Shown here: positions 1 to 64,000 of the stretch, one piece after another
How the letters are laid out: the number at the start of each line of letters is the position of its first letter
Numbering within the stretch: position 1 is the stretch's first letter
Assembly: GCF_014195535.1 (NCBI RefSeq)
Contig: NZ_JACIBY010000011.1
Coordinates: forward strand, 1 to 64,000
Direction: 5' to 3'
From: Runella defluvii
Lineage (GTDB): Bacteria; Bacteroidota; Bacteroidia; Cytophagales; Spirosomataceae
Length of the DNA stretch: 64,000 nucleotides
Made by a program: the position numbers and the translations under genes
Notes under the pieces: generated by a model
What the model saw: only the letters and a program-made list of their open reading frames with translations
Database searches by the model: none
What the model was told of the DNA's origin: nothing

Positions 1-81
1 ATTTAAACAACTCTTTCGAGGGTTTATTATCACTAAGTCAATATGTCAAAAAACGAGTTTATAAATTATGTATATCGGGTA

Positions 82-102
82 GGTTTCTAAAACCTCACAG
101 GT
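82..102. repeat. REP-like overlapping palindromes upstream of the transposase gene
   Basis: Two small overlapping inverted repeats are visible: GGTTTCTAAAACC (82-94) and ACCTCACAGGT (92-102). Short imperfect palindromes next to a REP-associated transposase gene are what one expects of its recognition elements, but no second copy of this exact sequence was seen in the window. Confidence 0.4.
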
Positions 103-156
103 CTGGTCTGGTTTGTAACTTCATGCAGAGCAACAAGTCTAAACCCTAAAACTTAT

Positions 157-753
157 ATGAAAGGATTAGGGTTATTTGAGCCAGATAAATTTTATCATTT
201 GGTAAATCACGCTGTTGGCAGCGAGAATCTTTTTCGATGTAGCGATAACTACTATTATTTTCTAAATCGGTATGCCTATCACACGCAGGAGGTATTAAAG
301 ACGTATGCGTACTGCCTAATGCCCAATCATTTCCATTTATTAGTTCGTGTATGCTCTTGGGACGAACTTGAAAAAGCCCCGAAATTTGAAGGAGTCGTGC
401 ACAAATTTGTAATGCAAAAAATAAGTAATTGGCTCAATGGGTATGCGAGAGCATACAATATTAAATACGAAAGGAAGGGCGCTCTTTTTATTGATTACAC
501 CAAACGATTTGAAGTAGATAATGAGGAGTACTTTACCGCGGCAGTGAATTATATTCATCAAAACCCCGTCAATCATGGATTTGTATCACATCCTTATGAC
601 TGGGAGCATTCTTCGTACCATGCTTTTCTCTCGCAAAAGAGCACAAAACTAAAGCGCGATGAAGTAGTAGAGTGGTTTAGAGGGACAAACGAATTTCAGA
701 AGTTTCATCAAATGAATAAAGGTAACCTAGATGATCTTATAGAGGGGTTTTAG
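157..753 (+). CDS. REP-associated tyrosine transposase (RAYT, Y1_Tnp/IS200-like family)
   Basis: A 198-residue protein of the HUH single-strand transposase family that cuts and rejoins REP palindromes at DNA hairpins. The metal-binding HUH motif is seen as PNHFHLLV with His58 and His60. The helix AAVNYIHQNPVNHGF places a candidate catalytic tyrosine at Tyr132, followed by the YDWEHSSY stretch typical of these proteins. The length is normal and the frame looks intact. RAYTs are usually single-copy domesticated genes rather than selfish insertion sequences. It stands alone, with palindromes just upstream and REP-like hairpins elsewhere in the window (2.0-2.2 kb and 12.2-12.3 kb). Whether those are its substrates is inference. 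Confidence 0.88.
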   Translation: MKGLGLFEPDKFYHLVNHAVGSENLFRCSDNYYYFLNRYAYHTQEVLKTYAYCLMPNHFHLLVRVCSWDELEKAPKFEGVVHKFVMQKISNWLNGYARAYNIKYERKGALFIDYTKRFEVDNEEYFTAAVNYIHQNPVNHGFVSHPYDWEHSSYHAFLSQKSTKLKRDEVVEWFRGTNEFQKFHQMNKGNLDDLIEGF

Positions 754-781
754 CCTTATTAGTTTTCGTCTTTAGGTAGGT

Positions 782-2116
782 TTACTTCGACTGGTAGGGG
801 CCATACACCGCCTTGACACGAAACGATTCGGTGGTATCGTCCAGCACCATTATTTGGTACTTTTTGCCGCCTTTTTCGACCCGTATTACCACGTGTCCAC
901 CTTCGCTTTGGAGGCGAGGCAATAGGTCAGCAATGGCCGTTTTGGCTTCTGGAAGCAGGTTGGTCATAAATACATCGCGCGGGCCTTTGTAAAACTCTTC
1001 CGAAAACATCCGCTCAAGCACATCCTTCCCTGGATGCGACGATGCCCAGCTCGGCACCACCATCACGCGTGGCTGCAAGCGAGTCAGTAACGCACCATTT
1101 TGGGAATCAGGATAACCGTGGTGGTCAACGAGTTGTACCTCTACTGGCCCTACCACCTGCGCAATTGGCGTTTCTACATCGTGCCACGCGGGTGCGCCAA
1201 ATCGAATAACCCCTTGTAAATCTCCCCCCGAGAAATAATCGAATTTCCCATAGCGAATCTGAAATACGGCACTGCACATATTTTCGTTGGGAAAATCAGC
1301 CGATTTTAGCGAAGACAGCGGTGGAAAAAGTGATGCAGTTTGGTTGCCTGACCCCGTCCACATTTCCCCATTAACGGCAATGTTTCGCACCTCAAAAGGG
1401 TATTTTTTGCTCTTCAAAAGCACAAGTTGGTCGTTACTTCCTGCCCGAAAACGCTCAATGTCCATCCCTTTGTGCTGCTGTTGCCATTGCAAAAACCGCC
1501 GATAATTACTCACCATCGAATCGGCCGTCATGGGAGTAGGATACGAGTAATCAGGCCAACCTCGGTCAATTATTTTTCGAATTGGAATTAGTTCTCCCAC
1601 TTCTGTAATTCCAGCCAAGGTATATCCAGCACTCGATTGCTTCATAACATTGAGAGGTGTACCCATGTGGTCGTCGTGGAAATGAGAAATTAGGGCGTAG
1701 TCAATAGCGGGCGAGGTCTGGTGCGCCAATGCTTTCTGAACATAGCGCGCTATCCACTCCCCTGCCTGTCGTTCGTTGGAGGGTTTTGTTGGGATATTTC
1801 GGGGCTTATTCGTCCGCCAATCTCGCGAATTAATAGCGCCCGCATCCACCAGCAAGGTTGTTCCGTCGGGAAATACCAGCAGCGTAGCACTACCTTGTCC
1901 TGTGTTGATGTGGTGAATATCTAACCCACCTTCTTTCCACTTCGGCAATGGTTTCCCTACCTGCTGCGCCAAGGAGCAAAGGGAAAAAAGGCAAAGAACA
2001 AGGAGCAAAGCCAGCCGTACAGAGGGTTGCTCACAACCAACGACTGCTGGGAATGTCGAGTGAAGACGGGGTCGCCCGAGCGATGCAGAATGTCGAATAT
2101 ATTGAGCGTAAATCAT
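782..2116 (-). CDS. exported ComEC-like metallo-beta-lactamase-fold hydrolase
   Basis: A 444-residue frame with a metallo-beta-lactamase fold. The zinc motif HFHDDH is at residues 145-150, preceded by a TGQGSATLLVFPDGTTLLVD strand pair (about 71-91) as in the C-terminal domain of ComEC/Rec2; a HHGYPDS segment further on may supply another ligand. The substrate is unknown; phosphodiesters or nucleic acids are plausible for this subfamily. A hydrophobic export segment LALLLVLCLFSLCSLAQQ lies at about 35-52 instead of at the extreme N-terminus. The roughly 30 residues before it are encoded by REP-like repeat DNA, so the annotated ATG at 2116 may not be the ancestral start. A TTG about 105 bases downstream would give a short signal peptide. 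The catalytic domain is secure, the N-terminus is not. Confidence 0.8.
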   Translation of the reverse strand: MIYAQYIRHSASLGRPRLHSTFPAVVGCEQPSVRLALLLVLCLFSLCSLAQQVGKPLPKWKEGGLDIHHINTGQGSATLLVFPDGTTLLVDAGAINSRDWRTNKPRNIPTKPSNERQAGEWIARYVQKALAHQTSPAIDYALISHFHDDHMGTPLNVMKQSSAGYTLAGITEVGELIPIRKIIDRGWPDYSYPTPMTADSMVSNYRRFLQWQQQHKGMDIERFRAGSNDQLVLLKSKKYPFEVRNIAVNGEMWTGSGNQTASLFPPLSSLKSADFPNENMCSAVFQIRYGKFDYFSGGDLQGVIRFGAPAWHDVETPIAQVVGPVEVQLVDHHGYPDSQNGALLTRLQPRVMVVPSWASSHPGKDVLERMFSEEFYKGPRDVFMTNLLPEAKTAIADLLPRLQSEGGHVVIRVEKGGKKYQIMVLDDTTESFRVKAVYGPYQSK

Positions 2117-2193
2117 TTCCGTGGGGAGGGTTGCTCACAACCCGACGACTGCTGAGAACGTGCAGAATGTCGAATATATTGAGCGTAAATCAT
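2024..2193. repeat. two REP-like repeat units overlapping the 5' end of the MBL-fold gene
   Basis: Two units each carry a hairpin of the form GGGTTG-CTCA-CAACCC: 2024-2039 with one arm mismatch and 2128-2143 perfect. Each unit also carries an identical 33-bp segment (2084-2116 and 2161-2193). Both 33-bp segments contain an ATG on the minus strand, and the first of these is the annotated start of the MBL-fold gene. Related hairpins recur at 12241-12305. Confidence 0.75.
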
Positions 2194-2264
2194 AATCCAA
2201 TGAGTAATGAAACGAAAGAAAAAACCTAAACTGGAAACCGTAAACCCTAAGCTAAAAACACCTC

Positions 2265-3119
2265 TCACTTCACCAATCGTTTGCGCAACAAAAGGTACAA
2301 GCCTAACGTCAGCAACCATTGCCCAATCATCAAGGGGAAATTGAGCTCGTTCATCATCCAAATGGTCGCCGTAGGAATAGAGCTACTCGGATAGCCCACG
2401 ACCAAAAACGCGTACAAATTATTAGCCGCATGAACCCCCAAAGGCAATTCCAGGCTTCGGTCATACACCGTAAGAAGGCCAAAAAACACCCCTACGCCAA
2501 TGTAATAAATCATGGCAATGCCCAATGAACCTGCCGCTTCTACTTCATCGTTGAAACTATGCGCCAGTCCAAACAAGATAGCGGGAATGGTCACTCCTAC
2601 CCAAAAATTCCAAGAACCAATGCCCTGCATCAAATACCCCCGAAAAAACAATTCCTCAAAAGAGGTTTGAAAAGGAATAAAAAGCAGCCCCACAATCAAC
2701 GATGGCAAAAACTCCGACCAGTTGAGGCTTAAACGGTATTTATCAGGAAAAAGCAAATAAGTAACTAGCTCCACGGCTACTGAACAGCCAAGCCAGAGTC
2801 CGCCCGACGCCGCCACGCGTTTCCAGTTGACTTGCCCCGACGGGACAATCATCGTAAACGGTGAGCGCTTGTGAATGTACTGTACACAAAACCAAAGTGT
2901 ACCCAAGGCTACGACGAAGGAGAGAAAAACCAACGCCATCACCAAGTAAATAGGCAAAGGTTGCTCGTTTGAGCGCAGTTCGACCATTGCCCAAGCGCCT
3001 GGGATAGACCCAACGACGTTGGCAATAACTACCAGCAAAAAAACCGCTACGTAAAGGCCAAGGCGGTTGTCGCCTTGCTTAGAAGCGTCAATAAAGGAGT
3101 TGGGTTGAAGGGGAAGCAT
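2265..3119 (-). CDS. CPBP family intramembrane glutamic endopeptidase
   Basis: A 284-residue polytopic membrane protein of the CPBP (CAAX protease and bacteriocin-processing, formerly Abi) family. The three signature motifs are visible: EELFFRG with Glu155, Glu156 and Arg160; FGLAHSFN with His187; and HAANN with His230 and Asn234. About seven or eight hydrophobic segments surround them, the first at 22-42. The physiological substrate cannot be told from sequence. It diverges from hsp20, and the first dyad of the shared upstream region lies only about 20 bases before its start codon, so it could share stress control (inference). REP-like DNA follows its 3' end. Confidence 0.88.
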   Translation of the reverse strand: MLPLQPNSFIDASKQGDNRLGLYVAVFLLVVIANVVGSIPGAWAMVELRSNEQPLPIYLVMALVFLSFVVALGTLWFCVQYIHKRSPFTMIVPSGQVNWKRVAASGGLWLGCSVAVELVTYLLFPDKYRLSLNWSEFLPSLIVGLLFIPFQTSFEELFFRGYLMQGIGSWNFWVGVTIPAILFGLAHSFNDEVEAAGSLGIAMIYYIGVGVFFGLLTVYDRSLELPLGVHAANNLYAFLVVGYPSSSIPTATIWMMNELNFPLMIGQWLLTLGLYLLLRKRLVK

Positions 3120-3141
3120 AGGGGTATTTGCAGCAATTTAA

Positions 3142-3194
3142 GACATTTTGTCATTAATAAAAAATGAAAATTTCGCCAATTGCGACATTTTGTC
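3142..3194. promoter_or_regulatory. paired GACATTTTGTC dyads between the CPBP and hsp20 genes
   Basis: The 16-bp sequence GACATTTTGTCATTAA occurs twice, at 3142-3157 and 3184-3199, exactly 42 bp apart (about four helical turns). Its core is a dyad GACA-TTT-TGTC. A one-mismatch version sits upstream of clpB at 60894-60904. Spacing from the proximal dyad to the hsp20 ATG is 128 bases and to the clpB ATG 130 bases. A stress-regulator binding site is likely; the protein that binds it is unknown. Confidence 0.6.
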
Positions 3195-3322
3195 ATTAAA
3201 ATTATCAAAAAAATCGCGTGGTACAGGATTTGACCTTAGTAAGGCGTTGATGCAGTAAAAAAAGCCAATAACTAGCACAACTCAATTACAAACAACATAA
3301 AAACTTAAAACTACTAGCAACC

Positions 3323-3754
3323 ATGGCAACTTTAGTAAAAACCAACGGCAACTTCCCCACTTTGTTCGGCAACGTATTCGGAAAAGATTTTAACGAGCTT
3401 TTTGCTCCCGCTAACTTGACAAACTACGGTGTCCCTGCCGTAAACATCGTTGAAGGCGAAAGCGGATTCCGTCTTGAGGTAGCTGCTCCAGGTTTGAAGA
3501 AGGAAGATTTTAAAATCAACTTGGAAAATAATGTGCTGAGCATTTCGGCTCAAAAAGAGCAAAAAACCGAAGAAACTACCGAAAAATATACGCGCAAAGA
3601 GTTTAGCTTTAACAGCTTCCGCCGCTCTTTCACGTTGCCGAATACCATCGACGGCGAGAAAATCGTAGCTACTTATACCGACGGGGTGTTGAACGTAGAG
3701 CTTCCTAAAAAAGAAGAAGCGAAGAAAACTCCTCGCTTGATTGAAATTGCGTAA
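3323..3754 (+). CDS. Hsp20/alpha-crystallin family small heat-shock protein
   Basis: A 143-residue ATP-independent holdase that binds unfolding proteins in the cytoplasm and hands them to ClpB/DnaK. The alpha-crystallin domain covers about residues 36-130, beginning PAVNIVEGESGFRLEVAAPG and containing the A-x-x-x-GVL-type strand TYTDGVLNVELPK (about 114-126) that seats the C-terminal I-x-I-type tail (here RLIEIA). The length is standard for the family. It is a single-gene unit, with two conserved dyads upstream and a strong intrinsic terminator downstream. Confidence 0.95.
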   Translation: MATLVKTNGNFPTLFGNVFGKDFNELFAPANLTNYGVPAVNIVEGESGFRLEVAAPGLKKEDFKINLENNVLSISAQKEQKTEETTEKYTRKEFSFNSFRRSFTLPNTIDGEKIVATYTDGVLNVELPKKEEAKKTPRLIEIA

Positions 3755-3782
3755 GTACGTTTGTAGGTTGGGGTCGAATGTA

Positions 3783-3854
3783 TATCGCGGTATGAGTACC
3801 GCGATACACAAATTAGAATGTGCGTCGGGGTACTCATACCCCGACGTTTTTTTT
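3783..3854 (+). terminator. double hairpin with T-run after hsp20
   Basis: Hairpin 1 has 10-bp arms 3783-3792/3797-3806. Hairpin 2 has 10-bp arms 3823-3832/3837-3846 and is followed directly by eight T residues, a textbook intrinsic terminator. The centres GGTATGAGTACC (3789-3800) and GGTACTCATACC (3829-3840) are reverse complements of each other, so the two hairpins can also pair together. Confidence 0.85.
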
Positions 3855-4884
3855 ATAACAACACTATATCGTTGGCGTTGGCGACTTCAAAGTTTTGAGT
3901 ACGTAGATTTTGGACAATCACCACAGAAGATTCACGGGCTTTGGCCACTGCTACCAAATTCCCTTCCGCATTAAGCAACTCCACCACTTCGCCCGCTTCA
4001 AAATCGCCCGCTACGTTTTTAATACCAACGGCCAAAAGGCTTTTCCGATTTTGAAGGGCTTGCGCAGCGCCATCGTCGATGGTAATACGGCCTGCCACCA
4101 AACTCCCACTGCCCAACCAGCGATTACGCGCCGAGAGGCTATTGTCTTGAGGAGCAAAAACGGTTCCTGTTTCTTCACGAATCGCGTGCAAAATGCCATC
4201 GGGTTCGTTCATTCCAAAAATAATGGTACGAATACCCATACGCGTCGCCAATTTCGCAAACGTCAGTTTCGACGTCATCCCTCCTAAGCCTACACTTGAT
4301 TTATCGCTTCGCACAAACTGAAACACGTCATTGACCTGCAACACGCGCGGAATCACTTGGCCTTTATCATCCAGCAAACCTCCTACCGACGTACAAAGCA
4401 TCAGGGTATCTGCCCCAAACCCTACGGCGATAAGCGTCGCGAGTTCGTCATTGTCCGAAAATTTCAACTCGTGGCTACTGACCACGTCGTTTTCGTTGAC
4501 GATTGGAATGATGCCGTTTTCCCACAGTTCTTGAAAGGTATCTTTCATTTGTAAAAACTGGTCGCGGTTGGCAAAGTGTCCGCGTTCGCACAGGCTTTGC
4601 GCTACGGGAATATCATAAGGCGAGAAAAACTGCGCGTATTTGTTCAACAACAATAAGTTACCGATGGCCGCTGCCGCTTTGCGTTGGGTGATTTCTCCCG
4701 CGTAGCTGCGGATGTATTGTTTCCCCGCCGCCACGGCTCCCGACGACACAATAACGACGTGGTAGTCGGTGTATAACTGCGCTACTTGGCGGGCAATTTC
4801 CACCATCACAAGCTGATTGAGTTCTCCGTTCGCTTTGGTGATGGCTGCACTTCCGAATTTTAAAACTAAGATGGGCTTTGACAT
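3853..4884 (-). CDS. proB: glutamate 5-kinase
   Basis: A 343-residue enzyme that phosphorylates L-glutamate with ATP, the first step of proline synthesis, in the cytoplasm. It opens with LVLKFGSAAITK, the amino-acid-kinase phosphate loop. VIVSSGAVAAG (about 45-55) and the NENDVVSS and NDELATLIA substrate segments follow in the usual order. A C-terminal PUA domain (about 255-340) is present. No proA gene lies next to it, so the pathway partner is elsewhere. The gene is convergent with hsp20, its stop abutting the hsp20 terminator, and sits 51 bases downstream of the phosphatase-like gene, so it may be the last gene of the hydrolase block. Confidence 0.93.
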   Translation of the reverse strand: MSKPILVLKFGSAAITKANGELNQLVMVEIARQVAQLYTDYHVVIVSSGAVAAGKQYIRSYAGEITQRKAAAAIGNLLLLNKYAQFFSPYDIPVAQSLCERGHFANRDQFLQMKDTFQELWENGIIPIVNENDVVSSHELKFSDNDELATLIAVGFGADTLMLCTSVGGLLDDKGQVIPRVLQVNDVFQFVRSDKSSVGLGGMTSKLTFAKLATRMGIRTIIFGMNEPDGILHAIREETGTVFAPQDNSLSARNRWLGSGSLVAGRITIDDGAAQALQNRKSLLAVGIKNVAGDFEAGEVVELLNAEGNLVAVAKARESSVVIVQNLRTQNFEVANANDIVLL

Positions 4885-4935
4885 ACAACTCGTAATCTTT
4901 GCCGCAAAGGTACAAAGGCTGACCCAAAGAGTACA

Positions 4936-6705
4936 CTACTTTTCAATCGTCAATTCATCTTTTACCTTCCCGTCAGGGTCGAGGCAACGATACACGAGGC
5001 GGTTGCCGTCGATGCGGATGTGCTGATACACAGGGCCGCTTTGAAAACGCGCTGCTGCATAGGGCTCCTCGGGCCATTCTTTGTGGTGACTCGGGATGCT
5101 AATGGAAATGGTATAAATCGTCCCGTTTTTTGGGGTTTCTACTATTTTTTCTGCCTTCATGGGCTTGCTGCGCATGTAATAATGCACGTGCCCGCTCATG
5201 ACCATGTCCACGTGGTAACGGTCAAAAAGAACGCCCCACTCTTTGCGGATTTGCGAATAGTCTTCTTCAAAATTATAGGGTGGAAAATGCAGCATCACAA
5301 ACTTCCATTTGGCTTTTGAATTGGCCAATTGCTGTTCTATCCAAGCCGTTTGTTCGTGGTTCAAAAACGTCCCGTCAATCATCACAAAAAGGGCATTTTG
5401 GTACTCAAACGAATACGTACGCTCTTTGGGCAACTGCGCAGGCCCGTTGGTAGGCAAGCTAAAAAGTTGTTGGTACATCGCTGCCCCAAGGCCGTCTTGG
5501 CTATCGTGGTTGCCTGGAATGGGCATCAGCGGTTTATAACTCAAAACATTGCCTGAATGATGAAAAAACTCGTCCCATTCGTCGCGGTTCAGGCCCGTAC
5601 TGACCAAATCTCCGATGATAGAATAAAACGAAATTTCGGGGTGGCGGGCTAACGTTTTTTGCGCCATTGCTCCCCAGTCGGGCGACTTGTGGGTATCGCC
5701 AAACCAAATGAACGAAAAGCCTTCGGGCGTAGCCGCTTGGGTTTTAAACGACGCTACTTCCGACCAGCCACCGCTCGCCGAACCTACCCGATAGTAGTAC
5801 GTAGTGGCGGGTTGTAATCCTTTCAAATGCGCCGAAAAATGATTGATGTAACGGTCGTTGCGAAGAAGTCGGTCTTCTATCGTTATCATCGAAGCTTCTG
5901 TCCGTACAGTATCCTTTGTTTGGGCTTTCCAATAGAGCACTTGCCCTTTTGTTACGTTGGGTCGCGTGCGCCACTGCACGTCCATCGTTGTTTTGGGATC
6001 GCCGCTGAGGTTGAGCACTACTTGGTCAGGACGCGGCTGCGACGGGTAAAGTGTCTGTCGAAACGCGTTTTTTAAATGAGCTTCCCGCGCCCGTCCCCGA
6101 ATCGTCGTAAAGAGAATTTGACCTCGTAACGACTCAGGCACTTCTTCAAGTACCAAATCGTCCCAATCGTGGTAAGTAAACGCGCCCACTTTCATTTCGC
6201 GAAACTGTTGATTGGCAGGCAACACCCGCGCAATCTTTACTTTGTCACCCTTTTTTTGAGGACCGACGCTGATAAAATAGACAGGACGGTGTTTGTCAAA
6301 TCCGTTTATTCCCAACTGAACGGTTCCTTTGTTAAACTTCTTTTGCCAAACTTCGTAGGTATATTCTTCGTTTTTGACTTGCATAGTAGTTTTTTGGAAA
6401 CCACTTTTAGCCAGCCAAAATGGAGGAACTTTCTGGGCTTGGTCGCGCATGAGCGAAACCACCACGGGCGCGTTTACCTCAAACGTCCAATAGCGCGTCG
6501 CTAAAATTTGGCGTTCTTGTGCCGACAAAAAATCAAGAATGTATTCGTCCGAAATTGTGTCTAACTGAGCGGGAGTCAATTGTTGGTACAAGCGCGTCAC
6601 CGCGCCGTCGAGTACTTCTTTGACCGTGGTTTGGGCTTGGAGTTTGAACGTAAAAAAAGCAAGAAAAACGAATGGTGTGAGAAAACGTAATTGCATAAAA
6701 ATCAA
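4936..6705 (-). CDS. exported purple-acid-phosphatase-like metallophosphoesterase
   Basis: A 589-residue protein with an N-terminal signal peptide (about 1-25), a poorly conserved region to about 220, a fibronectin-III-like purple acid phosphatase N-domain (about 225-325; DVQWRTRPN and TTYYYRVGS are visible) and a calcineurin-like catalytic domain. Metal-ligand motifs are GDTH (336-339), GDLVSTG (from 365), GNHD (398-401), His473 in MLHFPPY, and GHVH (505-508). This arrangement predicts release of phosphate from organic phosphoesters outside the cytoplasm. It follows the GDPD-esterase fusion gene after a 78-base gap holding an inverted repeat, consistent with a phosphorus- or lipid-scavenging block. 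The natural substrate is not known. Confidence 0.88.
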   Translation of the reverse strand: MIFMQLRFLTPFVFLAFFTFKLQAQTTVKEVLDGAVTRLYQQLTPAQLDTISDEYILDFLSAQERQILATRYWTFEVNAPVVVSLMRDQAQKVPPFWLAKSGFQKTTMQVKNEEYTYEVWQKKFNKGTVQLGINGFDKHRPVYFISVGPQKKGDKVKIARVLPANQQFREMKVGAFTYHDWDDLVLEEVPESLRGQILFTTIRGRAREAHLKNAFRQTLYPSQPRPDQVVLNLSGDPKTTMDVQWRTRPNVTKGQVLYWKAQTKDTVRTEASMITIEDRLLRNDRYINHFSAHLKGLQPATTYYYRVGSASGGWSEVASFKTQAATPEGFSFIWFGDTHKSPDWGAMAQKTLARHPEISFYSIIGDLVSTGLNRDEWDEFFHHSGNVLSYKPLMPIPGNHDSQDGLGAAMYQQLFSLPTNGPAQLPKERTYSFEYQNALFVMIDGTFLNHEQTAWIEQQLANSKAKWKFVMLHFPPYNFEEDYSQIRKEWGVLFDRYHVDMVMSGHVHYYMRSKPMKAEKIVETPKNGTIYTISISIPSHHKEWPEEPYAAARFQSGPVYQHIRIDGNRLVYRCLDPDGKVKDELTIEK

Positions 6706-6724
6706 TTAATTAAAACTTATTTGT

Positions 6725-6775
6725 ACCTTCCCGAAAGTTTTAAACTTTCGGGAAGATGGTAACTTTCGGGAAGGT
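6725..6775. repeat. three-part inverted repeat with alternative pairings
   Basis: CTTCCCGAAAGTTT (6727-6740) pairs with 6742-6755. The slightly shifted segment 6725-6739 pairs perfectly over 15 bp with 6761-6775. The left arm can therefore form either of two mutually exclusive hairpins. It fills most of the gap between two minus-strand hydrolase genes and could act as a terminator, attenuator or mRNA stabiliser. Confidence 0.7.
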
Positions 6776-6783
6776 GCAATTTC

Positions 6784-8427
6784 CTACTTCGCAGGATACT
6801 GCTTTTCGAGCCAAGCAACGATTTTTGAAAACACATCTACCGCCGCCGATGCACTCATCCCGTGTTTTTCTTTTGGGTAAAGCTCTAACTGAGAAAGTGT
6901 TCCCAGCGATTGTAGCTTTTTATGGAGATTTTCGGCCTGACTGACATTTACCAACGGGTCTTCAACCCCGTGGAAGGAAATGGTAGGCACCGATGTTTCT
7001 TTGGTCAAATGTAATAACGGACTTGCATCAACGCAGATTTGGGCTTTGTGGTCGGGTGTTCCCAGAAAGCGAATGACGGTATTGTCAGCATCGCTGCCGT
7101 CGGGACGGATGGTTTTGTCCGTCAAGTCGGTAGGCCCCCACAAGTTGACGACGGTTTTTACCTGTTTTTTTGCGTCGTGTTTGTAAGCGTACAGCATCGC
7201 CAAATGCGCCCCTGCGCTGCCGCCCATGAGGGCAAATTCGTTGCCGTTAAAACCGTACCGTTTTGCCTTGCTCGACAAAAATTCAAGTGCTTTTTTTACG
7301 TCTTCAATTTGAGCAGGGAAAAGGTTTTGACCCTCTTTTACCAAACGATAATTGATAGAAACCACCATGTAACCCCGATTCCCGACCAACTCTTCAATCA
7401 ACTGTTTGGGAAATTCGCTTTTATCTCCTCGGTTCCACGACCCTCCGTGAATATAGACAATCAGCTTGGTGTTACTGTTGTGATTGTCAGGATAAAACGC
7501 ATCAAGCAAATTCTGTTTCCCTTCAGCATCGCCATACGACACATCCAACAGCGACTGATAGCTTGGTTTCTTGGGCAACGAGGCTGCATTTTGGCTCAGT
7601 CCATTTCGCCAGCCGTTGGCATTTAAGTACTTTACCAATGCTTCGGGCTGGTCGGTTTGAATGCCATTGACGCCTTTCTGAAGCGCATTGTTCCATGCTT
7701 CGGGGCCTTCCGAAGGGCTTTGAACATCTAACCAAACGCTTACGCCCTCACTTTGGGCGGCTTGCACCATTTCTTTGTCATAGATGTTATCGAGCGCCTC
7801 GATTTTGACTTGTCCCAGAAAATACCGCAGTTGGTCTTTGTTTTTCACCTCGTCAAACAAGCTCGTCATCAACGGCATTTGGGGAGCCACGCTTCGCCAT
7901 TTTTTGTAGTCGGGGACTTTGTTCAAATAGACAACTATTTGATTTTCCATTCCCTCCGCCTGAATCTGTTTCCAGGTTTCGGCTACGTCCGCATTTTTAA
8001 AATCGAGGTAGATATGAATGCGGTTTTTGCACAAACGCAACACCTCCCGAAACTCAGGGATTCGGTAGGCCGTTGGGTCGTCGGCTTTGGGATTTTTGAG
8101 TTGAAGCGATTGAAGTTCGGCCCACGTTTTGTCCGATACGTTGCCTTTTCCATTGGTCATGCGGTCAACGGTGGCATCGTGGTGAATCATCAAAATACCA
8201 TCTTTGCTCGTCCGTAGGTCAATTTCAACGTAATCAGCGCCGCTTTTGATGGCTTCTTCGTAAGACGCCAAGCTATTTTCGGGAACATTGACGTGGTTGC
8301 CTCGGTGAGCAATGACCACCAATTTATTCTTGGAGGTAGGAAGAACGGGAGCTGTTTGAGCAACTCCCGTAAAAATGCTAAGTAGCGCGATAAGCAGTGT
8401 TATCGCATACCTTTGGGCATATTTCAT
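6784..8427 (-). CDS. exported fusion of glycerophosphodiester phosphodiesterase and alpha/beta-hydrolase esterase
   Basis: A 547-residue protein with a signal peptide (about 1-24) and two enzyme domains. Residues 35-270 are a GDPD TIM barrel: HRGN at 41-44, PENS at 49-52, the metal ligands Glu68 and Asp70, and His83. Residues about 290-545 are an alpha/beta-hydrolase of the BD-FAE/carboxylesterase type: oxyanion HGGSW at 327-331, nucleophile Ser404 in GGSAGAH, and probable Asp490 and His522. GDPDs split glycerophosphodiesters into glycerol 3-phosphate and an alcohol, and the esterase could remove acyl groups first. Such a pairing would suit stepwise phospholipid breakdown, but the substrates are inferred. 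No frame break is seen at the junction, so it is a true fusion. Confidence 0.88.
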   Translation of the reverse strand: MKYAQRYAITLLIALLSIFTGVAQTAPVLPTSKNKLVVIAHRGNHVNVPENSLASYEEAIKSGADYVEIDLRTSKDGILMIHHDATVDRMTNGKGNVSDKTWAELQSLQLKNPKADDPTAYRIPEFREVLRLCKNRIHIYLDFKNADVAETWKQIQAEGMENQIVVYLNKVPDYKKWRSVAPQMPLMTSLFDEVKNKDQLRYFLGQVKIEALDNIYDKEMVQAAQSEGVSVWLDVQSPSEGPEAWNNALQKGVNGIQTDQPEALVKYLNANGWRNGLSQNAASLPKKPSYQSLLDVSYGDAEGKQNLLDAFYPDNHNSNTKLIVYIHGGSWNRGDKSEFPKQLIEELVGNRGYMVVSINYRLVKEGQNLFPAQIEDVKKALEFLSSKAKRYGFNGNEFALMGGSAGAHLAMLYAYKHDAKKQVKTVVNLWGPTDLTDKTIRPDGSDADNTVIRFLGTPDHKAQICVDASPLLHLTKETSVPTISFHGVEDPLVNVSQAENLHKKLQSLGTLSQLELYPKEKHGMSASAAVDVFSKIVAWLEKQYPAK

Positions 8428-8442
8428 AGAAAAACGAATTAA

Positions 8443-8682
8443 CTATCTCAGTTGAAAGGGCGTCTTTGCATCATGTTCTGACATGAGCTTATTGAAATAC
8501 TCTTCCAGAATGACAGAGTACTCTGGAGCCATTTCAGTTGCTCCCAGTCCTACCAACAATTCGTCAAATTCCTCTTTCGATAGCTTGTTGCTTAATAGCT
8601 TATCGACTAGGTACTCTGGACGGGAGTGTTCCATGGTCATTTGTTTATACAGTATATCTAAAGTACGCCAAAGACTACCCAA
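8443..8682 (-). CDS. small protein resembling the isolated N-terminal (anti-sigma) domain of FecR-type regulators
   Basis: At most 79 residues, with likely starts at 8682 or, by similarity, 8640 (MTMEHS). The segment PEYLVDKLLSNKLSKEEFDE followed by a second helix (SVILEEYFNKLMSE) resembles the cytoplasmic sigma-binding domain at the N-terminus of Bacteroidota FecR proteins. It stops before any transmembrane or periplasmic part. There is no room for a decayed remainder: the next gene starts 15 bases downstream, and the preceding gene ends 9 bases before 8682. It is either a free-standing anti-sigma domain or a remnant kept in frame. The identification rests on pattern alone. Confidence 0.5.
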   Translation of the reverse strand: MGSLWRTLDILYKQMTMEHSRPEYLVDKLLSNKLSKEEFDELLVGLGATEMAPEYSVILEEYFNKLMSEHDAKTPFQLR

Positions 8683-8691
8683 AAGACTACT

Positions 8692-10050
8692 TTAAAGCAC
8701 CTTTTTCTGGTCTGTCAGAAATACACGGGTACTTACCGTGTAGGTTCCTCCCTCTGGGTTTTTATATTTTAAGTCAACGTAAAACGCTTTGTAGCCGCTG
8801 CTTGGGTAGTTTTCTTTTAGCTTGATTTTTGACGTATTCGAGACTCCCAACGACTGACTTGTCCACTTCTCGTTTCTAAAATCTTTGTCTGCCGAAGTAG
8901 CCGACCATACAATCGCATCGACTAAACCATCACTTGCCGTATTTATACTCAATTTCACGCCTTTACGGCTCGACGACGCCTTCCATTTTGGGGTTGGATA
9001 CGCACGGTTGTTGATGGTCGTTCCAAAAAAGGCACTCAATGCTTCCAATGCTTGCGCTCCGCCACCCAAATCGTGCCCTGCGTTGGGTACGTAGTGAATC
9101 ATGTTTTGTCCAGGAATCTGGTCATAGTAATGTTTGATGGCATCCACCGTCCAGTATTCGTCGTTGGTGCCAATGAAAATAATTTTGGGCACTGTCAACT
9201 TTGCACGGTACGAATACGGGTCAATCATGGTCGTAATGGCGGCTCCTTTGGGCGTATTGGCCGTTTGGGGAATCTCCAACTTTACGTAATCTTCGATTTG
9301 AACGCTGTACTCACCGTAGCTTTTGAGCTGATAATCAAGCGTTGCTGGCATGTTGAGCATGTCAATCACCATCGGCCCGATGGCCTTTACACGCGCATCG
9401 TCAATCGCTGCCGACAGCCACGTTGTCCATCCACGTTTTGAAGCGCCTGTTACTACAAAGCTATTAACCTCGTGGTTGAGTTTTTGTTTTGAAAATGCCT
9501 GCACGGCGTCCATGGTTTTCACTGCACTTTTCACCATCGGAAACAACAACGGCCAGGTATAATCGCCGTCCTTTTTGAAGTTGTGCAAGGTGTAAGAAAT
9601 GAGCGCATCTTCGGTCAATTTGCCATAAAGTGGTTGGTTAGGCGCTTGTTTCAACAATACTACAATGGCTTTATTTTTGGAAGAAATCCCCGCCAGCGGC
9701 AACCAAAGCTTGTCTTTGGTACTCCAGTTGGGTTGCTCGTCTTTATTGGAACCACCCGTAATAAACAACAGCGCGCCATCGTGGGTATTTTCTTTGGGAA
9801 CAAACACCGTAAGCTGGTGACGCCACGTAATTCCTCGCCATTTTTGGGAAGTCAAGAGAAGGTTATAGCCCGTCACGTCACCCATCGGAAACGAGTCTTT
9901 CAATTCCCACGTAAAGGTATCGTCACCGTTGTTGATGTAACTTTTTAGAGCAGTTTCGGGGGTAACGTTTGCTTGTTGGGCCCGAAGTAGCGGCGTAGCG
10001 ACCCAAACGATGGTCGCTATCAAAAAGTGTTTAAAAAATGGCTTACGCAT
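8692..10050 (-). CDS. exported PhoPQ-activated pathogenicity-related (PqaA-like) family protein
   Basis: A 452-residue protein with a signal peptide (about 1-25). It belongs to the PhoPQ-related family, alpha/beta-hydrolase-like proteins whose chemistry is not established. Family hallmarks are WRHQLTVFVPKE (about 76-87), the nucleophile-elbow-like GASKRGW (202-208, Ser204), VKAIGPMVIDMLN, and IFIGTNDEYW with YVPNAGHDLGGG for the presumed acid and histidine. A C-terminal beta domain follows (about 350-450). It lies in the hydrolase block between the GDPD gene (27-base gap) and the FecR-N-like gene (9-base gap), probably co-transcribed. Esterase or peptidase action on an extracytoplasmic substrate is possible. 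Confidence 0.85.
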   Translation of the reverse strand: MRKPFFKHFLIATIVWVATPLLRAQQANVTPETALKSYINNGDDTFTWELKDSFPMGDVTGYNLLLTSQKWRGITWRHQLTVFVPKENTHDGALLFITGGSNKDEQPNWSTKDKLWLPLAGISSKNKAIVVLLKQAPNQPLYGKLTEDALISYTLHNFKKDGDYTWPLLFPMVKSAVKTMDAVQAFSKQKLNHEVNSFVVTGASKRGWTTWLSAAIDDARVKAIGPMVIDMLNMPATLDYQLKSYGEYSVQIEDYVKLEIPQTANTPKGAAITTMIDPYSYRAKLTVPKIIFIGTNDEYWTVDAIKHYYDQIPGQNMIHYVPNAGHDLGGGAQALEALSAFFGTTINNRAYPTPKWKASSSRKGVKLSINTASDGLVDAIVWSATSADKDFRNEKWTSQSLGVSNTSKIKLKENYPSSGYKAFYVDLKYKNPEGGTYTVSTRVFLTDQKKVL

Positions 10051-10077
10051 TATGATTGGAGTTAGAGAGTTTTAGGG

Positions 10078-10941
10078 TTATAAATGAATTTTTCGTTCTT
10101 TGAGCAATTTCAACAACAACTCGGGCTCATCGGTTTGCACCACGTTTGCTCCGTGTTTGAGAAGCTGCCCCAGTGCCTCGTCAGTTTTGCCTGCCCGAAG
10201 CGCCGCATCCACGGGACCCAGTGCATTTATCCAAACCCGCGACGAATGTTTTTTGATGGTTCCCACCACTTCGGGGGTATAAAACGAGAAGTCGATGTGG
10301 ACAATTTCGGGCTCAAACAACGCAATGGCCGAATCGGCTTCGGACAGCGAATGTGCCCGTGGCATCATCATGTAGTGTTTGTTTTTCTTGTCAACGTACT
10401 TCAGGATTTCGTAATCACTATCAAAGAAAATGACAATATCTTCGGTCTTGGTTTTTTGTATTACCTCCAAAACCGCGTCCATTTTGTCGGTTTTTAGGTC
10501 TAAATCGACCAAAATATGGCCTTTTGCCAACAAAAGCGCTTCTTCCAGCGTCGGAATTTTTTCAGTGGTTGCTTTGCCATTTTCAACCAAAAAAAGCTGA
10601 TTAAGCTGCGCAAAAGTCATTTCTTCTAACTTTCCCTTGCCCGTTGTGGTGCGATTGACCGTCCCGTCGTGCATAATGACGGGTACACCGTCGGAAGTTA
10701 CTTTTACGTCAATCTCCAAAATATCTACCCCTAGCCGTATCGCTTCTTTGATGGCGGGAATGGAGTTTTCGGGAAATTGGTTGTGCGCTGCTCGGTGCGA
10801 GGCCACCAGTACGGTAGTCGATTTTGGATTCAAGAAATCTTTTTTGATGTCTTTGACGTTTCGTTGTCCCCAAACCGTCCCCATCGACAACCCCATCATG
10901 CTCCACCAGAGCCACTGTTTTTTCATCATTTTATCGTTCAA
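10078..10941 (-). CDS. exported glycerophosphodiester phosphodiesterase family protein
   Basis: A 287-residue single-domain GDPD with a hydrophobic N-terminus (an internal start at MKKQWLWW, residue 6, gives a better signal peptide). Visible catalytic residues are HR at 49-50, FPENS (57-61), Glu76 and Asp78 in LEIDVK, and HDGTV (91-95), all on a TIM-barrel scaffold ending at QTDEPELL. It should hydrolyse a glycerophosphodiester or related phosphodiester outside the cytoplasm. Its start codon directly abuts the stop of the ceramidase-like gene, implying translational coupling in one operon. It is a second GDPD, related only distantly to the fusion protein downstream. Confidence 0.92.
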   Translation of the reverse strand: MNDKMMKKQWLWWSMMGLSMGTVWGQRNVKDIKKDFLNPKSTTVLVASHRAAHNQFPENSIPAIKEAIRLGVDILEIDVKVTSDGVPVIMHDGTVNRTTTGKGKLEEMTFAQLNQLFLVENGKATTEKIPTLEEALLLAKGHILVDLDLKTDKMDAVLEVIQKTKTEDIVIFFDSDYEILKYVDKKNKHYMMMPRAHSLSEADSAIALFEPEIVHIDFSFYTPEVVGTIKKHSSRVWINALGPVDAALRAGKTDEALGQLLKHGANVVQTDEPELLLKLLKERKIHL

Positions 10942-12195
10942 TTATTGCGCCTTCGGACTCTCTTTAACGAGTTTTAAGGCTTGTTCCATGTAAATTTCGG
11001 CAGTCATTTCTCCCAAACTGGTTCGGCTCACGTACTCATAGCGTTTGAAACTATTAAAATCCACTTTGGTGAGCATGTACCCAAAGGCGTCGTTGGTAAG
11101 GCCAAACAAAAACGGTAATTTGGTGTTCATGTTTCGCTTTAAGTAATAGCCAATGTTGGGCAAAGCTTCTCCTGGAATGGTCAGGATTTGGGCAGGGCCA
11201 ATGTTCAATAGATTCACCTGCGTACTCACGCTGGCGTCTTTGGCGTTGGGGTGTTTGAGGGGTGAGTTTTTTAAAATATAACGCATCAATTCTGACTCTA
11301 CGGGAAACTCTACCGTGCGCGCCGTGCAGTACAACGAAGCATTATCGAGGGTCGGGGCGGGAGTAACAATGCGCAGGGCTTCGTCGGCCAGCAGTTCGCC
11401 GATTCGGACACACTCTTCCCACGTATTGGCTTCGTTGTTCGACTCACGACGGTTATCAGCCGTGACCATTCCTCCTTGGGCACTGTTCATAAACAAGGCT
11501 ATTCCGCCCACTTTTGATTCGATACGATCGTACAACGGCCCGCACATATCGGGACTCATAATTCCTCTTCCCGAGCCAATGATTTCGGGGTGAATGGCGT
11601 AGTTGACCAACGTTGCAATCGTTTTTCCTTGTTTGTTGGTCGCCTGAATCACGCCACAACGCGGGTCGTACAGCTGCGGAGCGTAGTAGTTGTACGCAAT
11701 TTGACCTTTGGCTTCCCCCACCGCGATTTTCAGCGTGGCAGGTTCCAATTTTGAAACTGCCTCATTGACGGCATCGGCGATTTTTTTGACACAATCGTCC
11801 AAGTACTTCAAATCGGCCGACGACTTGCCCGTCTGGTCAGGAAACGCGTACGCATCGGGGCCACTGTGGGTGTGAGTGCAGCCAATCAACACATTTTCGG
11901 GAGGAATGCCTTTGATGAGCGCCCGCGATTTATTGCCCAACACCGACGACCAGCCAAGGTTATCGACGCCTACGATTGCCACGCGCGTTCCCCCTTTTTC
12001 GAGTACCATCACGCGGGCAAATAAGTCACCTTTTTTCTCCGTGGTAGGCTTAGGCGTACCTATCCCTCCCGAGGCAGGAAGCAGTGGATTGGGCGTGATG
12101 ACCCGCAACGCCGCTCCCACGCGCAGCTCCTGCGCTATGCTCGCCACTGCTAACCAACTCCAAGCGATTACGCCAAGTATTATTCGTTTTTTCAT
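10942..12195 (-). CDS. neutral/alkaline ceramidase N-domain-like exported hydrolase
   Basis: A 417-residue protein with a signal peptide (about 1-22), matching the N-terminal catalytic domain of non-lysosomal neutral ceramidases. Zinc ligands are recognisable: THTHSG (107-112, His108 and His110) and His202 in NYAIHPEIIG. The serine-containing GDVSP motif of true ceramidases is replaced by NSAQGGMV (237-244), and the C-terminal immunoglobulin-like domain is missing, so amide hydrolysis of ceramide is not assured. It is the first gene of the minus-strand hydrolase block. The substrate could be a sphingolipid or another N-acyl compound. Confidence 0.85.
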   Translation of the reverse strand: MKKRIILGVIAWSWLAVASIAQELRVGAALRVITPNPLLPASGGIGTPKPTTEKKGDLFARVMVLEKGGTRVAIVGVDNLGWSSVLGNKSRALIKGIPPENVLIGCTHTHSGPDAYAFPDQTGKSSADLKYLDDCVKKIADAVNEAVSKLEPATLKIAVGEAKGQIAYNYYAPQLYDPRCGVIQATNKQGKTIATLVNYAIHPEIIGSGRGIMSPDMCGPLYDRIESKVGGIALFMNSAQGGMVTADNRRESNNEANTWEECVRIGELLADEALRIVTPAPTLDNASLYCTARTVEFPVESELMRYILKNSPLKHPNAKDASVSTQVNLLNIGPAQILTIPGEALPNIGYYLKRNMNTKLPFLFGLTNDAFGYMLTKVDFNSFKRYEYVSRTSLGEMTAEIYMEQALKLVKESPKAQ

Positions 12196-12240
12196 GTTGT
12201 TTTCTGTTTGGGGTTAAAAGTTGCTTCTTCTTCGCTGGTC

Positions 12241-12305
12241 GGGTTGAGAGCAACCCTCCTCACTGTCATTCGACATTCGCAAACTCATCGGGTTGTGAGC
12301 AACCC
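12241..12305. repeat. two REP-like hairpins upstream of the ceramidase-like gene
   Basis: GGGTTG-AGAG-CAACCC at 12241-12256 and GGGTTG-TGAG-CAACCC at 12290-12305 keep the same stem with different loops. CGACATTC between them is also shared with the copies at 2.0-2.2 kb, which lie in the opposite orientation. Conserved stem and variable loop are typical of REP elements. Confidence 0.7.
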
Positions 12306-12426
12306 TCTGCACTGAATGAAGACAGCAGCCCGCCGCACTGAGTAAGCAACTTTCTTACTGAAACTCTCCTAAAGAGCATACGGTAAACTTACATTTGTGG
12401 ACTATTGAATAGAGGTATGTGCAAAA

Positions 12427-12450
12427 AAAGGTGGAAAGTTTTCCACCTTT
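12427..12450 (-). terminator. intrinsic terminator after susD-1
   Basis: Arms 12427-12437 and 12440-12450 (AAAGGTGGAAA and its complement) form a strong hairpin. Read on the minus strand it follows the susD-1 stop and continues into a U-run. Confidence 0.85.
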
Positions 12451-12474
12451 TTTTATTCTCTTCAACTCTTATTC

Positions 12475-14112
12475 TTACCAAGGTTTGCTTGTTCCTTGGG
12501 CTACCCAAGGCTTCGACCATGGGCTATTTTTGCCATCTGCCGCCGAAAACTCGGTTTGTTCTAGTTTACTCATCGCACTTTCGGTATTCACCTTATTCAA
12601 ATTACGTTCGTCGAGCATGTAGAAAAACCGAACTGGCAATACTTTGCGCTTGGCTTGTGGCCCTGCTACCAACGCAGGAAACCCTGTTCTGCGGTAGTCA
12701 AACCATGCTTCTTGCGCCGCCGTCCAACTCGAAATCCATTTTTGCTCGATGATTTGTTTCAACGTTCCGTCGTATTTTACCCCATCTCCTGCAATGTAAG
12801 TAGCATAGCTGCTTCCTACGCCCCAAGTATCTAAAGAGGCTTTTACTCCTGCTTCATAATGCGTTTTGGCATCGCCTACCGCCCAGCCTTTCAGCGCAGC
12901 TTCGGCCAAAATAAACCGTATTTCGGCAGCCGACATCAAACGCGACTTCAAAAGTGTTCCTTTGGCTTGTTTGTAAATGTCGTTCAACCACGATACGTGC
13001 GGGTTATTGGCCGCTTGTTCGGCGGTTGGGCTAAGGTTGTAAGAAGCTCCCCCCACAATCGCCGTTGGAAGACCCACGTACTCGTTGGTATTATAGTCTT
13101 TTCCAGCCACTTTATCGGGCGACAAATAGCGTTTGCTACCGTCGATTTTGTCCGTTCCTTTGGGCAAAGATGGATCCACTACCAACTGAATTTTTACCTT
13201 ATTGGCCCAAACTCCCAGGCGCGGGTCTTTGATTGCCAATAATCTATCTACAAACGTAGCCGCCATTTTGATACGACGGTAGTTACTTTCACTGGCATCA
13301 TAAATGGCGTTGGCAGGCCAAGAATCGTCGTTGCTATTTCCCGCAAAAGGCATGGCGCAGTCGTCAGCAATGGCCGTGATAATGGGATACTGCGTCGCAT
13401 TTCCTACAATTTTTTCAATACCTGCTTTGGCTACATCAGGTTTTTTGCTCGAAATGCGCATGTAATAACGCAACGCCAAGGAGTTGGCTAACTTACGCCA
13501 TTTGGCAGGCGCTCCCGCATAATAAACATCGGCTGTACCAACAGTTACGGGATAGTCTGTCGCATTTTTGGAGAGCAAGGTGTTTGCTTTCTCAAGGTCG
13601 GCCAAAATTCCCGTGTAAATCGCCTCTTGCGAATCGTACGAAGGGAACGTATTGGCAGCGCCGCCATCGGCTCCTTTCAAAGCCGAAGTGTAAGGCGCAT
13701 CCCCCCAAAGGTCGGTAATCAACCCAAACATCATAGATTTCATCACCAGCGCGATGCCTTGATGCAACTCTGAGTTGGTAGCAATGGCACGGTCATAGAC
13801 GTATTGGTTGTTACGCAAAATATCGTAGTAGCCCGCCCAGCTTTGGCTTCCGCCCCAATCGTACTCGTTGTGGCCGCTACTCCAGCCGTCTTTTTGGGTA
13901 TGCTGCATCACGCCTGCAATGTCTTGGTAGCCCAAGTTGACAAACGCTTTTCCGCTTTCGGTCAAAACGGTTGATAACACCAAGTTTGGATTGGCATTAG
14001 CGGGGTTGACGCCGTTGGGGTTTTCGTTGAGTACAGTTAAATCTTTACAAGAAAATACTGTACAAGAAAACAAAAGCACCAAGCAAGTTGATTTAAAGTT
14101 CTTGATTTTCAT
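12475..14112 (-). CDS. SusD/RagB-family outer-membrane lipoprotein (pair 1)
   Basis: A 545-residue surface lipoprotein that caps the SusC-1 channel and binds the nutrient. A lipobox ends at the cysteine of FSCKDL (about residue 22). The following NENPNGVNPANANPNLVL is characteristic of the SusD-like_2 branch, often found in non-glycan or peptide-type systems. TPR-like helices (for example LRNNQYVYDRA, KWRKLANSLALRYYMRIS) and the late WFDYRRTGFPAL motif confirm the family. It starts 24 bases after susC-1 and ends at an intrinsic terminator. The ligand cannot be read from sequence. Confidence 0.94.
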   Translation of the reverse strand: MKIKNFKSTCLVLLFSCTVFSCKDLTVLNENPNGVNPANANPNLVLSTVLTESGKAFVNLGYQDIAGVMQHTQKDGWSSGHNEYDWGGSQSWAGYYDILRNNQYVYDRAIATNSELHQGIALVMKSMMFGLITDLWGDAPYTSALKGADGGAANTFPSYDSQEAIYTGILADLEKANTLLSKNATDYPVTVGTADVYYAGAPAKWRKLANSLALRYYMRISSKKPDVAKAGIEKIVGNATQYPIITAIADDCAMPFAGNSNDDSWPANAIYDASESNYRRIKMAATFVDRLLAIKDPRLGVWANKVKIQLVVDPSLPKGTDKIDGSKRYLSPDKVAGKDYNTNEYVGLPTAIVGGASYNLSPTAEQAANNPHVSWLNDIYKQAKGTLLKSRLMSAAEIRFILAEAALKGWAVGDAKTHYEAGVKASLDTWGVGSSYATYIAGDGVKYDGTLKQIIEQKWISSWTAAQEAWFDYRRTGFPALVAGPQAKRKVLPVRFFYMLDERNLNKVNTESAMSKLEQTEFSAADGKNSPWSKPWVAQGTSKPW

Positions 14113-14136
14113 TGCCTTACTATTGTTTATGTTTTC

Positions 14137-17100
14137 TTAGAATGTGAGACCCAATTTAAAACCGACTGGAATAACCCAAGGATTGACGTTGTAGCGTTCG
14201 ATACCTTGTTTAAACTGGCTTCCGCCGCCTTGTACACCTGATTCTTGCTGGAATGCCATTTCTGGATCAATGTTGATTTTGGCGGCTGTCCAAAGAATGA
14301 TGTTACGGCTATAGACCGAGAAGTTGGCACTTTGTACACCGACTTTTTTCAACCAGCTCTGTGGCAAATCGTACCCAAGCGTAATTTCACGCAGCTTGAG
14401 GAAAGAGGCATCGTACAAAAACGCTCTCGTAAACGACCAAGCGGTACTTCCTGCAAATGGTAAAACCAACGTCCCTGTTTCTCCCAAGTTTTCTTTGAAA
14501 CCTGTTGGATTTCCGTTGGCATCGTAGCCCGTTGCTATTACTCCAGGAATAAATACTCCTCCGTAAGGAAGCGTGTAAGGACCATACTTAAACGGATACC
14601 CACCATAATCAGGCGTTGGCCCACCTACCAACGGGAAGTTGTTGCCGTTGATGAGCACCATTTTGTCTTGGTTTGCCACCAAATAATCGCGGAGGGCTTT
14701 GCCCGTCAACCCGTTAGGATTGAATAGTTTATCCAAGAACAACTGCGACTGTCCGTTTTCTTCCCCGAAGCGATAGGTTTGTGACACAAAGTCGCCACCA
14801 TTACGCCAGTCGAAAGACATACTCAAGCTAAAGCCTTTGTACGAAATCGAGGTCTGCAAGCCCATGATAAATTTAGGGTTGAAGTTTCCGATTTTGTTTC
14901 TCGTATTGATGGCATCAATCGACTGCCACTTGCCTGTTTGGTCCAAAATAGGGTAGCCATAATACGGCGATTCTTTGCTTTCAACCGTCACTACTTTGGC
15001 GTCATAAATATCTCCAATCTGCTCACCTACGTACGTCCAAGCACCTCCTTTGGCATCTGTCCAGAGTGTATAGTAAGGCAAGTCATCCGAAAGTTGCTTG
15101 ATGGTGGTACGGTTGCGGGTCCAGTTAGCATTGATGTCCCAGCGCCAGTTGTTGCGGTCGATGGGCGTTCCACCCAACACAAATTCAAAGCCTTTGCTCA
15201 CCAAAAGTCCTGCATTGATGTTTTTAAGGGTATAACCCGACGACGGCGGAAGTTTGGTACTTAGAATCTGGTTGCGGTTTTCTACCATGTAGTACGTACC
15301 AGAGAAGCGCAAACGATTTTTAAACAAATTAAGGTCAATACCACTTTCGTACGACGTTACGATTTCTGGTTTGAGGTCAGAAATAAGGAGCGTACCTGGC
15401 GTACTGAGGCGCGGTACACCATCCCAAGTACCTGCGTTGCCCAGCGTTCCGAGCAATTGGTACGGGTTGGCGTCGTTACCTACCTGAGCAAATCCTGTAC
15501 GAAGTTTCAACATACTGATTTGGTTGGTCAACGGAAGCATTTCGTTCACCAACAAGCTCAACGAAGCCGATGGGTAGAAATACGAGCGATTGGCCGCAGG
15601 GAGCGTACTTGACCAGTCGTTGCGGGCAGTTACGTCCAAAAACACCATGTCTTTGTACCCAATGTTTGCCAATCCGTAGCCACTATAAATAGCTCTTTGG
15701 AACCACGAGCTGTTGTAGTCAAGGTTAGCAGGGGCAATGTTTTGGATGGTGTAAACCCCTGGTACAATCAAACCTGTACCACTTTTGGTAGCATTGGTAA
15801 CGTTTGAGCCTTTTTGGTAACGGGCATTTCCACCCACCGAAAACGACAAGCTTATGTCTTTAATGTCTTTCTTGTAAGTGGCTAAGAAATCGGCATTGCT
15901 TTCAAAATTGGCGATGTCGATGATTCCGTACGCGCCACGCGGGTCGTTGGTGTAGCTATTGGCTACCTTCATTTCGCGTTTTTCGTTGTAAGTATCTATG
16001 GCATAGCGGCCCATCAAACTAATTTCGGGCGTAATCTGCCATTCTGCTCTGATGTTTCCAAACGCACGGTCGCGCACAAAACTATTGTTTACTTCGTAGG
16101 CTAAGAAGTACGGGTTATTCCAAATGCCTTTGAACTGCGAGCGCTGCTGCAACCCTTCCTGCCCTGGCAACCAGTAGTTTTCTAAGTCACGGATATCTGT
16201 ATGCGGCGACACAGCATAGGCCCATTGGAGCGGGTTGGCACCTCGGTTTCCTGCGGGGCGGTTGTTTGAGTTAGAGCGGCTCAAGTCTAAGTTGGTACTC
16301 ACCCGCAGTTTGTCGCTTACTTTGACCGATGTATTTAAGTTGATGGTATTTCTAAACAAATCAGAATTGGGGATAATGCCCTTGTGCTGCATGTTTGAAT
16401 ACGACAAGCGGTAGTTGAACATATCGGTGCTGTTGGCAATCGAAACGCCGTTGGTGGTTGTCACCCCTGTTTGCACAAAGTTTTTGACGTTATTTGGGTG
16501 CGACACAAGCGGCATTTTCATGGGCTTTCCATCGGCGCCAATGGGGCTGTTCCATTGTACTTCTTCGTAGCCTTTGTCCAAAGCTGCGCCGTAAGTAGCC
16601 GCAACGTTTTCTTGAACCAAACCTCCAAATGGATTACTCAAAGGTGTGCCACTGATGGCAGGTGGAATGGCCGAAAACTGTCCTGTTCCAAACTGAGTTT
16701 GCCATTTCAAATACTTAAATGGTTTGTCAAAAACTGTATTAGACGTAATCGAAACGGTCATTTTTTTGGCTTTAGAGCCGCTTTTTGTGGTTATAAGCAC
16801 CACGCCGTTCCCCGCCCGCGAACCATACAACGCCGCTGCACTTGGCCCTTTCAAAATCGACACACTTTCGATATCGTCGGGGTTAAGGCTCGAAATAGAG
16901 TTCCCAAAGTCAGCACGGTTATCGTTCCCGACTTGGCTAATGTTGTTGAGGGTGTTGGCCAACGGCACCCCATCGACCACAAACAAAGGCTGGTTGTCGC
17001 TGCTCAACGAAGTAGCACCGCGAATCACCATACTCACCGATGACCCCGTTCCGCCCGTTGAGCTGATAGTCACCCCAGCCACTTTTCCCGCCATGGCGTT

Positions 17101-17550
17101 CAAGACGTTTTCTTGGGCCACGCGGTTCAGGTCTTTGCTGTCGATTTTACCCACAGAATACCCCAATGATTTTTCTTCGCGCTTGATACCCAAGGCGGTT
17201 ACGACCACTTCTTTCAGGTTTTCAATCCCTGGCGTGAGCACAATGTCCACCACATTTCGGTTGCCGACGACTACTTCTGAGGCATCATAACCGACAAACG
17301 AAAATACCAACGTTGGATTAGCGCCGCTGACTTCGATGCTGTACGCTCCAGTGGCGTTACTGGTCGAACCCTTTTGGGTTCCTTTCAAGATTACATTGAC
17401 TCCTGGCATAGGAGCACCGTCTTCTTTGGAAGTAATTTTTCCAGTGACGGTTCGTGTTTGAGCTATGGCTTGGGAAATACATAGCCCAACTACCAACATC
17501 ATCATTCCCAAATACCTCAGCATCTGAGAAGGTGTAGAGTTTTTAATCAT
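14137..17550 (-). CDS. SusC/RagA-family TonB-linked outer-membrane transporter (pair 1)
   Basis: A 1137-residue TonB-dependent transporter with a signal peptide (about 1-30), a carboxypeptidase-regulatory-like beta-sandwich (VTGKITSKEDGAPMPGVNV, about 34-115), a plug (LNAMAGKVAGVTIS to GVVLITTKSG, about 120-260), and a 22-strand barrel ending in GFKLGLTF with the terminal aromatic needed for assembly. No STN signalling domain precedes the sandwich, so it is not itself an ECF signal transducer. It forms a complex with the SusD protein encoded 24 bases downstream and would draw energy from the TonB operon at 34-40 kb. The leader holds complementary segments 17557-17564/17634-17641 that could form a stem-loop. 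Confidence 0.95.
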   Translation of the reverse strand: MIKNSTPSQMLRYLGMMMLVVGLCISQAIAQTRTVTGKITSKEDGAPMPGVNVILKGTQKGSTSNATGAYSIEVSGANPTLVFSFVGYDASEVVVGNRNVVDIVLTPGIENLKEVVVTALGIKREEKSLGYSVGKIDSKDLNRVAQENVLNAMAGKVAGVTISSTGGTGSSVSMVIRGATSLSSDNQPLFVVDGVPLANTLNNISQVGNDNRADFGNSISSLNPDDIESVSILKGPSAAALYGSRAGNGVVLITTKSGSKAKKMTVSITSNTVFDKPFKYLKWQTQFGTGQFSAIPPAISGTPLSNPFGGLVQENVAATYGAALDKGYEEVQWNSPIGADGKPMKMPLVSHPNNVKNFVQTGVTTTNGVSIANSTDMFNYRLSYSNMQHKGIIPNSDLFRNTINLNTSVKVSDKLRVSTNLDLSRSNSNNRPAGNRGANPLQWAYAVSPHTDIRDLENYWLPGQEGLQQRSQFKGIWNNPYFLAYEVNNSFVRDRAFGNIRAEWQITPEISLMGRYAIDTYNEKREMKVANSYTNDPRGAYGIIDIANFESNADFLATYKKDIKDISLSFSVGGNARYQKGSNVTNATKSGTGLIVPGVYTIQNIAPANLDYNSSWFQRAIYSGYGLANIGYKDMVFLDVTARNDWSSTLPAANRSYFYPSASLSLLVNEMLPLTNQISMLKLRTGFAQVGNDANPYQLLGTLGNAGTWDGVPRLSTPGTLLISDLKPEIVTSYESGIDLNLFKNRLRFSGTYYMVENRNQILSTKLPPSSGYTLKNINAGLLVSKGFEFVLGGTPIDRNNWRWDINANWTRNRTTIKQLSDDLPYYTLWTDAKGGAWTYVGEQIGDIYDAKVVTVESKESPYYGYPILDQTGKWQSIDAINTRNKIGNFNPKFIMGLQTSISYKGFSLSMSFDWRNGGDFVSQTYRFGEENGQSQLFLDKLFNPNGLTGKALRDYLVANQDKMVLINGNNFPLVGGPTPDYGGYPFKYGPYTLPYGGVFIPGVIATGYDANGNPTGFKENLGETGTLVLPFAGSTAWSFTRAFLYDASFLKLREITLGYDLPQSWLKKVGVQSANFSVYSRNIILWTAAKINIDPEMAFQQESGVQGGGSQFKQGIERYNVNPWVIPVGFKLGLTF

Positions 17551-17682
17551 GTTATTAATTGGTTAAGTAGTTGTATTATTCCCTTTTACGTATGCCAAAG
17601 TAAAAAGGGCTATCCACATTTACCTTTTTTTACAACCAATTGAAATAAAGTAACATAAAAGCCATTTTGGAAACATTTAGAT

Positions 17683-17717
17683 AAAAAAAAGGGCAGAAAT
17701 ATTCTGCCCTTTTTTTG
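17683..17717 (-). terminator. intrinsic terminator after susD-2
   Basis: GGGCAGAA (17691-17698) pairs with TTCTGCCC (17702-17709), flanked by an A8 and a T-run that extend the stem and give a U-run on the minus strand. It closes the second SusC/SusD unit. Confidence 0.88.
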
Positions 17718-17735
17718 TTCAACTAACCCAAAAAA

Positions 17736-19430
17736 TTACCAAGGCTTATTCGTCCCTTGAAGAACCCAAGGTTTCGACCATTGGCTATTTTTTCCTCTTA
17801 AACCAGAATGTTTTGTTACCTCTAATTTATTGATAGCTGCGTCAGCATTGGTACGGTTGAAGTTTACTTCATTGTCTCCGTAGTTGAAACGAACCGCCAC
17901 AACAGGCTCGGCCGAAGCAGGCCCTGCTTTCAACGCTGGCAAACCTGTACGGCGGTAATCAAACCACGCTTCCGTTGCCATTGTCCAGTTGGCAAGCCAC
18001 TTTTGCTCCATCACTTGCGCCAAGGTATTGTTAAATGCAACCCCTGGTTTAGCTATAAACGCATCATACTGCGAACCTACTCCCCAAGTTTCAAGAGAAT
18101 TTTTGACACCTGCATTGTAATTCGCCTGAGCGGTTCCTACCGACCAGCCTTTCAAAGCTGCTTCGGCCAAAATAAACGACGCTTCGGCCGATGATGCCAA
18201 ACGCGCTTTCAACAATCCACCGCTGCTTCCACGGTAAATTTCAGCCAACTGAGATACGTGCTGGTTTTGTACCGTTTGGCCAGGCGTTGGGTTGTTGTTG
18301 TAGGTATCAGGCTGGATAAGCCCCGCAGGTACACCCACATACTCGCCCGTGTCCAACGTACCTTTATACAACTTAGGATTATAATGACGCGTATATTTTG
18401 TCCCTTTTTTCACCTCAGCCAGCAACACTACGTCTGTCAAATAACTTACGCCTTGTTGAATCACCCCATCTTTACGGATAAACTTATCAACGTCGGTTGT
18501 GAGGGTTTCGTCAGCTACCCAGCGAACGTGAACAGGGGCAAGCCATACTTTCAAACGAGGGTCGCCCGTTGACACAAGTGCATTTACAAACGCTTGCGCA
18601 GGTTTTTTTCTTCTAAAGTTTGACTGCTCTTGGTCAAAAGCTACTGCGCCAGGCCACGCGTTTCCAGAAGTTGCACCGATGTAAGCCATGGTGGCGTCTT
18701 CTGCTTGGGTTTTGATGTAAATACCTGAGCTATAAATTGCTTCGATTCCAGCTTTTGCTTCAGCAGGCATTTTTTCAGAAACACGCATGTAATAACGCAA
18801 CAACAACGTATTGGCAAATTTCTGCCACGAGGTAGGGTTTCCTGCGTAAAACAAATCGTAACCTGTCGTATAACCCGTCGCATCTTTTGTTCCAAAAAGC
18901 TCAGAAGCCGCCTTCAAATCAGCGATAATTCCTTTGTAAATTACTTCTTGGCTATCAAAAGCAGGTTTCAACAATTCGTTAGATTGATCGCCTTTTACTG
19001 CCGATGTATAAGGAGCATCTCCCCACAAATCCGTGATAACCCCAAAGATAAACGAGCGCATTGTCAGCGCCACGCCTTGGTGGAACTTGTAGTTGAGCGC
19101 AACCGAACGCTTATACATAAACTCGTTGTTACGAAGCATGTTGTACCAGCCGCTCCAATCTTGCGGGCCCCAGTCATAGTGGTTGACGCCACTAAACCAG
19201 CCGTCGTGTTGGATGTGCTGGGCTACCCCTGCTACGTCGCCGTAGCCAAGTTCCAAATACGCTCTTGCCGCCGAGTTCATTACCTCAGGCATCATTAGGT
19301 TGGGGTTGGCAGTAGCTGGGTCAATCCCGTTTGGGTTTACGTTTGTTTCCGTCAAACGATCGCTACACGACGAGGCAACCACAATTGCCAAGGCCAACGC
19401 CGATTTTGATAAGATTTTTAACATTTTCAT
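17736..19430 (-). CDS. SusD/RagB-family outer-membrane lipoprotein (pair 2)
   Basis: A 564-residue SusD-like_2 lipoprotein, clearly paralogous to that of pair 1: NPNGIDPATANPNLMMPEV near the N-terminus, VITDLWGDAPYTSAVKG, LLRYYMRVSEKMPAEAKAGI and WFDYRRTGLPAL late. The lipobox lies in VVASSCSDRL (Cys about residue 22). It begins 23 bases after susC-2 and is followed by an intrinsic terminator. Compared with pair 1 it carries a longer middle loop around TRHYNPKLYKGTLDTGEYVG, which may alter ligand choice. Confidence 0.94.
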   Translation of the reverse strand: MKMLKILSKSALALAIVVASSCSDRLTETNVNPNGIDPATANPNLMMPEVMNSAARAYLELGYGDVAGVAQHIQHDGWFSGVNHYDWGPQDWSGWYNMLRNNEFMYKRSVALNYKFHQGVALTMRSFIFGVITDLWGDAPYTSAVKGDQSNELLKPAFDSQEVIYKGIIADLKAASELFGTKDATGYTTGYDLFYAGNPTSWQKFANTLLLRYYMRVSEKMPAEAKAGIEAIYSSGIYIKTQAEDATMAYIGATSGNAWPGAVAFDQEQSNFRRKKPAQAFVNALVSTGDPRLKVWLAPVHVRWVADETLTTDVDKFIRKDGVIQQGVSYLTDVVLLAEVKKGTKYTRHYNPKLYKGTLDTGEYVGVPAGLIQPDTYNNNPTPGQTVQNQHVSQLAEIYRGSSGGLLKARLASSAEASFILAEAALKGWSVGTAQANYNAGVKNSLETWGVGSQYDAFIAKPGVAFNNTLAQVMEQKWLANWTMATEAWFDYRRTGLPALKAGPASAEPVVAVRFNYGDNEVNFNRTNADAAINKLEVTKHSGLRGKNSQWSKPWVLQGTNKPW

Positions 19431-19453
19431 CGTACGCTATGAATGTTAGTTGA

Positions 19454-22400
19454 TTACAAATTGAAGTTTAACTTAAACCCGATTGGCATGGTCCAAGGCA
19501 TTACGTTTTGCAACTCAATACCTTGTCTGAAACGTCCGCCGTCTGCTTGGAATGCTCTTTCAGGGTCGATTCCGATTTTTGCAGCGTTCCAAAGCATGAG
19601 GTTACGGGTGAAAATTGAGATGCTAGCATTACGGAACCCACCAATGTTAGGGATATTGTAACTCAACGAAAGCTCTCTCATTTTCAAGAAAGACGCGTCA
19701 AACGTAATTTGTTGGTTGTAGCTCCAAGGATAGGTGTTTGAAATAGGGAAAATGTTAGTACCTGCACCACCCAAATGCTCCTTGTACGTACCATCAGCTT
19801 GTAAAATTACCCCTGGTACGAAAGCACCATCGCCATCGGCACCCATACCACCTGTTGCTTTGGTGTAGCCACCTACGCGAGGGAAGTTTCCGTTTTCAGG
19901 AATGATGTATTGTTCTGGATTAGATTTAAGAAGAGCAACTAGCTCAGCTTCCGAATACAATCCACCAGGAATTAGGTTATTAATTTGGCGTTGCGATTTC
20001 CAGTCAGACTCGCCGTAGCGGTAAGTATAAGATTGGAAGTTTCCGCCGATGCGTGCGTCAAAGCTAGCCGCCAATGAGAAGCGCTTATACGAAAGCGTGG
20101 TTTGCATACCCATGATAAAATTAGGGTTGAAGTTTCCTACTTTCATCCGAGCATTCCGATCATTGACAGGAATCCAGCTACCATTTCTGTCCAAAATAGG
20201 CCAACGGTAATAAGGCGAAGACGCATCTTGCACTGTTGCGTAGCCACGGCTATAGATGTCACCAATTTCTTGTCCTACGTACGTAAAGGCACCACCGTTG
20301 TTGTCATCCCAAAGCTGGTAGAAATCCATGCCTTCGGTCAACTCTTTGATACGCGTACGGTTACGAGTAAAGTTTACATTTACGTCTAAGTTCCAGCCAT
20401 TTTTGTCGCGGATTGGGCTACCACCAAGGTTGATTTCCCAGCCTTTACTTGCCAACAAACCTGCGTTGATAAGCTTGCTACCAAAACCTGAAGAAGAAGG
20501 TGTGGTAATGCTCAAAATCTGGTTTTTGTTTTCTACGTAGTAGTACGTTCCTTCAAAACGGATGCGGTTTTCAAACAAACCAAAATCCAATCCAAACTCC
20601 GTTGAAGTAGCGATTTCTGGTTTCAACTGGGCATTCAACAACGTACCCGGTACGTTGGTCGTAATCAAGCTTCCCCACGTCCCTGTACCCAACGTTGGTA
20701 CCAACTGATAAGGAGCGGCGTCATTACCCACTTGTGCCCAACCTGCTCTGAATTTCAACAATGAAATTGATTTTGGTAAGCTAAAGGTATAATTGGCCAA
20801 CCAGCTCAACGAAGCCGATGGGTAGAAATACGAACGGTTTTCGGCAGGAAGTGTACTCGACCAGTCGTTACGAGCTGTTAGGTCTAAGTAAAGCATGTTT
20901 TTATAACCCATCGATGCCATTCCATAGACACTATAAATCTCTTTCTTATTGCTTCCGTTGCTCACCTGCAACGACGCCAATGGAATGTTTGAGATACGGT
21001 ACAAGCCTGGCACAGTCAGAATGCTACCACCCATGTAGTCTTCTTTGTAGTTCTGCACCATGTAGTTTGCTCCACCCGACACGCTCACATCAAACGATTT
21101 GATGGCTTTTTTGTAGGTCAACAAGAAATCTGTGTTTGTTTCATTACGACCAATTCCTTGCAAGTAGTAACCTCCGTTTCTTACACGAGAGTAGCTCCAA
21201 GGAATTTTGGTTTCACGGTCTTCCGTAAACATATCGTACGATACCCGTGCAAAAGCCGAGAGTTCTGGCGTGATGTTATAATCCAACTTCATGTTTCCAT
21301 ACACACGGTCACGGTTGAAACCGTTATTGATTCCGTACGCCAAGAAATAAGGGTTGTCACCGTTTGCTGAAGGAGAAAGTTGGCGAATTTGCTCGTTACC
21401 AGGTACCCAGTAATTTTTCAAATCTCTCACGTCCACGTGTGGCCATAAGTACACTGCTTCCAATGGGTTAGCACCACGGTTGGCGGTCGATGGACGGTTT
21501 TTAGAGAAAGAGCGAACGAAGTTCAAGTTAGTGCTAAGTTTAACTTTGTTGCTAATATCGTACGTCCCTGCGGCTGATAAGGTATGGCGTTTCAAATCCG
21601 AGTTAGGAATCGGACCATTGTTTTGCATGTAGTTGTACGAAACGCGGTAGGTACTCTTATCGCTCGAACCCGAAATCGACAAGTTGTTGGTTGTCGTAAT
21701 CCCTGTTTCCAAGAAGTTTTTCATGTTGTCTTTGTACGACTTCAACTCGGTTGGAATTTTCTGACCATTGGCATCCAACGGGCTATTCCACTGCGCTGCC
21801 AAGATACCTTTATCCAACTCTGGACCCGCCCAATACGCCGACGTTTCGTCTAAGCGCGCATTGCGGTTTCCGTTGGCGTACTTGTAGTGAAAATCCAAGA
21901 AGCGGTAAGGAGTTTCGAAGACGTTGCTGGTTGAGAAAGAAACGCCCAAGCCTTTGCCTTTTTTGCCCGACTTGGTCGTAATCAAAATCACCCCATTTCC
22001 AGCGCGTGAACCGTACAATGCCGCTGCACTTGGGCCTTTCAAGACCGATACACTTTCTACATCGTCGGGGTTAAGGTCAGAGATGGCGTTACCGTAGTCA
22101 ACGTTGTTACGGTCTCCCATCGCACGAAGGTTGTTCAAGCTGTTGGCAATGGGTACACCGTCCACCACAAAAAGCGGTTGGTTATCATTGCTCAATGATT
22201 TTGCACCACGAATGATGATGCTTACCGATGAACCAACGCCGCTGGTCTGGTTGATTTGTACCCCAGCCACGCGCCCCGAAAGGGCGTTCAACACGTTTTC
22301 TTGCGGTACGTTCACGATGTCTTTACCAGACACCTCCCCTACCGAGTAACCGAGGGCACGTTTTTCGCGTTTGATACCCAAGGCCGTTACTACCACTTCC

Positions 22401-22738
22401 CCGAGTGTTTCGGCACCGGGGTTCAATTTTACGTCAATCATGTTACGGTTTCCTACCACAACTTCCGTTGGATCATACCCAACAAACGAAAAAACGAGGA
22501 CTGGATTAGCCCCGTTTACCTCAATTGAGTAGTTACCTGATGCGTTTGTGCTGGTCCCTTTTTGGGTACCCTTTAGTACGACGTTCACGCCAGGCATGGC
22601 AGATCCGTCTTCGCCAGTCGTTACTTTACCTGTGATGGTTCTAAGTTGGGCGTACACTGAAGTACAGAGGCCTCCCCATACCAATCCTATTACAAGTAAC
22701 ATCCTCGTTACCCGCTCTAAAGGAAAAAAGTGTTTCAT
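19454..22738 (-). CDS. SusC/RagA-family TonB-linked outer-membrane transporter (pair 2)
   Basis: A 1094-residue transporter paralogous to SusC-1. It has a signal peptide (about 1-30), a regulatory beta-sandwich beginning TITGKVTTGEDGSAMPGVNV, a plug with LNALSGRVAGVQI and GNGVILITTKSGKKGKG, and a barrel ending GFKLNFNL. It is about 40 residues shorter than SusC-1, mostly in extracellular loop regions. The start at 22738 is supported by the signal peptide. An extended stem-loop in the leader closes directly against this start codon, suggesting control at translation. Confidence 0.95.
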   Translation of the reverse strand: MKHFFPLERVTRMLLVIGLVWGGLCTSVYAQLRTITGKVTTGEDGSAMPGVNVVLKGTQKGTSTNASGNYSIEVNGANPVLVFSFVGYDPTEVVVGNRNMIDVKLNPGAETLGEVVVTALGIKREKRALGYSVGEVSGKDIVNVPQENVLNALSGRVAGVQINQTSGVGSSVSIIIRGAKSLSNDNQPLFVVDGVPIANSLNNLRAMGDRNNVDYGNAISDLNPDDVESVSVLKGPSAAALYGSRAGNGVILITTKSGKKGKGLGVSFSTSNVFETPYRFLDFHYKYANGNRNARLDETSAYWAGPELDKGILAAQWNSPLDANGQKIPTELKSYKDNMKNFLETGITTTNNLSISGSSDKSTYRVSYNYMQNNGPIPNSDLKRHTLSAAGTYDISNKVKLSTNLNFVRSFSKNRPSTANRGANPLEAVYLWPHVDVRDLKNYWVPGNEQIRQLSPSANGDNPYFLAYGINNGFNRDRVYGNMKLDYNITPELSAFARVSYDMFTEDRETKIPWSYSRVRNGGYYLQGIGRNETNTDFLLTYKKAIKSFDVSVSGGANYMVQNYKEDYMGGSILTVPGLYRISNIPLASLQVSNGSNKKEIYSVYGMASMGYKNMLYLDLTARNDWSSTLPAENRSYFYPSASLSWLANYTFSLPKSISLLKFRAGWAQVGNDAAPYQLVPTLGTGTWGSLITTNVPGTLLNAQLKPEIATSTEFGLDFGLFENRIRFEGTYYYVENKNQILSITTPSSSGFGSKLINAGLLASKGWEINLGGSPIRDKNGWNLDVNVNFTRNRTRIKELTEGMDFYQLWDDNNGGAFTYVGQEIGDIYSRGYATVQDASSPYYRWPILDRNGSWIPVNDRNARMKVGNFNPNFIMGMQTTLSYKRFSLAASFDARIGGNFQSYTYRYGESDWKSQRQINNLIPGGLYSEAELVALLKSNPEQYIIPENGNFPRVGGYTKATGGMGADGDGAFVPGVILQADGTYKEHLGGAGTNIFPISNTYPWSYNQQITFDASFLKMRELSLSYNIPNIGGFRNASISIFTRNLMLWNAAKIGIDPERAFQADGGRFRQGIELQNVMPWTMPIGFKLNFNL

Positions 22739-22800
22739 ATAGTCTGCTAAGTTTAATTAGTTAGTACCAATGGTACGTACTAACCAAATATTCAGACTAT
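22739..22800 (-). promoter_or_regulatory. leader stem-loop abutting the susC-2 start codon
   Basis: An 8-bp outer stem (22739-22746 with 22793-22800) encloses an 8-bp inner stem GTTAGTAC (22760-22767) with GTACTAAC (22777-22784). On the minus-strand mRNA the outer stem ends at the base immediately before the AUG. The structure could hide or present the initiation site, bind a regulator, or stabilise the message. Confidence 0.5.
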
Positions 22801-22911
22801 TGCAGATTTATTATTTTTTGGTAAAGAAAAGGAAAGGTTCGATTAACGTTTATAGACAAAAAATATTTTAACTCTCTAATTATCAGCAATTTATCTACAC
22901 ATAAAAAATAG

Positions 22912-22945
22912 GTAGGTGAGGAATAAAAAAATCTACCTCACCTAC
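22912..22945 (-). terminator. probable terminator after susD-3
   Basis: GTAGGTGAGG (22912-22921) pairs with CCTCACCTAC (22936-22945) around a 14-base loop. On the minus strand it is followed by a U-rich stretch. It separates pair 3 from susC-2. Confidence 0.65.
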
Positions 22946-22955
22946 ATAAATTAGT

Positions 22956-24599
22956 TTATTGCAATAACCACATTTTTGAAAACTCGTTATCTGTTGCAGG
23001 AGATAACGTGCTTACTCCCAAGTCGTAAGCCGTGCGGTTTTGCCCCAATTCATTGCCTGGATAGCGGTACCGAACGGGGAATGTATAACCCGTCAAGCGA
23101 CCATTACTGAAGATGTTTGGCAAGCCCGTGCGACGCAAATCCAAGTACGCTTCGGTCGAAACGGTAAATAAAGCCAACCATTTTTGTTCTGCAATTTTGG
23201 CCAACTGCCCTGCTTTATCAACTGGTAAAGCAATGCTGGTTTGTGCCAAGTATTTATCCACATCGGCTTGTTTTACTCCCCAACGCAATAATGAGTTGGT
23301 GATGCCCTTGCGGTAATACGTATCTGCACTTCCCGAAATCAAACCTTTAGCCGCAGCTTCGGCCAAAATGAACTGCACCTCGTCGCTGTTCATCAGTTGG
23401 GCTTTGAGCAAATTATGCTTGTTTTGGCGAAACAACTGCGAATACTGTGAAACTTTAAAGTTACCCACGACCCCACCTGCGGCGGTGTTGTAGTGCCCGT
23501 TTCCGTTTTTCCAGTCGCTCAACATCCCCGCAATAAATCCTACATATAGCTTGTCAGTATCGGTGATATTGGATACTTGCGCGGCCATGTCTTTGTTGTT
23601 CACGTCCAAATACTCCCACTTTGACGTATAAGTAAAGCCGTTGGCATCGGTTGTTGCTACCGTTTGTCCATCTTTCGACTTATCGGTAGTCCAAGGAGTT
23701 TCTACGGGAGCTACCCATACATTCAAACGCGGGTCTTTTAACTCTACTAGCTTGTCAACCAATGTTTTACAAGGACGACGTTTGTTAAATTCATCGACCG
23801 AACCCCAGTTGATTGTACCACCTTTCCACGAGTTATCCGCCGTTGTTCCTACGTAGGCAATGGAGGCATTTTCGGTAGCATCCGTAAAAACTGGAGAAGC
23901 AAGCACGGCGGTCATTCGTGCACCAGCATCCGTCAATTTGCCCGACGCACGCATAATTAAGCGCAATTTGAGCGAGTTAGCGAATTTGAGCCACTTGGTT
24001 TTATCCCCGCCAAACATCAAGTCATAACTTTTGTCGATGGGTTCTGTCCCTGAGTTCATCAGCGCCGTGGCATCGTCCAACTCTTTCAACAAGCCCGTGT
24101 AAGTATCCGACTGTTTGTCGTATTTGGGATACAAAATCCCCTCGCGTGCTTTCAAGGCTTGGGTATAATACACATCGCCGTAAAAATCGGTCATGTACGA
24201 AAACAACATCACCCGAAACGTGATAAAAATACCCTTGTGTACTTTCGACGCCCGTTTATCGGCTAAGCCAATCGAACCGTCAATCAGTTTAAGGATGTTC
24301 ATGGCCGAGTACATGTCGTCAATCGGCGACTTAAATCCTGAATAGAAGTTGTCGCCACTCTGGTAGTTGCTTTGCATGTGTTGCACCGCACTAGGAAGGC
24401 GGCGGTTGTCAAAGCCCATGTTTTGGTAGAAAAGCGACGTTTGCTTAATGACCGACGCCAACAAGAACGGGTCGTTGACCGATTCTACCGCGTCGAGCTG
24501 CTGTACGGTGTCCACTACCCGTAATTCATCTTCACTGCAAGACGTTGTGATTCCTGTCAGTAAGGCTGAGAATGCGAAAATTTTTATGTATGATTTCAT
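22956..24599 (-). CDS. SusD/RagB-family outer-membrane lipoprotein (pair 3)
   Basis: A 547-residue lipoprotein with lipobox cysteine in GITTSCSEDEL (about residue 21). It is the most divergent SusD of the three: the NPNG motif is lost, while YMTDFYGDVYYTQALKAREG, KWLKFANSLKLRLIMRASGK and AYLDLRRTGLPNI keep the SusD-like_2 signature. It starts 29 bases after susC-3. It would form the lid of SusC-3. The stronger divergence of both members of this pair suggests a ligand different from pairs 1 and 2 (inference). Confidence 0.92.
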   Translation of the reverse strand: MKSYIKIFAFSALLTGITTSCSEDELRVVDTVQQLDAVESVNDPFLLASVIKQTSLFYQNMGFDNRRLPSAVQHMQSNYQSGDNFYSGFKSPIDDMYSAMNILKLIDGSIGLADKRASKVHKGIFITFRVMLFSYMTDFYGDVYYTQALKAREGILYPKYDKQSDTYTGLLKELDDATALMNSGTEPIDKSYDLMFGGDKTKWLKFANSLKLRLIMRASGKLTDAGARMTAVLASPVFTDATENASIAYVGTTADNSWKGGTINWGSVDEFNKRRPCKTLVDKLVELKDPRLNVWVAPVETPWTTDKSKDGQTVATTDANGFTYTSKWEYLDVNNKDMAAQVSNITDTDKLYVGFIAGMLSDWKNGNGHYNTAAGGVVGNFKVSQYSQLFRQNKHNLLKAQLMNSDEVQFILAEAAAKGLISGSADTYYRKGITNSLLRWGVKQADVDKYLAQTSIALPVDKAGQLAKIAEQKWLALFTVSTEAYLDLRRTGLPNIFSNGRLTGYTFPVRYRYPGNELGQNRTAYDLGVSTLSPATDNEFSKMWLLQ

Positions 24600-24628
24600 G
24601 TTCTTGATTGTACAGTGATAGTAAATGC

Positions 24629-27600
24629 TTAAAAATCAAGAGAAAGCTTCAATCCGTACGAACGAATCGCTGGCAAAGTTGCTCTCAAAATACCTTGGTT
24701 GGTACCTACCCCCGTAAAAGCTGACTCAGGGTCTTCGTTGCGTCCAGAAGCATTCCATTGGAACAAGTTACGGCCAATAAACGCCAACGATACATTGTTG
24801 AGGTTATACTTAGAGGTCAGGTTTTTGGGCAATGTGTATGCCAACGTGATTTCTCTCATTTTGAAGTTGGTCGCATCGTACGTTCGGGTGGCTGAGAAGT
24901 TCCAGATGATGTCACCGTAGCCGTTATAAGGGAAATCGTAGAACGTATTTTTAGGATTTGCCCCATTTACGATGTAGTCGGCGTCAGTAGCAGCGGCAGG
25001 GTCTCCTTTGTAGTTAGGATTCAAGAAAACGCCTTTTACGTAACTCGCATCTTGGAAATCCGAGCGTTTGTCGTTGTTATTTGAGTTGATAGCCGCATAG
25101 TCGCTGGCATTTTCAGCAGGCCAAACCATGCCACCGTGCGCCGCGTCACGTCCACCTACCCACCAAGGGTTGTTGTCGCCCGAGCCCAAGGTCGTCATGG
25201 CGCGCCCGTTCGATTCCGCATACTGCTGGTTTACCGATACGTACTTACCTCCTTTACGTAAGCTTCCTACCAACCCAAGCGTAAATTGCTTGTATTTCAA
25301 TGTCGTATTCAAGCCTAAGATAAAATCAGGGTTGAAGTTACCGAGTTTACCACGGTCACGCTCATCGCTTGATTTCTGGATTTTGCCTTCTTTGCTGTCT
25401 AACAAAGGCATTCCTGCGTATTTACCCGTTTTTACGCGCAAAATAGGGTTTTCTTCATAGATACTTCCGATTACTTCACCTTCGGCCAACTTCACTTTTG
25501 TTTTACCATCGTAGCTGGCAAATACATACCCTGCTGGCGCAAATTTGTCAGACAAGCGGGTGATTGTTGCTTTATAGTGCGTAAAACTTGCCGAAACATC
25601 CCAAGTGAAATCTTTGGTTTTGATAGGTGTAAAGTTCAATCCCCACTCAAAGCCTTTGTTGCGGACGTCGCCGATGTTGGTCAACAAGCCCGTGTAACCT
25701 GTTCCTTGTACCAACGGAATGTTGTCGATTTGGTCTTTTTGGTCTTTCACGAAGTAAGTGAAATCAAGTTTCAAACGGTTGCTAAACATCCAAAGGTCAA
25801 AACCTGCTTCTTTAGAAATCGAGTGTTGCGCTTTCAAGTCAGGGTCAACGATGGTTGCATTCAAGCTAACCGTATTGATAGAACCCCAAGGGCTGGCGTC
25901 GTAACTGTACGTGTCAATCGAACGACGACGCACCAAACCGTTTCCTACGTCGGCGTAGTTTAAGCGGGCTTTCAAATAGTTAATCACTTGTGGCAACTTA
26001 AATGATTCTGAAGCCACCCAGCTCAACGAAGCTGATGGGTAGAAATAGCTGATTTTTTCTTGAGCGTACGCCCCTTTCCAGTCATTGCGGCCAGTTACTT
26101 CCAAAAACAACTTGTTGTCGTAGCTAAGGTTCGCTGTTCCGTACGCACTTACTGATTTTCCGTTGAAATACGGCGCGCCTACGTTTGTACCTAAGTTAGT
26201 ACCCGTTCCGCTCACCGTCAAAGTCCCTGCTTTGATGTTGGCGAGTGTAAACAAGTTAGGCGAGCTCAAATCTCCTCCCGTGATTTCGAGCGTACTGGCA
26301 TTGGTGAAGCGGTAGTTCCCCCCACCCGACACCGACAAGTTCATTTTGCCAAATGTGTTGTTGTAGGTCAAAATCGCATCCGTATTGGCTTCCATGCTGT
26401 TGTTATTACCCACGACGTATTGTCCGTAGGCATCACCTTTTGCTCCCCAAGATTGGCGCAATTCGTAGTTTTCTCTCACGTTTTGCATACCCGTACGGAG
26501 CATCAACGAAAATGGCTTCGACAATTGCCAGTCCAATTGCGCCTTACCAAAGTAATTGTCCCGCGCAAACTTGTGGATTTTCTCATAGGTAATCCACCAA
26601 GGGTTGTTTTGAGCTACATCAATGCCATTGTCTTTCATAATGGCTCCGTTTTGGCGAACTCCCGCAAAACCTGTCAACCAATAATCCCGCATTTGTGAAA
26701 GTGGCTGTAGGTTAGTAGGCAAATTGAACAACAAATCATTCAATACACTGTTAGAACCAGTAACGTTGGCTTTGTTTGGGGTAAAAGTTTTGATGTAATT
26801 ACCGCTCACCGATACGCGAATGTCTTTGGTCAAATTGTACGTGGTATTCAACGTAAACGACTTCTGATCGGTCTTGGTGTTAGGCATTACGCCTCTGTTG
26901 TTCATGTCCGAAATCGAAAAACGGAACGACCCTTTATCGTAGTTGCCTGTCACACCCACGGTATTGGTCAGTGTACTACCTGTTCGGAGGTATTCTTTCA
27001 CGCGGTCTTCGCCCGACGATACCATTGGGCCGTTTTTCCATTGCTTGGCCGCTACGTCCCAATAATCCCCTTTGTATGTTCCATCAAGAATCGGCCCCCA
27101 AGTATCGGTATTGTCATATTGCCACTCATAGGCGCGTTCTCCTTGTCCAAATACCGTTTGTTCGGGGAAAAACTGGTAGGCTTTTTCCGTCGTTGCCGCC
27201 GATGTGAAGCTCACCCCAATTCCTTTTTTCAACCCCACGCCCGATTTGGTCGTAATCATAATCACCCCGTTACCTCCTTCAGCGCCGTAAAGCGCACCAG
27301 CACTTCCACCTTTCAGGATGGTTACCGAGGCGATGTCTTCAGGGTTCAGTTGCGAAAGAATGTTTCCAAAATCAACCCCGTCTTTGTTGGTAAACGACTG
27401 CGTACCCACTGGCACACCGTTGATGACGTACAAAGGCTGACTTTTCAACGAAACGTTGGCATCGCTCAAGGTAGGCATCGCCGACGACCCACGAATGTTC
27501 ACCAACACCGACGACGTAGGGTCGCTACTCAAGCTTGTGAGGTTTACCCCACTTACTTTTCCGTCTAGGGCTTTCAACAAGTTAGGGTTAGATGCCTTTA

Positions 27601-28024
27601 CGATGTCTTCTGATTTTAATTCTCCCACCGAATAGGCCAATGAACGTTTTTCGCGGTTAATCCCCAAGGCAGTTACCACCACTTCTTGTAGGCTTTCTGC
27701 GCCTGGCTCCAATGCTATTTCAATGATGCTACGCGAAGCCACTGGGATTTCTTGGGTTTTGTAGCCCACAAAAGAGAATACCAGGACTGCGTTATTGTTT
27801 GGAACTTCGATTGAAAAGTTTCCCGCAGCATTACTGCTCGAACCGCGTTGGGTGCCTTTCAAGACGATATTCACGCCCGGCATAGCGTTCCCGTCTTCTT
27901 TCGAGGTAATTTTCCCCGTAATGGTTCTGGTTTGTGCCCAAACCATCGCGAAGCATCCGCTCACAACCATCGTCGTCAGTAGGATTCGCTTCAGCATTCG
28001 CCCCATAGTAGAGTTGTCCTTCAT
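24629..28024 (-). CDS. SusC/RagA-family TonB-linked outer-membrane transporter (pair 3)
   Basis: A 1131-residue TonB-dependent transporter: signal peptide (about 1-30), regulatory sandwich from RTITGKITSKEDGNAMPGVN, plug with LLKALDGKVSGVNL and GNGVIMITTKSGVGLKKG, and barrel ending YGLKLSLDF. The plug segment AMPTLSDANVSLKSQPLYVI is longer than in the other two copies. It is the first of the three tandem pairs in transcription order. The ECF sigma gene lies about 420 bases further upstream on the same strand, separated by a terminator and a 32-bp palindrome. Confidence 0.95.
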   Translation of the reverse strand: MKDNSTMGRMLKRILLTTMVVSGCFAMVWAQTRTITGKITSKEDGNAMPGVNIVLKGTQRGSSSNAAGNFSIEVPNNNAVLVFSFVGYKTQEIPVASRSIIEIALEPGAESLQEVVVTALGINREKRSLAYSVGELKSEDIVKASNPNLLKALDGKVSGVNLTSLSSDPTSSVLVNIRGSSAMPTLSDANVSLKSQPLYVINGVPVGTQSFTNKDGVDFGNILSQLNPEDIASVTILKGGSAGALYGAEGGNGVIMITTKSGVGLKKGIGVSFTSAATTEKAYQFFPEQTVFGQGERAYEWQYDNTDTWGPILDGTYKGDYWDVAAKQWKNGPMVSSGEDRVKEYLRTGSTLTNTVGVTGNYDKGSFRFSISDMNNRGVMPNTKTDQKSFTLNTTYNLTKDIRVSVSGNYIKTFTPNKANVTGSNSVLNDLLFNLPTNLQPLSQMRDYWLTGFAGVRQNGAIMKDNGIDVAQNNPWWITYEKIHKFARDNYFGKAQLDWQLSKPFSLMLRTGMQNVRENYELRQSWGAKGDAYGQYVVGNNNSMEANTDAILTYNNTFGKMNLSVSGGGNYRFTNASTLEITGGDLSSPNLFTLANIKAGTLTVSGTGTNLGTNVGAPYFNGKSVSAYGTANLSYDNKLFLEVTGRNDWKGAYAQEKISYFYPSASLSWVASESFKLPQVINYLKARLNYADVGNGLVRRRSIDTYSYDASPWGSINTVSLNATIVDPDLKAQHSISKEAGFDLWMFSNRLKLDFTYFVKDQKDQIDNIPLVQGTGYTGLLTNIGDVRNKGFEWGLNFTPIKTKDFTWDVSASFTHYKATITRLSDKFAPAGYVFASYDGKTKVKLAEGEVIGSIYEENPILRVKTGKYAGMPLLDSKEGKIQKSSDERDRGKLGNFNPDFILGLNTTLKYKQFTLGLVGSLRKGGKYVSVNQQYAESNGRAMTTLGSGDNNPWWVGGRDAAHGGMVWPAENASDYAAINSNNNDKRSDFQDASYVKGVFLNPNYKGDPAAATDADYIVNGANPKNTFYDFPYNGYGDIIWNFSATRTYDATNFKMREITLAYTLPKNLTSKYNLNNVSLAFIGRNLFQWNASGRNEDPESAFTGVGTNQGILRATLPAIRSYGLKLSLDF

Positions 28025-28159
28025 TTTAGTAAGTTGTTTAATTGATTGTACCCATAAATACCCCCTACCTCATTGGGTAGGCTAAAAAACGAGATTAAAA
28101 TACGATTAAAAATATACCTCGTTTCTGGTCAATCAATTTGACTTACTTCCTATAAAGGC

Positions 28160-28191
28160 AGCCGCCGAAAATGGTACCATTTTCGGCGGCT
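28160..28191. repeat. 32-bp perfect palindrome upstream of susC-3
   Basis: Arms of 16 bp (28160-28175 and 28176-28191) are perfectly complementary with no spacer, centred on GGTACC. No T-run follows on either strand, so it does not look like a simple terminator. It may be an operator, a REP-type element or an mRNA-stabilising hairpin. Confidence 0.8.
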
Positions 28192-28372
28192 AGTTAAGAC
28201 TTTTGGCAATAAGTTCACTACTATCTATTTGATTATCAGAATTTTATTAAATAGCAGATAAAGTATAAAAGCACGCTTCTTCTATTAATTTGCATTAAAT
28301 CGAAATTAAAACAGAATTAAATTACAATTAATAAATATGTCTTTTTGTAATATTTTTAGGGTTAAAGCATAA

Positions 28373-28415
28373 AAAAGCGAGGCCAATGGATGTAGCATCC
28401 ACTGACCTCGCTTTT
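28373..28415 (-). terminator. intrinsic terminator after the ECF sigma gene
   Basis: AAAAGCGAGG (28373-28382) pairs with CCTCGCTTTT (28406-28415), and inner bases GGATG/CATCC extend the stem. It is oriented to end the minus-strand sigma transcript before the SusC/SusD region. Confidence 0.82.
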
Positions 28416-28446
28416 CACTGAAATAGTGTGCGATAAATGAATAAAA

Positions 28447-28989
28447 TTAGAGTGCCGCGGCTAAATCAACGCGGTCACGTAAAAACTGTTTTGCCTTAAC
28501 TAGCTGATTTTTAACGGTATTTTTTGAGATACGCATCAATTCTGCAATCTCTTGGTATGACTTCCCTTCTTCCACATTCAACTTTAGGATTTGCTTTCTT
28601 TTCTCCGACAGTGCCTCAATCCCAGCCCTTAGCAGTACAATTTTAGCTTCTTCAGTGTCAGGGGCTATCTCGTACGCCTCTTCCATTCTATCAAAATACT
28701 CTTGTCTCAATGTCTGGTTCTTTTCTACTTTCTTGAAATAGTCGAAAGCCAAATTGCGAAGACACGTAAACAGATAAGAATTAAAATTCAGGTCAGGGTT
28801 GATTTGCCCTCTTTTTTCCCAAATTTTGATAAAAACATCGTGTACCATGTTTTCCGCCTCTTCCTCTTCTTTGATCAGAGAAACACAAAATTTTGTGGCT
28901 GGCGTCTTGTAGTGATTATACAATTGAGTAAAAGCGAGTTCGTCTCCTTGGATTACTTTCCGTAAGACGTATTCATTAATACAAGCCAT
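28447..28989 (-). CDS. ECF-type RNA polymerase sigma-70 factor
   Basis: A 180-residue ECF sigma factor with only regions 2 and 4. Region 2 (about 12-85) includes FTQLYNHYKTPATKFC, VHDVFIKIWEKR and FNSYLFTCLRNLAFDYF; region 4 (about 118-172) includes ALSEKRKQILKLNVEEGKSY and the helix-turn-helix YQEIAELMRISKNTVKNQLV. In Bacteroidota such sigma factors usually sit beside a fecR anti-sigma gene and a SusC/SusD pair. Here the SusC/SusD pairs are near, but no fecR gene adjoins. The only FecR-like sequence in the window is the small protein at 8.4-8.7 kb. A role in switching on the transport locus is likely but unproven. Confidence 0.93.
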   Translation of the reverse strand: MACINEYVLRKVIQGDELAFTQLYNHYKTPATKFCVSLIKEEEEAENMVHDVFIKIWEKRGQINPDLNFNSYLFTCLRNLAFDYFKKVEKNQTLRQEYFDRMEEAYEIAPDTEEAKIVLLRAGIEALSEKRKQILKLNVEEGKSYQEIAELMRISKNTVKNQLVKAKQFLRDRVDLAAAL

Positions 28990-29253
28990 GGTTTTTCAGG
29001 GTTTTGGGAGGAAATGAGATACAGAACTATTTGTGGATTTGTGAAGTAAAGATACGTCATCGGTTAGAAGACTTCGTCTCAAATTGCGTAAATATATCCT
29101 CAAATCACGCAAAGTGAAAATATAATAATAAAAACATAATACAGGATTATACTTACATGTCATTTCTTCTTTTATGAAGCTCAAATTTTAACAGTTAGGT
29201 AATAGCCTTTGCTCTCTGGCGTTGCGTATTATTTTTAGCATAATCACAACAAC

Positions 29254-31461
29254 ATGAAGTTTTGCATCGCTTGTTTGTCAATCGTTGGGTGTCTCTTGGG
29301 GAGCTGGGTTACTTCCCGCGCACAAAATAGCCCTTATTCAGACAGTCCCTTTTGGCAAGAAACCCACGAAGCCCACCCTACCACCGACGAAGTGAGAAGC
29401 GTAGTGGCAACTCCCGATGGCAAACTTTGGATTGCTACTCCACGTGGGGTGTTTCGTAAAAGTGCCTCCCAGTCTGCTTGGGAAGCGGTCATCGGCGATG
29501 GCCCCGCCTACACCGTTTTTGCCGACACCCCTTCTACGCTCTGGTTGGGCACTTGGAACGGTGCCTATCGCTACTCCAACCACAAACTGGAGCGACTCTC
29601 GGGTACCGAAGGCCCCATCTCCGTTTTTTGTGCTTCTCCCGAAGGCACCTATGCCATTGGCCCAGCGGGTATGTGGCGTTTTGACGGCCGTAGTTTTGTC
29701 AAAAAAGAGGTGCAAATCCCCCGTTCGGTTCGGGCTGCAAGCTGCGATGCGAAAGGAGATGTATGGCTCGCTACCGACGTCGGCTTATATAATATTAATA
29801 AGGTAGGATCTACCCGTATTTTGAAGGCAAAAGATGAAGTCATAAGCGGGTATATCAAAGGGGTAGCGATGGACACCCAACAACAGCTTTGGGCTGCGGG
29901 GCTTGGCGGGGTTAGTATTCTGAACAACTACAAGAAAACCCAAGAAATCACCACGCAACACAGCCTCCCGACCGTGTATGTTACTTGCCTCAATAAAGCC
30001 CCCGATGGTACCATATGGGTAGGTACCGAAAAAGGCATAGTCCGATATACCAATCCTAGCAAAGGTTCTTTGTTATTTAGTCAGCGTTGGCTGCTCCACG
30101 ACCACATCAACGCCATTTCGTTTGATGCTGCGGGCAATGCTTATCTCGCCACTCCAAAAGGGGTTAGTGTCATCAAAAAACAGCAAATGACCTTGGCCTC
30201 CAAAAACGATTTTTTTCAAGACGTACTGCTCAAACGCCATATTCGCGCCCCTTGGATTGCGGGGCAATGTTGGCTCGAAAAAGCAGGAGATATTTCGAGC
30301 TGGAAACCCGAAGATGACGACAACGACGGCGAATATACTGGCAATTACCTAGCAATGGAGAGTTTTCGCTACGCAACCACCCATGCACCCGACGCCAAAG
30401 AAAACGCGAAAAAAGCGTTTCTCTTCTTGCAAAAACTACAACAAATCACCGATACCGATGGCTTTTTTGCGCGTACCATTGTACCTGCCGATTGGACGAG
30501 GGTACACGACGGCAACCGCCAATATACCCCTCAGGAATTGGCCGATGAGTTGGTCAAAGAACCCCGTTTCAAGCCCGTCGAAACGCGCTGGCATAAATCA
30601 AAAGATGAGCAATGGCTTTGGAAGGGAGATACCAGTAGCGACGAGATGTGTGGGCACTTCTTTGGGTATTTTTTTTATTATGAACTGGTAGCCGACGAAG
30701 CAGAAAAAAAGGCCATTCGCACCCACGTGACGCGCATTATGGACTACCTTATTAAGCATAATTTCAACTTTGTTGACATCGACGGAAAAGCGACTCGCTG
30801 GTCGGTATGGTCGCCCGACCAGCTCAACCGCGACCCCGAGTGGGCACCCGACCGCGCGCAAAACTCCATGGAAATGCTCGGATTTCTTTTGTTTACCTAC
30901 CACATTACCCAAAATCCCCTTTACCAGCAACATTACCTTCTCCTTATCGAAAAAGAGCATTATCTCGACAATATGGCCCAAGTCCTTCAACAAAATCCTG
31001 CTTGGTTTATCTATTTTGACGTGGTTTTACAAGCCTACATTTACCCCATTTTGCTCAAATGCGAAAAAGACCCCACTCGCCTCGCTTTTTACCAAAAACA
31101 CATGGACGACTGGTTTGAAAAACGTAAAGGCGACCAAAATCCGCTCATCAACTTCATCTACTGCTATGCCCGTAACAAGCAAGTAGAGCTAAAGCCGTCG
31201 GTTGATTTTCTGGTTGATACACCACTCGATCTTATTGATTGGCCCATCGACCACCGCCAACGCGAGGACGTCGCAATTGTTAGGGTGCCCGTCTTGGAAG
31301 ACGAACAAGTCAATGTTTTACAACCACCCAGCATCCGAATGACGGTACGCTGGGATAAAAACCCCTGGACTGCCGCTGGAGGCGACCCGCACCGCGAACG
31401 CGAACCTGTCTTTTGGCAATTGCCCTACTGGATGGGGCGCTATTTGGGGATGATTCGATAG
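29254..31461 (+). CDS. exported seven-bladed beta-propeller protein with C-terminal helical domain, unknown function
   Basis: A 735-residue protein with a signal peptide (about 1-23). Residues 45-310 contain seven two-component-regulator-propeller-like repeats; the strand signature is clear in GKLWIATPRGVF, STLWLGTWNGAY, GDVWLATDVGLY, GTIWVGTEKGIV and GNAYLATPKGV. The C-terminal half (about 320-735) is rich in aromatic helices and includes DDDNDGEYTGNYL (354-366), DTSSDEMCGHFFGYF, DGKATRWSVWSP and PLDLIDWPIDHRQRED, reminiscent of an alpha/alpha-toroid enzyme fold. There is no kinase domain, so it is not a hybrid sensor. The next gene is a paralogue 33 bases downstream. I do not recognise a characterised function; glycan or cell-wall binding or hydrolysis is only a guess. 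Confidence 0.8.
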   Translation: MKFCIACLSIVGCLLGSWVTSRAQNSPYSDSPFWQETHEAHPTTDEVRSVVATPDGKLWIATPRGVFRKSASQSAWEAVIGDGPAYTVFADTPSTLWLGTWNGAYRYSNHKLERLSGTEGPISVFCASPEGTYAIGPAGMWRFDGRSFVKKEVQIPRSVRAASCDAKGDVWLATDVGLYNINKVGSTRILKAKDEVISGYIKGVAMDTQQQLWAAGLGGVSILNNYKKTQEITTQHSLPTVYVTCLNKAPDGTIWVGTEKGIVRYTNPSKGSLLFSQRWLLHDHINAISFDAAGNAYLATPKGVSVIKKQQMTLASKNDFFQDVLLKRHIRAPWIAGQCWLEKAGDISSWKPEDDDNDGEYTGNYLAMESFRYATTHAPDAKENAKKAFLFLQKLQQITDTDGFFARTIVPADWTRVHDGNRQYTPQELADELVKEPRFKPVETRWHKSKDEQWLWKGDTSSDEMCGHFFGYFFYYELVADEAEKKAIRTHVTRIMDYLIKHNFNFVDIDGKATRWSVWSPDQLNRDPEWAPDRAQNSMEMLGFLLFTYHITQNPLYQQHYLLLIEKEHYLDNMAQVLQQNPAWFIYFDVVLQAYIYPILLKCEKDPTRLAFYQKHMDDWFEKRKGDQNPLINFIYCYARNKQVELKPSVDFLVDTPLDLIDWPIDHRQREDVAIVRVPVLEDEQVNVLQPPSIRMTVRWDKNPWTAAGGDPHREREPVFWQLPYWMGRYLGMIR

Positions 31462-31494
31462 ACCAACAACTGTTTCACTATTTATATTTCATTT

Positions 31495-33729
31495 ATGTCA
31501 ACCATCAAAACCGTACTTTTTGTCTGTTTTTGTGCTGTGCTTTTTTCCAAGTGCAGCCCCAAAAACTCGACAGCTACGCAACAACCCGTCCACCAAGACA
31601 CCCCATTTTGGCAAGATTATAGTGTCAAATTTTACGCTCAACCAACCGACGGCACGCTGCTATCGGCCTACAGTGACCGCAATGGCGTCATTAAGGTTTT
31701 GACCGATAAGGGTCTTGCCCAACCTTATGATGGACATTTTTTGTATCACGGTAAGTTGCAACCCGACGGGACGTATCGACCGCTTAAAAACAAAAAAATA
31801 AGCGCGCTTGGCGTCTATGAAAGCCAGTTTGTTTGTCTCGACGATAAGACTGTACTGAGCAACTCGTGGGCAGGAAAGCTTTTTTCAAAACACCAACTTC
31901 CAACTGCTCGTTTGTTTGCAGGTGGTGCTAATTTTGAGTTCTTGGTTTCGGATGGTAAAGCCCTTTACCTCGTCAATGATTCCAAACTTCTTTGGAAAGG
32001 TAGTTTGTCGTCGGATGAAGCACTACAAATGAGCTACCAAGCCAGCAGCGGTACGTACTGGATTCTTGGCCGCCAAGGGCTTTATTCGTTCAAAAACAAC
32101 CAACTAAACAACGTTTTCAGCGGAGCTAACCTGACCGCCTTTGATGTTTCGACTGATAATAAAAAAATATTTATCGGTACTTCAGACGGTTACATCGAAT
32201 GGGATATGGCAACGCAAAAACAAGTAGGCGACATCCGCAAAAAATTGCCTTGGACGGACATCACAGCCGTCAAAAGCATTGGCGACAAAATTTGGTTTGG
32301 AACCACCGACGGTGCTTTTGCGCTACGTGCTGACGGGAAGTTTGACTACTACAACGGTGAGCGCTGGCTTCCAAGCAACCAAGTCGTGCATATTTCGGAA
32401 GGCCCAAGTAACTCGGCACTGGTATTGACCAAAGGCGGGCTCGGCCAAATTTGTTTCAAACAAATGACCCTTCACGAAAAAGCCATGTACTACGAACAGC
32501 AAGTTCGCAGCCGTCACATTCGGAATGGCTTCAACGCCTCGCTTGACAACATGGAAAAAGGCAACATTGGCACGGGTTATTTGGCCGATTCTGACAATGA
32601 TGGCCTTTGGACTTCCATGTATTTGGGAGGGGAAGTTTACCGTTATGCAGTCACCAAAGACCCAGAAGCCCTTCAAAACTGCCGTGAGGCTTTCGAGGCC
32701 ATGGAGCGGCTTTACAGCATCAACCCTGTGAAAGGCTTTCCTTCACGCTCGTATGAGCGTAGTGGCTTCATTCCTCAGTTATCCGACCCCGAACGTTGGC
32801 AGCATTCCGCTGACCCTGAATGGGACTGGAAAGCCACCACAAGCAGCGACGAGGCCGTAGGACACATCTTTGCCTTTGGTACAATGGCTGAGTTGATTGA
32901 TGACCCATCTCTAAAAAAACGCGCTATCACACTGATAGACAGCTTGATGAACCACATTGTTCAGAACAATTATTATTTGATTGATTTTGACGGGAAGCCC
33001 ACGACTTGGGGGCGCTGGAGTCCTGAGTACGTAAACGCCATGCCCAAAAACGTGGGCGACCGTAAAATTACGTCGTCCAACATCGTAGCGATGTTACAAA
33101 CTGCCTACCATTTTACGAAGAAAGAAATCTACAAGGAGAAGGCTTTTGAACTGATGAACAAACACGGCTACTTTGAAAATTTGATGCGTCCAATGAAAGA
33201 AATTGGCTCCGCTGCCGACGATGCCGACGCCCTCAGCAAAGTACTATCGGACGGCTGGAACCACTCCGACGATGAGATGTACTTTGTGTGTTATTGGGGT
33301 TTGTACCGATACGCCTTTAACGATACCCTCAAAACCCATTTCAAAGAGGCAATCATTGACCACTGGCAAATCGAACGCCCCGAGAAAGAAGGTGCTTGGA
33401 ACATTTTTACGGCGCTCACAGGAGCTAAAGACTTTGATTTAAACGAGTCGGTTTGGTATTTGCAAGAACATCCACTTGACCTCATCGACTGGAGCATTTC
33501 AAACAGCCACCGCAAAGACATCGAAAAACTTTCGCCCAACTTCCGTGGTCAAACCACGAAAGAGGTGCTTCCGCCCGACGAGCGCCCCGTACAGCGCCAC
33601 AATGCCAATATGTTTGACCTCGACCGAAAAGGCAGCAATGGCACCTCAGAACACAGTGCTGGAGATATTTGGCTACTTCCCTACTGGCTCGGACGGTATT
33701 TGGGTGTTATTTCGGAACCTAAAAAGTAA
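31495..33729 (+). CDS. lipoprotein paralogue of the preceding propeller/helical-domain protein, unknown function
   Basis: A 744-residue lipoprotein (lipobox LFSKC, Cys20). It shares the C-terminal half of the preceding gene: SDNDGLWTSMYL, TTSSDEAVGHIFAFGT, DFDGKPTTWGRWSPEYVN, EHPLDLIDWSISNSHRKD and the ending LLPYWLGRYLGVI all have counterparts there. The N-terminal 330 residues also look like a propeller but with weaker repeats (GTYWILGRQGLYSF, KIFIGTSDGYIEW, KIWFGTTDGAFAL). The two genes are 33 bases apart and co-oriented, so they are a tandem duplication whose products differ in anchoring, one soluble and one lipid-tethered. A bidirectional terminator follows. Confidence 0.8.
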   Translation: MSTIKTVLFVCFCAVLFSKCSPKNSTATQQPVHQDTPFWQDYSVKFYAQPTDGTLLSAYSDRNGVIKVLTDKGLAQPYDGHFLYHGKLQPDGTYRPLKNKKISALGVYESQFVCLDDKTVLSNSWAGKLFSKHQLPTARLFAGGANFEFLVSDGKALYLVNDSKLLWKGSLSSDEALQMSYQASSGTYWILGRQGLYSFKNNQLNNVFSGANLTAFDVSTDNKKIFIGTSDGYIEWDMATQKQVGDIRKKLPWTDITAVKSIGDKIWFGTTDGAFALRADGKFDYYNGERWLPSNQVVHISEGPSNSALVLTKGGLGQICFKQMTLHEKAMYYEQQVRSRHIRNGFNASLDNMEKGNIGTGYLADSDNDGLWTSMYLGGEVYRYAVTKDPEALQNCREAFEAMERLYSINPVKGFPSRSYERSGFIPQLSDPERWQHSADPEWDWKATTSSDEAVGHIFAFGTMAELIDDPSLKKRAITLIDSLMNHIVQNNYYLIDFDGKPTTWGRWSPEYVNAMPKNVGDRKITSSNIVAMLQTAYHFTKKEIYKEKAFELMNKHGYFENLMRPMKEIGSAADDADALSKVLSDGWNHSDDEMYFVCYWGLYRYAFNDTLKTHFKEAIIDHWQIERPEKEGAWNIFTALTGAKDFDLNESVWYLQEHPLDLIDWSISNSHRKDIEKLSPNFRGQTTKEVLPPDERPVQRHNANMFDLDRKGSNGTSEHSAGDIWLLPYWLGRYLGVISEPKK

Positions 33730-33740
33730 CCTTTGATACA

Positions 33741-33776
33741 ACAAAAAAACCTCTCGGATGACGAGAGGTTTTTTGT
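33741..33776. terminator. bidirectional intrinsic terminator between convergent genes
   Basis: The stem CCTCTCG (33750-33756)/CGAGAGG (33762-33768) is flanked by A7 and T6, so it serves both the propeller operon on the plus strand and the TonB operon on the minus strand. Confidence 0.9.
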
Positions 33777-33796
33777 TGTGCTAACTACTAAAACTA

Positions 33797-35569
33797 CTAT
33801 GCTTTCTTAACAGGAGCTTTGGCAGGCGTTTTAGCTGGTGTTGCAGGTGCTGCTGGTGTTTCAGGTTTTGGGTTCAAGAAATCATCAGCTACTTTATTAC
33901 CTGGATCAATTGTAATCAATTTTGTGAACCACTCTTTTGCTTTTGCGTCGTCTTTCAACGTAATAACGCTATAAGCACCCAAGATTTGGTAGAACGACTT
34001 CAAGTTAGCCTTCTTAGCTTCGTCCATTGGTGCTTTATCTTCTTCAGCAAGTTTCACGTAATTTTCCATCAAAGGAATCGCCAAACCATTGGCCATTGCT
34101 TCTTCACGCGTGTAAGCGTAGTAATTTGCTTTGGCACGCTGTGCGTGGGCATACAAGTAGTCAGGCTTACGCTCAAGCATTTGCTTGTAAAGCTCGTCTG
34201 CTTTCATGAAATAGTCACGCTTCTTCTGACGCAATGCTGATGAATCAGCCCCCGTTGGGAAGATACGGTTAGCAACGTTGTAAAGTGGCAACGAAAGGTT
34301 AACAATATCCTGAAGAGATGGATTTTTTTCTCTCTTAATTACTTTTTCGTAGTACTCAATTGCTTTCTCGTAGTTTTTGGCACCGTTGTACATTGCTGCA
34401 ATTTCTTTGTAGCCATTGTCAACAGTATCTATTTCAGCCGCTTTTTCCAAGTAAGCAACCGCAGCTGCTGTATCTGCTGGTGAAATACGTAGCATGGCAT
34501 TACCCAAATAGCGATAGTCATTGTCAATCGCTTTTTGCGGAGCTTGTTGGATAAACTTCTTCAAGTTTTGAATCGCTTTGTCGTACTGATTTTCTTTGTA
34601 CGCTGCCCATCCTTGCATACGGTAAAGCACATCGCTTGTACGACCACTGCTCATTACCTTGGCAATTTTTGTATTTACTTTGGCAAATTCTTCTGCCACG
34701 AAGTTAAACTGCGCACTGCGGAGCAATTCATCATCGGTAGCACAAACGCCAAGTTTCTCTACGTACGCATCCATGTAGCGTGATGCTGGTTTGTACTGAC
34801 GAACGTAGAAATACAATTCAGCATACTCTTTGTTTGCTGGGCCGTATTCAGGATCCACTTCAATCGCCTTTTTAAAGTTCGTTTGAGCCAATTCCAAGTT
34901 ACGTCCTCCCCAATAGATTTTGGCAATTTTTGCAAATGCTTTTCCTAAGCTAGGGTTGGCATTGATGGCATCTTCATAAGCCGATACCGCAGGACCTGCT
35001 TCCCCTTTGAGGTAAAAAGCATCCCCTTTCGACATATAAACCTCTTGGTTTTTAGCGCCGCTCTTCAACATAAGGGCAACCGCCAAATCAGCCAATCTGA
35101 TAGATTCAGCAGGATCCGTCGTTTTGTAAATAGGCTTCAAAGAATCAATAACGATGTAACCAGTATAAGCCTCGCTGATGCGCTGCAATACTTCTACATT
35201 TTTGTTCTTTGTCGATTTCAATACTTCGGCAAAAGTAGTTTGAGCAGCGGTACGGTCACCTTTTGCAAGCGCAACAGCGCCAATTCCTACTTTGTTAAGT
35301 GGGTTTTTAGGATCAGCCGTTAATCCTTTGTCAAAAGCTTCTTTGGCAAGATCAGGTTGTTTGGTACGTAAATGATAGTAACCAAGGTAGAACTGATTTT
35401 CTGCTGATGGTGTAGATGTTGCTAACTTTTCAAAAGTTTCTTTTGCCAAGCACGCTTGGTTTCCATCTAATTGTTTTAAACCAGTGGCAATGTCTTGGGC
35501 AAGTGCCTGACTGTAAACGAACGCACTTGCGGCAAACGCTACCAACCACGATTTGGATCTAATGTTCAT
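33797..35569 (-). CDS. periplasmic TPR protein, last gene of the TonB operon
   Basis: A 590-residue protein with a signal peptide (about 1-24) and many tetratricopeptide repeats (for example NQFYLGYYHLRTKQPDLAKEAFDKGLTADP, shown here only by its Ala/Gly/Tyr pattern at about 57-86, and SLGKAFAKIAKIYWGGRNLE). It ends in a low-complexity Pro/Ala/Lys tail from about 567. TPR superhelices bind protein partners. Its place after exbB-exbD-exbD-tonB-PstS-like is conserved in Cytophagales, which suggests an envelope scaffolding role tied to TonB energy transduction, though the function has not been shown to my knowledge. It starts 90 bases after the PstS-like gene. Confidence 0.88.
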   Translation of the reverse strand: MNIRSKSWLVAFAASAFVYSQALAQDIATGLKQLDGNQACLAKETFEKLATSTPSAENQFYLGYYHLRTKQPDLAKEAFDKGLTADPKNPLNKVGIGAVALAKGDRTAAQTTFAEVLKSTKNKNVEVLQRISEAYTGYIVIDSLKPIYKTTDPAESIRLADLAVALMLKSGAKNQEVYMSKGDAFYLKGEAGPAVSAYEDAINANPSLGKAFAKIAKIYWGGRNLELAQTNFKKAIEVDPEYGPANKEYAELYFYVRQYKPASRYMDAYVEKLGVCATDDELLRSAQFNFVAEEFAKVNTKIAKVMSSGRTSDVLYRMQGWAAYKENQYDKAIQNLKKFIQQAPQKAIDNDYRYLGNAMLRISPADTAAAVAYLEKAAEIDTVDNGYKEIAAMYNGAKNYEKAIEYYEKVIKREKNPSLQDIVNLSLPLYNVANRIFPTGADSSALRQKKRDYFMKADELYKQMLERKPDYLYAHAQRAKANYYAYTREEAMANGLAIPLMENYVKLAEEDKAPMDEAKKANLKSFYQILGAYSVITLKDDAKAKEWFTKLITIDPGNKVADDFLNPKPETPAAPATPAKTPAKAPVKKA

Positions 35570-35659
35570 CTTTCAGTAGGTTGTAATGTGGGGTGATTAG
35601 AAAAATTTGACTTTTAAACGGGAAACAAAACTATGAAATTGTCCTTTAACGGAAAAATA

Positions 35660-36595
35660 TTATATCTCTTTCTTTAATATTACTTCCCGATTAAACGGTT
35701 TTGCAGGCCAAAGACCACATTTTTCGATAATTAAACTTCCGACATCTCGCATGATGTAGTTCAGCAATCCGCTCCCTAATCCTGCGTGCATCTCACGACT
35801 AATAATATATACCTTGCGAGCCAATGGGTAATTTCCAAAGCGTAGATTTTGCTGGAATGGTTGATAATAGTCCTGCCTTGTGGGCTTTTCTTTATCCGAC
35901 ACCGCCAATACCCTCAACCCTTTTGACAGCTCGGCGGTCAGGGGGACTTCACCGTCGCTAATCCAGTTAACTCCAATAAACCCTAAAGCATTGGGATTTT
36001 GGCGCACGTAATCAATGACTTTTTTATTCGAGCCTGCCGAAAAAATCTGCAAGCCTTTCAAATCAGTCAACCCAAACTTGTTCATCACAAAGTTAAGGTT
36101 GCTGGAGTTGGCATTATCAAATACCAATACAATGTCTTTTGTTTGTTGACTTCCTTCGAGCTGCGACCAGTTTTTAATCTGTCCTTTGAAGATACCTTCT
36201 ACTTCTTTCAAGGTAATGAGGCTGTCTTCATTGGCCCTACTGGTGAGCAATGCTAGGCCATCTATGGCAATAAATTGGGGGCTATACCGAATCCCACGGG
36301 TTTTGAAGACATTCTGTTCGGAAGTGGTCAGTTCACGCGTTACAAAGGCCAAGCGGCTACTGTCTTCCAGTACTTTCGCAATTGCCAAATGTTCGGGAAG
36401 GTAGTTCACGTTAAACTTAGTGTCCGCGTGGGTTCCCACATATCCTTGACACAGTTGTTCTACCATTGGTTGAAGTGATTCATCCGATGTAATCGTTACA
36501 GTGCCATGAAAGGCGGAGTCGTTGGCTTGTTTGCACGAGTAGGTGGTGATGATACACACTACCACACTCAAAAAAGCAATAAGAACTCTATTCAT
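35660..36595 (-). CDS. PstS-like substrate-binding lipoprotein in the TonB operon
   Basis: A 311-residue protein of the phosphate-ABC-transporter substrate-binding superfamily. I prefer the ATG at 36595 over the upstream frame start at 36649, because it begins directly with the signal sequence MNRVLIAFLSVVVC and a lipobox ending at the cysteine of TTYSCKQ. The fold-typical TITSDESLQPMVEQLCQGY and LGFIGVNWISDG are present, but no transporter genes (pstABC) adjoin. Its start overlaps the stop of the small membrane-protein gene by 8 bases (ATGAATAG), indicating translational coupling. A phosphate or other anion ligand is possible; involvement with TonB is inferred from operon position. Confidence 0.85.
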   Translation of the reverse strand: MNRVLIAFLSVVVCIITTYSCKQANDSAFHGTVTITSDESLQPMVEQLCQGYVGTHADTKFNVNYLPEHLAIAKVLEDSSRLAFVTRELTTSEQNVFKTRGIRYSPQFIAIDGLALLTSRANEDSLITLKEVEGIFKGQIKNWSQLEGSQQTKDIVLVFDNANSSNLNFVMNKFGLTDLKGLQIFSAGSNKKVIDYVRQNPNALGFIGVNWISDGEVPLTAELSKGLRVLAVSDKEKPTRQDYYQPFQQNLRFGNYPLARKVYIISREMHAGLGSGLLNYIMRDVGSLIIEKCGLWPAKPFNREVILKKEI

Positions 36596-36806
36596 TTTCA
36601 CTTTTATAAAGACTATATCCACGATAGAACCGATACCCTCCATACACAATCAACATTGCGCCAAAAAGATACCTCAGTGCTCCAGAAGGGAGTACGCCAA
36701 AAGTAGCGGAGGAGGCCACTAAATAGAGGCCTCCTCCTAAATATGCCAGCCCTATAACCATCGAGAGTGATGACGACAGCTGCTGGTGAAGTGGTTTACG
36801 CTTCAT
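36588..36806 (-). CDS. small two-helix membrane protein in the TonB operon
   Basis: A 72-residue protein with two predicted membrane helices, SMVIGLAYLGGGLYLVASS (about 15-33) and ALRYLFGAMLIVYGGYRFY (about 43-61), joined by a short loop and flanked by basic ends. It lies 8 bases after tonB and overlaps the PstS-like gene by 8 bases, so it is surely translated within the operon. I know of no established function; an accessory subunit of the ExbB/ExbD/TonB complex is one possibility. Confidence 0.8.
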   Translation of the reverse strand: MKRKPLHQQLSSSLSMVIGLAYLGGGLYLVASSATFGVLPSGALRYLFGAMLIVYGGYRFYRGYSLYKSENE

Positions 36807-36814
36807 ACGTGCTA

Positions 36815-37642
36815 TTATTCCAAGACGAAGCTAATTGGTAAGTTATATTTTACCCGTACGTTACGACCCGATTGTTTACCTGGTTTCCACTTAGGCATAC
36901 CCTTTACTACGCGCTGTGCTTCTTCGTCGCAGCCAAAGCCTAGACCTTTAAGCACTTGGATATCTTGGATACTACCGTCGGTGTTAACAACGAATGTCAA
37001 GAATACCCTTCCCGACACGTTAGCGCGAGAAGCAGCGGCTGGGTATTTAAGGTTTTTACCTAAATACTGGCCTAATGCTGCCATCCCACCTGGGAATTCT
37101 GGGTTTTGCTCTACCACTTGGAAAATTTGTTCTTCCACAGGGGCTGCTTCAACAACCTTAACCTCTTCCTTTACAGGAGCTGTTTCTTCGGGAGCTACAA
37201 TCGCTTCTTGAGCGTTTTCATCTCCTTCTTGGGTTTTATCAGCAACAACTGCTTTTTCCAATTCTTCCACTACTGGTGGTGGTGTTTCCTCGGGAACCTC
37301 CTCATCCTTTTTTACTTCAGGAGGAAGGAACTTAATCGTAGCCACTTTTGGCACCTCGATTGGTGGAGGTGGCGGCGGCGGCGGTTCGTTCGGGTCAATT
37401 GGCGGAGGTGGTATTTTCATCAAGTCAATTTCCTGCATGAATTGTTCCTCTTCTTCCTTGGGAATCAAGCTAATCAACGCAGGAGAAAGCATCGCCAACA
37501 CAAAGATGGCACCACCAATCAATACTGATTTAGTGAGGGTTGGACGATAGACTTTTCTGAGGTCATACGCACCATACGCTTTATTCCGATTCTCGAATAC
37601 TATATCATCGAGAGTCATCGCGGTTGATTTATTTTCAGCCAT
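36815..37642 (-). CDS. tonB: TonB energy-transducing protein
   Basis: A 275-residue protein. The cytoplasmic start contains DDIVFENRNKAYGAYDLRK, common in Bacteroidota TonB proteins. One membrane helix follows at about 38-58, then a Pro/Glu-rich periplasm-spanning region (IPPPPIDPNEPPPPPPPP, about 76-93, and acidic repeats to about 170). The TonB C-terminal domain covers about 185-275 (PEFPGGMAALGQYL, YPAAASRANVSGRVFLTFVV, MPKWKPGKQ, FVLE). It carries proton-motive energy from ExbB/ExbD to outer-membrane transporters such as the three SusC proteins of this window. It starts 27 bases after exbD-2. Confidence 0.95.
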   Translation of the reverse strand: MAENKSTAMTLDDIVFENRNKAYGAYDLRKVYRPTLTKSVLIGGAIFVLAMLSPALISLIPKEEEEQFMQEIDLMKIPPPPIDPNEPPPPPPPPIEVPKVATIKFLPPEVKKDEEVPEETPPPVVEELEKAVVADKTQEGDENAQEAIVAPEETAPVKEEVKVVEAAPVEEQIFQVVEQNPEFPGGMAALGQYLGKNLKYPAAASRANVSGRVFLTFVVNTDGSIQDIQVLKGLGFGCDEEAQRVVKGMPKWKPGKQSGRNVRVKYNLPISFVLE

Positions 37643-37669
37643 TGCGTTTGGTTAGTTTTTAAGTTACAA

Positions 37670-38236
37670 TTAATCCGCTTTGTCGCCCAGGAGTGTCTTC
37701 TCACTATCAGTAAGAGCATCTACAAGGGCATAACGCTTACTTTTAGTGACGGCCATTTCATCAAGGGCATCCACCATATTTTTGTAAGTGCTACTCTTCA
37801 ACGGTTTGATAACGCAGACGAATTGACTCAGCCCTTTGTCATCTTTACCGTGTTCACGATCAACTTGAGCCTGCGATTGAAAAATCAATCCACGCAAATC
37901 TTGACCATAAGACACTTTTTTAAGCTCTGCTTTTGCCTTATCATCATCCGCTGCTAGGCGATCTAATGCCCACACAGTGTTATCCTTACCTAGAAACAAG
38001 GTCAATACCTTAGAAGCTTTTAATGGCTCAGTTTCTTGGTTTTTAACATCCGTTTGTTTGTCAGGCACTGCCACCGACATTGATGAAGGCTTGCTAAGGG
38101 TAGTGGCCAAGATGAAGAACGTAATAAGCAAGAAGCCTAAGTCCACCATCGGGGTCATATCTACACGGGTTGAGGCTTTTTTACTGCGGACTTTCTTATC
38201 ACCATGTCCGCCACCACCTTGTGCTATTTCTGCCAT
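37670..38236 (-). CDS. exbD: ExbD/TolR-family biopolymer transport protein (second copy)
   Basis: A 188-residue protein with a Gly/Lys-rich cytoplasmic N-terminus, one membrane helix with the proton-relay aspartate in DMTPMVDLGFLLITFFIL (about 27-44), and a periplasmic domain. It lies 31 bases after the first exbD. The two copies differ clearly outside the helix, and a heteromeric ExbD pair is usual in this phylum. The periplasmic domain carries long charged insertions, unlike the roughly 140-residue proteobacterial ExbD. Confidence 0.93.
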   Translation of the reverse strand: MAEIAQGGGGHGDKKVRSKKASTRVDMTPMVDLGFLLITFFILATTLSKPSSMSVAVPDKQTDVKNQETEPLKASKVLTLFLGKDNTVWALDRLAADDDKAKAELKKVSYGQDLRGLIFQSQAQVDREHGKDDKGLSQFVCVIKPLKSSTYKNMVDALDEMAVTKSKRYALVDALTDSEKTLLGDKAD

Positions 38237-38267
38237 TTTCTTATACGAATTTTAAAAGTGGTACAAA

Positions 38268-38894
38268 TTAGTCAGCCTTCCAGCCTTGAGGAGGTGCCTC
38301 CGTTCCCGTAATCAAGTTAAACTTGTTGATGTTTTGTGCTTGCAATGAGCCCATTACATCTTTAAATACTGGGAACTTAGCTACGTTATCACCTTTGATG
38401 GCGATACGAAGCCCACTGTTAGCGCGACGGGCTTGATAAATCCATTTTGCTAACTCGTTTTGCGCGGTTGAATCGACAGGGATACCTGGTTGATTAATCT
38501 CCTTCAACTTATCTGGAGTAGTAGCTCCAACTTGCAACCATTGAGATAATCCACGGATGGGTACACCAAAGTTTGCTTGAAGTGAGAAGATTTTTTTCTG
38601 CTTATCCGAAAACTGTACACCTTCTGTTTGAGAAATATTCTCAAGCATGGCAATACGAGTCGTTGGATTGTCAACACCAAAGTAAACTTTACCGTCTTTA
38701 CCGATGCTAATAATCATAAGATCCTTATCGGGAACTTTAATCGCCGAGATAGACGAAGGAGTTTCGATGGTTGCAGCATCCTGAGATTTGAACTGAGCCG
38801 TCAAGATAAAGAAGGTCAGTAGAAGGAATGCCACGTCGCACATCGCCGTCATGTCCATCATCGGATAATTCCGCTTGGGTTTTAAAGCAGGCAT
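38268..38894 (-). CDS. exbD: ExbD/TolR-family biopolymer transport protein (first copy)
   Basis: A 208-residue ExbD. Its N-terminal PMMDMTAMCDVAFLLLTFFI (about 11-30) carries the membrane aspartate in CDVAF. The periplasmic part begins with KSQDAATIETPSSISAIKVP and ends RIAIKGDNVAKFPVFKDVM. It works with ExbB as the proton-driven motor for TonB. The 109-base gap to exbB upstream is AT-rich and may hold a processing or secondary promoter site. Confidence 0.93.
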   Translation of the reverse strand: MPALKPKRNYPMMDMTAMCDVAFLLLTFFILTAQFKSQDAATIETPSSISAIKVPDKDLMIISIGKDGKVYFGVDNPTTRIAMLENISQTEGVQFSDKQKKIFSLQANFGVPIRGLSQWLQVGATTPDKLKEINQPGIPVDSTAQNELAKWIYQARRANSGLRIAIKGDNVAKFPVFKDVMGSLQAQNINKFNLITGTEAPPQGWKAD

Positions 38895-39003
38895 AATACG
38901 TTATGGTTTGATTGACTATACAAATGTAGAACATTAACAAATACAAAGCAAATATTTATATATAATTTTTTTATATATAGTATTTACCTTGTTTCGCCCA
39001 TAA

Positions 39004-39837
39004 TTAGTTATGAGCAGAGAAGTTTTGTTGAATGCTCAACCCGATTTCGTCAATCTTGTACGTCAACGTATCAATACGGCTAGTGAAATAGCTATACATG
39101 ATGGTTGCAATCGCAGCTGTACCGATACCAAGGGCCGTGTTTACAAGGGCTTCCGAGATACCAGTTGCAAGAGCACCTGTATCAGGAGCACCAGCGTTAC
39201 CCATCGCCGCGAACGCACGAATCATACCCAATACCGTACCCAAAAGAGCCGTCAAGGTAGAAACTGATGCCAAGGTAGCGATGATAGTAAGGTTTTTCTC
39301 AAGCATAGGAAGCTCAAGGCTTGTTGCTTCTTCAACTTCTTTTTGAAGAGCAGCTAATTTTTGGTCTTTTGTCAATTCAGTCTCTGTACGAAGTGATACG
39401 AACTTGTGAAGAGCTGTTTTAACAACATTACCTACTGAACCTTTTTGTTTGTCGCACTCTTTGATAGCGCTTTCAACTTCGTTTTTGTCAAGTAGGGATT
39501 TTACTTTGCGAACGAACTCATCGATTGAACCTGAACCATTTGCACGGCCAAGGATGAAGAAACGCTCAATTGAGAAAACCAATACGGTTAGGAAACAGGT
39601 AAACAACAACGGTACGATTGGGCCTCCTTCATAAACGATACCGAAGTAGTCTCCCGACTTTGGACCTTTCTCGTGGTCGCCGTCAACAAAGTGGCTAGGA
39701 TCACCACAAATGTACTGATACGATAAAATACCAATGACTAGCAACACAGGGATAACCAAAATTGGGTTTAGACCACCTGCTGATTTTTTTGGAGCGGCCG
39801 CCTTGGCCGGTGCTGGAGATGTAGCCTTCTTTTCCAT
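39004..39837 (-). CDS. exbB: MotA/TolQ/ExbB proton channel family protein
   Basis: A 277-residue inner-membrane motor subunit. An Ala/Pro/Lys-rich N-terminus is followed by an extra membrane helix (LNPILVIPVLLVIGILSY, about 23-40), then the three canonical ExbB helices (about 72-92; LIASVSTLTALLGTVLG-type segment around 192-215; ALVNTALGIGTAAIATIMYS about 230-249). The TLTALLGTVLGMIRAF motif is diagnostic. It is the first gene of a seven-gene operon. A dyad TCGCCAA (39923-39929)/TTGGCGA (39941-39947) lies upstream in the promoter region. Confidence 0.94.
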   Translation of the reverse strand: MEKKATSPAPAKAAAPKKSAGGLNPILVIPVLLVIGILSYQYICGDPSHFVDGDHEKGPKSGDYFGIVYEGGPIVPLLFTCFLTVLVFSIERFFILGRANGSGSIDEFVRKVKSLLDKNEVESAIKECDKQKGSVGNVVKTALHKFVSLRTETELTKDQKLAALQKEVEEATSLELPMLEKNLTIIATLASVSTLTALLGTVLGMIRAFAAMGNAGAPDTGALATGISEALVNTALGIGTAAIATIMYSYFTSRIDTLTYKIDEIGLSIQQNFSAHN

Positions 39838-40236
39838 CAGACTTACTTTTAGGGTTTAATTGAAAAAATAGTTTAAGTGTTTGCGCTGTAAAGAAAACGA
39901 AAATATTAAATGGGTAATGCGTTCGCCAAGAAAATTTTTATTGGCGATTCTCTGAAATAGTTACAAAAAATGCGGTGAACGATTCCCAAAAATACATAAA
40001 AATATCACCTTTTGGGATTTTTGAGTGGATATTTTAATCTCCCCTCCTTCTCTTTTGAGTAGCTTAAAAGGGCTATTTTTACCCCCTAAGAGGCTCAAAA
40101 AAAGAGCATTACCCTATTTTATCACTTCTATAACTATACCTCTGCCAATAAATAGACAAAAGCTAAAACCAAAGAAAAGCGGAGGGTTATTTTACTCTAT
40201 GGCTCTCTTCAATTTTTGGAAAAATAAATCAAAGTA
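39838..40236. other. gene-free 399-base region upstream of exbB
   Basis: No credible gene. The exbB-proximal part carries the 7-bp dyad TCGCCAA/TTGGCGA (39923-39947) and a near-consensus minus-strand TATTTTCG element, likely the operon promoter. The distal part is AT-rich with pyrimidine-rich runs and shows no repeats. A short plus-strand frame entering the next gene lacks a plausible start and was discarded. Confidence 0.55.
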
Positions 40237-41427
40237 TCAGAGGTCGCGTTCAATAATTTGTTGGCTCTGCTTGTCCTTCAAAATGATTTTGTGGCGCCCG
40301 TCGTGGGTTACTTCCTCTTTGATGAGGTAATAGTGCTCGTCGTACTCTACTAACGTAGTTTTTTGGGACACCCCTTCTTGCCCACGCCAAACTGGCAAAA
40401 CGACGGGTTCCCACTGCTTTGTTTGTGCCGACCGGTAGGCGGCGTCTATGACCGCATTGACGACATAGCCATCATAAAATGTCTCGGCAGGTACAGCCCC
40501 TTCTTCATACGCATTAAACATGTCCGTAAACATGTGGTTATATCCTAAATCGTTCACTTCATCTCCTACTGGAAACAACCAACCAGTATTACTTTCTGCC
40601 TTTTCAGCTACGTACTCTCCTCCTGAGCCGCTTGTGTACATTTCAAATCCTGTCCTCAAAAAATTATTAATCCAAATGGTACCTTCTGTACCCATCACTT
40701 CGTCCCGTAAGTCCATCCCTCCCCGAAACGTCCAACTCACTTCCAACTGCCCTATGGCTCCGTTTTCGTATTTGACAAGGGCGATTGCATGGTCTTCGGC
40801 ATCAATCGGCTTCACTTGCGTAGCTGCCCAGCACATCACTTCGACGGGCTTGACGTCTTTACCAATAAAGTTTCGCGCGATTTCGATGCAGTGGCATCCC
40901 AAATCTAAGATACAACCTCCCCCCGCTTGTTCTTTGTCCCAAAACCAATTGCTGTGGGGGCCAGGGTGCGTCTCGCGGGATTTTGCCCATAGAATTCGCC
41001 CCAATGCTCCTTCTTTTACGCTGGCCAACGCTTTTAGAAATTTGGGGGTATAGCAAAGGTCTTCCAGATACCCGCCAAATACACCCGCCTCTTCTACTGC
41101 TTGCATCATCCGTAGCGCTTCTTCGGCCGTCCGCCCGAGTGGTTTAGTACATACTACTGCTTTTTTGTGTTTTACACACAACATGACAGCAGCTTCATGG
41201 AGATTGTTGGGCAATGCTACGCACACCATTGTCACCTCAGGATGGGCAATAACCTCTTCCATGTCAGTCGCCCAAAAAGAACAGCGGTAGTCTTCCGCAA
41301 ATTTTTTAGCGTTGGCTTCACTCCGCGCATAAATCGCTACCACACGGTCGCGGCTGCGCTGACCATGAATAGAATCGGCATAAAAACGCCCAATAAACCC
41401 CGAACCGAGCATGGCTATCTTTTGCAT
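40237..41427 (-). CDS. Gfo/Idh/MocA-family NAD(P)-dependent oxidoreductase
   Basis: A 396-residue cytoplasmic sugar or inositol oxidoreductase-like protein. The start at 41427 (MQKIAMLGSGFIGRFYADSI) places the Rossmann GxGxxG motif (GSGFIG) at the N-terminus; the longer frame from 41457 adds residues without family support. CTKPLGRTAEEA carries the conserved catalytic lysine, and DLGCHCIEIARNFIG is the substrate-domain histidine motif. The C-terminal domain extends beyond the usual length by about 40 residues. It is divergent from the metal-homeostasis pair and seems to be a single-gene unit. The substrate is unknown. Confidence 0.9.
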   Translation of the reverse strand: MQKIAMLGSGFIGRFYADSIHGQRSRDRVVAIYARSEANAKKFAEDYRCSFWATDMEEVIAHPEVTMVCVALPNNLHEAAVMLCVKHKKAVVCTKPLGRTAEEALRMMQAVEEAGVFGGYLEDLCYTPKFLKALASVKEGALGRILWAKSRETHPGPHSNWFWDKEQAGGGCILDLGCHCIEIARNFIGKDVKPVEVMCWAATQVKPIDAEDHAIALVKYENGAIGQLEVSWTFRGGMDLRDEVMGTEGTIWINNFLRTGFEMYTSGSGGEYVAEKAESNTGWLFPVGDEVNDLGYNHMFTDMFNAYEEGAVPAETFYDGYVVNAVIDAAYRSAQTKQWEPVVLPVWRGQEGVSQKTTLVEYDEHYYLIKEEVTHDGRHKIILKDKQSQQIIERDL

Positions 41428-41509
41428 ACAATCTGATTTGTTGATAATTAGAAACAAGTTTTAGAAAAAAGCATTTGTAGTAAACTTTTTAATGATGAGT
41501 TTTTGTTAG

Positions 41510-41532
41510 TACTTTTGCAATACAGTTGCAAA
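41510..41532 (+). promoter_or_regulatory. promoter -7 element overlapped by a Fur/Zur-like dyad
   Basis: TACTTTTG (41510-41517) fits the Bacteroidota TAnnTTTG element. Overlapping it is the perfect dyad TTTGCAA-TACAG-TTGCAAA (41514-41532), ending five bases before the ATG. A dyad of this kind resembles Fur-family (Zur-like) operators, and its place over the promoter predicts repression. Which regulator binds is inference. Confidence 0.5.
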
Positions 41533-41537
41533 TAGAT

Positions 41538-42083
41538 ATGTCGAGAATTATTTCTGTTACATTAAATGTAGGTTTAACGGGGCTGGTGCACTTGCTGTGT
41601 TGCTGGTTGCCTTTGGTGGTCGTCCTTTTTAACGGAGCTTCAATTGCATGGCTGGCCGAGTACCGTGCCCCATTGATGGTTCTCCAATTAAGCGTGTTGG
41701 CTTGGTCTTTCTACGATCTTTATTTAAGATCTTCTCACGTGGCTTCTCTTTTTGAAAAACGTGTTTTTTGGACTGCGGTGGCTCTTACTGTGGTGCTTAA
41801 CATCATTCCTCACCGTTATTTTCAAGCCGAAGATAGCCGCTTGGCGCAAGCACAGTTTGAGCGTATTCGTAGCACACGGGTAGCGCAATTTGAGTTACAA
41901 AAACCACCAAAATCGGTTGAAAAATTAAGCACAACCTTGCAGTCGGTAGAAGGTGTAGTACCTTCACAAATAAAACTTAACGATGAAGTGGTGTCGGTCA
42001 GGTATTATTTGGGAAAAACCTCAGAACAAACTATCTTGGCTGCACTTCGTCAACAAGGATACGAAGTGACAACAATTGACTAA
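41538..42083 (+). CDS. MerC/MerT-like membrane protein with C-terminal metal-binding-like domain
   Basis: A 181-residue protein starting at the ATG of MSRIISVT; an in-frame TTG at 41526 lies inside the dyad and is unlikely. Three or four membrane helices cover about 1-105, the first containing GLVHLLCCWLPL with vicinal Cys21 and Cys22 after His18, like the metal-binding pair in MerT/MerC transporters. The C-terminal part (about 125-181) has a beta-alpha-beta pattern with VPSQIKLNDEVVSVRYYLG and TILAALRQQGYEVTTID, like a heavy-metal-associated domain lacking the CxxC motif. It lies 21 bases before the His-rich lipoprotein gene. Metal transport, perhaps zinc, is inferred. Confidence 0.65.
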   Translation: MSRIISVTLNVGLTGLVHLLCCWLPLVVVLFNGASIAWLAEYRAPLMVLQLSVLAWSFYDLYLRSSHVASLFEKRVFWTAVALTVVLNIIPHRYFQAEDSRLAQAQFERIRSTRVAQFELQKPPKSVEKLSTTLQSVEGVVPSQIKLNDEVVSVRYYLGKTSEQTILAALRQQGYEVTTID

Positions 42084-42104
42084 CCAATAACTCCCAACCT
42101 CAAA

Positions 42105-42599
42105 ATGAAAACATTCATCCACCGTACGTTTGTTTACGGCTGTGTACTTGCCTCGTGTAGCTTCGTGTTTGTGGCGTGTGGGCCAGACAAAGACCCAAAA
42201 ATGGAAGAAGCAGGTAAAATTCACTTGGCTTCGATGGAAATTGAAGAAGCACTGCACGAACAAATTGAGGGGATTGATTCGTTGAAAGTAGTTTTGAACG
42301 ATAAAAAGAAATCCCTAACTGATGCCGCAGCCATTGCGAGCATTGATTCGACAGTGGCACAGTTAGATGCCGTGGCCAAATCGTTTGAGGAATGGGAAGA
42401 AAATCTGGTTGAAGTGCCAGGACTTCCTCACGAACACCACCACCACGAAGGCGAAGAGCATCACCACCACGACCACAAACCAGCCCCTGAGGTTTCGGGC
42501 GAACAAATGATTGAAATTCAGAAAGAAATAAAAACGAACATCGAAAAAATCAAGGCCGATTTGGAAAGTGTTCAAGAAAGAGTGAAGAAGGTTTTATAG
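42105..42599 (+). CDS. histidine-rich lipoprotein, probable metal binding
   Basis: A 164-residue lipoprotein (lipobox FVACGP, Cys25). The mature part is mostly helical and charged, with two coiled-coil-like segments (about 34-100 and 128-164) around a histidine cluster LPHEHHHHEGEEHHHHDHKP at roughly 106-125. Such clusters bind Zn, Cu or Ni. It is co-transcribed with the MerC/MerT-like protein behind a Fur/Zur-like dyad, so it may act as a periplasmic metal buffer or sensor. It matches no family that I recognise. Confidence 0.7.
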   Translation: MKTFIHRTFVYGCVLASCSFVFVACGPDKDPKMEEAGKIHLASMEIEEALHEQIEGIDSLKVVLNDKKKSLTDAAAIASIDSTVAQLDAVAKSFEEWEENLVEVPGLPHEHHHHEGEEHHHHDHKPAPEVSGEQMIEIQKEIKTNIEKIKADLESVQERVKKVL

Positions 42600-42603
42600 T
42601 TTT

Positions 42604-42676
42604 ATAGTCCATGGTCGATAGTCCACAGTCGATGGTTTTAATTACCGTGGACTATGGACTATCGACCATGGACTAT
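42604..42676. repeat. long inverted repeat between convergent genes
   Basis: 22-bp arms (42604-42625 and 42655-42676) are perfectly complementary around a 29-base loop. Partial third and fourth copies of the GTCGATAGTCCA-type unit lie inside and just after. The moxR stop codon sits at its right edge. There is no T-run, but it could still block read-through in both directions. Confidence 0.8.
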
Positions 42677-42679
42677 CGA

Positions 42680-43651
42680 CTATCGAGGTACTTCTATTTT
42701 TTGTAAAATTTGAGCGACAATGTCGTCAGGTGTTGCTCCTTCCATTTCTCGTTCGGGCGTTAGAACAATACGGTGACGCAACACAGACGGCGCCAATTGC
42801 TGAATTTCCTCTGGCGTCACAAAATCCCTTCCACGAATGGCAGCCAAAGCTTTGGAGCTATTGAGCAATGCCACCGACGCCCTAGGCGAAGCCCCCAAAA
42901 ACAACGATTTGTTATTCCGTGTTTGCACAACCACTTGCGCAATGTATTCTAACAGTTTGTCTTCCACGTGAACTTGGTGCGTTTTACGGCGCAGCTCTGC
43001 TAGTTGTTCAGGCGTTAATATGGCCTGTACGTTTGCAATCGCTTCGGCCATATTTAACCGTAAGTGATGCCCACGCAGCACTTCTACTTCTTGCTCTTGG
43101 GAAGGATATTTTACCACAATTTTAAACAAAAAGCGGTCTAACTGCGCTTCGGGAAGGCGATAGGTGCCTTCGTGTTCTACTGGGTTTTGGGTCGCAATCA
43201 CAATAAACGGGCTGCCCATGGGATAGGTAGTTCCGTCAACGGTTGCTTGCCGTTCTTCCATCACTTCAAACAAAGCCGCTTGGGTTTTGGCAGGAGCGCG
43301 GTTGATTTCATCGACCAAAACAATATTTGAAAAAATCGGTCCTTTCCTAAACTCAAAATCCGTGTGTTTTGGGTTAAAAACCGACGTTCCCAACACATCC
43401 GAAGGCATCAAGTCGGGCGTGAATTGAATACGGCTAAATTCAGTAGCAACAGTACGCGCTAATAGTTTAGCCGTCAGCGTTTTTGCCACCCCAGGCACTC
43501 CTTCGATAAGTACGTGCCCATCGGCTAAAATTGCCGTCAACAACAACTCAATCGTTTGCTGTTGCCCCACTATAATTTTCCCGATTTCGGCTTTGATGGC
43601 TGTTATCGCGTCGTTGAGGTCTTGTAAGTCGATTCGTGATTCAAAATCCAT
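42680..43651 (-). CDS. MoxR-family AAA+ ATPase
   Basis: A 323-residue AAA+ ATPase with Walker A GVPGVAKT (51-58), Walker B VLVDEINRAPAK (about 108-119), the MoxR-typical MEERQATVDG and a sensor-1 region IATQNPVEHEGTYRLPEAQL (about 150-169). MoxR proteins act as chaperones for metal or cofactor insertion or for membrane complexes. It ends the operon DUF4129-DUF4350-MoxR with a 15-base gap to the DUF4350 gene. The DUF58 and von Willebrand genes that usually follow are absent; instead a convergent lipoprotein gene faces it. Confidence 0.93.
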   Translation of the reverse strand: MDFESRIDLQDLNDAITAIKAEIGKIIVGQQQTIELLLTAILADGHVLIEGVPGVAKTLTAKLLARTVATEFSRIQFTPDLMPSDVLGTSVFNPKHTDFEFRKGPIFSNIVLVDEINRAPAKTQAALFEVMEERQATVDGTTYPMGSPFIVIATQNPVEHEGTYRLPEAQLDRFLFKIVVKYPSQEQEVEVLRGHHLRLNMAEAIANVQAILTPEQLAELRRKTHQVHVEDKLLEYIAQVVVQTRNNKSLFLGASPRASVALLNSSKALAAIRGRDFVTPEEIQQLAPSVLRHRIVLTPEREMEGATPDDIVAQILQKIEVPR

Positions 43652-43666
43652 AAGAGAAAATGGCAG

Positions 43667-44854
43667 TTATTTAACGCGTTCGTAAAAATCTTCGATACGG
43701 TGATGTAAACTCAGGAGCGCAAATTCAGACAAGGACGTAGTGCGCTTGGCATGGGCTATTTCGCTGAACAGCAACTCAATATCCATCCGAGGAAGCCCCG
43801 TTTTTTGGATAAGGTCATCTATAAATTCTTTGTCAATTTCGTGGGTACGCAGCCCAAATCGCTCGCGGATGTAGAGCAGCAAATGTTGAATTTTCTTTTC
43901 AGCAATGTTATCGTGGTCACCCTGCTGAAAGTACATTTTACCAATCGTTTGCACAAACTCTAGCGACGTATTCTTCGGTACAGGCAACACAGGAATGACA
44001 CGTTGAGTGCGCTTTCCCGCAAAAATAGCATACAGCAATAGGCCAAACAAAATCAAGTAGTATGCCCATGTCAGTGGCGGCTGCGTCATAATATACCTAA
44101 AAATCGACTGCTCATCATCCCCAAAACGGCCTTGTTTTAGGTATTCATCCCAGTAAACAGGCAAGACGGGTAAATAAGACAGCGATTTAAACGCAAAATC
44201 AGACGTTTTGGAAGGTAAAGCGTAATAATTGGTCAAAGCCAGCGGCAGGTTATGCAGATAAAAAGCCCCTTTCCCGTACTTTATCTTTAGGAAAATAGGC
44301 TCATTTCGGGCGTTTTTAGCCAAAATTGTCACGTTTTCAGGCTTTTTTATCAAAAAATAATTGCGACCATCGTCTTGTGCGAACACATACCCTCCTTTTT
44401 TGGACAAAGCGGGGTTCACAAAATTCATCACCAAGGCCGTATCTCGTAACATTGGGTCTTTGAGCGTCGCTATTATTCCCAACGTTTTTACCAACGTATC
44501 TGGAAAATAATAGGCCGAAATAAAGACATTATTTCCTCGCTTTGCGTAATTGAGTAGCTGTTTTTGGTCGTTTCTGTCAATAGTAAACTCTCGACAAACA
44601 AAAATGTAATTGCTTTTGGGCAGGGTTGGGTTTTCTGAAAGATAATTATAAATCGGCACCCGTAGCTGCGTCACTTTTTCATTTTTGAAGACATCAGGCA
44701 AGAGTTCATAGGTAGCTTTTGTGCCAAAAGGGATTTTGTCTTTGTTGGAATAGGTCGGCGTCCAATCAATGGGTTTAGGACGGTAGTATTCAAACAGGCC
44801 GTAGGCTACGACTGTCAACAATAAAAACCAAAAGTAGTAACTACGCCAATTCAC
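43667..44854 (-). CDS. DUF4350 domain membrane protein
   Basis: A 395-residue protein with an N-terminal membrane helix (about 5-22), a periplasmic DUF4350 domain (GTKATYELLPDVF, then PLALTNYYALPSKTSDFAFK; about 45-235), a second helix at about 258-278 (TWAYYLILFGLLLYAIFAG) and a helical cytoplasmic tail. The DUF4350 domain resembles a glutamine-amidotransferase-like fold without known activity. It sits 18 bases after the DUF4129 gene and 15 before moxR, the usual order of this cluster in Bacteroidota. Its function is undetermined. Confidence 0.85.
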   Translation of the reverse strand: MNWRSYYFWFLLLTVVAYGLFEYYRPKPIDWTPTYSNKDKIPFGTKATYELLPDVFKNEKVTQLRVPIYNYLSENPTLPKSNYIFVCREFTIDRNDQKQLLNYAKRGNNVFISAYYFPDTLVKTLGIIATLKDPMLRDTALVMNFVNPALSKKGGYVFAQDDGRNYFLIKKPENVTILAKNARNEPIFLKIKYGKGAFYLHNLPLALTNYYALPSKTSDFAFKSLSYLPVLPVYWDEYLKQGRFGDDEQSIFRYIMTQPPLTWAYYLILFGLLLYAIFAGKRTQRVIPVLPVPKNTSLEFVQTIGKMYFQQGDHDNIAEKKIQHLLLYIRERFGLRTHEIDKEFIDDLIQKTGLPRMDIELLFSEIAHAKRTTSLSEFALLSLHHRIEDFYERVK

Positions 44855-44872
44855 CTTCGTTATTGTGTTGTA

Positions 44873-45610
44873 TTAAAGTCGGGTTGAAAATGCTTGAAAT
44901 TCTTCTTTCAAGCGTAAAAATTGAGATTCGGTCACGCCAAATTCGCCGTACCAAACGTACTCAAACTGGTACGTAAGTTGCTCAAAATCCTTTTTAAATT
45001 TCGTTTCTTGCAATTCTTCTACGTAACTACGGTTGGTTTTGGTTGGCTGCCAATGTATGAACTTTTTATCGGTCAATTGCTTGAGTGTATTGAGGTAATA
45101 GAGCCGAGTTGCGAGACGATAGTTTCGGGCAGCGATTGCTTCTTCAATCAAATTGGCAAAATCTAATTCATGAATATTTTCAGTGATACGATTATAGACC
45201 AGCTCTTCCTCCGATTTTTTAGCAAACATTCCACCAATAAATTCAGCTTTGTACAAGAGCCATATCACTACCCCTGCAATACCCACCAAAAATACGTACT
45301 GCCAAAAGTTTTCGTAAGCACTACTACTCAAAAAATCATTGATTTTTTGGCTCAACCAATTCCAAATACGGGCGAGCGGATTATCGGGCGGAGGGGCGTC
45401 GCGTTCGTAATTATAATCGCGACTAGCACGGTAATCGTCGAGGCGCTTGTCAGAAGGCAAACGAGGCGTCATCGTGGCATTGTCCAGCGCCGCAGGTAAG
45501 CTAACCGTGTCTTTTGGCGTGGATTTGCCCTCTTCTTGGGCATTTGCCAACAAACCAAGCCCCAAAAACAACAGAACAAAACAAAGTCTTTTTAGAAACA
45601 TAGAAAACAA
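44873..45610 (-). CDS. DUF4129 domain membrane protein
   Basis: A 245-residue protein with a signal sequence (about 1-24), a soluble linker with TPRLPSDKRLDDYRASRDYN, one membrane helix (FWQYVFLVGIAGVVIWLLY, about 102-120) and a C-terminal DUF4129 domain (RLATRLYYLNTLKQLTDK and FEYVWYGEFGVTESQF). It is the first gene of the MoxR cluster. The molecular role is unknown. Confidence 0.82.
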   Translation of the reverse strand: MFSMFLKRLCFVLLFLGLGLLANAQEEGKSTPKDTVSLPAALDNATMTPRLPSDKRLDDYRASRDYNYERDAPPPDNPLARIWNWLSQKINDFLSSSAYENFWQYVFLVGIAGVVIWLLYKAEFIGGMFAKKSEEELVYNRITENIHELDFANLIEEAIAARNYRLATRLYYLNTLKQLTDKKFIHWQPTKTNRSYVEELQETKFKKDFEQLTYQFEYVWYGEFGVTESQFLRLKEEFQAFSTRL

Positions 45611-45657
45611 ACGAATAACGCTTGGCCAAGTTGCAAAAAAGCCAACAGAATTACAAA

Positions 45658-45685
45658 AAAAGCCGATGCAAGTACATCGGCTTTT
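45658..45685 (-). terminator. intrinsic terminator after the cytochrome c gene
   Basis: AAAAGCCGATG (45658-45668) pairs with CATCGGCTTTT (45675-45685), giving a U-run on the minus strand. It separates the cytochrome gene from the DUF4129 operon. Confidence 0.88.
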
Positions 45686-45708
45686 AGGGAGTGGTATTTT
45701 ACTCAGGA

Positions 45709-46041
45709 TTATTTCTTACCCAAAGACACAATCCACTTAGCAATTTTCATAGCTTCGTCCTTTGGTACATTAAGTGGCGCCATTGGAGGATACCCTGGCC
45801 AGTTAGCTGGTTTTGGGTTAGCAATCAACTCTACGATTTGCTCTGGCTTATATTTTTTCTTCGCCATTACTTCTTTGTAGCCTGGGCCTACCAATCTCTG
45901 ATCGGCTTTGTGGCAAGCCAAACACGTATTTTTAGTCAATAAAGCTTCAATGTCTGCAGGAATTTTAACTTGCGCGTTTGCCGCAGTCGATACTGCCAAG
46001 AAAGCTCCCGCTGCTACTAACATTTTTGTGAATCGTTTCAT
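45709..46041 (-). CDS. small class I cytochrome c
   Basis: A 110-residue periplasmic electron carrier with a signal peptide (cleavage near ANAQ, about 23-24). The single haem site is CLACH (Cys40, Cys43, His44), and Met87 in GYPPMAPL is the probable sixth ligand. The order resembles cytochrome c-551/c-552. It is a single-gene transcription unit with its own terminator. Its redox partners are not encoded nearby. Confidence 0.93.
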   Translation of the reverse strand: MKRFTKMLVAAGAFLAVSTAANAQVKIPADIEALLTKNTCLACHKADQRLVGPGYKEVMAKKKYKPEQIVELIANPKPANWPGYPPMAPLNVPKDEAMKIAKWIVSLGKK

Positions 46042-46145
46042 GCCTAGGTTGGACTTTTAAAATGAAAAATAAAGGAATCTTACGCAAATGCAAAGCTATA
46101 ACGTTTTGATAAAGAAATTGTGTTAAAAAGACAAAAGATTATTTT

Positions 46146-47453
46146 TTACATCTCAACGGGTTTCATTTTAGGAATCAACAAATGGATAAAGAGCAACGCT
46201 ATCAAATAAGTGGAACTCGCCAATAAAAATAATGGCAAATAGCCCCATTGAACGCGTATTGGCCCGATTACAGCCGCTAAAAGTGCGCCGCCTACCGCCC
46301 CCGAAAATCCCCCAATCCCCGTTACCATCGCCACCGCACTTTTAGGGTAGAGGTCTGAGGCAATTGTATAGACATTGGCCGACCACCCTAAATGCCCCGC
46401 TGCGGCAATCGCTATCAAGACCGTTGCGATATAGACATTTTGGGTTTGGGCAGCAAAGAAAATCGGAACAACACAAAGCGCGCACAAAAGCATCGTCGTT
46501 TTACGCGCGCGGTTCAGCGACCAGCCCATTTTCATTAATCGTGACGAAAGCCACCCAAAAAATATGCTCCCGCCGTCCGAAATAATATAAATAACCATGA
46601 AAGGGAAACCAATGTTTTGTAAGTCAAGGCGCTGGGTGAGTGCTTCGCTAGAATTGAAAAAGTCGGGTAACCACGTCAGATAAAACCACCAAATGGGGTC
46701 TGCCATCAACTTCCCGACAATCAACGCCCACGTTTGACGAAAGCGCAACAATCGCCACCAAGTGACTCGGCCTTCTATTTCTTCGGGCTGGTTATCTTGT
46801 TTGATGTACCGCAATTCTCGCGTCGATACCTTGGGATGGTCTTCGGGTTTTTGATAGTTGAGCCACCAAAATACCAACACCACAAAACCCAAAACCCCTG
46901 TTGTCATGAACGACATTCTCCACCCGTACTTGAGGGTCATCCATGGAATTAGGGCGGCTGTTAGAATAATCCCAACGTTGGTTCCTGCATTAAACAAGCC
47001 AGTGGCAAACGCCCGTTCTTTTTTGGGAAACCACTCGGCAATCGACTTGATGCTCGAAGGAAAATTTCCCGCTTCTCCAATCCCAAGCGCAAAACGCGCT
47101 CCCAACAAACCCCGAAAACTGCCTACGTAAGCAGTGGCTACGCCCGCCAAGCTCCACAAACCAATGGCAAACGACAAACCTTTGCGGGTTCCGAGACGGT
47201 CGATGAGCCAACCAATCATAATAAAACCCAACGCATAAGCCAATTTGAAGGCCGTGTCAACCCAACCATATTGAATCTTAAACGCATCTAAATCAGCTTG
47301 GGTGAGGGTATATGAAAGCGGCACCCCCAACATCTCTTTCCGAAACGCATCGTCGAGCATCGAAAACGACAAAACGTTTCGGTCAACGTAGTTGATTGTC
47401 GTAATCAAGAAAAGAAGAAACACTATCCGCCAACGGAAGTTATGGGGAGGCAT
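46146..47453 (-). CDS. MFS transporter, anion:cation symporter (ExuT-like) family
   Basis: A 435-residue protein with twelve membrane helices. The N-terminal TINYVDRNVLSF and the loop GWLIDRLGTRKG (motif A-like) are typical of the anion:cation symporter family that takes up hexuronates, aldonates or related sugar acids. GEAGNFPSSIKSIAEWFPKK is another family hallmark. No sugar-acid catabolic genes adjoin, so the substrate is uncertain. It diverges from recX. Confidence 0.9.
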   Translation of the reverse strand: MPPHNFRWRIVFLLFLITTINYVDRNVLSFSMLDDAFRKEMLGVPLSYTLTQADLDAFKIQYGWVDTAFKLAYALGFIMIGWLIDRLGTRKGLSFAIGLWSLAGVATAYVGSFRGLLGARFALGIGEAGNFPSSIKSIAEWFPKKERAFATGLFNAGTNVGIILTAALIPWMTLKYGWRMSFMTTGVLGFVVLVFWWLNYQKPEDHPKVSTRELRYIKQDNQPEEIEGRVTWWRLLRFRQTWALIVGKLMADPIWWFYLTWLPDFFNSSEALTQRLDLQNIGFPFMVIYIISDGGSIFFGWLSSRLMKMGWSLNRARKTTMLLCALCVVPIFFAAQTQNVYIATVLIAIAAAGHLGWSANVYTIASDLYPKSAVAMVTGIGGFSGAVGGALLAAVIGPIRVQWGYLPLFLLASSTYLIALLFIHLLIPKMKPVEM

Positions 47454-47546
47454 TTTAAAAGGTGTTAGAGGGGTTTGGAAAAACGCTGCAATTTACGGAC
47501 TATGTTCTAAAAGTTCTATTGTTATTTTTGCCAAAACAATTCATAA

Positions 47547-48011
47547 ATGACTGAACGCCAAAAACAAGCCCTCGTCAAAGCCGCGGCCTTTTGTGCTTAC
47601 CAAGAACGTGGTACCAAAGAAGTAAAACAACGGCTGCACGAACTCGAAATCACTGACGATGAGATGGAACCCATTCTTCACGAATTGATTGCCCAAAATT
47701 ACCTCAACGAAGAACGGTTTGCGCGGGCATTTGCCAGGGGAAAATTTAGGGTAAAAAAATGGGGACGCTTGAAAATTCGTCAAGAAATGAAACTTCGTGG
47801 CTTGTCGAATGACTTGATTCAAAAGGGGCTTACCGAAATAGATGGCGACGAGTACGAAGCTGTTTTACAAGATTTACTTATCAAAAAGGCGCGTACCCTC
47901 AAAGGCGAGCCAACGGCGACCAAACAAAAATTGGTGCGTTTTGCCCTCAGTAGAGGTTTTGAAAGTGATATTGTGTGGGAATTATTGAAAATGATAAATA
48001 CCGATTCTTGA
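47547..48011 (+). CDS. recX: RecX-family regulator of RecA
   Basis: A 154-residue helical-repeat protein that caps and limits RecA filaments. The three RecX three-helix repeats are seen, including AAAFCAYQERGTKEVKQRLH, LIAQNYLNEERFARAFARGK and KIRQEMKLRGLSNDLIQKGL. A TATTTTTG element at 47523-47530 lies 17 bases before the ATG and is a candidate -7 promoter box. recA is not in the window. Confidence 0.92.
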   Translation: MTERQKQALVKAAAFCAYQERGTKEVKQRLHELEITDDEMEPILHELIAQNYLNEERFARAFARGKFRVKKWGRLKIRQEMKLRGLSNDLIQKGLTEIDGDEYEAVLQDLLIKKARTLKGEPTATKQKLVRFALSRGFESDIVWELLKMINTDS

Positions 48012-48085
48012 TTTTACAAAATTTACACAGTAAACTTGTAGAATAACTTTTATGTAAGTGCATAAAGATTAAGCCTTCACTTAAA

Positions 48086-48325
48086 ATGAATACAACAGAG
48101 TTAAAATCTACCCTTCATACGCTCATCGAACGGATTAATGATGACGCCATCTTACAGGCGTATGTTGTTTTGTTATCACGCGAAGCTGAAGGAGTGCCTG
48201 ATTTTTGGGATAATCTGGATACTCCTACTCAAGCGGCAATCCAAGAAGGGCTTCAAGACTTGAACGCTGGGCGTAAAACCGATTTCTTTGATTTTATGAA
48301 GTCGCAGTATGGAATTAACCGTTGA
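48086..48325 (+). CDS. probable antitoxin of a type II toxin-antitoxin pair
   Basis: A 79-residue acidic protein (STLHTLIERINDDAILQAYV, then AAIQEGLQDLNAGRKTDFFD) typical of Bacteroidota addiction-module antitoxins. Its 3' end overlaps the downstream RelE/ParE-type toxin gene by 17 bases, the usual antitoxin-first arrangement. It lacks an obvious DNA-binding ribbon-helix-helix, but its C-terminal half has the extended shape expected for wrapping a RelE toxin. Confidence 0.8.
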   Translation: MNTTELKSTLHTLIERINDDAILQAYVVLLSREAEGVPDFWDNLDTPTQAAIQEGLQDLNAGRKTDFFDFMKSQYGINR

Positions 48326-48599
48326 ACTTTCAGAACGCGCCCGCCGAGACATAGAACAAATTGCTGGTTATTTAGCCAAAACCTGGTCAGAACGCAGCAA
48401 AATAGAATTTTTGTTGACGTTAACCGATCAGATGAAACTTATCAGCAAAATGCCCTACCTCTATAAAGTTTCTCAAAAACAAGCTAACATACGCGAATGT
48501 GTGATGAACAAGCACGTCGTATTTTACTATCGTGTGCTTGATACAAGCATCGAAATCATCACAATTCGCAATACCCGTCAAAAACCTGAAGAGTTTTGA
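48309..48599 (+). CDS. RelE/ParE-family toxin
   Basis: A 96-residue protein of the RelE/ParE fold. It begins ELTVELSERARRDIEQIAGY, continues WSERSKIEFLLTLTDQMKLI, and ends with the conserved strand HVVFYYRVLDTSIEIITI and an Arg-containing tail. ParE members poison gyrase and RelE members cleave ribosome-bound mRNA; which applies is not clear. It overlaps the antitoxin gene and ends 18 bases before the convergent argH stop. Confidence 0.88.
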   Translation: MELTVELSERARRDIEQIAGYLAKTWSERSKIEFLLTLTDQMKLISKMPYLYKVSQKQANIRECVMNKHVVFYYRVLDTSIEIITIRNTRQKPEEF

Positions 48600-48617
48600 A
48601 GTTACTTCGGCAGGTTT

Positions 48618-49952
48618 TTATTTCAACAACTTCTCCACGGCTCCGTGCACTTTTTCAAATCCAAATCGGTGCATTTCATTTTCCATCAATCCTACAATTT
48701 GATCATTACACAAATTTCCGATACTTCCTTCGTGGGTGTGTTTGAGGTCGCGGGAAGCGTGGTAGGTATTTTCATTGATTTCTTTGCCCACTTGACGGTA
48801 CGCATCGCGGAAAGGCACTCCTTGTACCACTAATTCGTTGACCCGTTCTACACTAAACAACAAATCGTATTTGGCATCGACCAACAAATTGGGTTTTACT
48901 TGCAAGTGTTCCAACATAAAATGCGTGATGTCCAAACAATCCAAAATTTCTTCAAAAGCAGGCATCAGCAATTCTTTTAACAACTGCATATCGCGGTGAT
49001 AACCCGATGGTAAGTTGCTCATGACCATCGTGAGTTCGGTTGGCAGCGCCTTCAAACGGTTCGTTTTTGCCCGTAATAACTCTGCTACGTCGGGGTTCTT
49101 TTTGTGCGGCATGATACTGCTTCCCGTTGTTAAATCGTCAGGCAGGGTGACAAAGGCAAAGTTTTGGCTATTGTACAGGCACACGTCCATCGCCAATCGC
49201 GACAACGTCGCCGACAACGCCGCAATGGCCGTCAGAGCCGTTTGTTCGGTTTTCCCGCGTGACATTTGGGCGTAAACCACGTTGTAATGCAAGGTTTCAA
49301 AACCTAATAATTCGGTGGTCATCGTGCGGTTCAGTGGAAATGAAGAACCATAACCAGCTCCCGAACCAAGCGGATTTTTATTGGCTAACTTATAAGCCGT
49401 TTGAATCATGCTCATGTCGTCCACCAATGCTTCGCCGTAAGCACCAAACCAAAGGCCAAACGACGATGGCATCGCGATTTGGAGGTGCGTATAACCTGGC
49501 AAAAGGTCGTTTTTGTGCTGATTTGAGCGTTTGATGAGCAAATCAAACAGTTTTTTAGAAGCTAGCGCTACTTCTTCTAACCGACTGCGCGTGAAGAGCT
49601 TCATGTCCACCAATACTTGGTCGTTGCGTGAACGGCCGCTGTGGATTTTTTTGCCGACATCGCCCAATTTACGCGTAAGCATTAGCTCTACTTGCGAGTG
49701 TACATCCTCTACCCCCTCCTCAATCTCAAATTTACCCTGTTGAATCTCTTGGTAAATAATTCGTAGTTCGTCATTCAACATTCGTAATTCATCATTCGTC
49801 AGAAGTCCTACGCTTTCGAGCATGGTAGCGTGTGCGATGTTTCCTTGCACATCGTAAGGAGCCAAATACAAGTCCATTTCACGGTCACGCCCGACGGTGA
49901 ATTTCTCAATTTTTTCGGAGATGGAAGTCGTTTCTTTTTGCCAGAGTTTCAT
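48618..49952 (-). CDS. argH: argininosuccinate lyase
   Basis: A 444-residue cytoplasmic enzyme that splits argininosuccinate into arginine and fumarate, the last step of arginine synthesis. The start at 49952 (MKLWQKETTSISEKIEKFT) fits the family; ten more residues from 49982 lack support and lie in repeat DNA. VHSQVELML, HSGRSRNDQVLVDMKLF and the GSxxMPxKKNP signature (GSSIMPHKKNPD) are seen. A tandem 18-bp-like repeat inside the gene encodes TNDELRMLNDELR near residue 66. The promoter region is made of GxxExxY-cassette remnant DNA. No other arginine gene adjoins. Confidence 0.95.
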   Translation of the reverse strand: MKLWQKETTSISEKIEKFTVGRDREMDLYLAPYDVQGNIAHATMLESVGLLTNDELRMLNDELRIIYQEIQQGKFEIEEGVEDVHSQVELMLTRKLGDVGKKIHSGRSRNDQVLVDMKLFTRSRLEEVALASKKLFDLLIKRSNQHKNDLLPGYTHLQIAMPSSFGLWFGAYGEALVDDMSMIQTAYKLANKNPLGSGAGYGSSFPLNRTMTTELLGFETLHYNVVYAQMSRGKTEQTALTAIAALSATLSRLAMDVCLYNSQNFAFVTLPDDLTTGSSIMPHKKNPDVAELLRAKTNRLKALPTELTMVMSNLPSGYHRDMQLLKELLMPAFEEILDCLDITHFMLEHLQVKPNLLVDAKYDLLFSVERVNELVVQGVPFRDAYRQVGKEINENTYHASRDLKHTHEGSIGNLCNDQIVGLMENEMHRFGFEKVHGAVEKLLK

Positions 49953-49959
49953 TTTTTTT

Positions 49960-50044
49960 ACCACTAAGACACTAAGTTTCACTAAGGTAATGACTCAAAC
50001 TACTCGTTTCCCGTCGGCTTAATGCTTTTTGTGATGTTTTCTGT
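49960..50044 (-). pseudogene. 3' remnant of a second GxxExxY gene with its terminal repeat
   Basis: These 85 bases align end to end with 50061-50145. They include one terminal repeat (49960-49986, differing at one base) and the last codons of a GxxExxY gene (TENITKSIKP is still readable), now with a premature stop at the codon before FESLP. Only the 3' part survives. Confidence 0.85.
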
Positions 50045-50060
50045 GAGAGAATTATATTTA

Positions 50061-50516
50061 ACCACTAAGGCACTAAGTTTCACTAAGGCAATGCCGCAAA
50101 ATGCTCATTTACCATTGGCTTAATGCTTTTTGTGATGTTTTCTGTATGAAAATTTATAAGTAACCCCTTAGGTTTTTGCAACAATTTCATGTACGTCAAT
50201 AACTGTGCTTCAAAAAGGGGAATGAGGTTTTCTACCGCTTTTAGTTCTACTACAACACAATCATTCACCAGTAAATCCAACCGTAAATCTGCCTCTAAGC
50301 GCACCTCTTTATAGACAACAGGCACGGTAAGTTGTCTAATTACCTTAAAACCTTTGAGTTGTAATTCATAAACTAGGCAAGTCTCATAAACAGACTCCAA
50401 CAGCCCTGGCCCAATCTGTCTATGAACCTCAATTGCGCATCCCACAATTTCGTATGCTAATTGATTGACCTCTTTTTTAGTCATCATCACTTAGTGCTTC
50501 TTAGTGCCTTAGTGGT
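50061..50516. mobile_element. putative mini-element: GxxExxY gene bounded by 27-bp inverted repeats
   Basis: The left repeat (50061-50087) and the reverse complement of the right repeat (50490-50516) agree at 24 of 27 bases, sharing ACCACTAAGGCACTAAG and CACTAAG. The enclosed gene fills the element: its stop lies within the left repeat and its start abuts the right repeat. Related repeats occur at 49960-49986 and 51141-51195. No separate transposase is present. Confidence 0.6.
50083..50487 (-). CDS. GxxExxY family protein, PD-(D/E)XK-like
   Basis: A 134-residue protein of the GxxExxY family; the naming motif is seen in GPGLLESVYETC. The sequence LRLDLLVNDCVVVELKAVEN gives the D-x(n)-ExK pattern of the PD-(D/E)XK nuclease fold, so DNA cleavage or binding is plausible. 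The family is frequent and often repeated in Bacteroidota genomes, but its function is not established. The start is ATG at 50487 or 50484; a GTG at 50490 is less likely. It is flanked by inverted repeats that make it look like the cargo or agent of a small mobile element. Confidence 0.88.
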   Translation of the reverse strand: MMTKKEVNQLAYEIVGCAIEVHRQIGPGLLESVYETCLVYELQLKGFKVIRQLTVPVVYKEVRLEADLRLDLLVNDCVVVELKAVENLIPLFEAQLLTYMKLLQKPKGLLINFHTENITKSIKPMVNEHFAALP

Positions 50517-50539
50517 TTTATTTTTCAGAAGGGTCAAAA

Positions 50540-51124
50540 TTACTTCTTTTTGGCAAAAATCTTTGCATCCGTTATTTGCTCGCGGTGTTCTTCCAGAAAC
50601 ATTTTAAACGAATACAATTCCTCCAACTGCCCTTCAAAATCGGCAGAAGCGGGATAGATTTCTTCATAAACGCCGACAAAATCGGTTATCAAATAGCGCA
50701 TTTGACGAACTCCACGGCCGTAAAGAGCTGGTAAATAGAAGTTTTGGTGGTCTTGTAGAAACCGTTGGGTTTCGTAGTGTGATGTAGTTTTGATGTCAAC
50801 GGCTTCTTTACGTCCCAATACATCCACAAAGCCATAAATAATCACATCGCCTACTTGGTATTGGCAGTAGGCTTGGGTTTTTACAATGGGAGAAGGGAGT
50901 TTTTGGCGAACGGTTGCAATAATTTGAGGGTCAAATTGCTCTTCGCCGATTTTTTTCAATACCGCATCTTCAAACGATACTCCCCTAAACTGGGCTTCGG
51001 TTTGTGGGATAGGCACTCGATTAATGCGGTCTAGCACTTCCTGCTCACTGATTTTCCCCTGCAAAAACCGTGAGTAGGTGTTGAGCAACGAAGGATAAAA
51101 ACGGTAAGCTACTTTGGAAGTCAT
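50540..51124 (-). CDS. probable PD-(D/E)XK-fold nuclease-like protein
   Basis: A 194-residue protein. GVSFEDAVLKKIGEEQFD (Glu) precedes VIIYGFVDVLGRKEAVDIKT, which gives the D-x(n)-D-x-K core of RecB/Cas4-like PD-(D/E)XK nucleases. It continues with YLPALYGRGVRQMRYLITDF. It lacks zinc or iron-sulfur cysteines. It lies between two CACTAAG repeat regions, next to the GxxExxY gene. Whether it cuts DNA in the cell or is a structural relative is not known. Confidence 0.65.
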   Translation of the reverse strand: MTSKVAYRFYPSLLNTYSRFLQGKISEQEVLDRINRVPIPQTEAQFRGVSFEDAVLKKIGEEQFDPQIIATVRQKLPSPIVKTQAYCQYQVGDVIIYGFVDVLGRKEAVDIKTTSHYETQRFLQDHQNFYLPALYGRGVRQMRYLITDFVGVYEEIYPASADFEGQLEELYSFKMFLEEHREQITDAKIFAKKK

Positions 51125-51140
51125 GTACGTTTATTATTGA

Positions 51141-51195
51141 ACCACTAAGGCACTAAGGGGCACTAAGAAAAGAATACCCTTAGTACCTTAGTGGT
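51141..51195. repeat. empty pair of cassette-type terminal repeats
   Basis: A left-type repeat (51141-51167) faces a right-type repeat (51177-51195). Their outer 19 bases are complementary with one mismatch (wobble in RNA), forming a long hairpin with no gene inside. It looks like a MITE-like derivative of the GxxExxY element, or could act as a terminator hairpin. Confidence 0.65.
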
Positions 51196-51203
51196 AAAAA
51201 ACA

Positions 51204-53570
51204 CTAATTCTTAGCCCCGCCCTGTTGCCCTGCTTTTGGCTGTTGGCTTTGCTGGGCTTCGCGCATTGGGTTGCTGCCACGTTGGAAACCTCCGCCTTTG
51301 AACAATTGGAAGCGCGTTGGTTTCGTCGGCTGACGTGGGAAGCTGTTGCTCTCTTCGTCGATGTCGGCAATCTCACGGAATGGATCCAGTGTCCACTGCA
51401 CCACTTTTTTCTTGGTTGTGATAACTTTTGACACTTGTTGGTCGTTCAAACGCCAGATTTCTGCGGGGAAGCGCGCCACTGAATCAGTACCATCTTCAAA
51501 TTGCATCTTTACAATCACGGGCATTGGCAAACCTCCTTTATTTTTCACTTTCAAGGTGTAGAAATTCAACCCCGATTCGACCAATTTACGCTCATCGGGG
51601 GTCAAACTTGCCAAATACGTTTCGTATTTTTTCTTGTCGGCATCGGTTACTTTGTAGGGATCATACGAGTTGTAGAAATCCTTCATGTCAGGATTTTTCT
51701 CTACCACCGACTCTTTGATGAAGTCTTTATCGCGCTGACGAGCAACTGTTTCTCGCTTACTGCTAGCTGCTGCCCGCTGTTCGGCCTTCGTAATTTCAGG
51801 ATTTTGGGTATCAAGGGCAAACCATTCAACTTCTACCAAATCTTGGTCAACGGGCTCTACGCCGTAGAACCAACCTTTCCAGAACCAATCCAAATCCACG
51901 CCCGAAGCATCCTCCAAGGTACGGAACAAGTCGGCAGGTGTAGGCGACTTAAACGCCCAACGACGGCTATATTCTTTGAAGGCATAATCAAACAACTCGC
52001 GCCCCATGACCGTTTCGCGCAAAATATTGAGGGCTGTAGCTGGCTTTGCGTACGCACTTGCCCCTGCATTGATGAGGTTGTCAGACATGGTCATGATAGG
52101 TACCAAATTTTTGGGATCTTGCTTCATGTAATCCACAATCATTTGAGGCTCGCCACGGCGCGTTGGGTAGTCTTTGTCCCACTCTTTTTCGGTCAAATAT
52201 TGCACAAAGGTATTCAAACCTTCATCCATCCACATCCATTGACGTTCGTCGTTGTTGACAATCATCGGGAAGAAATTGTGACCTACTTCGTGGATAATCA
52301 CCCCAATCATGCCGTATTTGGTCGCTTCCGAATACGTACCATCTGCTTCAGGGCGACCGCCATTGAAAGAAAGCATAGGGTATTCCATCCCTCCGATGGG
52401 GCCATGACAAGAAATCGCTACGGGGTACGGGTAATCTACCGAGAACTTTGAATACGTTTTAACAGTATGAGCCACGACTTCGGTCGAATATTTACCCCAA
52501 AGCGGATTTCCTTCTTTTGGATAAAACGACATGCACAACACTTTTTTGCCCGCTACTTCCTGCATTTTACCATCCCAAATGTACTTTCTGGACGTCGCAA
52601 AGGCTACGTCACGCACGTTATCGGCTTTGAAAATCCAGGTTTTTTTACCCGAAGGTTTTCCTTTTTCGGCTTTCTCGCGCTCTTCTTGCGACGCAATCAC
52701 CACTACTTTGTCGGAAGTCTTCGCTTTTTCGTAGTTTTTCAGTTGCGTTGGCGTCAATACTTGTGGGGCGTTTTGCAACTCGCCCGTTGCTCCCAAAACG
52801 TGGTCGTCGGGTACAGTAATGGCCAATTTGAAATTTCCGAACGACAATGCAAACTCTCCCTGACTGTAATATTGCTTGTGTTGCCAGCCCGTTACATCGT
52901 CATACACACAAAGGCGAGGATAAAACTGCGCAATTTCATAGACGTTATTACCATCTTTGAAAACCTCAAAACCTGTTCGTCGTCCACCTTTGGCAACCTC
53001 AACGATGCGGTAATTCCAATCAATGGAAAATGAATAGCTTTGTTTAGGCAAAAGCGGCTGCGGCAAATCAATCCGCATCATCGTTTGATTGATGGTATAG
53101 CGAAGCGGTTTCCCCGTTTTTGCATCTTTCACCGACTGAATATTATACCCATAATCCGCATTTGAGTAATTCATATCGGTAATAGTCGAAAGACTCGTCA
53201 TTGTTGTTTGATTTCCTAAGTCTCCAGTTCTAGTTATTGGCCCAGGAGAATTTTTGGCAAACAAATTTTGGTCGAGCTGAATCCACACGTAAGGAAGCGC
53301 ATCGGGCGACTGATTAAAATACGTAATGGTTTCGGTACCAATGATTTTGTTATTGGCCTCGTCCAATTCCACCTTAATGTCATAATCGGCGCGTTGTTGC
53401 CAATAATCTTTTCCAGGCGCTCCCGAAGCAGTTCGGTAGGTATTGGGCGTAGGCAGCGCCGTGCCCAATTGTTCAAAACGGTCGTTGGCGTGGTAGTTGG
53501 GCATGGTGGGTGCTTGTGCCCACGTCAGTCCCGCATAAAATAGTGAGATGATGAAGGAAATTTTTCTCAT
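51204..53570 (-). CDS. exported M1-family metallopeptidase
   Basis: A 788-residue zinc peptidase. The start at 53570 gives the signal peptide MRKISFIISLFYAGLTWAQA. The zinc site is HEVGH (427-431) with the third ligand Glu450 in MDEGLNTF. The exopeptidase motif usually GAMEN is GGMEY (393-397), so strict aminopeptidase action is uncertain. The N-terminal half is the beta-saddle domain and the C-terminal half a helical/beta domain. The final 30 residues are Gln/Gly/Pro-rich low complexity. It is probably secreted or periplasmic and works on peptides. The promoter region is shared with no other gene. Confidence 0.92.
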   Translation of the reverse strand: MRKISFIISLFYAGLTWAQAPTMPNYHANDRFEQLGTALPTPNTYRTASGAPGKDYWQQRADYDIKVELDEANNKIIGTETITYFNQSPDALPYVWIQLDQNLFAKNSPGPITRTGDLGNQTTMTSLSTITDMNYSNADYGYNIQSVKDAKTGKPLRYTINQTMMRIDLPQPLLPKQSYSFSIDWNYRIVEVAKGGRRTGFEVFKDGNNVYEIAQFYPRLCVYDDVTGWQHKQYYSQGEFALSFGNFKLAITVPDDHVLGATGELQNAPQVLTPTQLKNYEKAKTSDKVVVIASQEEREKAEKGKPSGKKTWIFKADNVRDVAFATSRKYIWDGKMQEVAGKKVLCMSFYPKEGNPLWGKYSTEVVAHTVKTYSKFSVDYPYPVAISCHGPIGGMEYPMLSFNGGRPEADGTYSEATKYGMIGVIIHEVGHNFFPMIVNNDERQWMWMDEGLNTFVQYLTEKEWDKDYPTRRGEPQMIVDYMKQDPKNLVPIMTMSDNLINAGASAYAKPATALNILRETVMGRELFDYAFKEYSRRWAFKSPTPADLFRTLEDASGVDLDWFWKGWFYGVEPVDQDLVEVEWFALDTQNPEITKAEQRAAASSKRETVARQRDKDFIKESVVEKNPDMKDFYNSYDPYKVTDADKKKYETYLASLTPDERKLVESGLNFYTLKVKNKGGLPMPVIVKMQFEDGTDSVARFPAEIWRLNDQQVSKVITTKKKVVQWTLDPFREIADIDEESNSFPRQPTKPTRFQLFKGGGFQRGSNPMREAQQSQQPKAGQQGGAKN

Positions 53571-53682
53571 GAGAAAGTAAAATTGGTTTTCATTCAAAAA
53601 TACAAAAAAGGGGCTAATTTGACGAAGATAATGCTACTTAACACACAGATTTGCCGATGAATCATTTTATTTTGGCATAAAA

Positions 53683-53710
53683 AAGCCCCTTCCTGTTTGG
53701 GAAGAGGCTT
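53683..53710 (-). terminator. intrinsic terminator after the DAHP synthase gene
   Basis: AAGCC and CTTCC (53683-53692) pair with GGGAAG and GGCTT (53700-53710) around a TGTTT loop with one internal mismatch. The A-run to the left gives a U-run on the minus strand. Confidence 0.75.
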
Positions 53711-53736
53711 CTAAATATACGATTTACCTAGCTGTA

Positions 53737-54834
53737 TTAAGCAGCTGGTTCGTTGTTCATTACTTCAGTTTGCTTACGGATAGAAGCCATGTGAATCAAC
53801 TCAAACAACTCTTCTACGAAATCTGGGTACAAGTTAAGTTGTTTACCCAAATCAGCGCGGTTTTTGCGAAGCTGTCTCCAACGATCCATTTGAAGAACGG
53901 CTACGTTGTTATCACGCTTGTATTCGCCAAGTTGCTCTACCAATGACATACGCGTGCCCAACGCTTCGAGCAATTCGCGGTCAAGGTTATCCAATTTGCT
54001 ACGCAACGTATCCAATTGGTTTTGATAATCTGTGCCGTACTCCGCTTTACGAACGTGCAATTCGTGCAACATTTCGCCCAACGCATGTGGCGTCAATTGC
54101 TGAGAAGCATCCGACCACGCTTTGTCTGGATCACGGTGAGACTCGATAATCAAACCATCGTAGTTCAAGTCTAAGGCACGTTGTGCCAACTCAAACAAAT
54201 ACGCACGCTTACCTGCCATGTGGCTTGGGTCACCAATCATCGGAAGCTCAGGGAACATAGTTTTGAGTTCGATGGCGATGTTCCACATAGGCGAGTTACG
54301 GTATTTCGTTTCTTGCGCATTTGAGAAACCACGGTGAATAGCACCCAATTTTTTGATACCAGCACGGTTGATACGCTCAAACGCACCAATCCACAACGCT
54401 AGGTCAGGGTTTACTGGGTTTTTGATAAGCACAGGTACATCCACTCCTTGAAGCGCATCGGCCAAGTCTTGAACGTTGAATGGGTTAACGGTGGTACGAG
54501 CACCTACCCACAAAATATCGACGCCGTATTTAAGTGCAAGCTCAATGTGCTGAGGCGTTGCTACTTCAACGGCAATAGGCAATCCAGTTTCTTGTTTAGC
54601 ATCTACCAACCAAGGCAACGCGGCTTCGCCCATTCCTTCAAAGCTGCCCGGACGAGTACGAGGTTTCCAAACCCCCGCTCTGATTACGTTGGCATATCCT
54701 TCTGCTTTGATTTGACGAACGGTATCACGTACTTGGTCTTCTGTTTCGGCACTACATGGTCCTGCGATAACGAGCGGCTTTCCTCCCGTATCAACCCACG
54801 AGCTCATTGGTAAAATGTCTAAGGTGGCACCCAT
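53737..54834 (-). CDS. bifunctional 3-deoxy-7-phosphoheptulonate synthase / chorismate mutase
   Basis: A 365-residue cytoplasmic enzyme. Residues about 15-265 are a DAHP synthase of the KDO8P-like class (VIAGPCSAETEDQV, RAGVWKPRTRPGSFEGMGE, IGDPSHMAGKR), which joins phosphoenolpyruvate to erythrose 4-phosphate. Residues about 270-360 are an AroQ-type chorismate mutase (LDNLDRELLEALGTRMSLVE, ASIRKQTEVM). The fusion lets chorismate-derived products control entry to aromatic amino-acid synthesis. It is a single-gene unit divergent from proline dehydrogenase. Confidence 0.95.
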   Translation of the reverse strand: MGATLDILPMSSWVDTGGKPLVIAGPCSAETEDQVRDTVRQIKAEGYANVIRAGVWKPRTRPGSFEGMGEAALPWLVDAKQETGLPIAVEVATPQHIELALKYGVDILWVGARTTVNPFNVQDLADALQGVDVPVLIKNPVNPDLALWIGAFERINRAGIKKLGAIHRGFSNAQETKYRNSPMWNIAIELKTMFPELPMIGDPSHMAGKRAYLFELAQRALDLNYDGLIIESHRDPDKAWSDASQQLTPHALGEMLHELHVRKAEYGTDYQNQLDTLRSKLDNLDRELLEALGTRMSLVEQLGEYKRDNNVAVLQMDRWRQLRKNRADLGKQLNLYPDFVEELFELIHMASIRKQTEVMNNEPAA

Positions 54835-54877
54835 AACTGAGAAAAAAATTAATTAGTACAACAATCTATAGTAACAA

Positions 54878-54907
54878 TTTGAAAGCGATTAAATCTTCGT
54901 AATTTTG
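54878..54907 (+). promoter_or_regulatory. Bacteroidota-type promoter of the proline dehydrogenase gene
   Basis: TTTG (54878-54881) and TAATTTTG (54900-54907) are separated by 18 bases, matching the -33/-7 consensus of this phylum. The transcript would begin near 54914 with a leader of about 90 bases containing the hairpin GGGGAT-A-ATCCCC (54936-54948). Confidence 0.65.
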
Positions 54908-55004
54908 CAACCGTTTTGACAGTCCGCCGCGTCATGGGGATAATCCCCTGAAAATCCGACGATTCGGAACGTACAATTTCATTTATCAACAAAACACTAC
55001 AACT

Positions 55005-56213
55005 ATGCCTTTAAGTGTTGTATCACCCAAAACGGGTGTTTCATTTGATGACACTTCGGTCGCATTTTCGTCCAAGTCCAACGGCCAACTCAAGAAAACC
55101 TATTGGTTATTCTCGATGATGAATCAGGTTTGGCTTGTAAAATTAGGAACTTTTTTTATAAAACTCTCTCTTTTGTTGAGATTGCCCGTGAAGGGTCTCA
55201 TAAAAACTACTTTATTCAACCAATTTTGTGGTGGAGAAGATATTAAAGAATGCGAAAAAACAATACAATATTTGGCAAAATCGAACGTAGGCACAATTTT
55301 AGACTACTCTATCGAGGGAGAAGACGATGAAAAGAGTTTTGACAAAACTGCTAACGAAATTTCGCTAACTATCGAAAAAGCGTCAAATAACAAAGCCATT
55401 CCGTTCTCGGTTTTCAAGGTAACTGGCGTTGGTTCAACCCCACTTATGGAAAAAATTCAGGCGGGCGAAGAGCTTCATTCCTCAGAACAACAGGCTTTTG
55501 AACGCATTAAGCAACGCGTTGATGTCTTGTGCAAGAAAGCAGCCGACTTGAACGTTAAGATTTTTGTGGATGCGGAAGAAAGTTGGATTCAAAATGTCAT
55601 TGACCAACTAGCTTACGATGGCATGAAAAAATACAACACCCAGACCCCCATCGTTTACAATACGTTTCAGATGTACCGCCACGATATGCTTGAAAACCTC
55701 AAAAAAGCCACGCGTGAAGCCAAAGCAGCGGGCTATTTGTTGGGGGTAAAACTCGTAAGAGGTGCGTACTTTGAGAAAGAACGTCTGCGTGCATACGAAA
55801 ATGAGTACCAAGATCCTATCCACGCCACCAAAGAAGACACCGACCGCGACTACAACAAAGCGCTCGAATTTTGTCTTGAAAACCGTGACGTTATTTCAAT
55901 TTGTTTGGGAACGCACAACGAACATAGCTGCCAACTTTGCATCGAATCAATGGAAAAACTCCATATTCCGCACAATGACCCACACGTTTGGTTTGCGCAA
56001 CTCCTAGGCATGAGCGACAATATTTCTTACAATTTGGCCAATGCAGGGTATAATGTCGCCAAATACGTACCTTATGGCCCTGTAGAAACCGTCATGCCTT
56101 ACTTGTTCCGCCGTGCCGAAGAAAATAAATCAATAGCTGGCCAAAGTAGTCGTGAGTATTTATTAGTAAAGCGCGAAGTAGAAAGACGTCATCAACAACG
56201 AATTTCTCAGTAA
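55005..56213 (+). CDS. proline dehydrogenase
   Basis: A 402-residue FAD enzyme that oxidises proline to pyrroline-5-carboxylate. The TIM-barrel motifs are present: KLVRGAYFEKERLRA, SICLGTHNEHSC, and the C-terminal YLFRRAEENKS with the paired arginines that bind the substrate carboxylate. It is the monofunctional form; pyrroline-5-carboxylate dehydrogenase would be elsewhere. A helix-rich N-terminal extension (about 1-60) may associate with the membrane. It has its own promoter and is followed 57 bases later by lspA. Confidence 0.94.
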   Translation: MPLSVVSPKTGVSFDDTSVAFSSKSNGQLKKTYWLFSMMNQVWLVKLGTFFIKLSLLLRLPVKGLIKTTLFNQFCGGEDIKECEKTIQYLAKSNVGTILDYSIEGEDDEKSFDKTANEISLTIEKASNNKAIPFSVFKVTGVGSTPLMEKIQAGEELHSSEQQAFERIKQRVDVLCKKAADLNVKIFVDAEESWIQNVIDQLAYDGMKKYNTQTPIVYNTFQMYRHDMLENLKKATREAKAAGYLLGVKLVRGAYFEKERLRAYENEYQDPIHATKEDTDRDYNKALEFCLENRDVISICLGTHNEHSCQLCIESMEKLHIPHNDPHVWFAQLLGMSDNISYNLANAGYNVAKYVPYGPVETVMPYLFRRAEENKSIAGQSSREYLLVKREVERRHQQRISQ

Positions 56214-56269
56214 ATTGCAAGCGCAACCCATTTGCCCAACACAGGTTACACTAGATAATTGATAGCTGA

Positions 56270-57139
56270 ATGACGAGTCATACCGCCAGAAACCCACTAA
56301 AGTTTTTTTTGTTTGCCCTTCTACTGATTGCGGTAGATCAAGCGTCTAAGTTGCTCGTCCATCATTACATGGCACCTGGTTTTGCAGGTCAAGTCCGTCT
56401 CATTGGCGATTGGTTTAAGCTTTATTACGTCACCAATCCAGGCATGGCTTTTGGAATGCAAATCGACCACGAATACGGCAAGTTATTTTTAACCACTTTC
56501 CGTTTGGGGGCAATGGTGTTTATTGCTTGGTACATTGTTCGGCTCTCAGTACGCGGTGCTGCGAGTGGTTTATTGTGGGCTATGGCCATGATTTTAGCAG
56601 GAGCCATCGGCAACCTGATTGATAGTATTTTTTACGGCGTGCTTATCGGCAATGCGCCTTACGGTTCTCCTACTCCTTGGTTTCACGGACAAGTAATTGA
56701 CATGGTTTTTGTCGATTTCTGGGAAGGTTTTGTACCAGAGTGGGTACCTGTGTGGGGTGGTCAATATTATACAACGCCTATTTTTAACTTCGCCGATGCT
56801 TGTATTTTCGTTGGCGTGTGTATCATCCTTATTTTCCAAGGCACCTTCTTTCCACGTTTGGACGAACCGCAAGATGAAGTAGAAAGCGACGAAACCACGG
56901 AAGCTATCGCAATGGAAAATCCCACGAACGAAGCAGTCGTAGCGACTACCGATGCCATTGCCACTGAACAACTTACAGAGGTCAGCGAAGGCTCAGAGCC
57001 TGAAAGTAGCAATTTAACCGAAAACGAAAATCCCACTCAAGAGACTCCTTCTGAGCCAGCTGAAGAAGTTCAGCCTACTTCAGAAACTCCACTCGCGGAA
57101 GGACACGTTTCTAATCCAGATAAACATACTAATTCATAA
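56270..57139 (+). CDS. lspA: lipoprotein signal peptidase with acidic C-terminal extension
   Basis: A 289-residue aspartyl protease that removes signal peptides from prolipoproteins in the inner membrane. Four membrane helices lie within about 10-195. The catalytic aspartates are Asp118 in GNLID and Asp176 in FNFAD, and TNPGMAFG is a conserved segment. The usual length is 160-200 residues. Here a tail from about 197 to 289, rich in Glu, Thr, Pro and Ser, is added on the cytoplasmic side. The tail lacks a recognisable domain. lspA serves the many lipoproteins of this window (SusD, PstS-like, propeller paralogue). Confidence 0.93.
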   Translation: MTSHTARNPLKFFLFALLLIAVDQASKLLVHHYMAPGFAGQVRLIGDWFKLYYVTNPGMAFGMQIDHEYGKLFLTTFRLGAMVFIAWYIVRLSVRGAASGLLWAMAMILAGAIGNLIDSIFYGVLIGNAPYGSPTPWFHGQVIDMVFVDFWEGFVPEWVPVWGGQYYTTPIFNFADACIFVGVCIILIFQGTFFPRLDEPQDEVESDETTEAIAMENPTNEAVVATTDAIATEQLTEVSEGSEPESSNLTENENPTQETPSEPAEEVQPTSETPLAEGHVSNPDKHTNS

Positions 57140-57166
57140 AAAAGGGGCTTGAAAGCCCCCTTTTTT
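57138..57166. terminator. bidirectional terminator between lspA and the Rpn-type gene
   Basis: AAAAAAGGGGCTT (57138-57150) pairs with AGCCCC and TTTTTT (57154-57166, one bulged C) across a GAA loop. T-runs on both strands serve the two convergent genes. Confidence 0.88.
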
Positions 57167-57187
57167 ATGCGTTCTCTAGCAAAATAT

Positions 57188-58063
57188 CTACTTTACATTT
57201 ACCAAATCTTGTTGGACAGCAAATACAAATTCAATTGTTGTGTCATTGTAATCCGCAATTTCTTCGTTGCTCAGTTTTCCTGCCTTCAAGGCTTTTATAA
57301 CTGCATTTTTCTTCTCTTCTAAACGCGCTTCTTTAATTTTCTTATTTTCGTTTTTTACTGCTAAAGCATTAGCTGACAGTACCATTTCGTAAGCCAGTTT
57401 TTGCTCCGCCGTCATATTACGCAAGTCAACTTCTGCAATAGCTTTTTTAAGCCATTCTTCACTCCAAAATTCAGGGAATTGAGAAGTTTCGGTCACTGTG
57501 TGTAAATTTTTCATTGTATAAACCAGTTTATCTAAATCGGTTTGTACTTGATTTTTTTCTTTGGAAAACTTATCCAACTCTACCGTGACAAACACCATTT
57601 GATCGTCAATAGTTTCGTTTTTTGCATTTCTCAAAAAGGAAACATTATGATAATCAGATATTTGTGTAAATATCACCCTTGCTAGAATACCAATACAATA
57701 TATTTTTGACAAATTTTCAAAACGATATTCCCCTTTTTTGACAAGCGTATTAAAACGATGCAAAGCATAGAATTTCATACGCTGAATAAATTCAGGATAC
57801 TCGCTCAATTGCATTTCGACAATAAAATGATTGTCATTCTCGTCTATGCAAGCTACATCATAAATTCCACTTCGGCTGTCAATCGTTATAGCAGTGAGTT
57901 CGTTTTTAATAAAGGAGACCTCTCTAATGGGGACAGAGGAATTTATGAGTGCCTGAAGCGCTTTCTTTAAAAAAGTAGTATCCACTTCATTTCCAAAGGT
58001 CACTTTAAAACCATAATCCGAGAGAATTGAAATAAATCTTCCGTTGTCATTCGCTATTTCCAT
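57188..58063 (-). CDS. Rpn/PD-(D/E)XK nuclease family putative transposase
   Basis: A 291-residue protein of the Rpn/PDDEXK_2 group. The opening MEIANDNGRFISILSDYGFK and the FGNEVDTTFLKKALQALI segment are typical. The catalytic-type pattern is YDVACIDENDNHFIVEMQLS (Asp, then Glu-x-Gln). Related Rpn proteins cut DNA and promote RecA-independent recombination in E. coli. The C-terminal part is helical, with a Lys/Glu-rich segment and an Asn/Glu end (GKLSNEEIADYNDTTIEFVF). It is a single gene between two terminators, with no flanking inverted repeats, so it may be a domesticated copy. Confidence 0.9.
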   Translation of the reverse strand: MEIANDNGRFISILSDYGFKVTFGNEVDTTFLKKALQALINSSVPIREVSFIKNELTAITIDSRSGIYDVACIDENDNHFIVEMQLSEYPEFIQRMKFYALHRFNTLVKKGEYRFENLSKIYCIGILARVIFTQISDYHNVSFLRNAKNETIDDQMVFVTVELDKFSKEKNQVQTDLDKLVYTMKNLHTVTETSQFPEFWSEEWLKKAIAEVDLRNMTAEQKLAYEMVLSANALAVKNENKKIKEARLEEKKNAVIKALKAGKLSNEEIADYNDTTIEFVFAVQQDLVNVK

Positions 58064-58082
58064 ACAGCAAAGTTATACAAAA

Positions 58083-58109
58083 ACCCCTACTGAATGATTC
58101 AGTAGGGGT
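58083..58109 (-). terminator. intrinsic terminator after clpB
   Basis: ACCCCTACTGAA (58083-58094) and its complement (58098-58109) form a 12-bp stem with a TGA loop. On the minus strand it is followed by a short U-run. Confidence 0.85.
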
Positions 58110-58132
58110 CCCTTATTTACACCTTGTCATTA

Positions 58133-60763
58133 TCAAACCTCTATTTTTGCCTCCGAAATATTCTCAAAAGCTACTTCGCCTTCTTCATTGAGTTCCATCA
58201 TGATGACGGCGTCTTTTTGAATTTTTCCCGAGAGAATCTGTTTCGATAACTCATTCAAAATTCGGCGCTGTAAGACTCTTTTGAGTGGCCTTGCCCCAAA
58301 CGCAGGGTCATATCCTTCTTCTGAGAGTTTCACCAAAGCTTCGTCAGTAGCATCCAAGGTCACTCCTTGTTCGGCCAACAAGTCTTTGATGTGGTTGAAC
58401 TGAATCCGAACAATTTGTTTCAAATTATCCCGTCCAAGGGGGTCAAAGAGCACAATTTCGTCAATACGGTTCAGAAACTCTGGCCTAACTGACTGTTTCA
58501 ACAAGCCTAAAACATCGTTTTTAGCTTCTTCTTTGAAGTACAGCTTCCAGCCTTTTTCAATCTTATTGCCCGCTTCTTTGAACTTCTCCATGATGATATC
58601 GCTACCAATGTTCGACGTCATGATGATGATGGTATTTTTGAAGTTCGCCAAGCGACCTTTGTTGTCCGTCAACCGCCCATCGTCCAAAACCTGCAACATT
58701 ACGTTCCAAACGTCGGGGTGTGCTTTTTCGATTTCGTCCAACAAAATCACACTGTATGGTTTACGACGCACGGCTTCGGTCAACTGCCCACCTTCATCGT
58801 AGCCAACGTAGCCTGGAGGCGCTCCTACCAAACGGCTTACAGCGTGGCGCTCTTGGTATTCACTCATGTCGATGCGCACCATGGCATTGTCGTCATTGAA
58901 CAGGTAATTTGCCAGCGTCTTGGCTAACTCTGTTTTACCAACCCCCGTCGGCCCTAGGAATAGAAAACTACCAATCGGGCGTTTGGGGTCTTGCAAACCT
59001 GCTCTCGAACGACGCACCGCATCAGCTACCGCTTCAATGGCCTCCTCTTGACCCGCTACGCGTTTTTGGAGTTCGGATTCCAAGTTGAGTAATTTTTCAC
59101 GCTCGCTTTGCAGCATTTTACTTACTGGAATACCCGTCCATTTGGCAACTACTTCCGCAATATTTTCGGCCGTTACTTCCTCTTGAATCAACTGCTCACC
59201 GCTAATTGATTGTTGGCCGCTTTCTCCCAAACGTTTTTCAATTTCAGGGATTTTACCGTAACGAAGTTCCGCTACTTTTCCATAATCCCCCGCCCGTTCG
59301 GCTTGTTCTGCTTCGAGGCGTAGTTGTTCCAATTGCTCTTTTAACGCGCGGAGTTCGCTGATTTTCCCTTTTTCCAACTCCCATTGGGCTTTAAAAGCGC
59401 TTCGTTCTTCGTTCAAATCCGCCAACTCTTTGTTAAGTCTGGCTTCTTTTTCTTTGTCATTCTCCCGTCGAATCGCCTCTCTCTCAATCTCTAACTGCAT
59501 AATGCGGCGGTTCAAATCGTCGAGCTCTTCGGGAACCGAATCCATTTCTAAGCGCAATTTTGCGGCCGCCTCATCCATTAGGTCAATGGCTTTATCGGGC
59601 AAAAAACGATCAGAAATATAACGGCTCGACAGCTCAACGGCCGCAATGACCGCATCGTCCTGAATCCGTACTCCGTGGTGGAGTTCGTACTTGTCTTTGA
59701 TACCCCGCAAGATACTAATCGCATCAGCCTCGTTGGGTTCATCGACGGTCACTACCTGAAAACGGCGCTCCAGCGCTTTGTCTTTCTCAATGTACTTTTG
59801 GTACTCTTTGATGGTAGTGGCACCGATGGTATGGAGTTCGCCCCGCGCGAGGGCAGGCTTGAGTAAGTTGGCAGCGTCCATCGCGCCCTCACCGCCCGCC
59901 CCCGCCCCGATGAGCGTGTGGATTTCGTCAATAAATAAGATAATTTGGCCTTCCGAATCGGTCACCTCTTTGATGACCGCCTTCAAACGCTCTTCAAATT
60001 CGCCTTTGTATTTGGCCCCCGCAATGAGCAAGCCCATATCGAGCGATACAATTTCTTTTTCTTTCAACTGCTCGGGTACGTCGCCTTGTACAATCCGTTG
60101 CGCTAGGCCCTCTACGATGGCCGTTTTTCCTACTCCTGGTTCCCCCAAAAGCATGGGGTTGTTTTTGGTACGACGCGCCAAGATTTGAAGCACCCGACGG
60201 ATTTCGTCGTCGCGCCCAATAACGGGGTCAATCTTGCCCGAGCGTGCCAATTGATTTAAGTTTTTGCTGTATCGTTCCAACGAACGGTACTTAGCTTCGG
60301 CATTTTGGTCTTTCACTGGATTATTCTTCCCTCTTAATTCTTTGATAGCTGCTACTAATTCTTTTTCTTTTAATCCCACCTCTTTCATGAGCTGAGCGGT
60401 GCTGTCTTTGCCCGCCGATAAGCCCACTAGGAGGAGTTCTACGCTAACATATTCGTCATTAAATTCTTTCAGATAGCTTTGTGCCTTTTGAAACGTGGCG
60501 TTGAGGTCGTTGCTAAGGTATTCGGTATTGGCCGAGCCTGCTACGCGCGGATAACCGTTGATGATGGTTTCAAGTCTTGTATTAACATTTGGGAGTGCGA
60601 CATTCAGCTTTTTGGCTAAAAACTGCGACGTGTTGGGATCTTCTTCCAAAATCGCTTTTAGAATGTGTCCCGTTTCAACAACTTGCTGCTGCTTGCCCTG
60701 AGCAATTTGCACAGCGTGCTGAACAACTTCTTGGGCTTTGATGGTATATTGATTAAAGTTCAT
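58133..60763 (-). CDS. clpB: ATP-dependent chaperone ClpB
   Basis: An 876-residue hexameric disaggregase of the Hsp100 family that threads aggregated proteins together with DnaK and small heat-shock proteins. In order: Clp N-domain (about 1-145), first AAA+ module with Walker A GEPGVGKT (about 205), the ClpB coiled-coil middle domain (about 405-530, Glu/Lys/Arg-rich), second AAA+ module with GPTGVGKT (about 608) and a C-terminal Clp D2-small domain. No ClpP-docking IGF loop is obvious, which fits ClpB rather than ClpA/C. A dyad like that of hsp20 lies 130 bases upstream. Confidence 0.97.
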
Positions 60764-60893
60764 GGCTTCGGTGCTTATGCACGGGTTCTGCTGTTGGTTA
60801 ATTGGTTTGTTGACACTGATTTTAAAATTCTCATGCCGATGCCTAAAAGCGGAAATTTTGGCATCATTTTGCCCGTTAAATCAAAAATTATAG

Positions 60894-60904
60894 ACAAAAT
60901 GGCG
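60894..60904 (-). promoter_or_regulatory. hsp20-type dyad upstream of clpB
   Basis: On the minus strand the sequence reads GCCATTTTGTC, one mismatch from the GACATTTTGTC found twice before hsp20. The distance to the clpB ATG is 130 bases, nearly the same as at hsp20 (128). Confidence 0.45.
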
Positions 60905-60927
60905 GATTTATTCGTAATTTTGGCACT

Positions 60928-62079
60928 ATGTCGAGTCCCATTTTTATTCATACACAAGCGGAGTTTGAGCGTGTCGTTGAACGATTGAACCACTTCCCAG
61001 CCATAGCGATTGATACTGAATTTGATAACAATCATTATGCCTATGGCTTTACCCTTTGTTTGTTTCAAGTAGCTACCTCCGATGCGTGTTATTTGATTGA
61101 CCCCTTTGAGGTAAAAGACTTGTCGGCGCTATGGCGCGTGATTGAAAACCCAGCGGTCGAAAAAGTAATCCACGACAGTGGCGAGGATTTTCGTCTGCTT
61201 TATCTTCACGGATGCTCCCCCCGCAATATCTTCGATACCAGTGTGGCCACGAAGCTGCTTTGTTTTGAAAAAATTGGTTTAGCAAGTGTGTTGGGTGAAG
61301 TACTGGGTATTGAGTCGAGTAAGAAGAAGCAGCAGAGCAATTGGCTGAAACGCCCGCTCTCCGATATGCAGCTTGACTACGCGGCCAATGATGTCATTTA
61401 TCTCCTTGAACTTCGTGACAAATTAACGGAACGCCTTCAGCAGCAAGGACGCTGGGAATGGTTTCAACAAAGTATGGCGTTTTTGGAAAACAAAAGCTAC
61501 GTTCCCAAAACACGCAATACGTTTTTGAGCCCCAAAGAACAGCGCGATTTCAGCCCGTTTGACCAACATATTTTAAGTGAATTGTATCGTTTTCGTGATG
61601 AACAAGCGCGTCGTTTTGGCAAGCCAACTTACCAAATACTGACCGATGCCCAAGTACACGAAATTCTCATTGACCCAACAACGCTCAACAACTGGCTACA
61701 GTTAAAAGGCGTAAATCCACGTATGCAAACTCCTTGGGCAGTGGATCAACTCAAACAAGTCATTCACCAAGCAAAAGCCGAGGGAACGAAGCGCCAACTT
61801 TTGCACGAACGGGTGAAGCCATCTCCGCAAGAATTTGCCGAAATGCAGCAACGCGCTGCCCGAAGCAACGCCCTGCGTGAAGGAACCTTTCTACCAATGA
61901 AGCGTTGGATTGAAGAAAAATACGGATCGCTTTTTGTCCCGTACATTCTCAGCAATGAGGTCATTAGTACCCTTATTGGGGGAGAATTAAAACTGACCGA
62001 CATTGGCCCGTCGTTTCAGCAAGCCATCATCCGCGAGGCTGCTTCGGCACTTGCTATTGATATTTCGGCTTTTGGCTAA
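60928..62079 (+). CDS. rnd: ribonuclease D
   Basis: A 383-residue 3'-5' exoribonuclease of the DEDDy family that trims tRNA and other stable RNA ends. The acidic motifs are IDTEFD (about 28-33), HDSGEDFRLL (about 81-90) and DYAANDVIYLLEL (about 149-161, with the Tyr). An HRDC domain follows (about 208-290). TAATTTTG at 60916-60923 lies 4 bases before the ATG, so the mRNA may have almost no leader. It diverges from clpB. Confidence 0.93.
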   Translation: MSSPIFIHTQAEFERVVERLNHFPAIAIDTEFDNNHYAYGFTLCLFQVATSDACYLIDPFEVKDLSALWRVIENPAVEKVIHDSGEDFRLLYLHGCSPRNIFDTSVATKLLCFEKIGLASVLGEVLGIESSKKKQQSNWLKRPLSDMQLDYAANDVIYLLELRDKLTERLQQQGRWEWFQQSMAFLENKSYVPKTRNTFLSPKEQRDFSPFDQHILSELYRFRDEQARRFGKPTYQILTDAQVHEILIDPTTLNNWLQLKGVNPRMQTPWAVDQLKQVIHQAKAEGTKRQLLHERVKPSPQEFAEMQQRAARSNALREGTFLPMKRWIEEKYGSLFVPYILSNEVISTLIGGELKLTDIGPSFQQAIIREAASALAIDISAFG

Positions 62080-62106
62080 CAGCCTGTCTCCCTAACCACG
62101 TCTAAT

Positions 62107-62892
62107 ATGCTCAAGCGATACTTATTCTGGATTATTGGGGGACTGGCCGCTGGCCTTATCAGTTATTTTGTCTTGTTTCCGCAGGTTTGGTATTGCCAAT
62201 GGGTCGGTTTTTCTGATTTTAAAGCGCTCAATACTCACTTTTACGTCAGCCCCAAATCCTCTCCCAAACACCACCAATACGCCCAAAAAGTAGTGGCTGA
62301 GGCAGAAAAACGAATCCAAAGCTTTTGGGGTAGCCGACAAGGAAAGCCGACAATCATTGTTTGCTACGATCCGCACGAATATGCAAAATATTGCCACAGC
62401 GACGAAGGAGCGGGCTGTAGCATCGGAACACCGTGGGGCGCTTCTTACGTGGTGCTCAATTTGGACGGTATCAATACCGACGTCATCGCCCACGAAATGT
62501 GTCACGATGAACTTTTCACGCGGCTCGGTTGGTGGAAAACCACCCAACAAATTCCGCAGTGGTTCAACGAAGGGCTTGCTTTGATGGTTGATTATCGTTT
62601 TGTAGAAAACAAACCTCCCGCCCAGCGCTACATAGATTACAAAGATGAATGTGATTACATTTCGAGCGGTGGACAAGTAACCCTCGCGCTTACCGAGATT
62701 AGCTCAATGCGCGGATTTTTTACGGGTCCCGAAGGCCGTGTTATGTTGGCTTACATGACTTCGGGAATGGAAGTATCTCGTTGGCTAGCTGCCGCAGGAC
62801 AACCTGCCATCCCCGTTCTGGTCAAGCATCTTCGTGAAGGACGCGACTTTCAAGACGTTTACCAGCAGTTAGAAGCTAAAAAACAACCGTAG
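62107..62892 (+). CDS. membrane-anchored zinc-peptidase-like protein
   Basis: A 261-residue protein with an N-terminal membrane anchor (about 6-24) and a domain with HEMCH (129-133) and downstream Glu155 in FNEGLA, the HExxH-plus-Glu pattern of gluzincin peptidases. The spacing of about 22 residues between the motifs is compatible with peptidase-MA-like families. Cys30, Cys86, Cys97, Cys104 and Cys132 are unusual for a small exported domain and may form disulfides. I do not recognise a closer family. It starts 28 bases after rnd and probably shares its transcript. Confidence 0.7.
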   Translation: MLKRYLFWIIGGLAAGLISYFVLFPQVWYCQWVGFSDFKALNTHFYVSPKSSPKHHQYAQKVVAEAEKRIQSFWGSRQGKPTIIVCYDPHEYAKYCHSDEGAGCSIGTPWGASYVVLNLDGINTDVIAHEMCHDELFTRLGWWKTTQQIPQWFNEGLALMVDYRFVENKPPAQRYIDYKDECDYISSGGQVTLALTEISSMRGFFTGPEGRVMLAYMTSGMEVSRWLAAAGQPAIPVLVKHLREGRDFQDVYQQLEAKKQP

Positions 62893-62898
62893 CCCGTT

Positions 62899-64000
62899 TT
62901 ATGGGTTCATTTTCAGCTTCAAAAACTCAGCTGTGTAGTTATTTTCTAGCGCCAACATACTCTCGGGCGTACCCGCAAACGTGATGTAGCCGCCCTTATC
63001 GCCCCCTTCAGGCCCCAAATCAATAATCCAATCGGCCGATTTTATCACTTCGACGTTGTGTTCAATGACAATCACCGTATCTCCCTGATTAACCAGCGCA
63101 TTGATGGATTTTAACAATTTTTGAATATCGTGAAAATGGAGTCCCGTGGTTGGCTCGTCAAAAATAAACAACGAACGCCCTTGATTAGGGTTCGATTTAC
63201 TCAAGAAGAACGCCAGTTTGACCCGTTGGGCTTCGCCTCCTGATAAGGTATTGGACGATTGTCCCAGCTTGATGTATCCCAGCCCCACATCTTTCAACGG
63301 TTGAAGGCGCTCAGCCAATTTAGGCTCTTCTTGCTGGAAGAAATCGATGGCTTCGTCAATCGTCATGTTTAAAATATCCGAAATATCGGCCGAGTTTCCA
63401 TCGGGGCGTTGATAACGGACATCGAGTACTTCTTGTTTGAAACGCTTTCCGCCGCAGCCTTCACATTTGAGGTAAATATCAGCCATGAACTGCATTTCAA
63501 TTTTCACTTGACCTTCTCCTTGGCACGTTTCACAGCGCCCGCCTTCGACGTTGAAGGAAAAATGAGAAGGTTTATATCCTCTGGCTTTGGCCAGAGGCAC
63601 ATCGCTCATCATTTGGCGAATGTAATCATAGGCTTTGATGTACGTAACGGGATTAGAACGAGACGATTTCCCGATGGGATTTTGGTCCACCATTTCTAGG
63701 TTGTCGATGCGCTCAACGCTTCCCGTCAAATTGGCGTATTTGCCCGCATCTTCGTTGTACTCACCTTTTACGCGAGCCAAGGCGGGGAATAAAATCTTCC
63801 GAATCAGTGTCGATTTTCCTGAACCCGACACCCCTGTCACCACCGTAAGCGTTCCCAACGGAAATTTCACGTCCACGTCTTTCAGGTTATTTTCTTTGGC
63901 ACCCGTCAACTCTAGCCAATGTGTCGCTTTCCGACGGAAGGTGGGGACGGGTACTTGGTCGCGGCCCGTGAGGAAGTCGATGGTGTGGGATACAACCCCA
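62899..64000 (-). CDS. uvrA: excinuclease ABC subunit A (UvrA), C-terminal part, partial
   Basis: This is the 3' portion of uvrA; the coding frame is open to the window edge, where the upstream residues HTIDFLTGRDQVPVPTFRRK can be read beyond the internal Met at 63909. UvrA finds damaged DNA for nucleotide-excision repair. The second ATPase module is present: Walker A GVSGSGKST, the zinc module CETCQGEGQVKIEMQF then CEGCGGK, signature LSGGEAQRVKLA and Walker B LFIFDEPTTGL. The N-terminal ATPase half lies outside the window. Confidence 0.96.
   Translation of the reverse strand, partial: GVVSHTIDFLTGRDQVPVPTFRRKATHWLELTGAKENNLKDVDVKFPLGTLTVVTGVSGSGKSTLIRKILFPALARVKGEYNEDAGKYANLTGSVERIDNLEMVDQNPIGKSSRSNPVTYIKAYDYIRQMMSDVPLAKARGYKPSHFSFNVEGGRCETCQGEGQVKIEMQFMADIYLKCEGCGGKRFKQEVLDVRYQRPDGNSADISDILNMTIDEAIDFFQQEEPKLAERLQPLKDVGLGYIKLGQSSNTLSGGEAQRVKLAFFLSKSNPNQGRSLFIFDEPTTGLHFHDIQKLLKSINALVNQGDTVIVIEHNVEVIKSADWIIDLGPEGGDKGGYITFAGTPESMLALENNYTAEFLKLKMNP

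Follow-up and report, generated by a model that had tools for sequence, protein, structure and literature searches.

REPs are chromosomal in habit and insert without target duplication. As described in the available text of PMC3733652, REP/RAYT systems comprise short dispersed palindromes, a few of which flank a small enzyme gene, with gene-less copies in excess and the palindromes tagged by GTAG or CGTC. A second relevant system is the intervening sequence of Coxiella, a 428-nt element with a 28-bp terminal inverted repeat and one small ORF, in which three tandem heptamers precede the S23 start codon and which is cut by RNase III (PMC4990558, available text). The same text cites older proposals that such intervening sequences were mobile, and calls their origin unclear. 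The S23/four-helix-bundle family, PF05635, has been linked to the Avd protein of diversity-generating retroelements (PMC10053308, available text). GxxExxY, the subject of this report, names a common family for which no function is stated. In the literature searched, with most subscription journals and bioRxiv preprints lying outside the search, there was no account of flanking arrays, element-specific heptamers or gene-less derivatives for this family.

The window analysed here is a stretch of 64,000 nucleotides of Runella defluvii, and the features of interest are listed in Table 1. The original prediction, made from the letters alone, was that a GxxExxY gene forms a compact cassette bounded by 27-bp inverted repeats, with the stop codon in one repeat and the start beside the other. 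The repeats are real: the two inverted arms pair at 25 of 28 bases (28 nt, 89% complementary), enclose the nuclease ORF in a cassette of 456 bp, and stand to its stop and start codons as had been claimed. Each arm of ~27 bp consists of three CACTAAG heptamers separated by spacers of 1-3 nt, with an ACC tip in front. The cassette sits between argH and a protein gene, and not in 23S rRNA.

Table 1. Features of the GxxExxY cassette and its surroundings in the Runella defluvii window.
Feature	Position	Strand	Remarks
Flanking argH, argininosuccinate lyase	48618..49982	-	listed GTG start runs into truncated arm
Truncated second copy of the cassette left end	49956..50053	+	98 nt, 86% identical to 50057-50154
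Left arm	50060..50087	+	AACCACTAAGGCACTAAGTTTCACTAAG; 3 CACTAAG units; nuclease stop codon inside
GxxExxY protein, PD-(D/E)XK_3 family	50083..50490	-	135 aa, GTG start
Right arm (inverted)	50490..50517	-	3 CACTAAG units; adjoins nuclease start
Flanking gene, 194 aa, anchor for the orthologous site	50540..51124	-	no Pfam / NCBIfam match
Gene-less hairpin (MITE-like), arms same as cassette	51140..51195		DNA-fold z -7.0

Allowing up to three mismatches, the 17-mer ACCACTAAGGCACTAAG occurs five times in the window, against 0.08 expected, and none of 100 shuffles reached five. Two of these copies are the cassette arms, one belongs to the truncated second copy, whose own arm lies at 49960-49986, and two are found in the gene-less hairpin; both the truncated copy and the hairpin had been missed by the original prediction. 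The true start of argH is probably an ATG further inside the ORF. In the whole genome (8.0 Mb, 50 contigs), eight places match the 17-mer at no more than one mismatch, and of the three that lie outside the window, two make up a further hairpin, on contig 14, and the third is a half-element. Two other features of the window may be recorded here. The 194-aa flanking gene holds a VDVLGRKEAVDIKT stretch, which we take to resemble another PD-(D/E)XK core, and two small overlapping ORFs on the forward strand (48086-48325 and 48309-48599), with no NCBIfam match, resemble a toxin-antitoxin pair of the RelB/ParE type.

The protein encoded by the cassette matches TIGR04256 (GxxExxY) with an E-value of 2.9e-42 and 143.7 bits (cut-off 35), and PF13366 (PDDEXK_3) with an E-value of 8.2e-40 and 136.3 bits (cut-off 22). 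No family other than PDDEXK_3/GxxExxY was matched in Pfam or NCBIfam, and the protein is therefore not a HUH/Y1 tyrosine transposase. Across 48 aligned sequences, E30, D70 and K82 are invariant and E80, Q94 and Y98 nearly so; the D-x(n)-ExK core of PD-(D/E)XK nucleases, which had been pointed out before, is thereby conserved at D70, E80 and K82. GxxExxY shows a weak match to Cas4 (E-value of 5e-4), and no solved structure related to it by sequence was found. We regard it as a predicted nuclease of the PD-(D/E)XK fold, an assignment that rests on sequence. Purifying selection acts on the gene in the window's site, with dN/dS values of 0.03-0.07 for the cassette ORF in five pairs of genus copies with a finite dS, four of them near saturation; a sixth pair was saturated.

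The compact cassette proved to reach far beyond this locus. At least 588 GxxExxY loci were confirmed in contigs representing one genome per species, and those listed include Bacteroidota, Planctomycetota, Chloroflexota, Acidobacteria, Proteobacteria, Spirochaetota, Cyanobacteria and one archaeon. Eighty loci were kept and 76 scored, the flanks of the other four being too short. For the best inverted repeat enclosing the gene, the median score was 16.75, compared with 8.5 for mis-paired flanks, and a score of at least 16 was reached by 42 of the 76 loci as against 1 of 152 mis-paired combinations. A larger set, enlarged by loci from relatives and from 25 of those genomes, gave 221 matches; these came down to 175 distinct ones, of which 165 had flanks of 120 nt or more. 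Here, 103 loci scored at least 15 and 62 fell below. Among mis-paired flanks that score was reached by 9 of 660, and among further ORFs of these loci, chosen away from the cassette, by 8 of 150. With a strict three-unit pattern, 70 arrays in the flanks of the 80 loci were oriented as expected and 25 the opposite way, with expected arrays on both sides in 26 loci and on at least one side in 43.

An inverted repeat arising by chance is ruled out by the mis-paired flanks, the control ORFs and the shuffles. The same comparisons refute the related reading of an ordinary gene that happens to lie between terminator-like hairpins; several hairpins indeed stand just behind gene ends, as terminators would, but with one heptamer shared by both arms of an element this reading retains next to no probability. 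Three loci of one genome (L277, L278 and L280 of G069) have inverted repeats scoring 43.5, 26.5 and 31 without clear heptamer triplets.

The arms vary between elements, and within many of them the same 7-mer occurs in both arms; CACTAAG, CGCAGAG, CACGAAA, CGCTAAT, CACGGAT and CACGGGG are among the heptamers seen. A heptamer was repeated in the upstream arm of 146 of the 165 elements, and in these it recurred inverted in the element's own downstream arm in 69% of cases, against 10% in the downstream arms of other elements. Recurrence in direct orientation stood at 29%. A control confined to the same genome, for which genus loci were not grouped by genome, gave 65% against 9% (n=54). By a stricter measure with one heptamer pattern, at least five of six units were found in 69 of 165 elements and in 9 of 165 mis-paired ones. 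Among 71 elements, 97 arms had three units, 24 had four and 21 had two, and 229 of 287 spacers measured 1-3 nt. The elements have a sharp terminus: in 70 elements (140 arms), the tip has the consensus TTNACC, TTNAC precedes the first unit, and left-right identity drops to background past position -6.

The heptamer tracks the protein lineage. Base 7 is G in 49 elements, 46 of which carry a GLLE motif in the protein; it is T in 14, with another motif in 12 of these, and A in six, two of them with GLLE. On a tree of 62 proteins (69 less three with shifted heptamers and four near-duplicate orthologues; many forks unresolved), base 7 required 8 changes compared with 16.7 for shuffled labels, and base 4 required 17 compared with 24.8, with none of 300 shuffles as low in either case. 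The corresponding values were 13 and 19.3 for base 5 (1 of 300 as low), and 12 and 15.0 for base 2 (11 of 300). The 62 elements have 22 distinct heptamers. Since gene and arms are linked, the correlation with the tree shows that they form a unit, as cognate recognition predicts, rather than that they bind. Residues 26, 28, 97 and 101 correlate with base 7, and 118, 120 and 123 with base 4; these correlations are confounded by phylogeny and thus support no claim.

Heptamer arms are also carried by S23 loci. PF05635 genes were present in 30 of 34 genomes tested, in up to 15 copies, and 20 of 29 scored S23 loci (L333-L362, 30 loci, one with a short flank) reached a score of at least 15, against 0 of 116 mis-paired flanks; a motif served to place the gene, and the wrong ORF was probably picked at some of the loci that fell short. 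The arms of these loci, which lie elsewhere in the genomes than in 23S rRNA, are inverted and look like strictly tandem heptamers (AGGATTG, AGTTGAG, GATAGTC and others).

The S23 arms raise the question as to whether the element acts at the level of RNA, the arms forming an RNA stem cut by RNase III as in 23S rRNA intervening sequences, so that the cassette is tolerated in operons and spreads passively. The Coxiella element, with its 28-bp repeat, three heptamers and RNase III cutting (PMC4990558, available text), is a precedent, and the cassettes lie mostly in sense orientation between co-directional genes: of 105 loci with co-directional neighbours, both neighbours run with the gene in 93 and against it in 12 (orientations taken from ORF calls; a further 26 loci were mixed and 34 undefined). 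Against this, arm mismatches on the sense strand show no excess of G-U over A-C (95 and 113, or 69 and 64 at a stricter cut), which argues against pairing in an RNA stem as their chief constraint. Furthermore, an RNase III stem needs no match between heptamer and protein, and an Rfam scan of 32 loci of relatives found no rRNA at any of them, nor any known RNA close to the cassette in the loci scanned. We therefore consider an RNA-level element unlikely.

Arrays also occur without the gene. In the 80 loci, the strict pattern found 38 arrays away from the cassette and none in mononucleotide shuffles of whole loci. A looser pattern, run without a shuffle control, gave 102 arrays, with 16 pairs facing each other within 120 nt and four facing away; 20 hairpins picked from the listed pairs measured 67-123 bp. 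One of the hairpins (L147:3481-3589) still encodes, by eye, IVELKSVEKI, the ExK region of the nuclease, and on account of this coding relic it is read as an internally deleted cassette. In the genome G077, three dispersed hairpins share a common core that is ~80% alike by eye, with unrelated flanks. An exact 17-mer pattern was applied to 25 gene-bearing genomes, with a reversed-pattern control that gave 0 in all of them. It was found 134 times in G061, 207 times in G062, 48 times in G077 and 42 times in G075, far above the respective numbers of GxxExxY genes (5, 7, 6 and 2), and was absent from 11 of the 25.

The original prediction had held two findings to be damaging in combination, repeats lying mostly without the gene and orthologous sites always holding it. 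The former is indeed seen in several genomes, while the latter does not apply at the argH or leuA-leuB sites described below; the gene-less excess is not counted against the cassette, as a relation to MITEs or REPs predicts such an excess. Two other arrangements were observed. In G155, G205, G130 and G114, from one family of the phylum, arrays often stand tip to tip and face away from each other, a few to ~30 nt apart, an order unlike that of the usual hairpin. At L142:3796-4304, three near-identical hairpins of 38-39 bp lie within ~500 bp.

Does the presence of arrays depend on that of the gene? We surveyed 148 genomes of the window's phylum with one array pattern and its reversed control. 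The 75 genomes with the gene contained 299 arrays (control 25) and the 73 without it 24 (control 32); at least three arrays were present in 25 genomes with the gene and one without (Fisher 9e-8), and at least six in 16 and none, respectively. Arrays of the tested pattern thus exceed background only where the gene is present. Fewer than three were found in 50 of the 75 gene-bearing genomes, and the many gene-bearing genomes with few or no arrays are explained in part by each pattern covering one heptamer class. This distribution bears on a mobilisation in trans, in which an unrelated transposase, such as a RAYT or IS enzyme, would move the hairpins with GxxExxY as a passenger. Such a route would accord with the lack of target duplication, as in REP/RAYT insertion, with the dominance of gene-less copies in some genomes, and with S23 cassettes that have arms and no nuclease. 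It is quite unlikely, given that in the phylum sample arrays rise above background in GxxExxY genomes only and that the heptamer follows the GxxExxY clade.

Insertion positions were compared within the genus. The 194-aa gene of the argH site was recovered in 12 of 13 genus genomes, the window's own included. A full cassette lies between this gene and argH in G000, G002, G005 and G008. G007 and G003 hold remnants, which include stretches resembling the truncated copy of the window, and the full copy of G007 appears to have collapsed to the palindrome AACCACAGTGGTT. In G010, G006, G001, G009, G011 and G012, a conserved short ORF takes the place of the cassette. Presence, decay and absence are all seen, and none of the 12 genomes has a clean empty site; where the original prediction had looked to empty sites, genomes without the cassette carry that other ORF. 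As for the short ORF and the cassette, one has displaced the other. The gene-less hairpin of Table 1 is present in G000, G010, G007 and G003 and absent in the other eight genus genomes examined. At two further hairpin sites, the genomes are too diverged to define an empty-site junction.

A second GxxExxY gene of the same genome sits between two genes that we take, from their sequences, to be leuA-like and leuB-like. Here, the comparison of insertion positions did yield presence and absence at one orthologous site, with a cassette in nine of 13 genus genomes (own included) and only a 16-nt spacer in the four empty ones (G006, G009, G011 and G012). The occupied sites contain three cassette types, distinguished by eye: one in G000, G007, G001 and G004, another in G010, G008 and G003, and a third in G005 and G002; the G001 cassette is interrupted where its contig stops, and G007 and G008 have broken copies. 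G000 and G005 have different cassette types between flanks that are 93.5% and 95.2% identical. In-place replacement is the simplest reading of such differences; an alternative is homologous recombination of the operon around the site, by which cassettes would be lost or exchanged. In several leu-site cassettes, the start codon falls within the heptamer array. The cassettes of G010 and G003 (L309 and L312) have a different, GC-rich palindrome breaking into the downstream arm, of which G005 has a similar stretch; as it is missing from the very similar G008 cassette, it may represent a different REP-like repeat that has inserted there.

These sites might also be taken to reflect a non-mobile function, with a resident nuclease of repair, recombination or regulation and arrays that serve as its recognition or autoregulatory sites, their spread being selected and not selfish. 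Purifying selection, retention of the argH cassette in four genus genomes and the start codon within the leu-site array would fit such a role. So would a hairpin that several species retain at one position, and whose third heptamer is changed in both arms between G012 and G011, and the distribution of the window protein, which is absent from phage records and very rare in plasmid records. Against it stand copies that share a core but lie scattered in unrelated surroundings, the different cassettes found at a single site and the existence of broken copies, and we consider this reading very unlikely.

With the window protein alone as query, so that distant members may escape, none of the 50,697 phage records searched gave a match, and of 72,556 plasmid records only 8 did. 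Two of the plasmid regions were opened, one of which looked chromosomal (radA and its neighbours), the other lying on a 568-kb replicon; when 2.9 million viral contigs were searched with the family alignment, a single locus turned up. Within the reach of these searches, the near-absence from phage, viral and plasmid records led us to reject phage or plasmid cargo. This chromosomal habit also speaks against an ordinary IS.

Target duplications, which the original prediction had proposed to look for, were not seen: in 70 elements no length or offset stood clearly above mis-paired flanks, the best of 81 combinations being 2 bp (13 of 70 versus 10% expected), and none was evident by eye in 20 hairpins. 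The combination of palindromic ends and no target duplication fits a single-strand or hairpin route, which we take, in part from the available text of PMC3733652, to be that of REP/RAYT pairs. Among the 165 cassettes, there were no near-identical full copies at two places of one genome; pairs more than 78% identical came from different genomes, or were two overlapping matches in locus L294. No transposition event with a strain-level empty site was found in the material compared.

The best explanation, which we consider fairly probable, is that the window element belongs to a widespread class of minimal, REP/RAYT-like cassettes with a PD-(D/E)XK enzyme, from whose distribution we infer movement. 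Cassettes of this class consist of two opposed heptamer arrays that enclose one gene for a predicted PD-(D/E)XK nuclease of ~130 aa. The nuclease, probably in oligomeric form, would bind the heptamer triplets of a hairpin that is extruded or single-stranded, and would cut at the TTNACC tips. In this way hairpins, and on rare occasions entire cassettes, may spread and leave no target duplication, with the cassette gene perhaps being expressed by read-through transcription. By analogy, the pair would work as REP and RAYT do in a REPtron, a PD-(D/E)XK enzyme replacing the HUH tyrosine transposase. That the protein might mobilise its own cassette, as had been suggested for this locus, is plausible. 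Since S23 genes, which are not nucleases, have a like anatomy, the nuclease may not be the only or the essential mover.

A wider proposal may be put forward tentatively, namely that an unrecognised REP-like system, pan-prokaryotic in extent, has GxxExxY as its enzyme. A nuclease of ~130 aa would read a heptamer code that varies between elements and mostly stands three times in each arm, and would copy or move a cassette of ~450 bp along with swarms of gene-less palindromes. S23 intervening sequences would form a second branch, the 23S rRNA case being a special case of a general operon-invading class. The cassettes and their scattered gene-less repeats suggest an overlooked class of tiny selfish DNA. 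If the proposal is true, it would describe a REP-like system with a different chemistry, would provide a natural set of enzyme-heptamer pairings (22 heptamers among 62 elements), and would bear on the origin of 23S rRNA intervening sequences. Judged by the sizes of IS, the cassettes would then rank with the smallest elements known to carry a gene. The whole idea lends itself to tests with a small protein and short oligonucleotides.

How, then, does the element compare with known systems? The window protein is a clear member of the GxxExxY family (TIGR04256; PF13366, PDDEXK_3), whose names describe the protein only. In common with classical IS, the cassettes have terminal inverted repeats with a sharp end, and in common with MITEs, the gene-less hairpins share their arms with a gene-bearing element, one hairpin in another genome keeping a coding relic. 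Unlike MITEs and classical IS with a DDE transposase, they show no target duplication and are linked to no known transposase class. The resemblance to 23S rRNA intervening sequences lies in the terminal inverted repeat and in the heptamers beside the start codon; however, the GxxExxY cassette lies between protein genes and contains a nuclease ORF instead of S23, and its arms have spacers of 1-3 nt whereas S23 arms are, by eye, strictly of period 7. With respect to REP/RAYT, the GxxExxY enzyme belongs to the PD-(D/E)XK class and the RAYT enzyme to the HUH/Y1 tyrosine transposases, and the arms are heptamer triplets with an ACC tip (TTNACC in 140 arms) in place of a GTAG or CGTC tag. The likeness to these systems (REPtrons, TIRtrons) lies in short dispersed palindromes related to the repeats that flank the gene of the enzyme, in the excess of gene-less copies, in the lack of target duplication and in the chromosomal habit.
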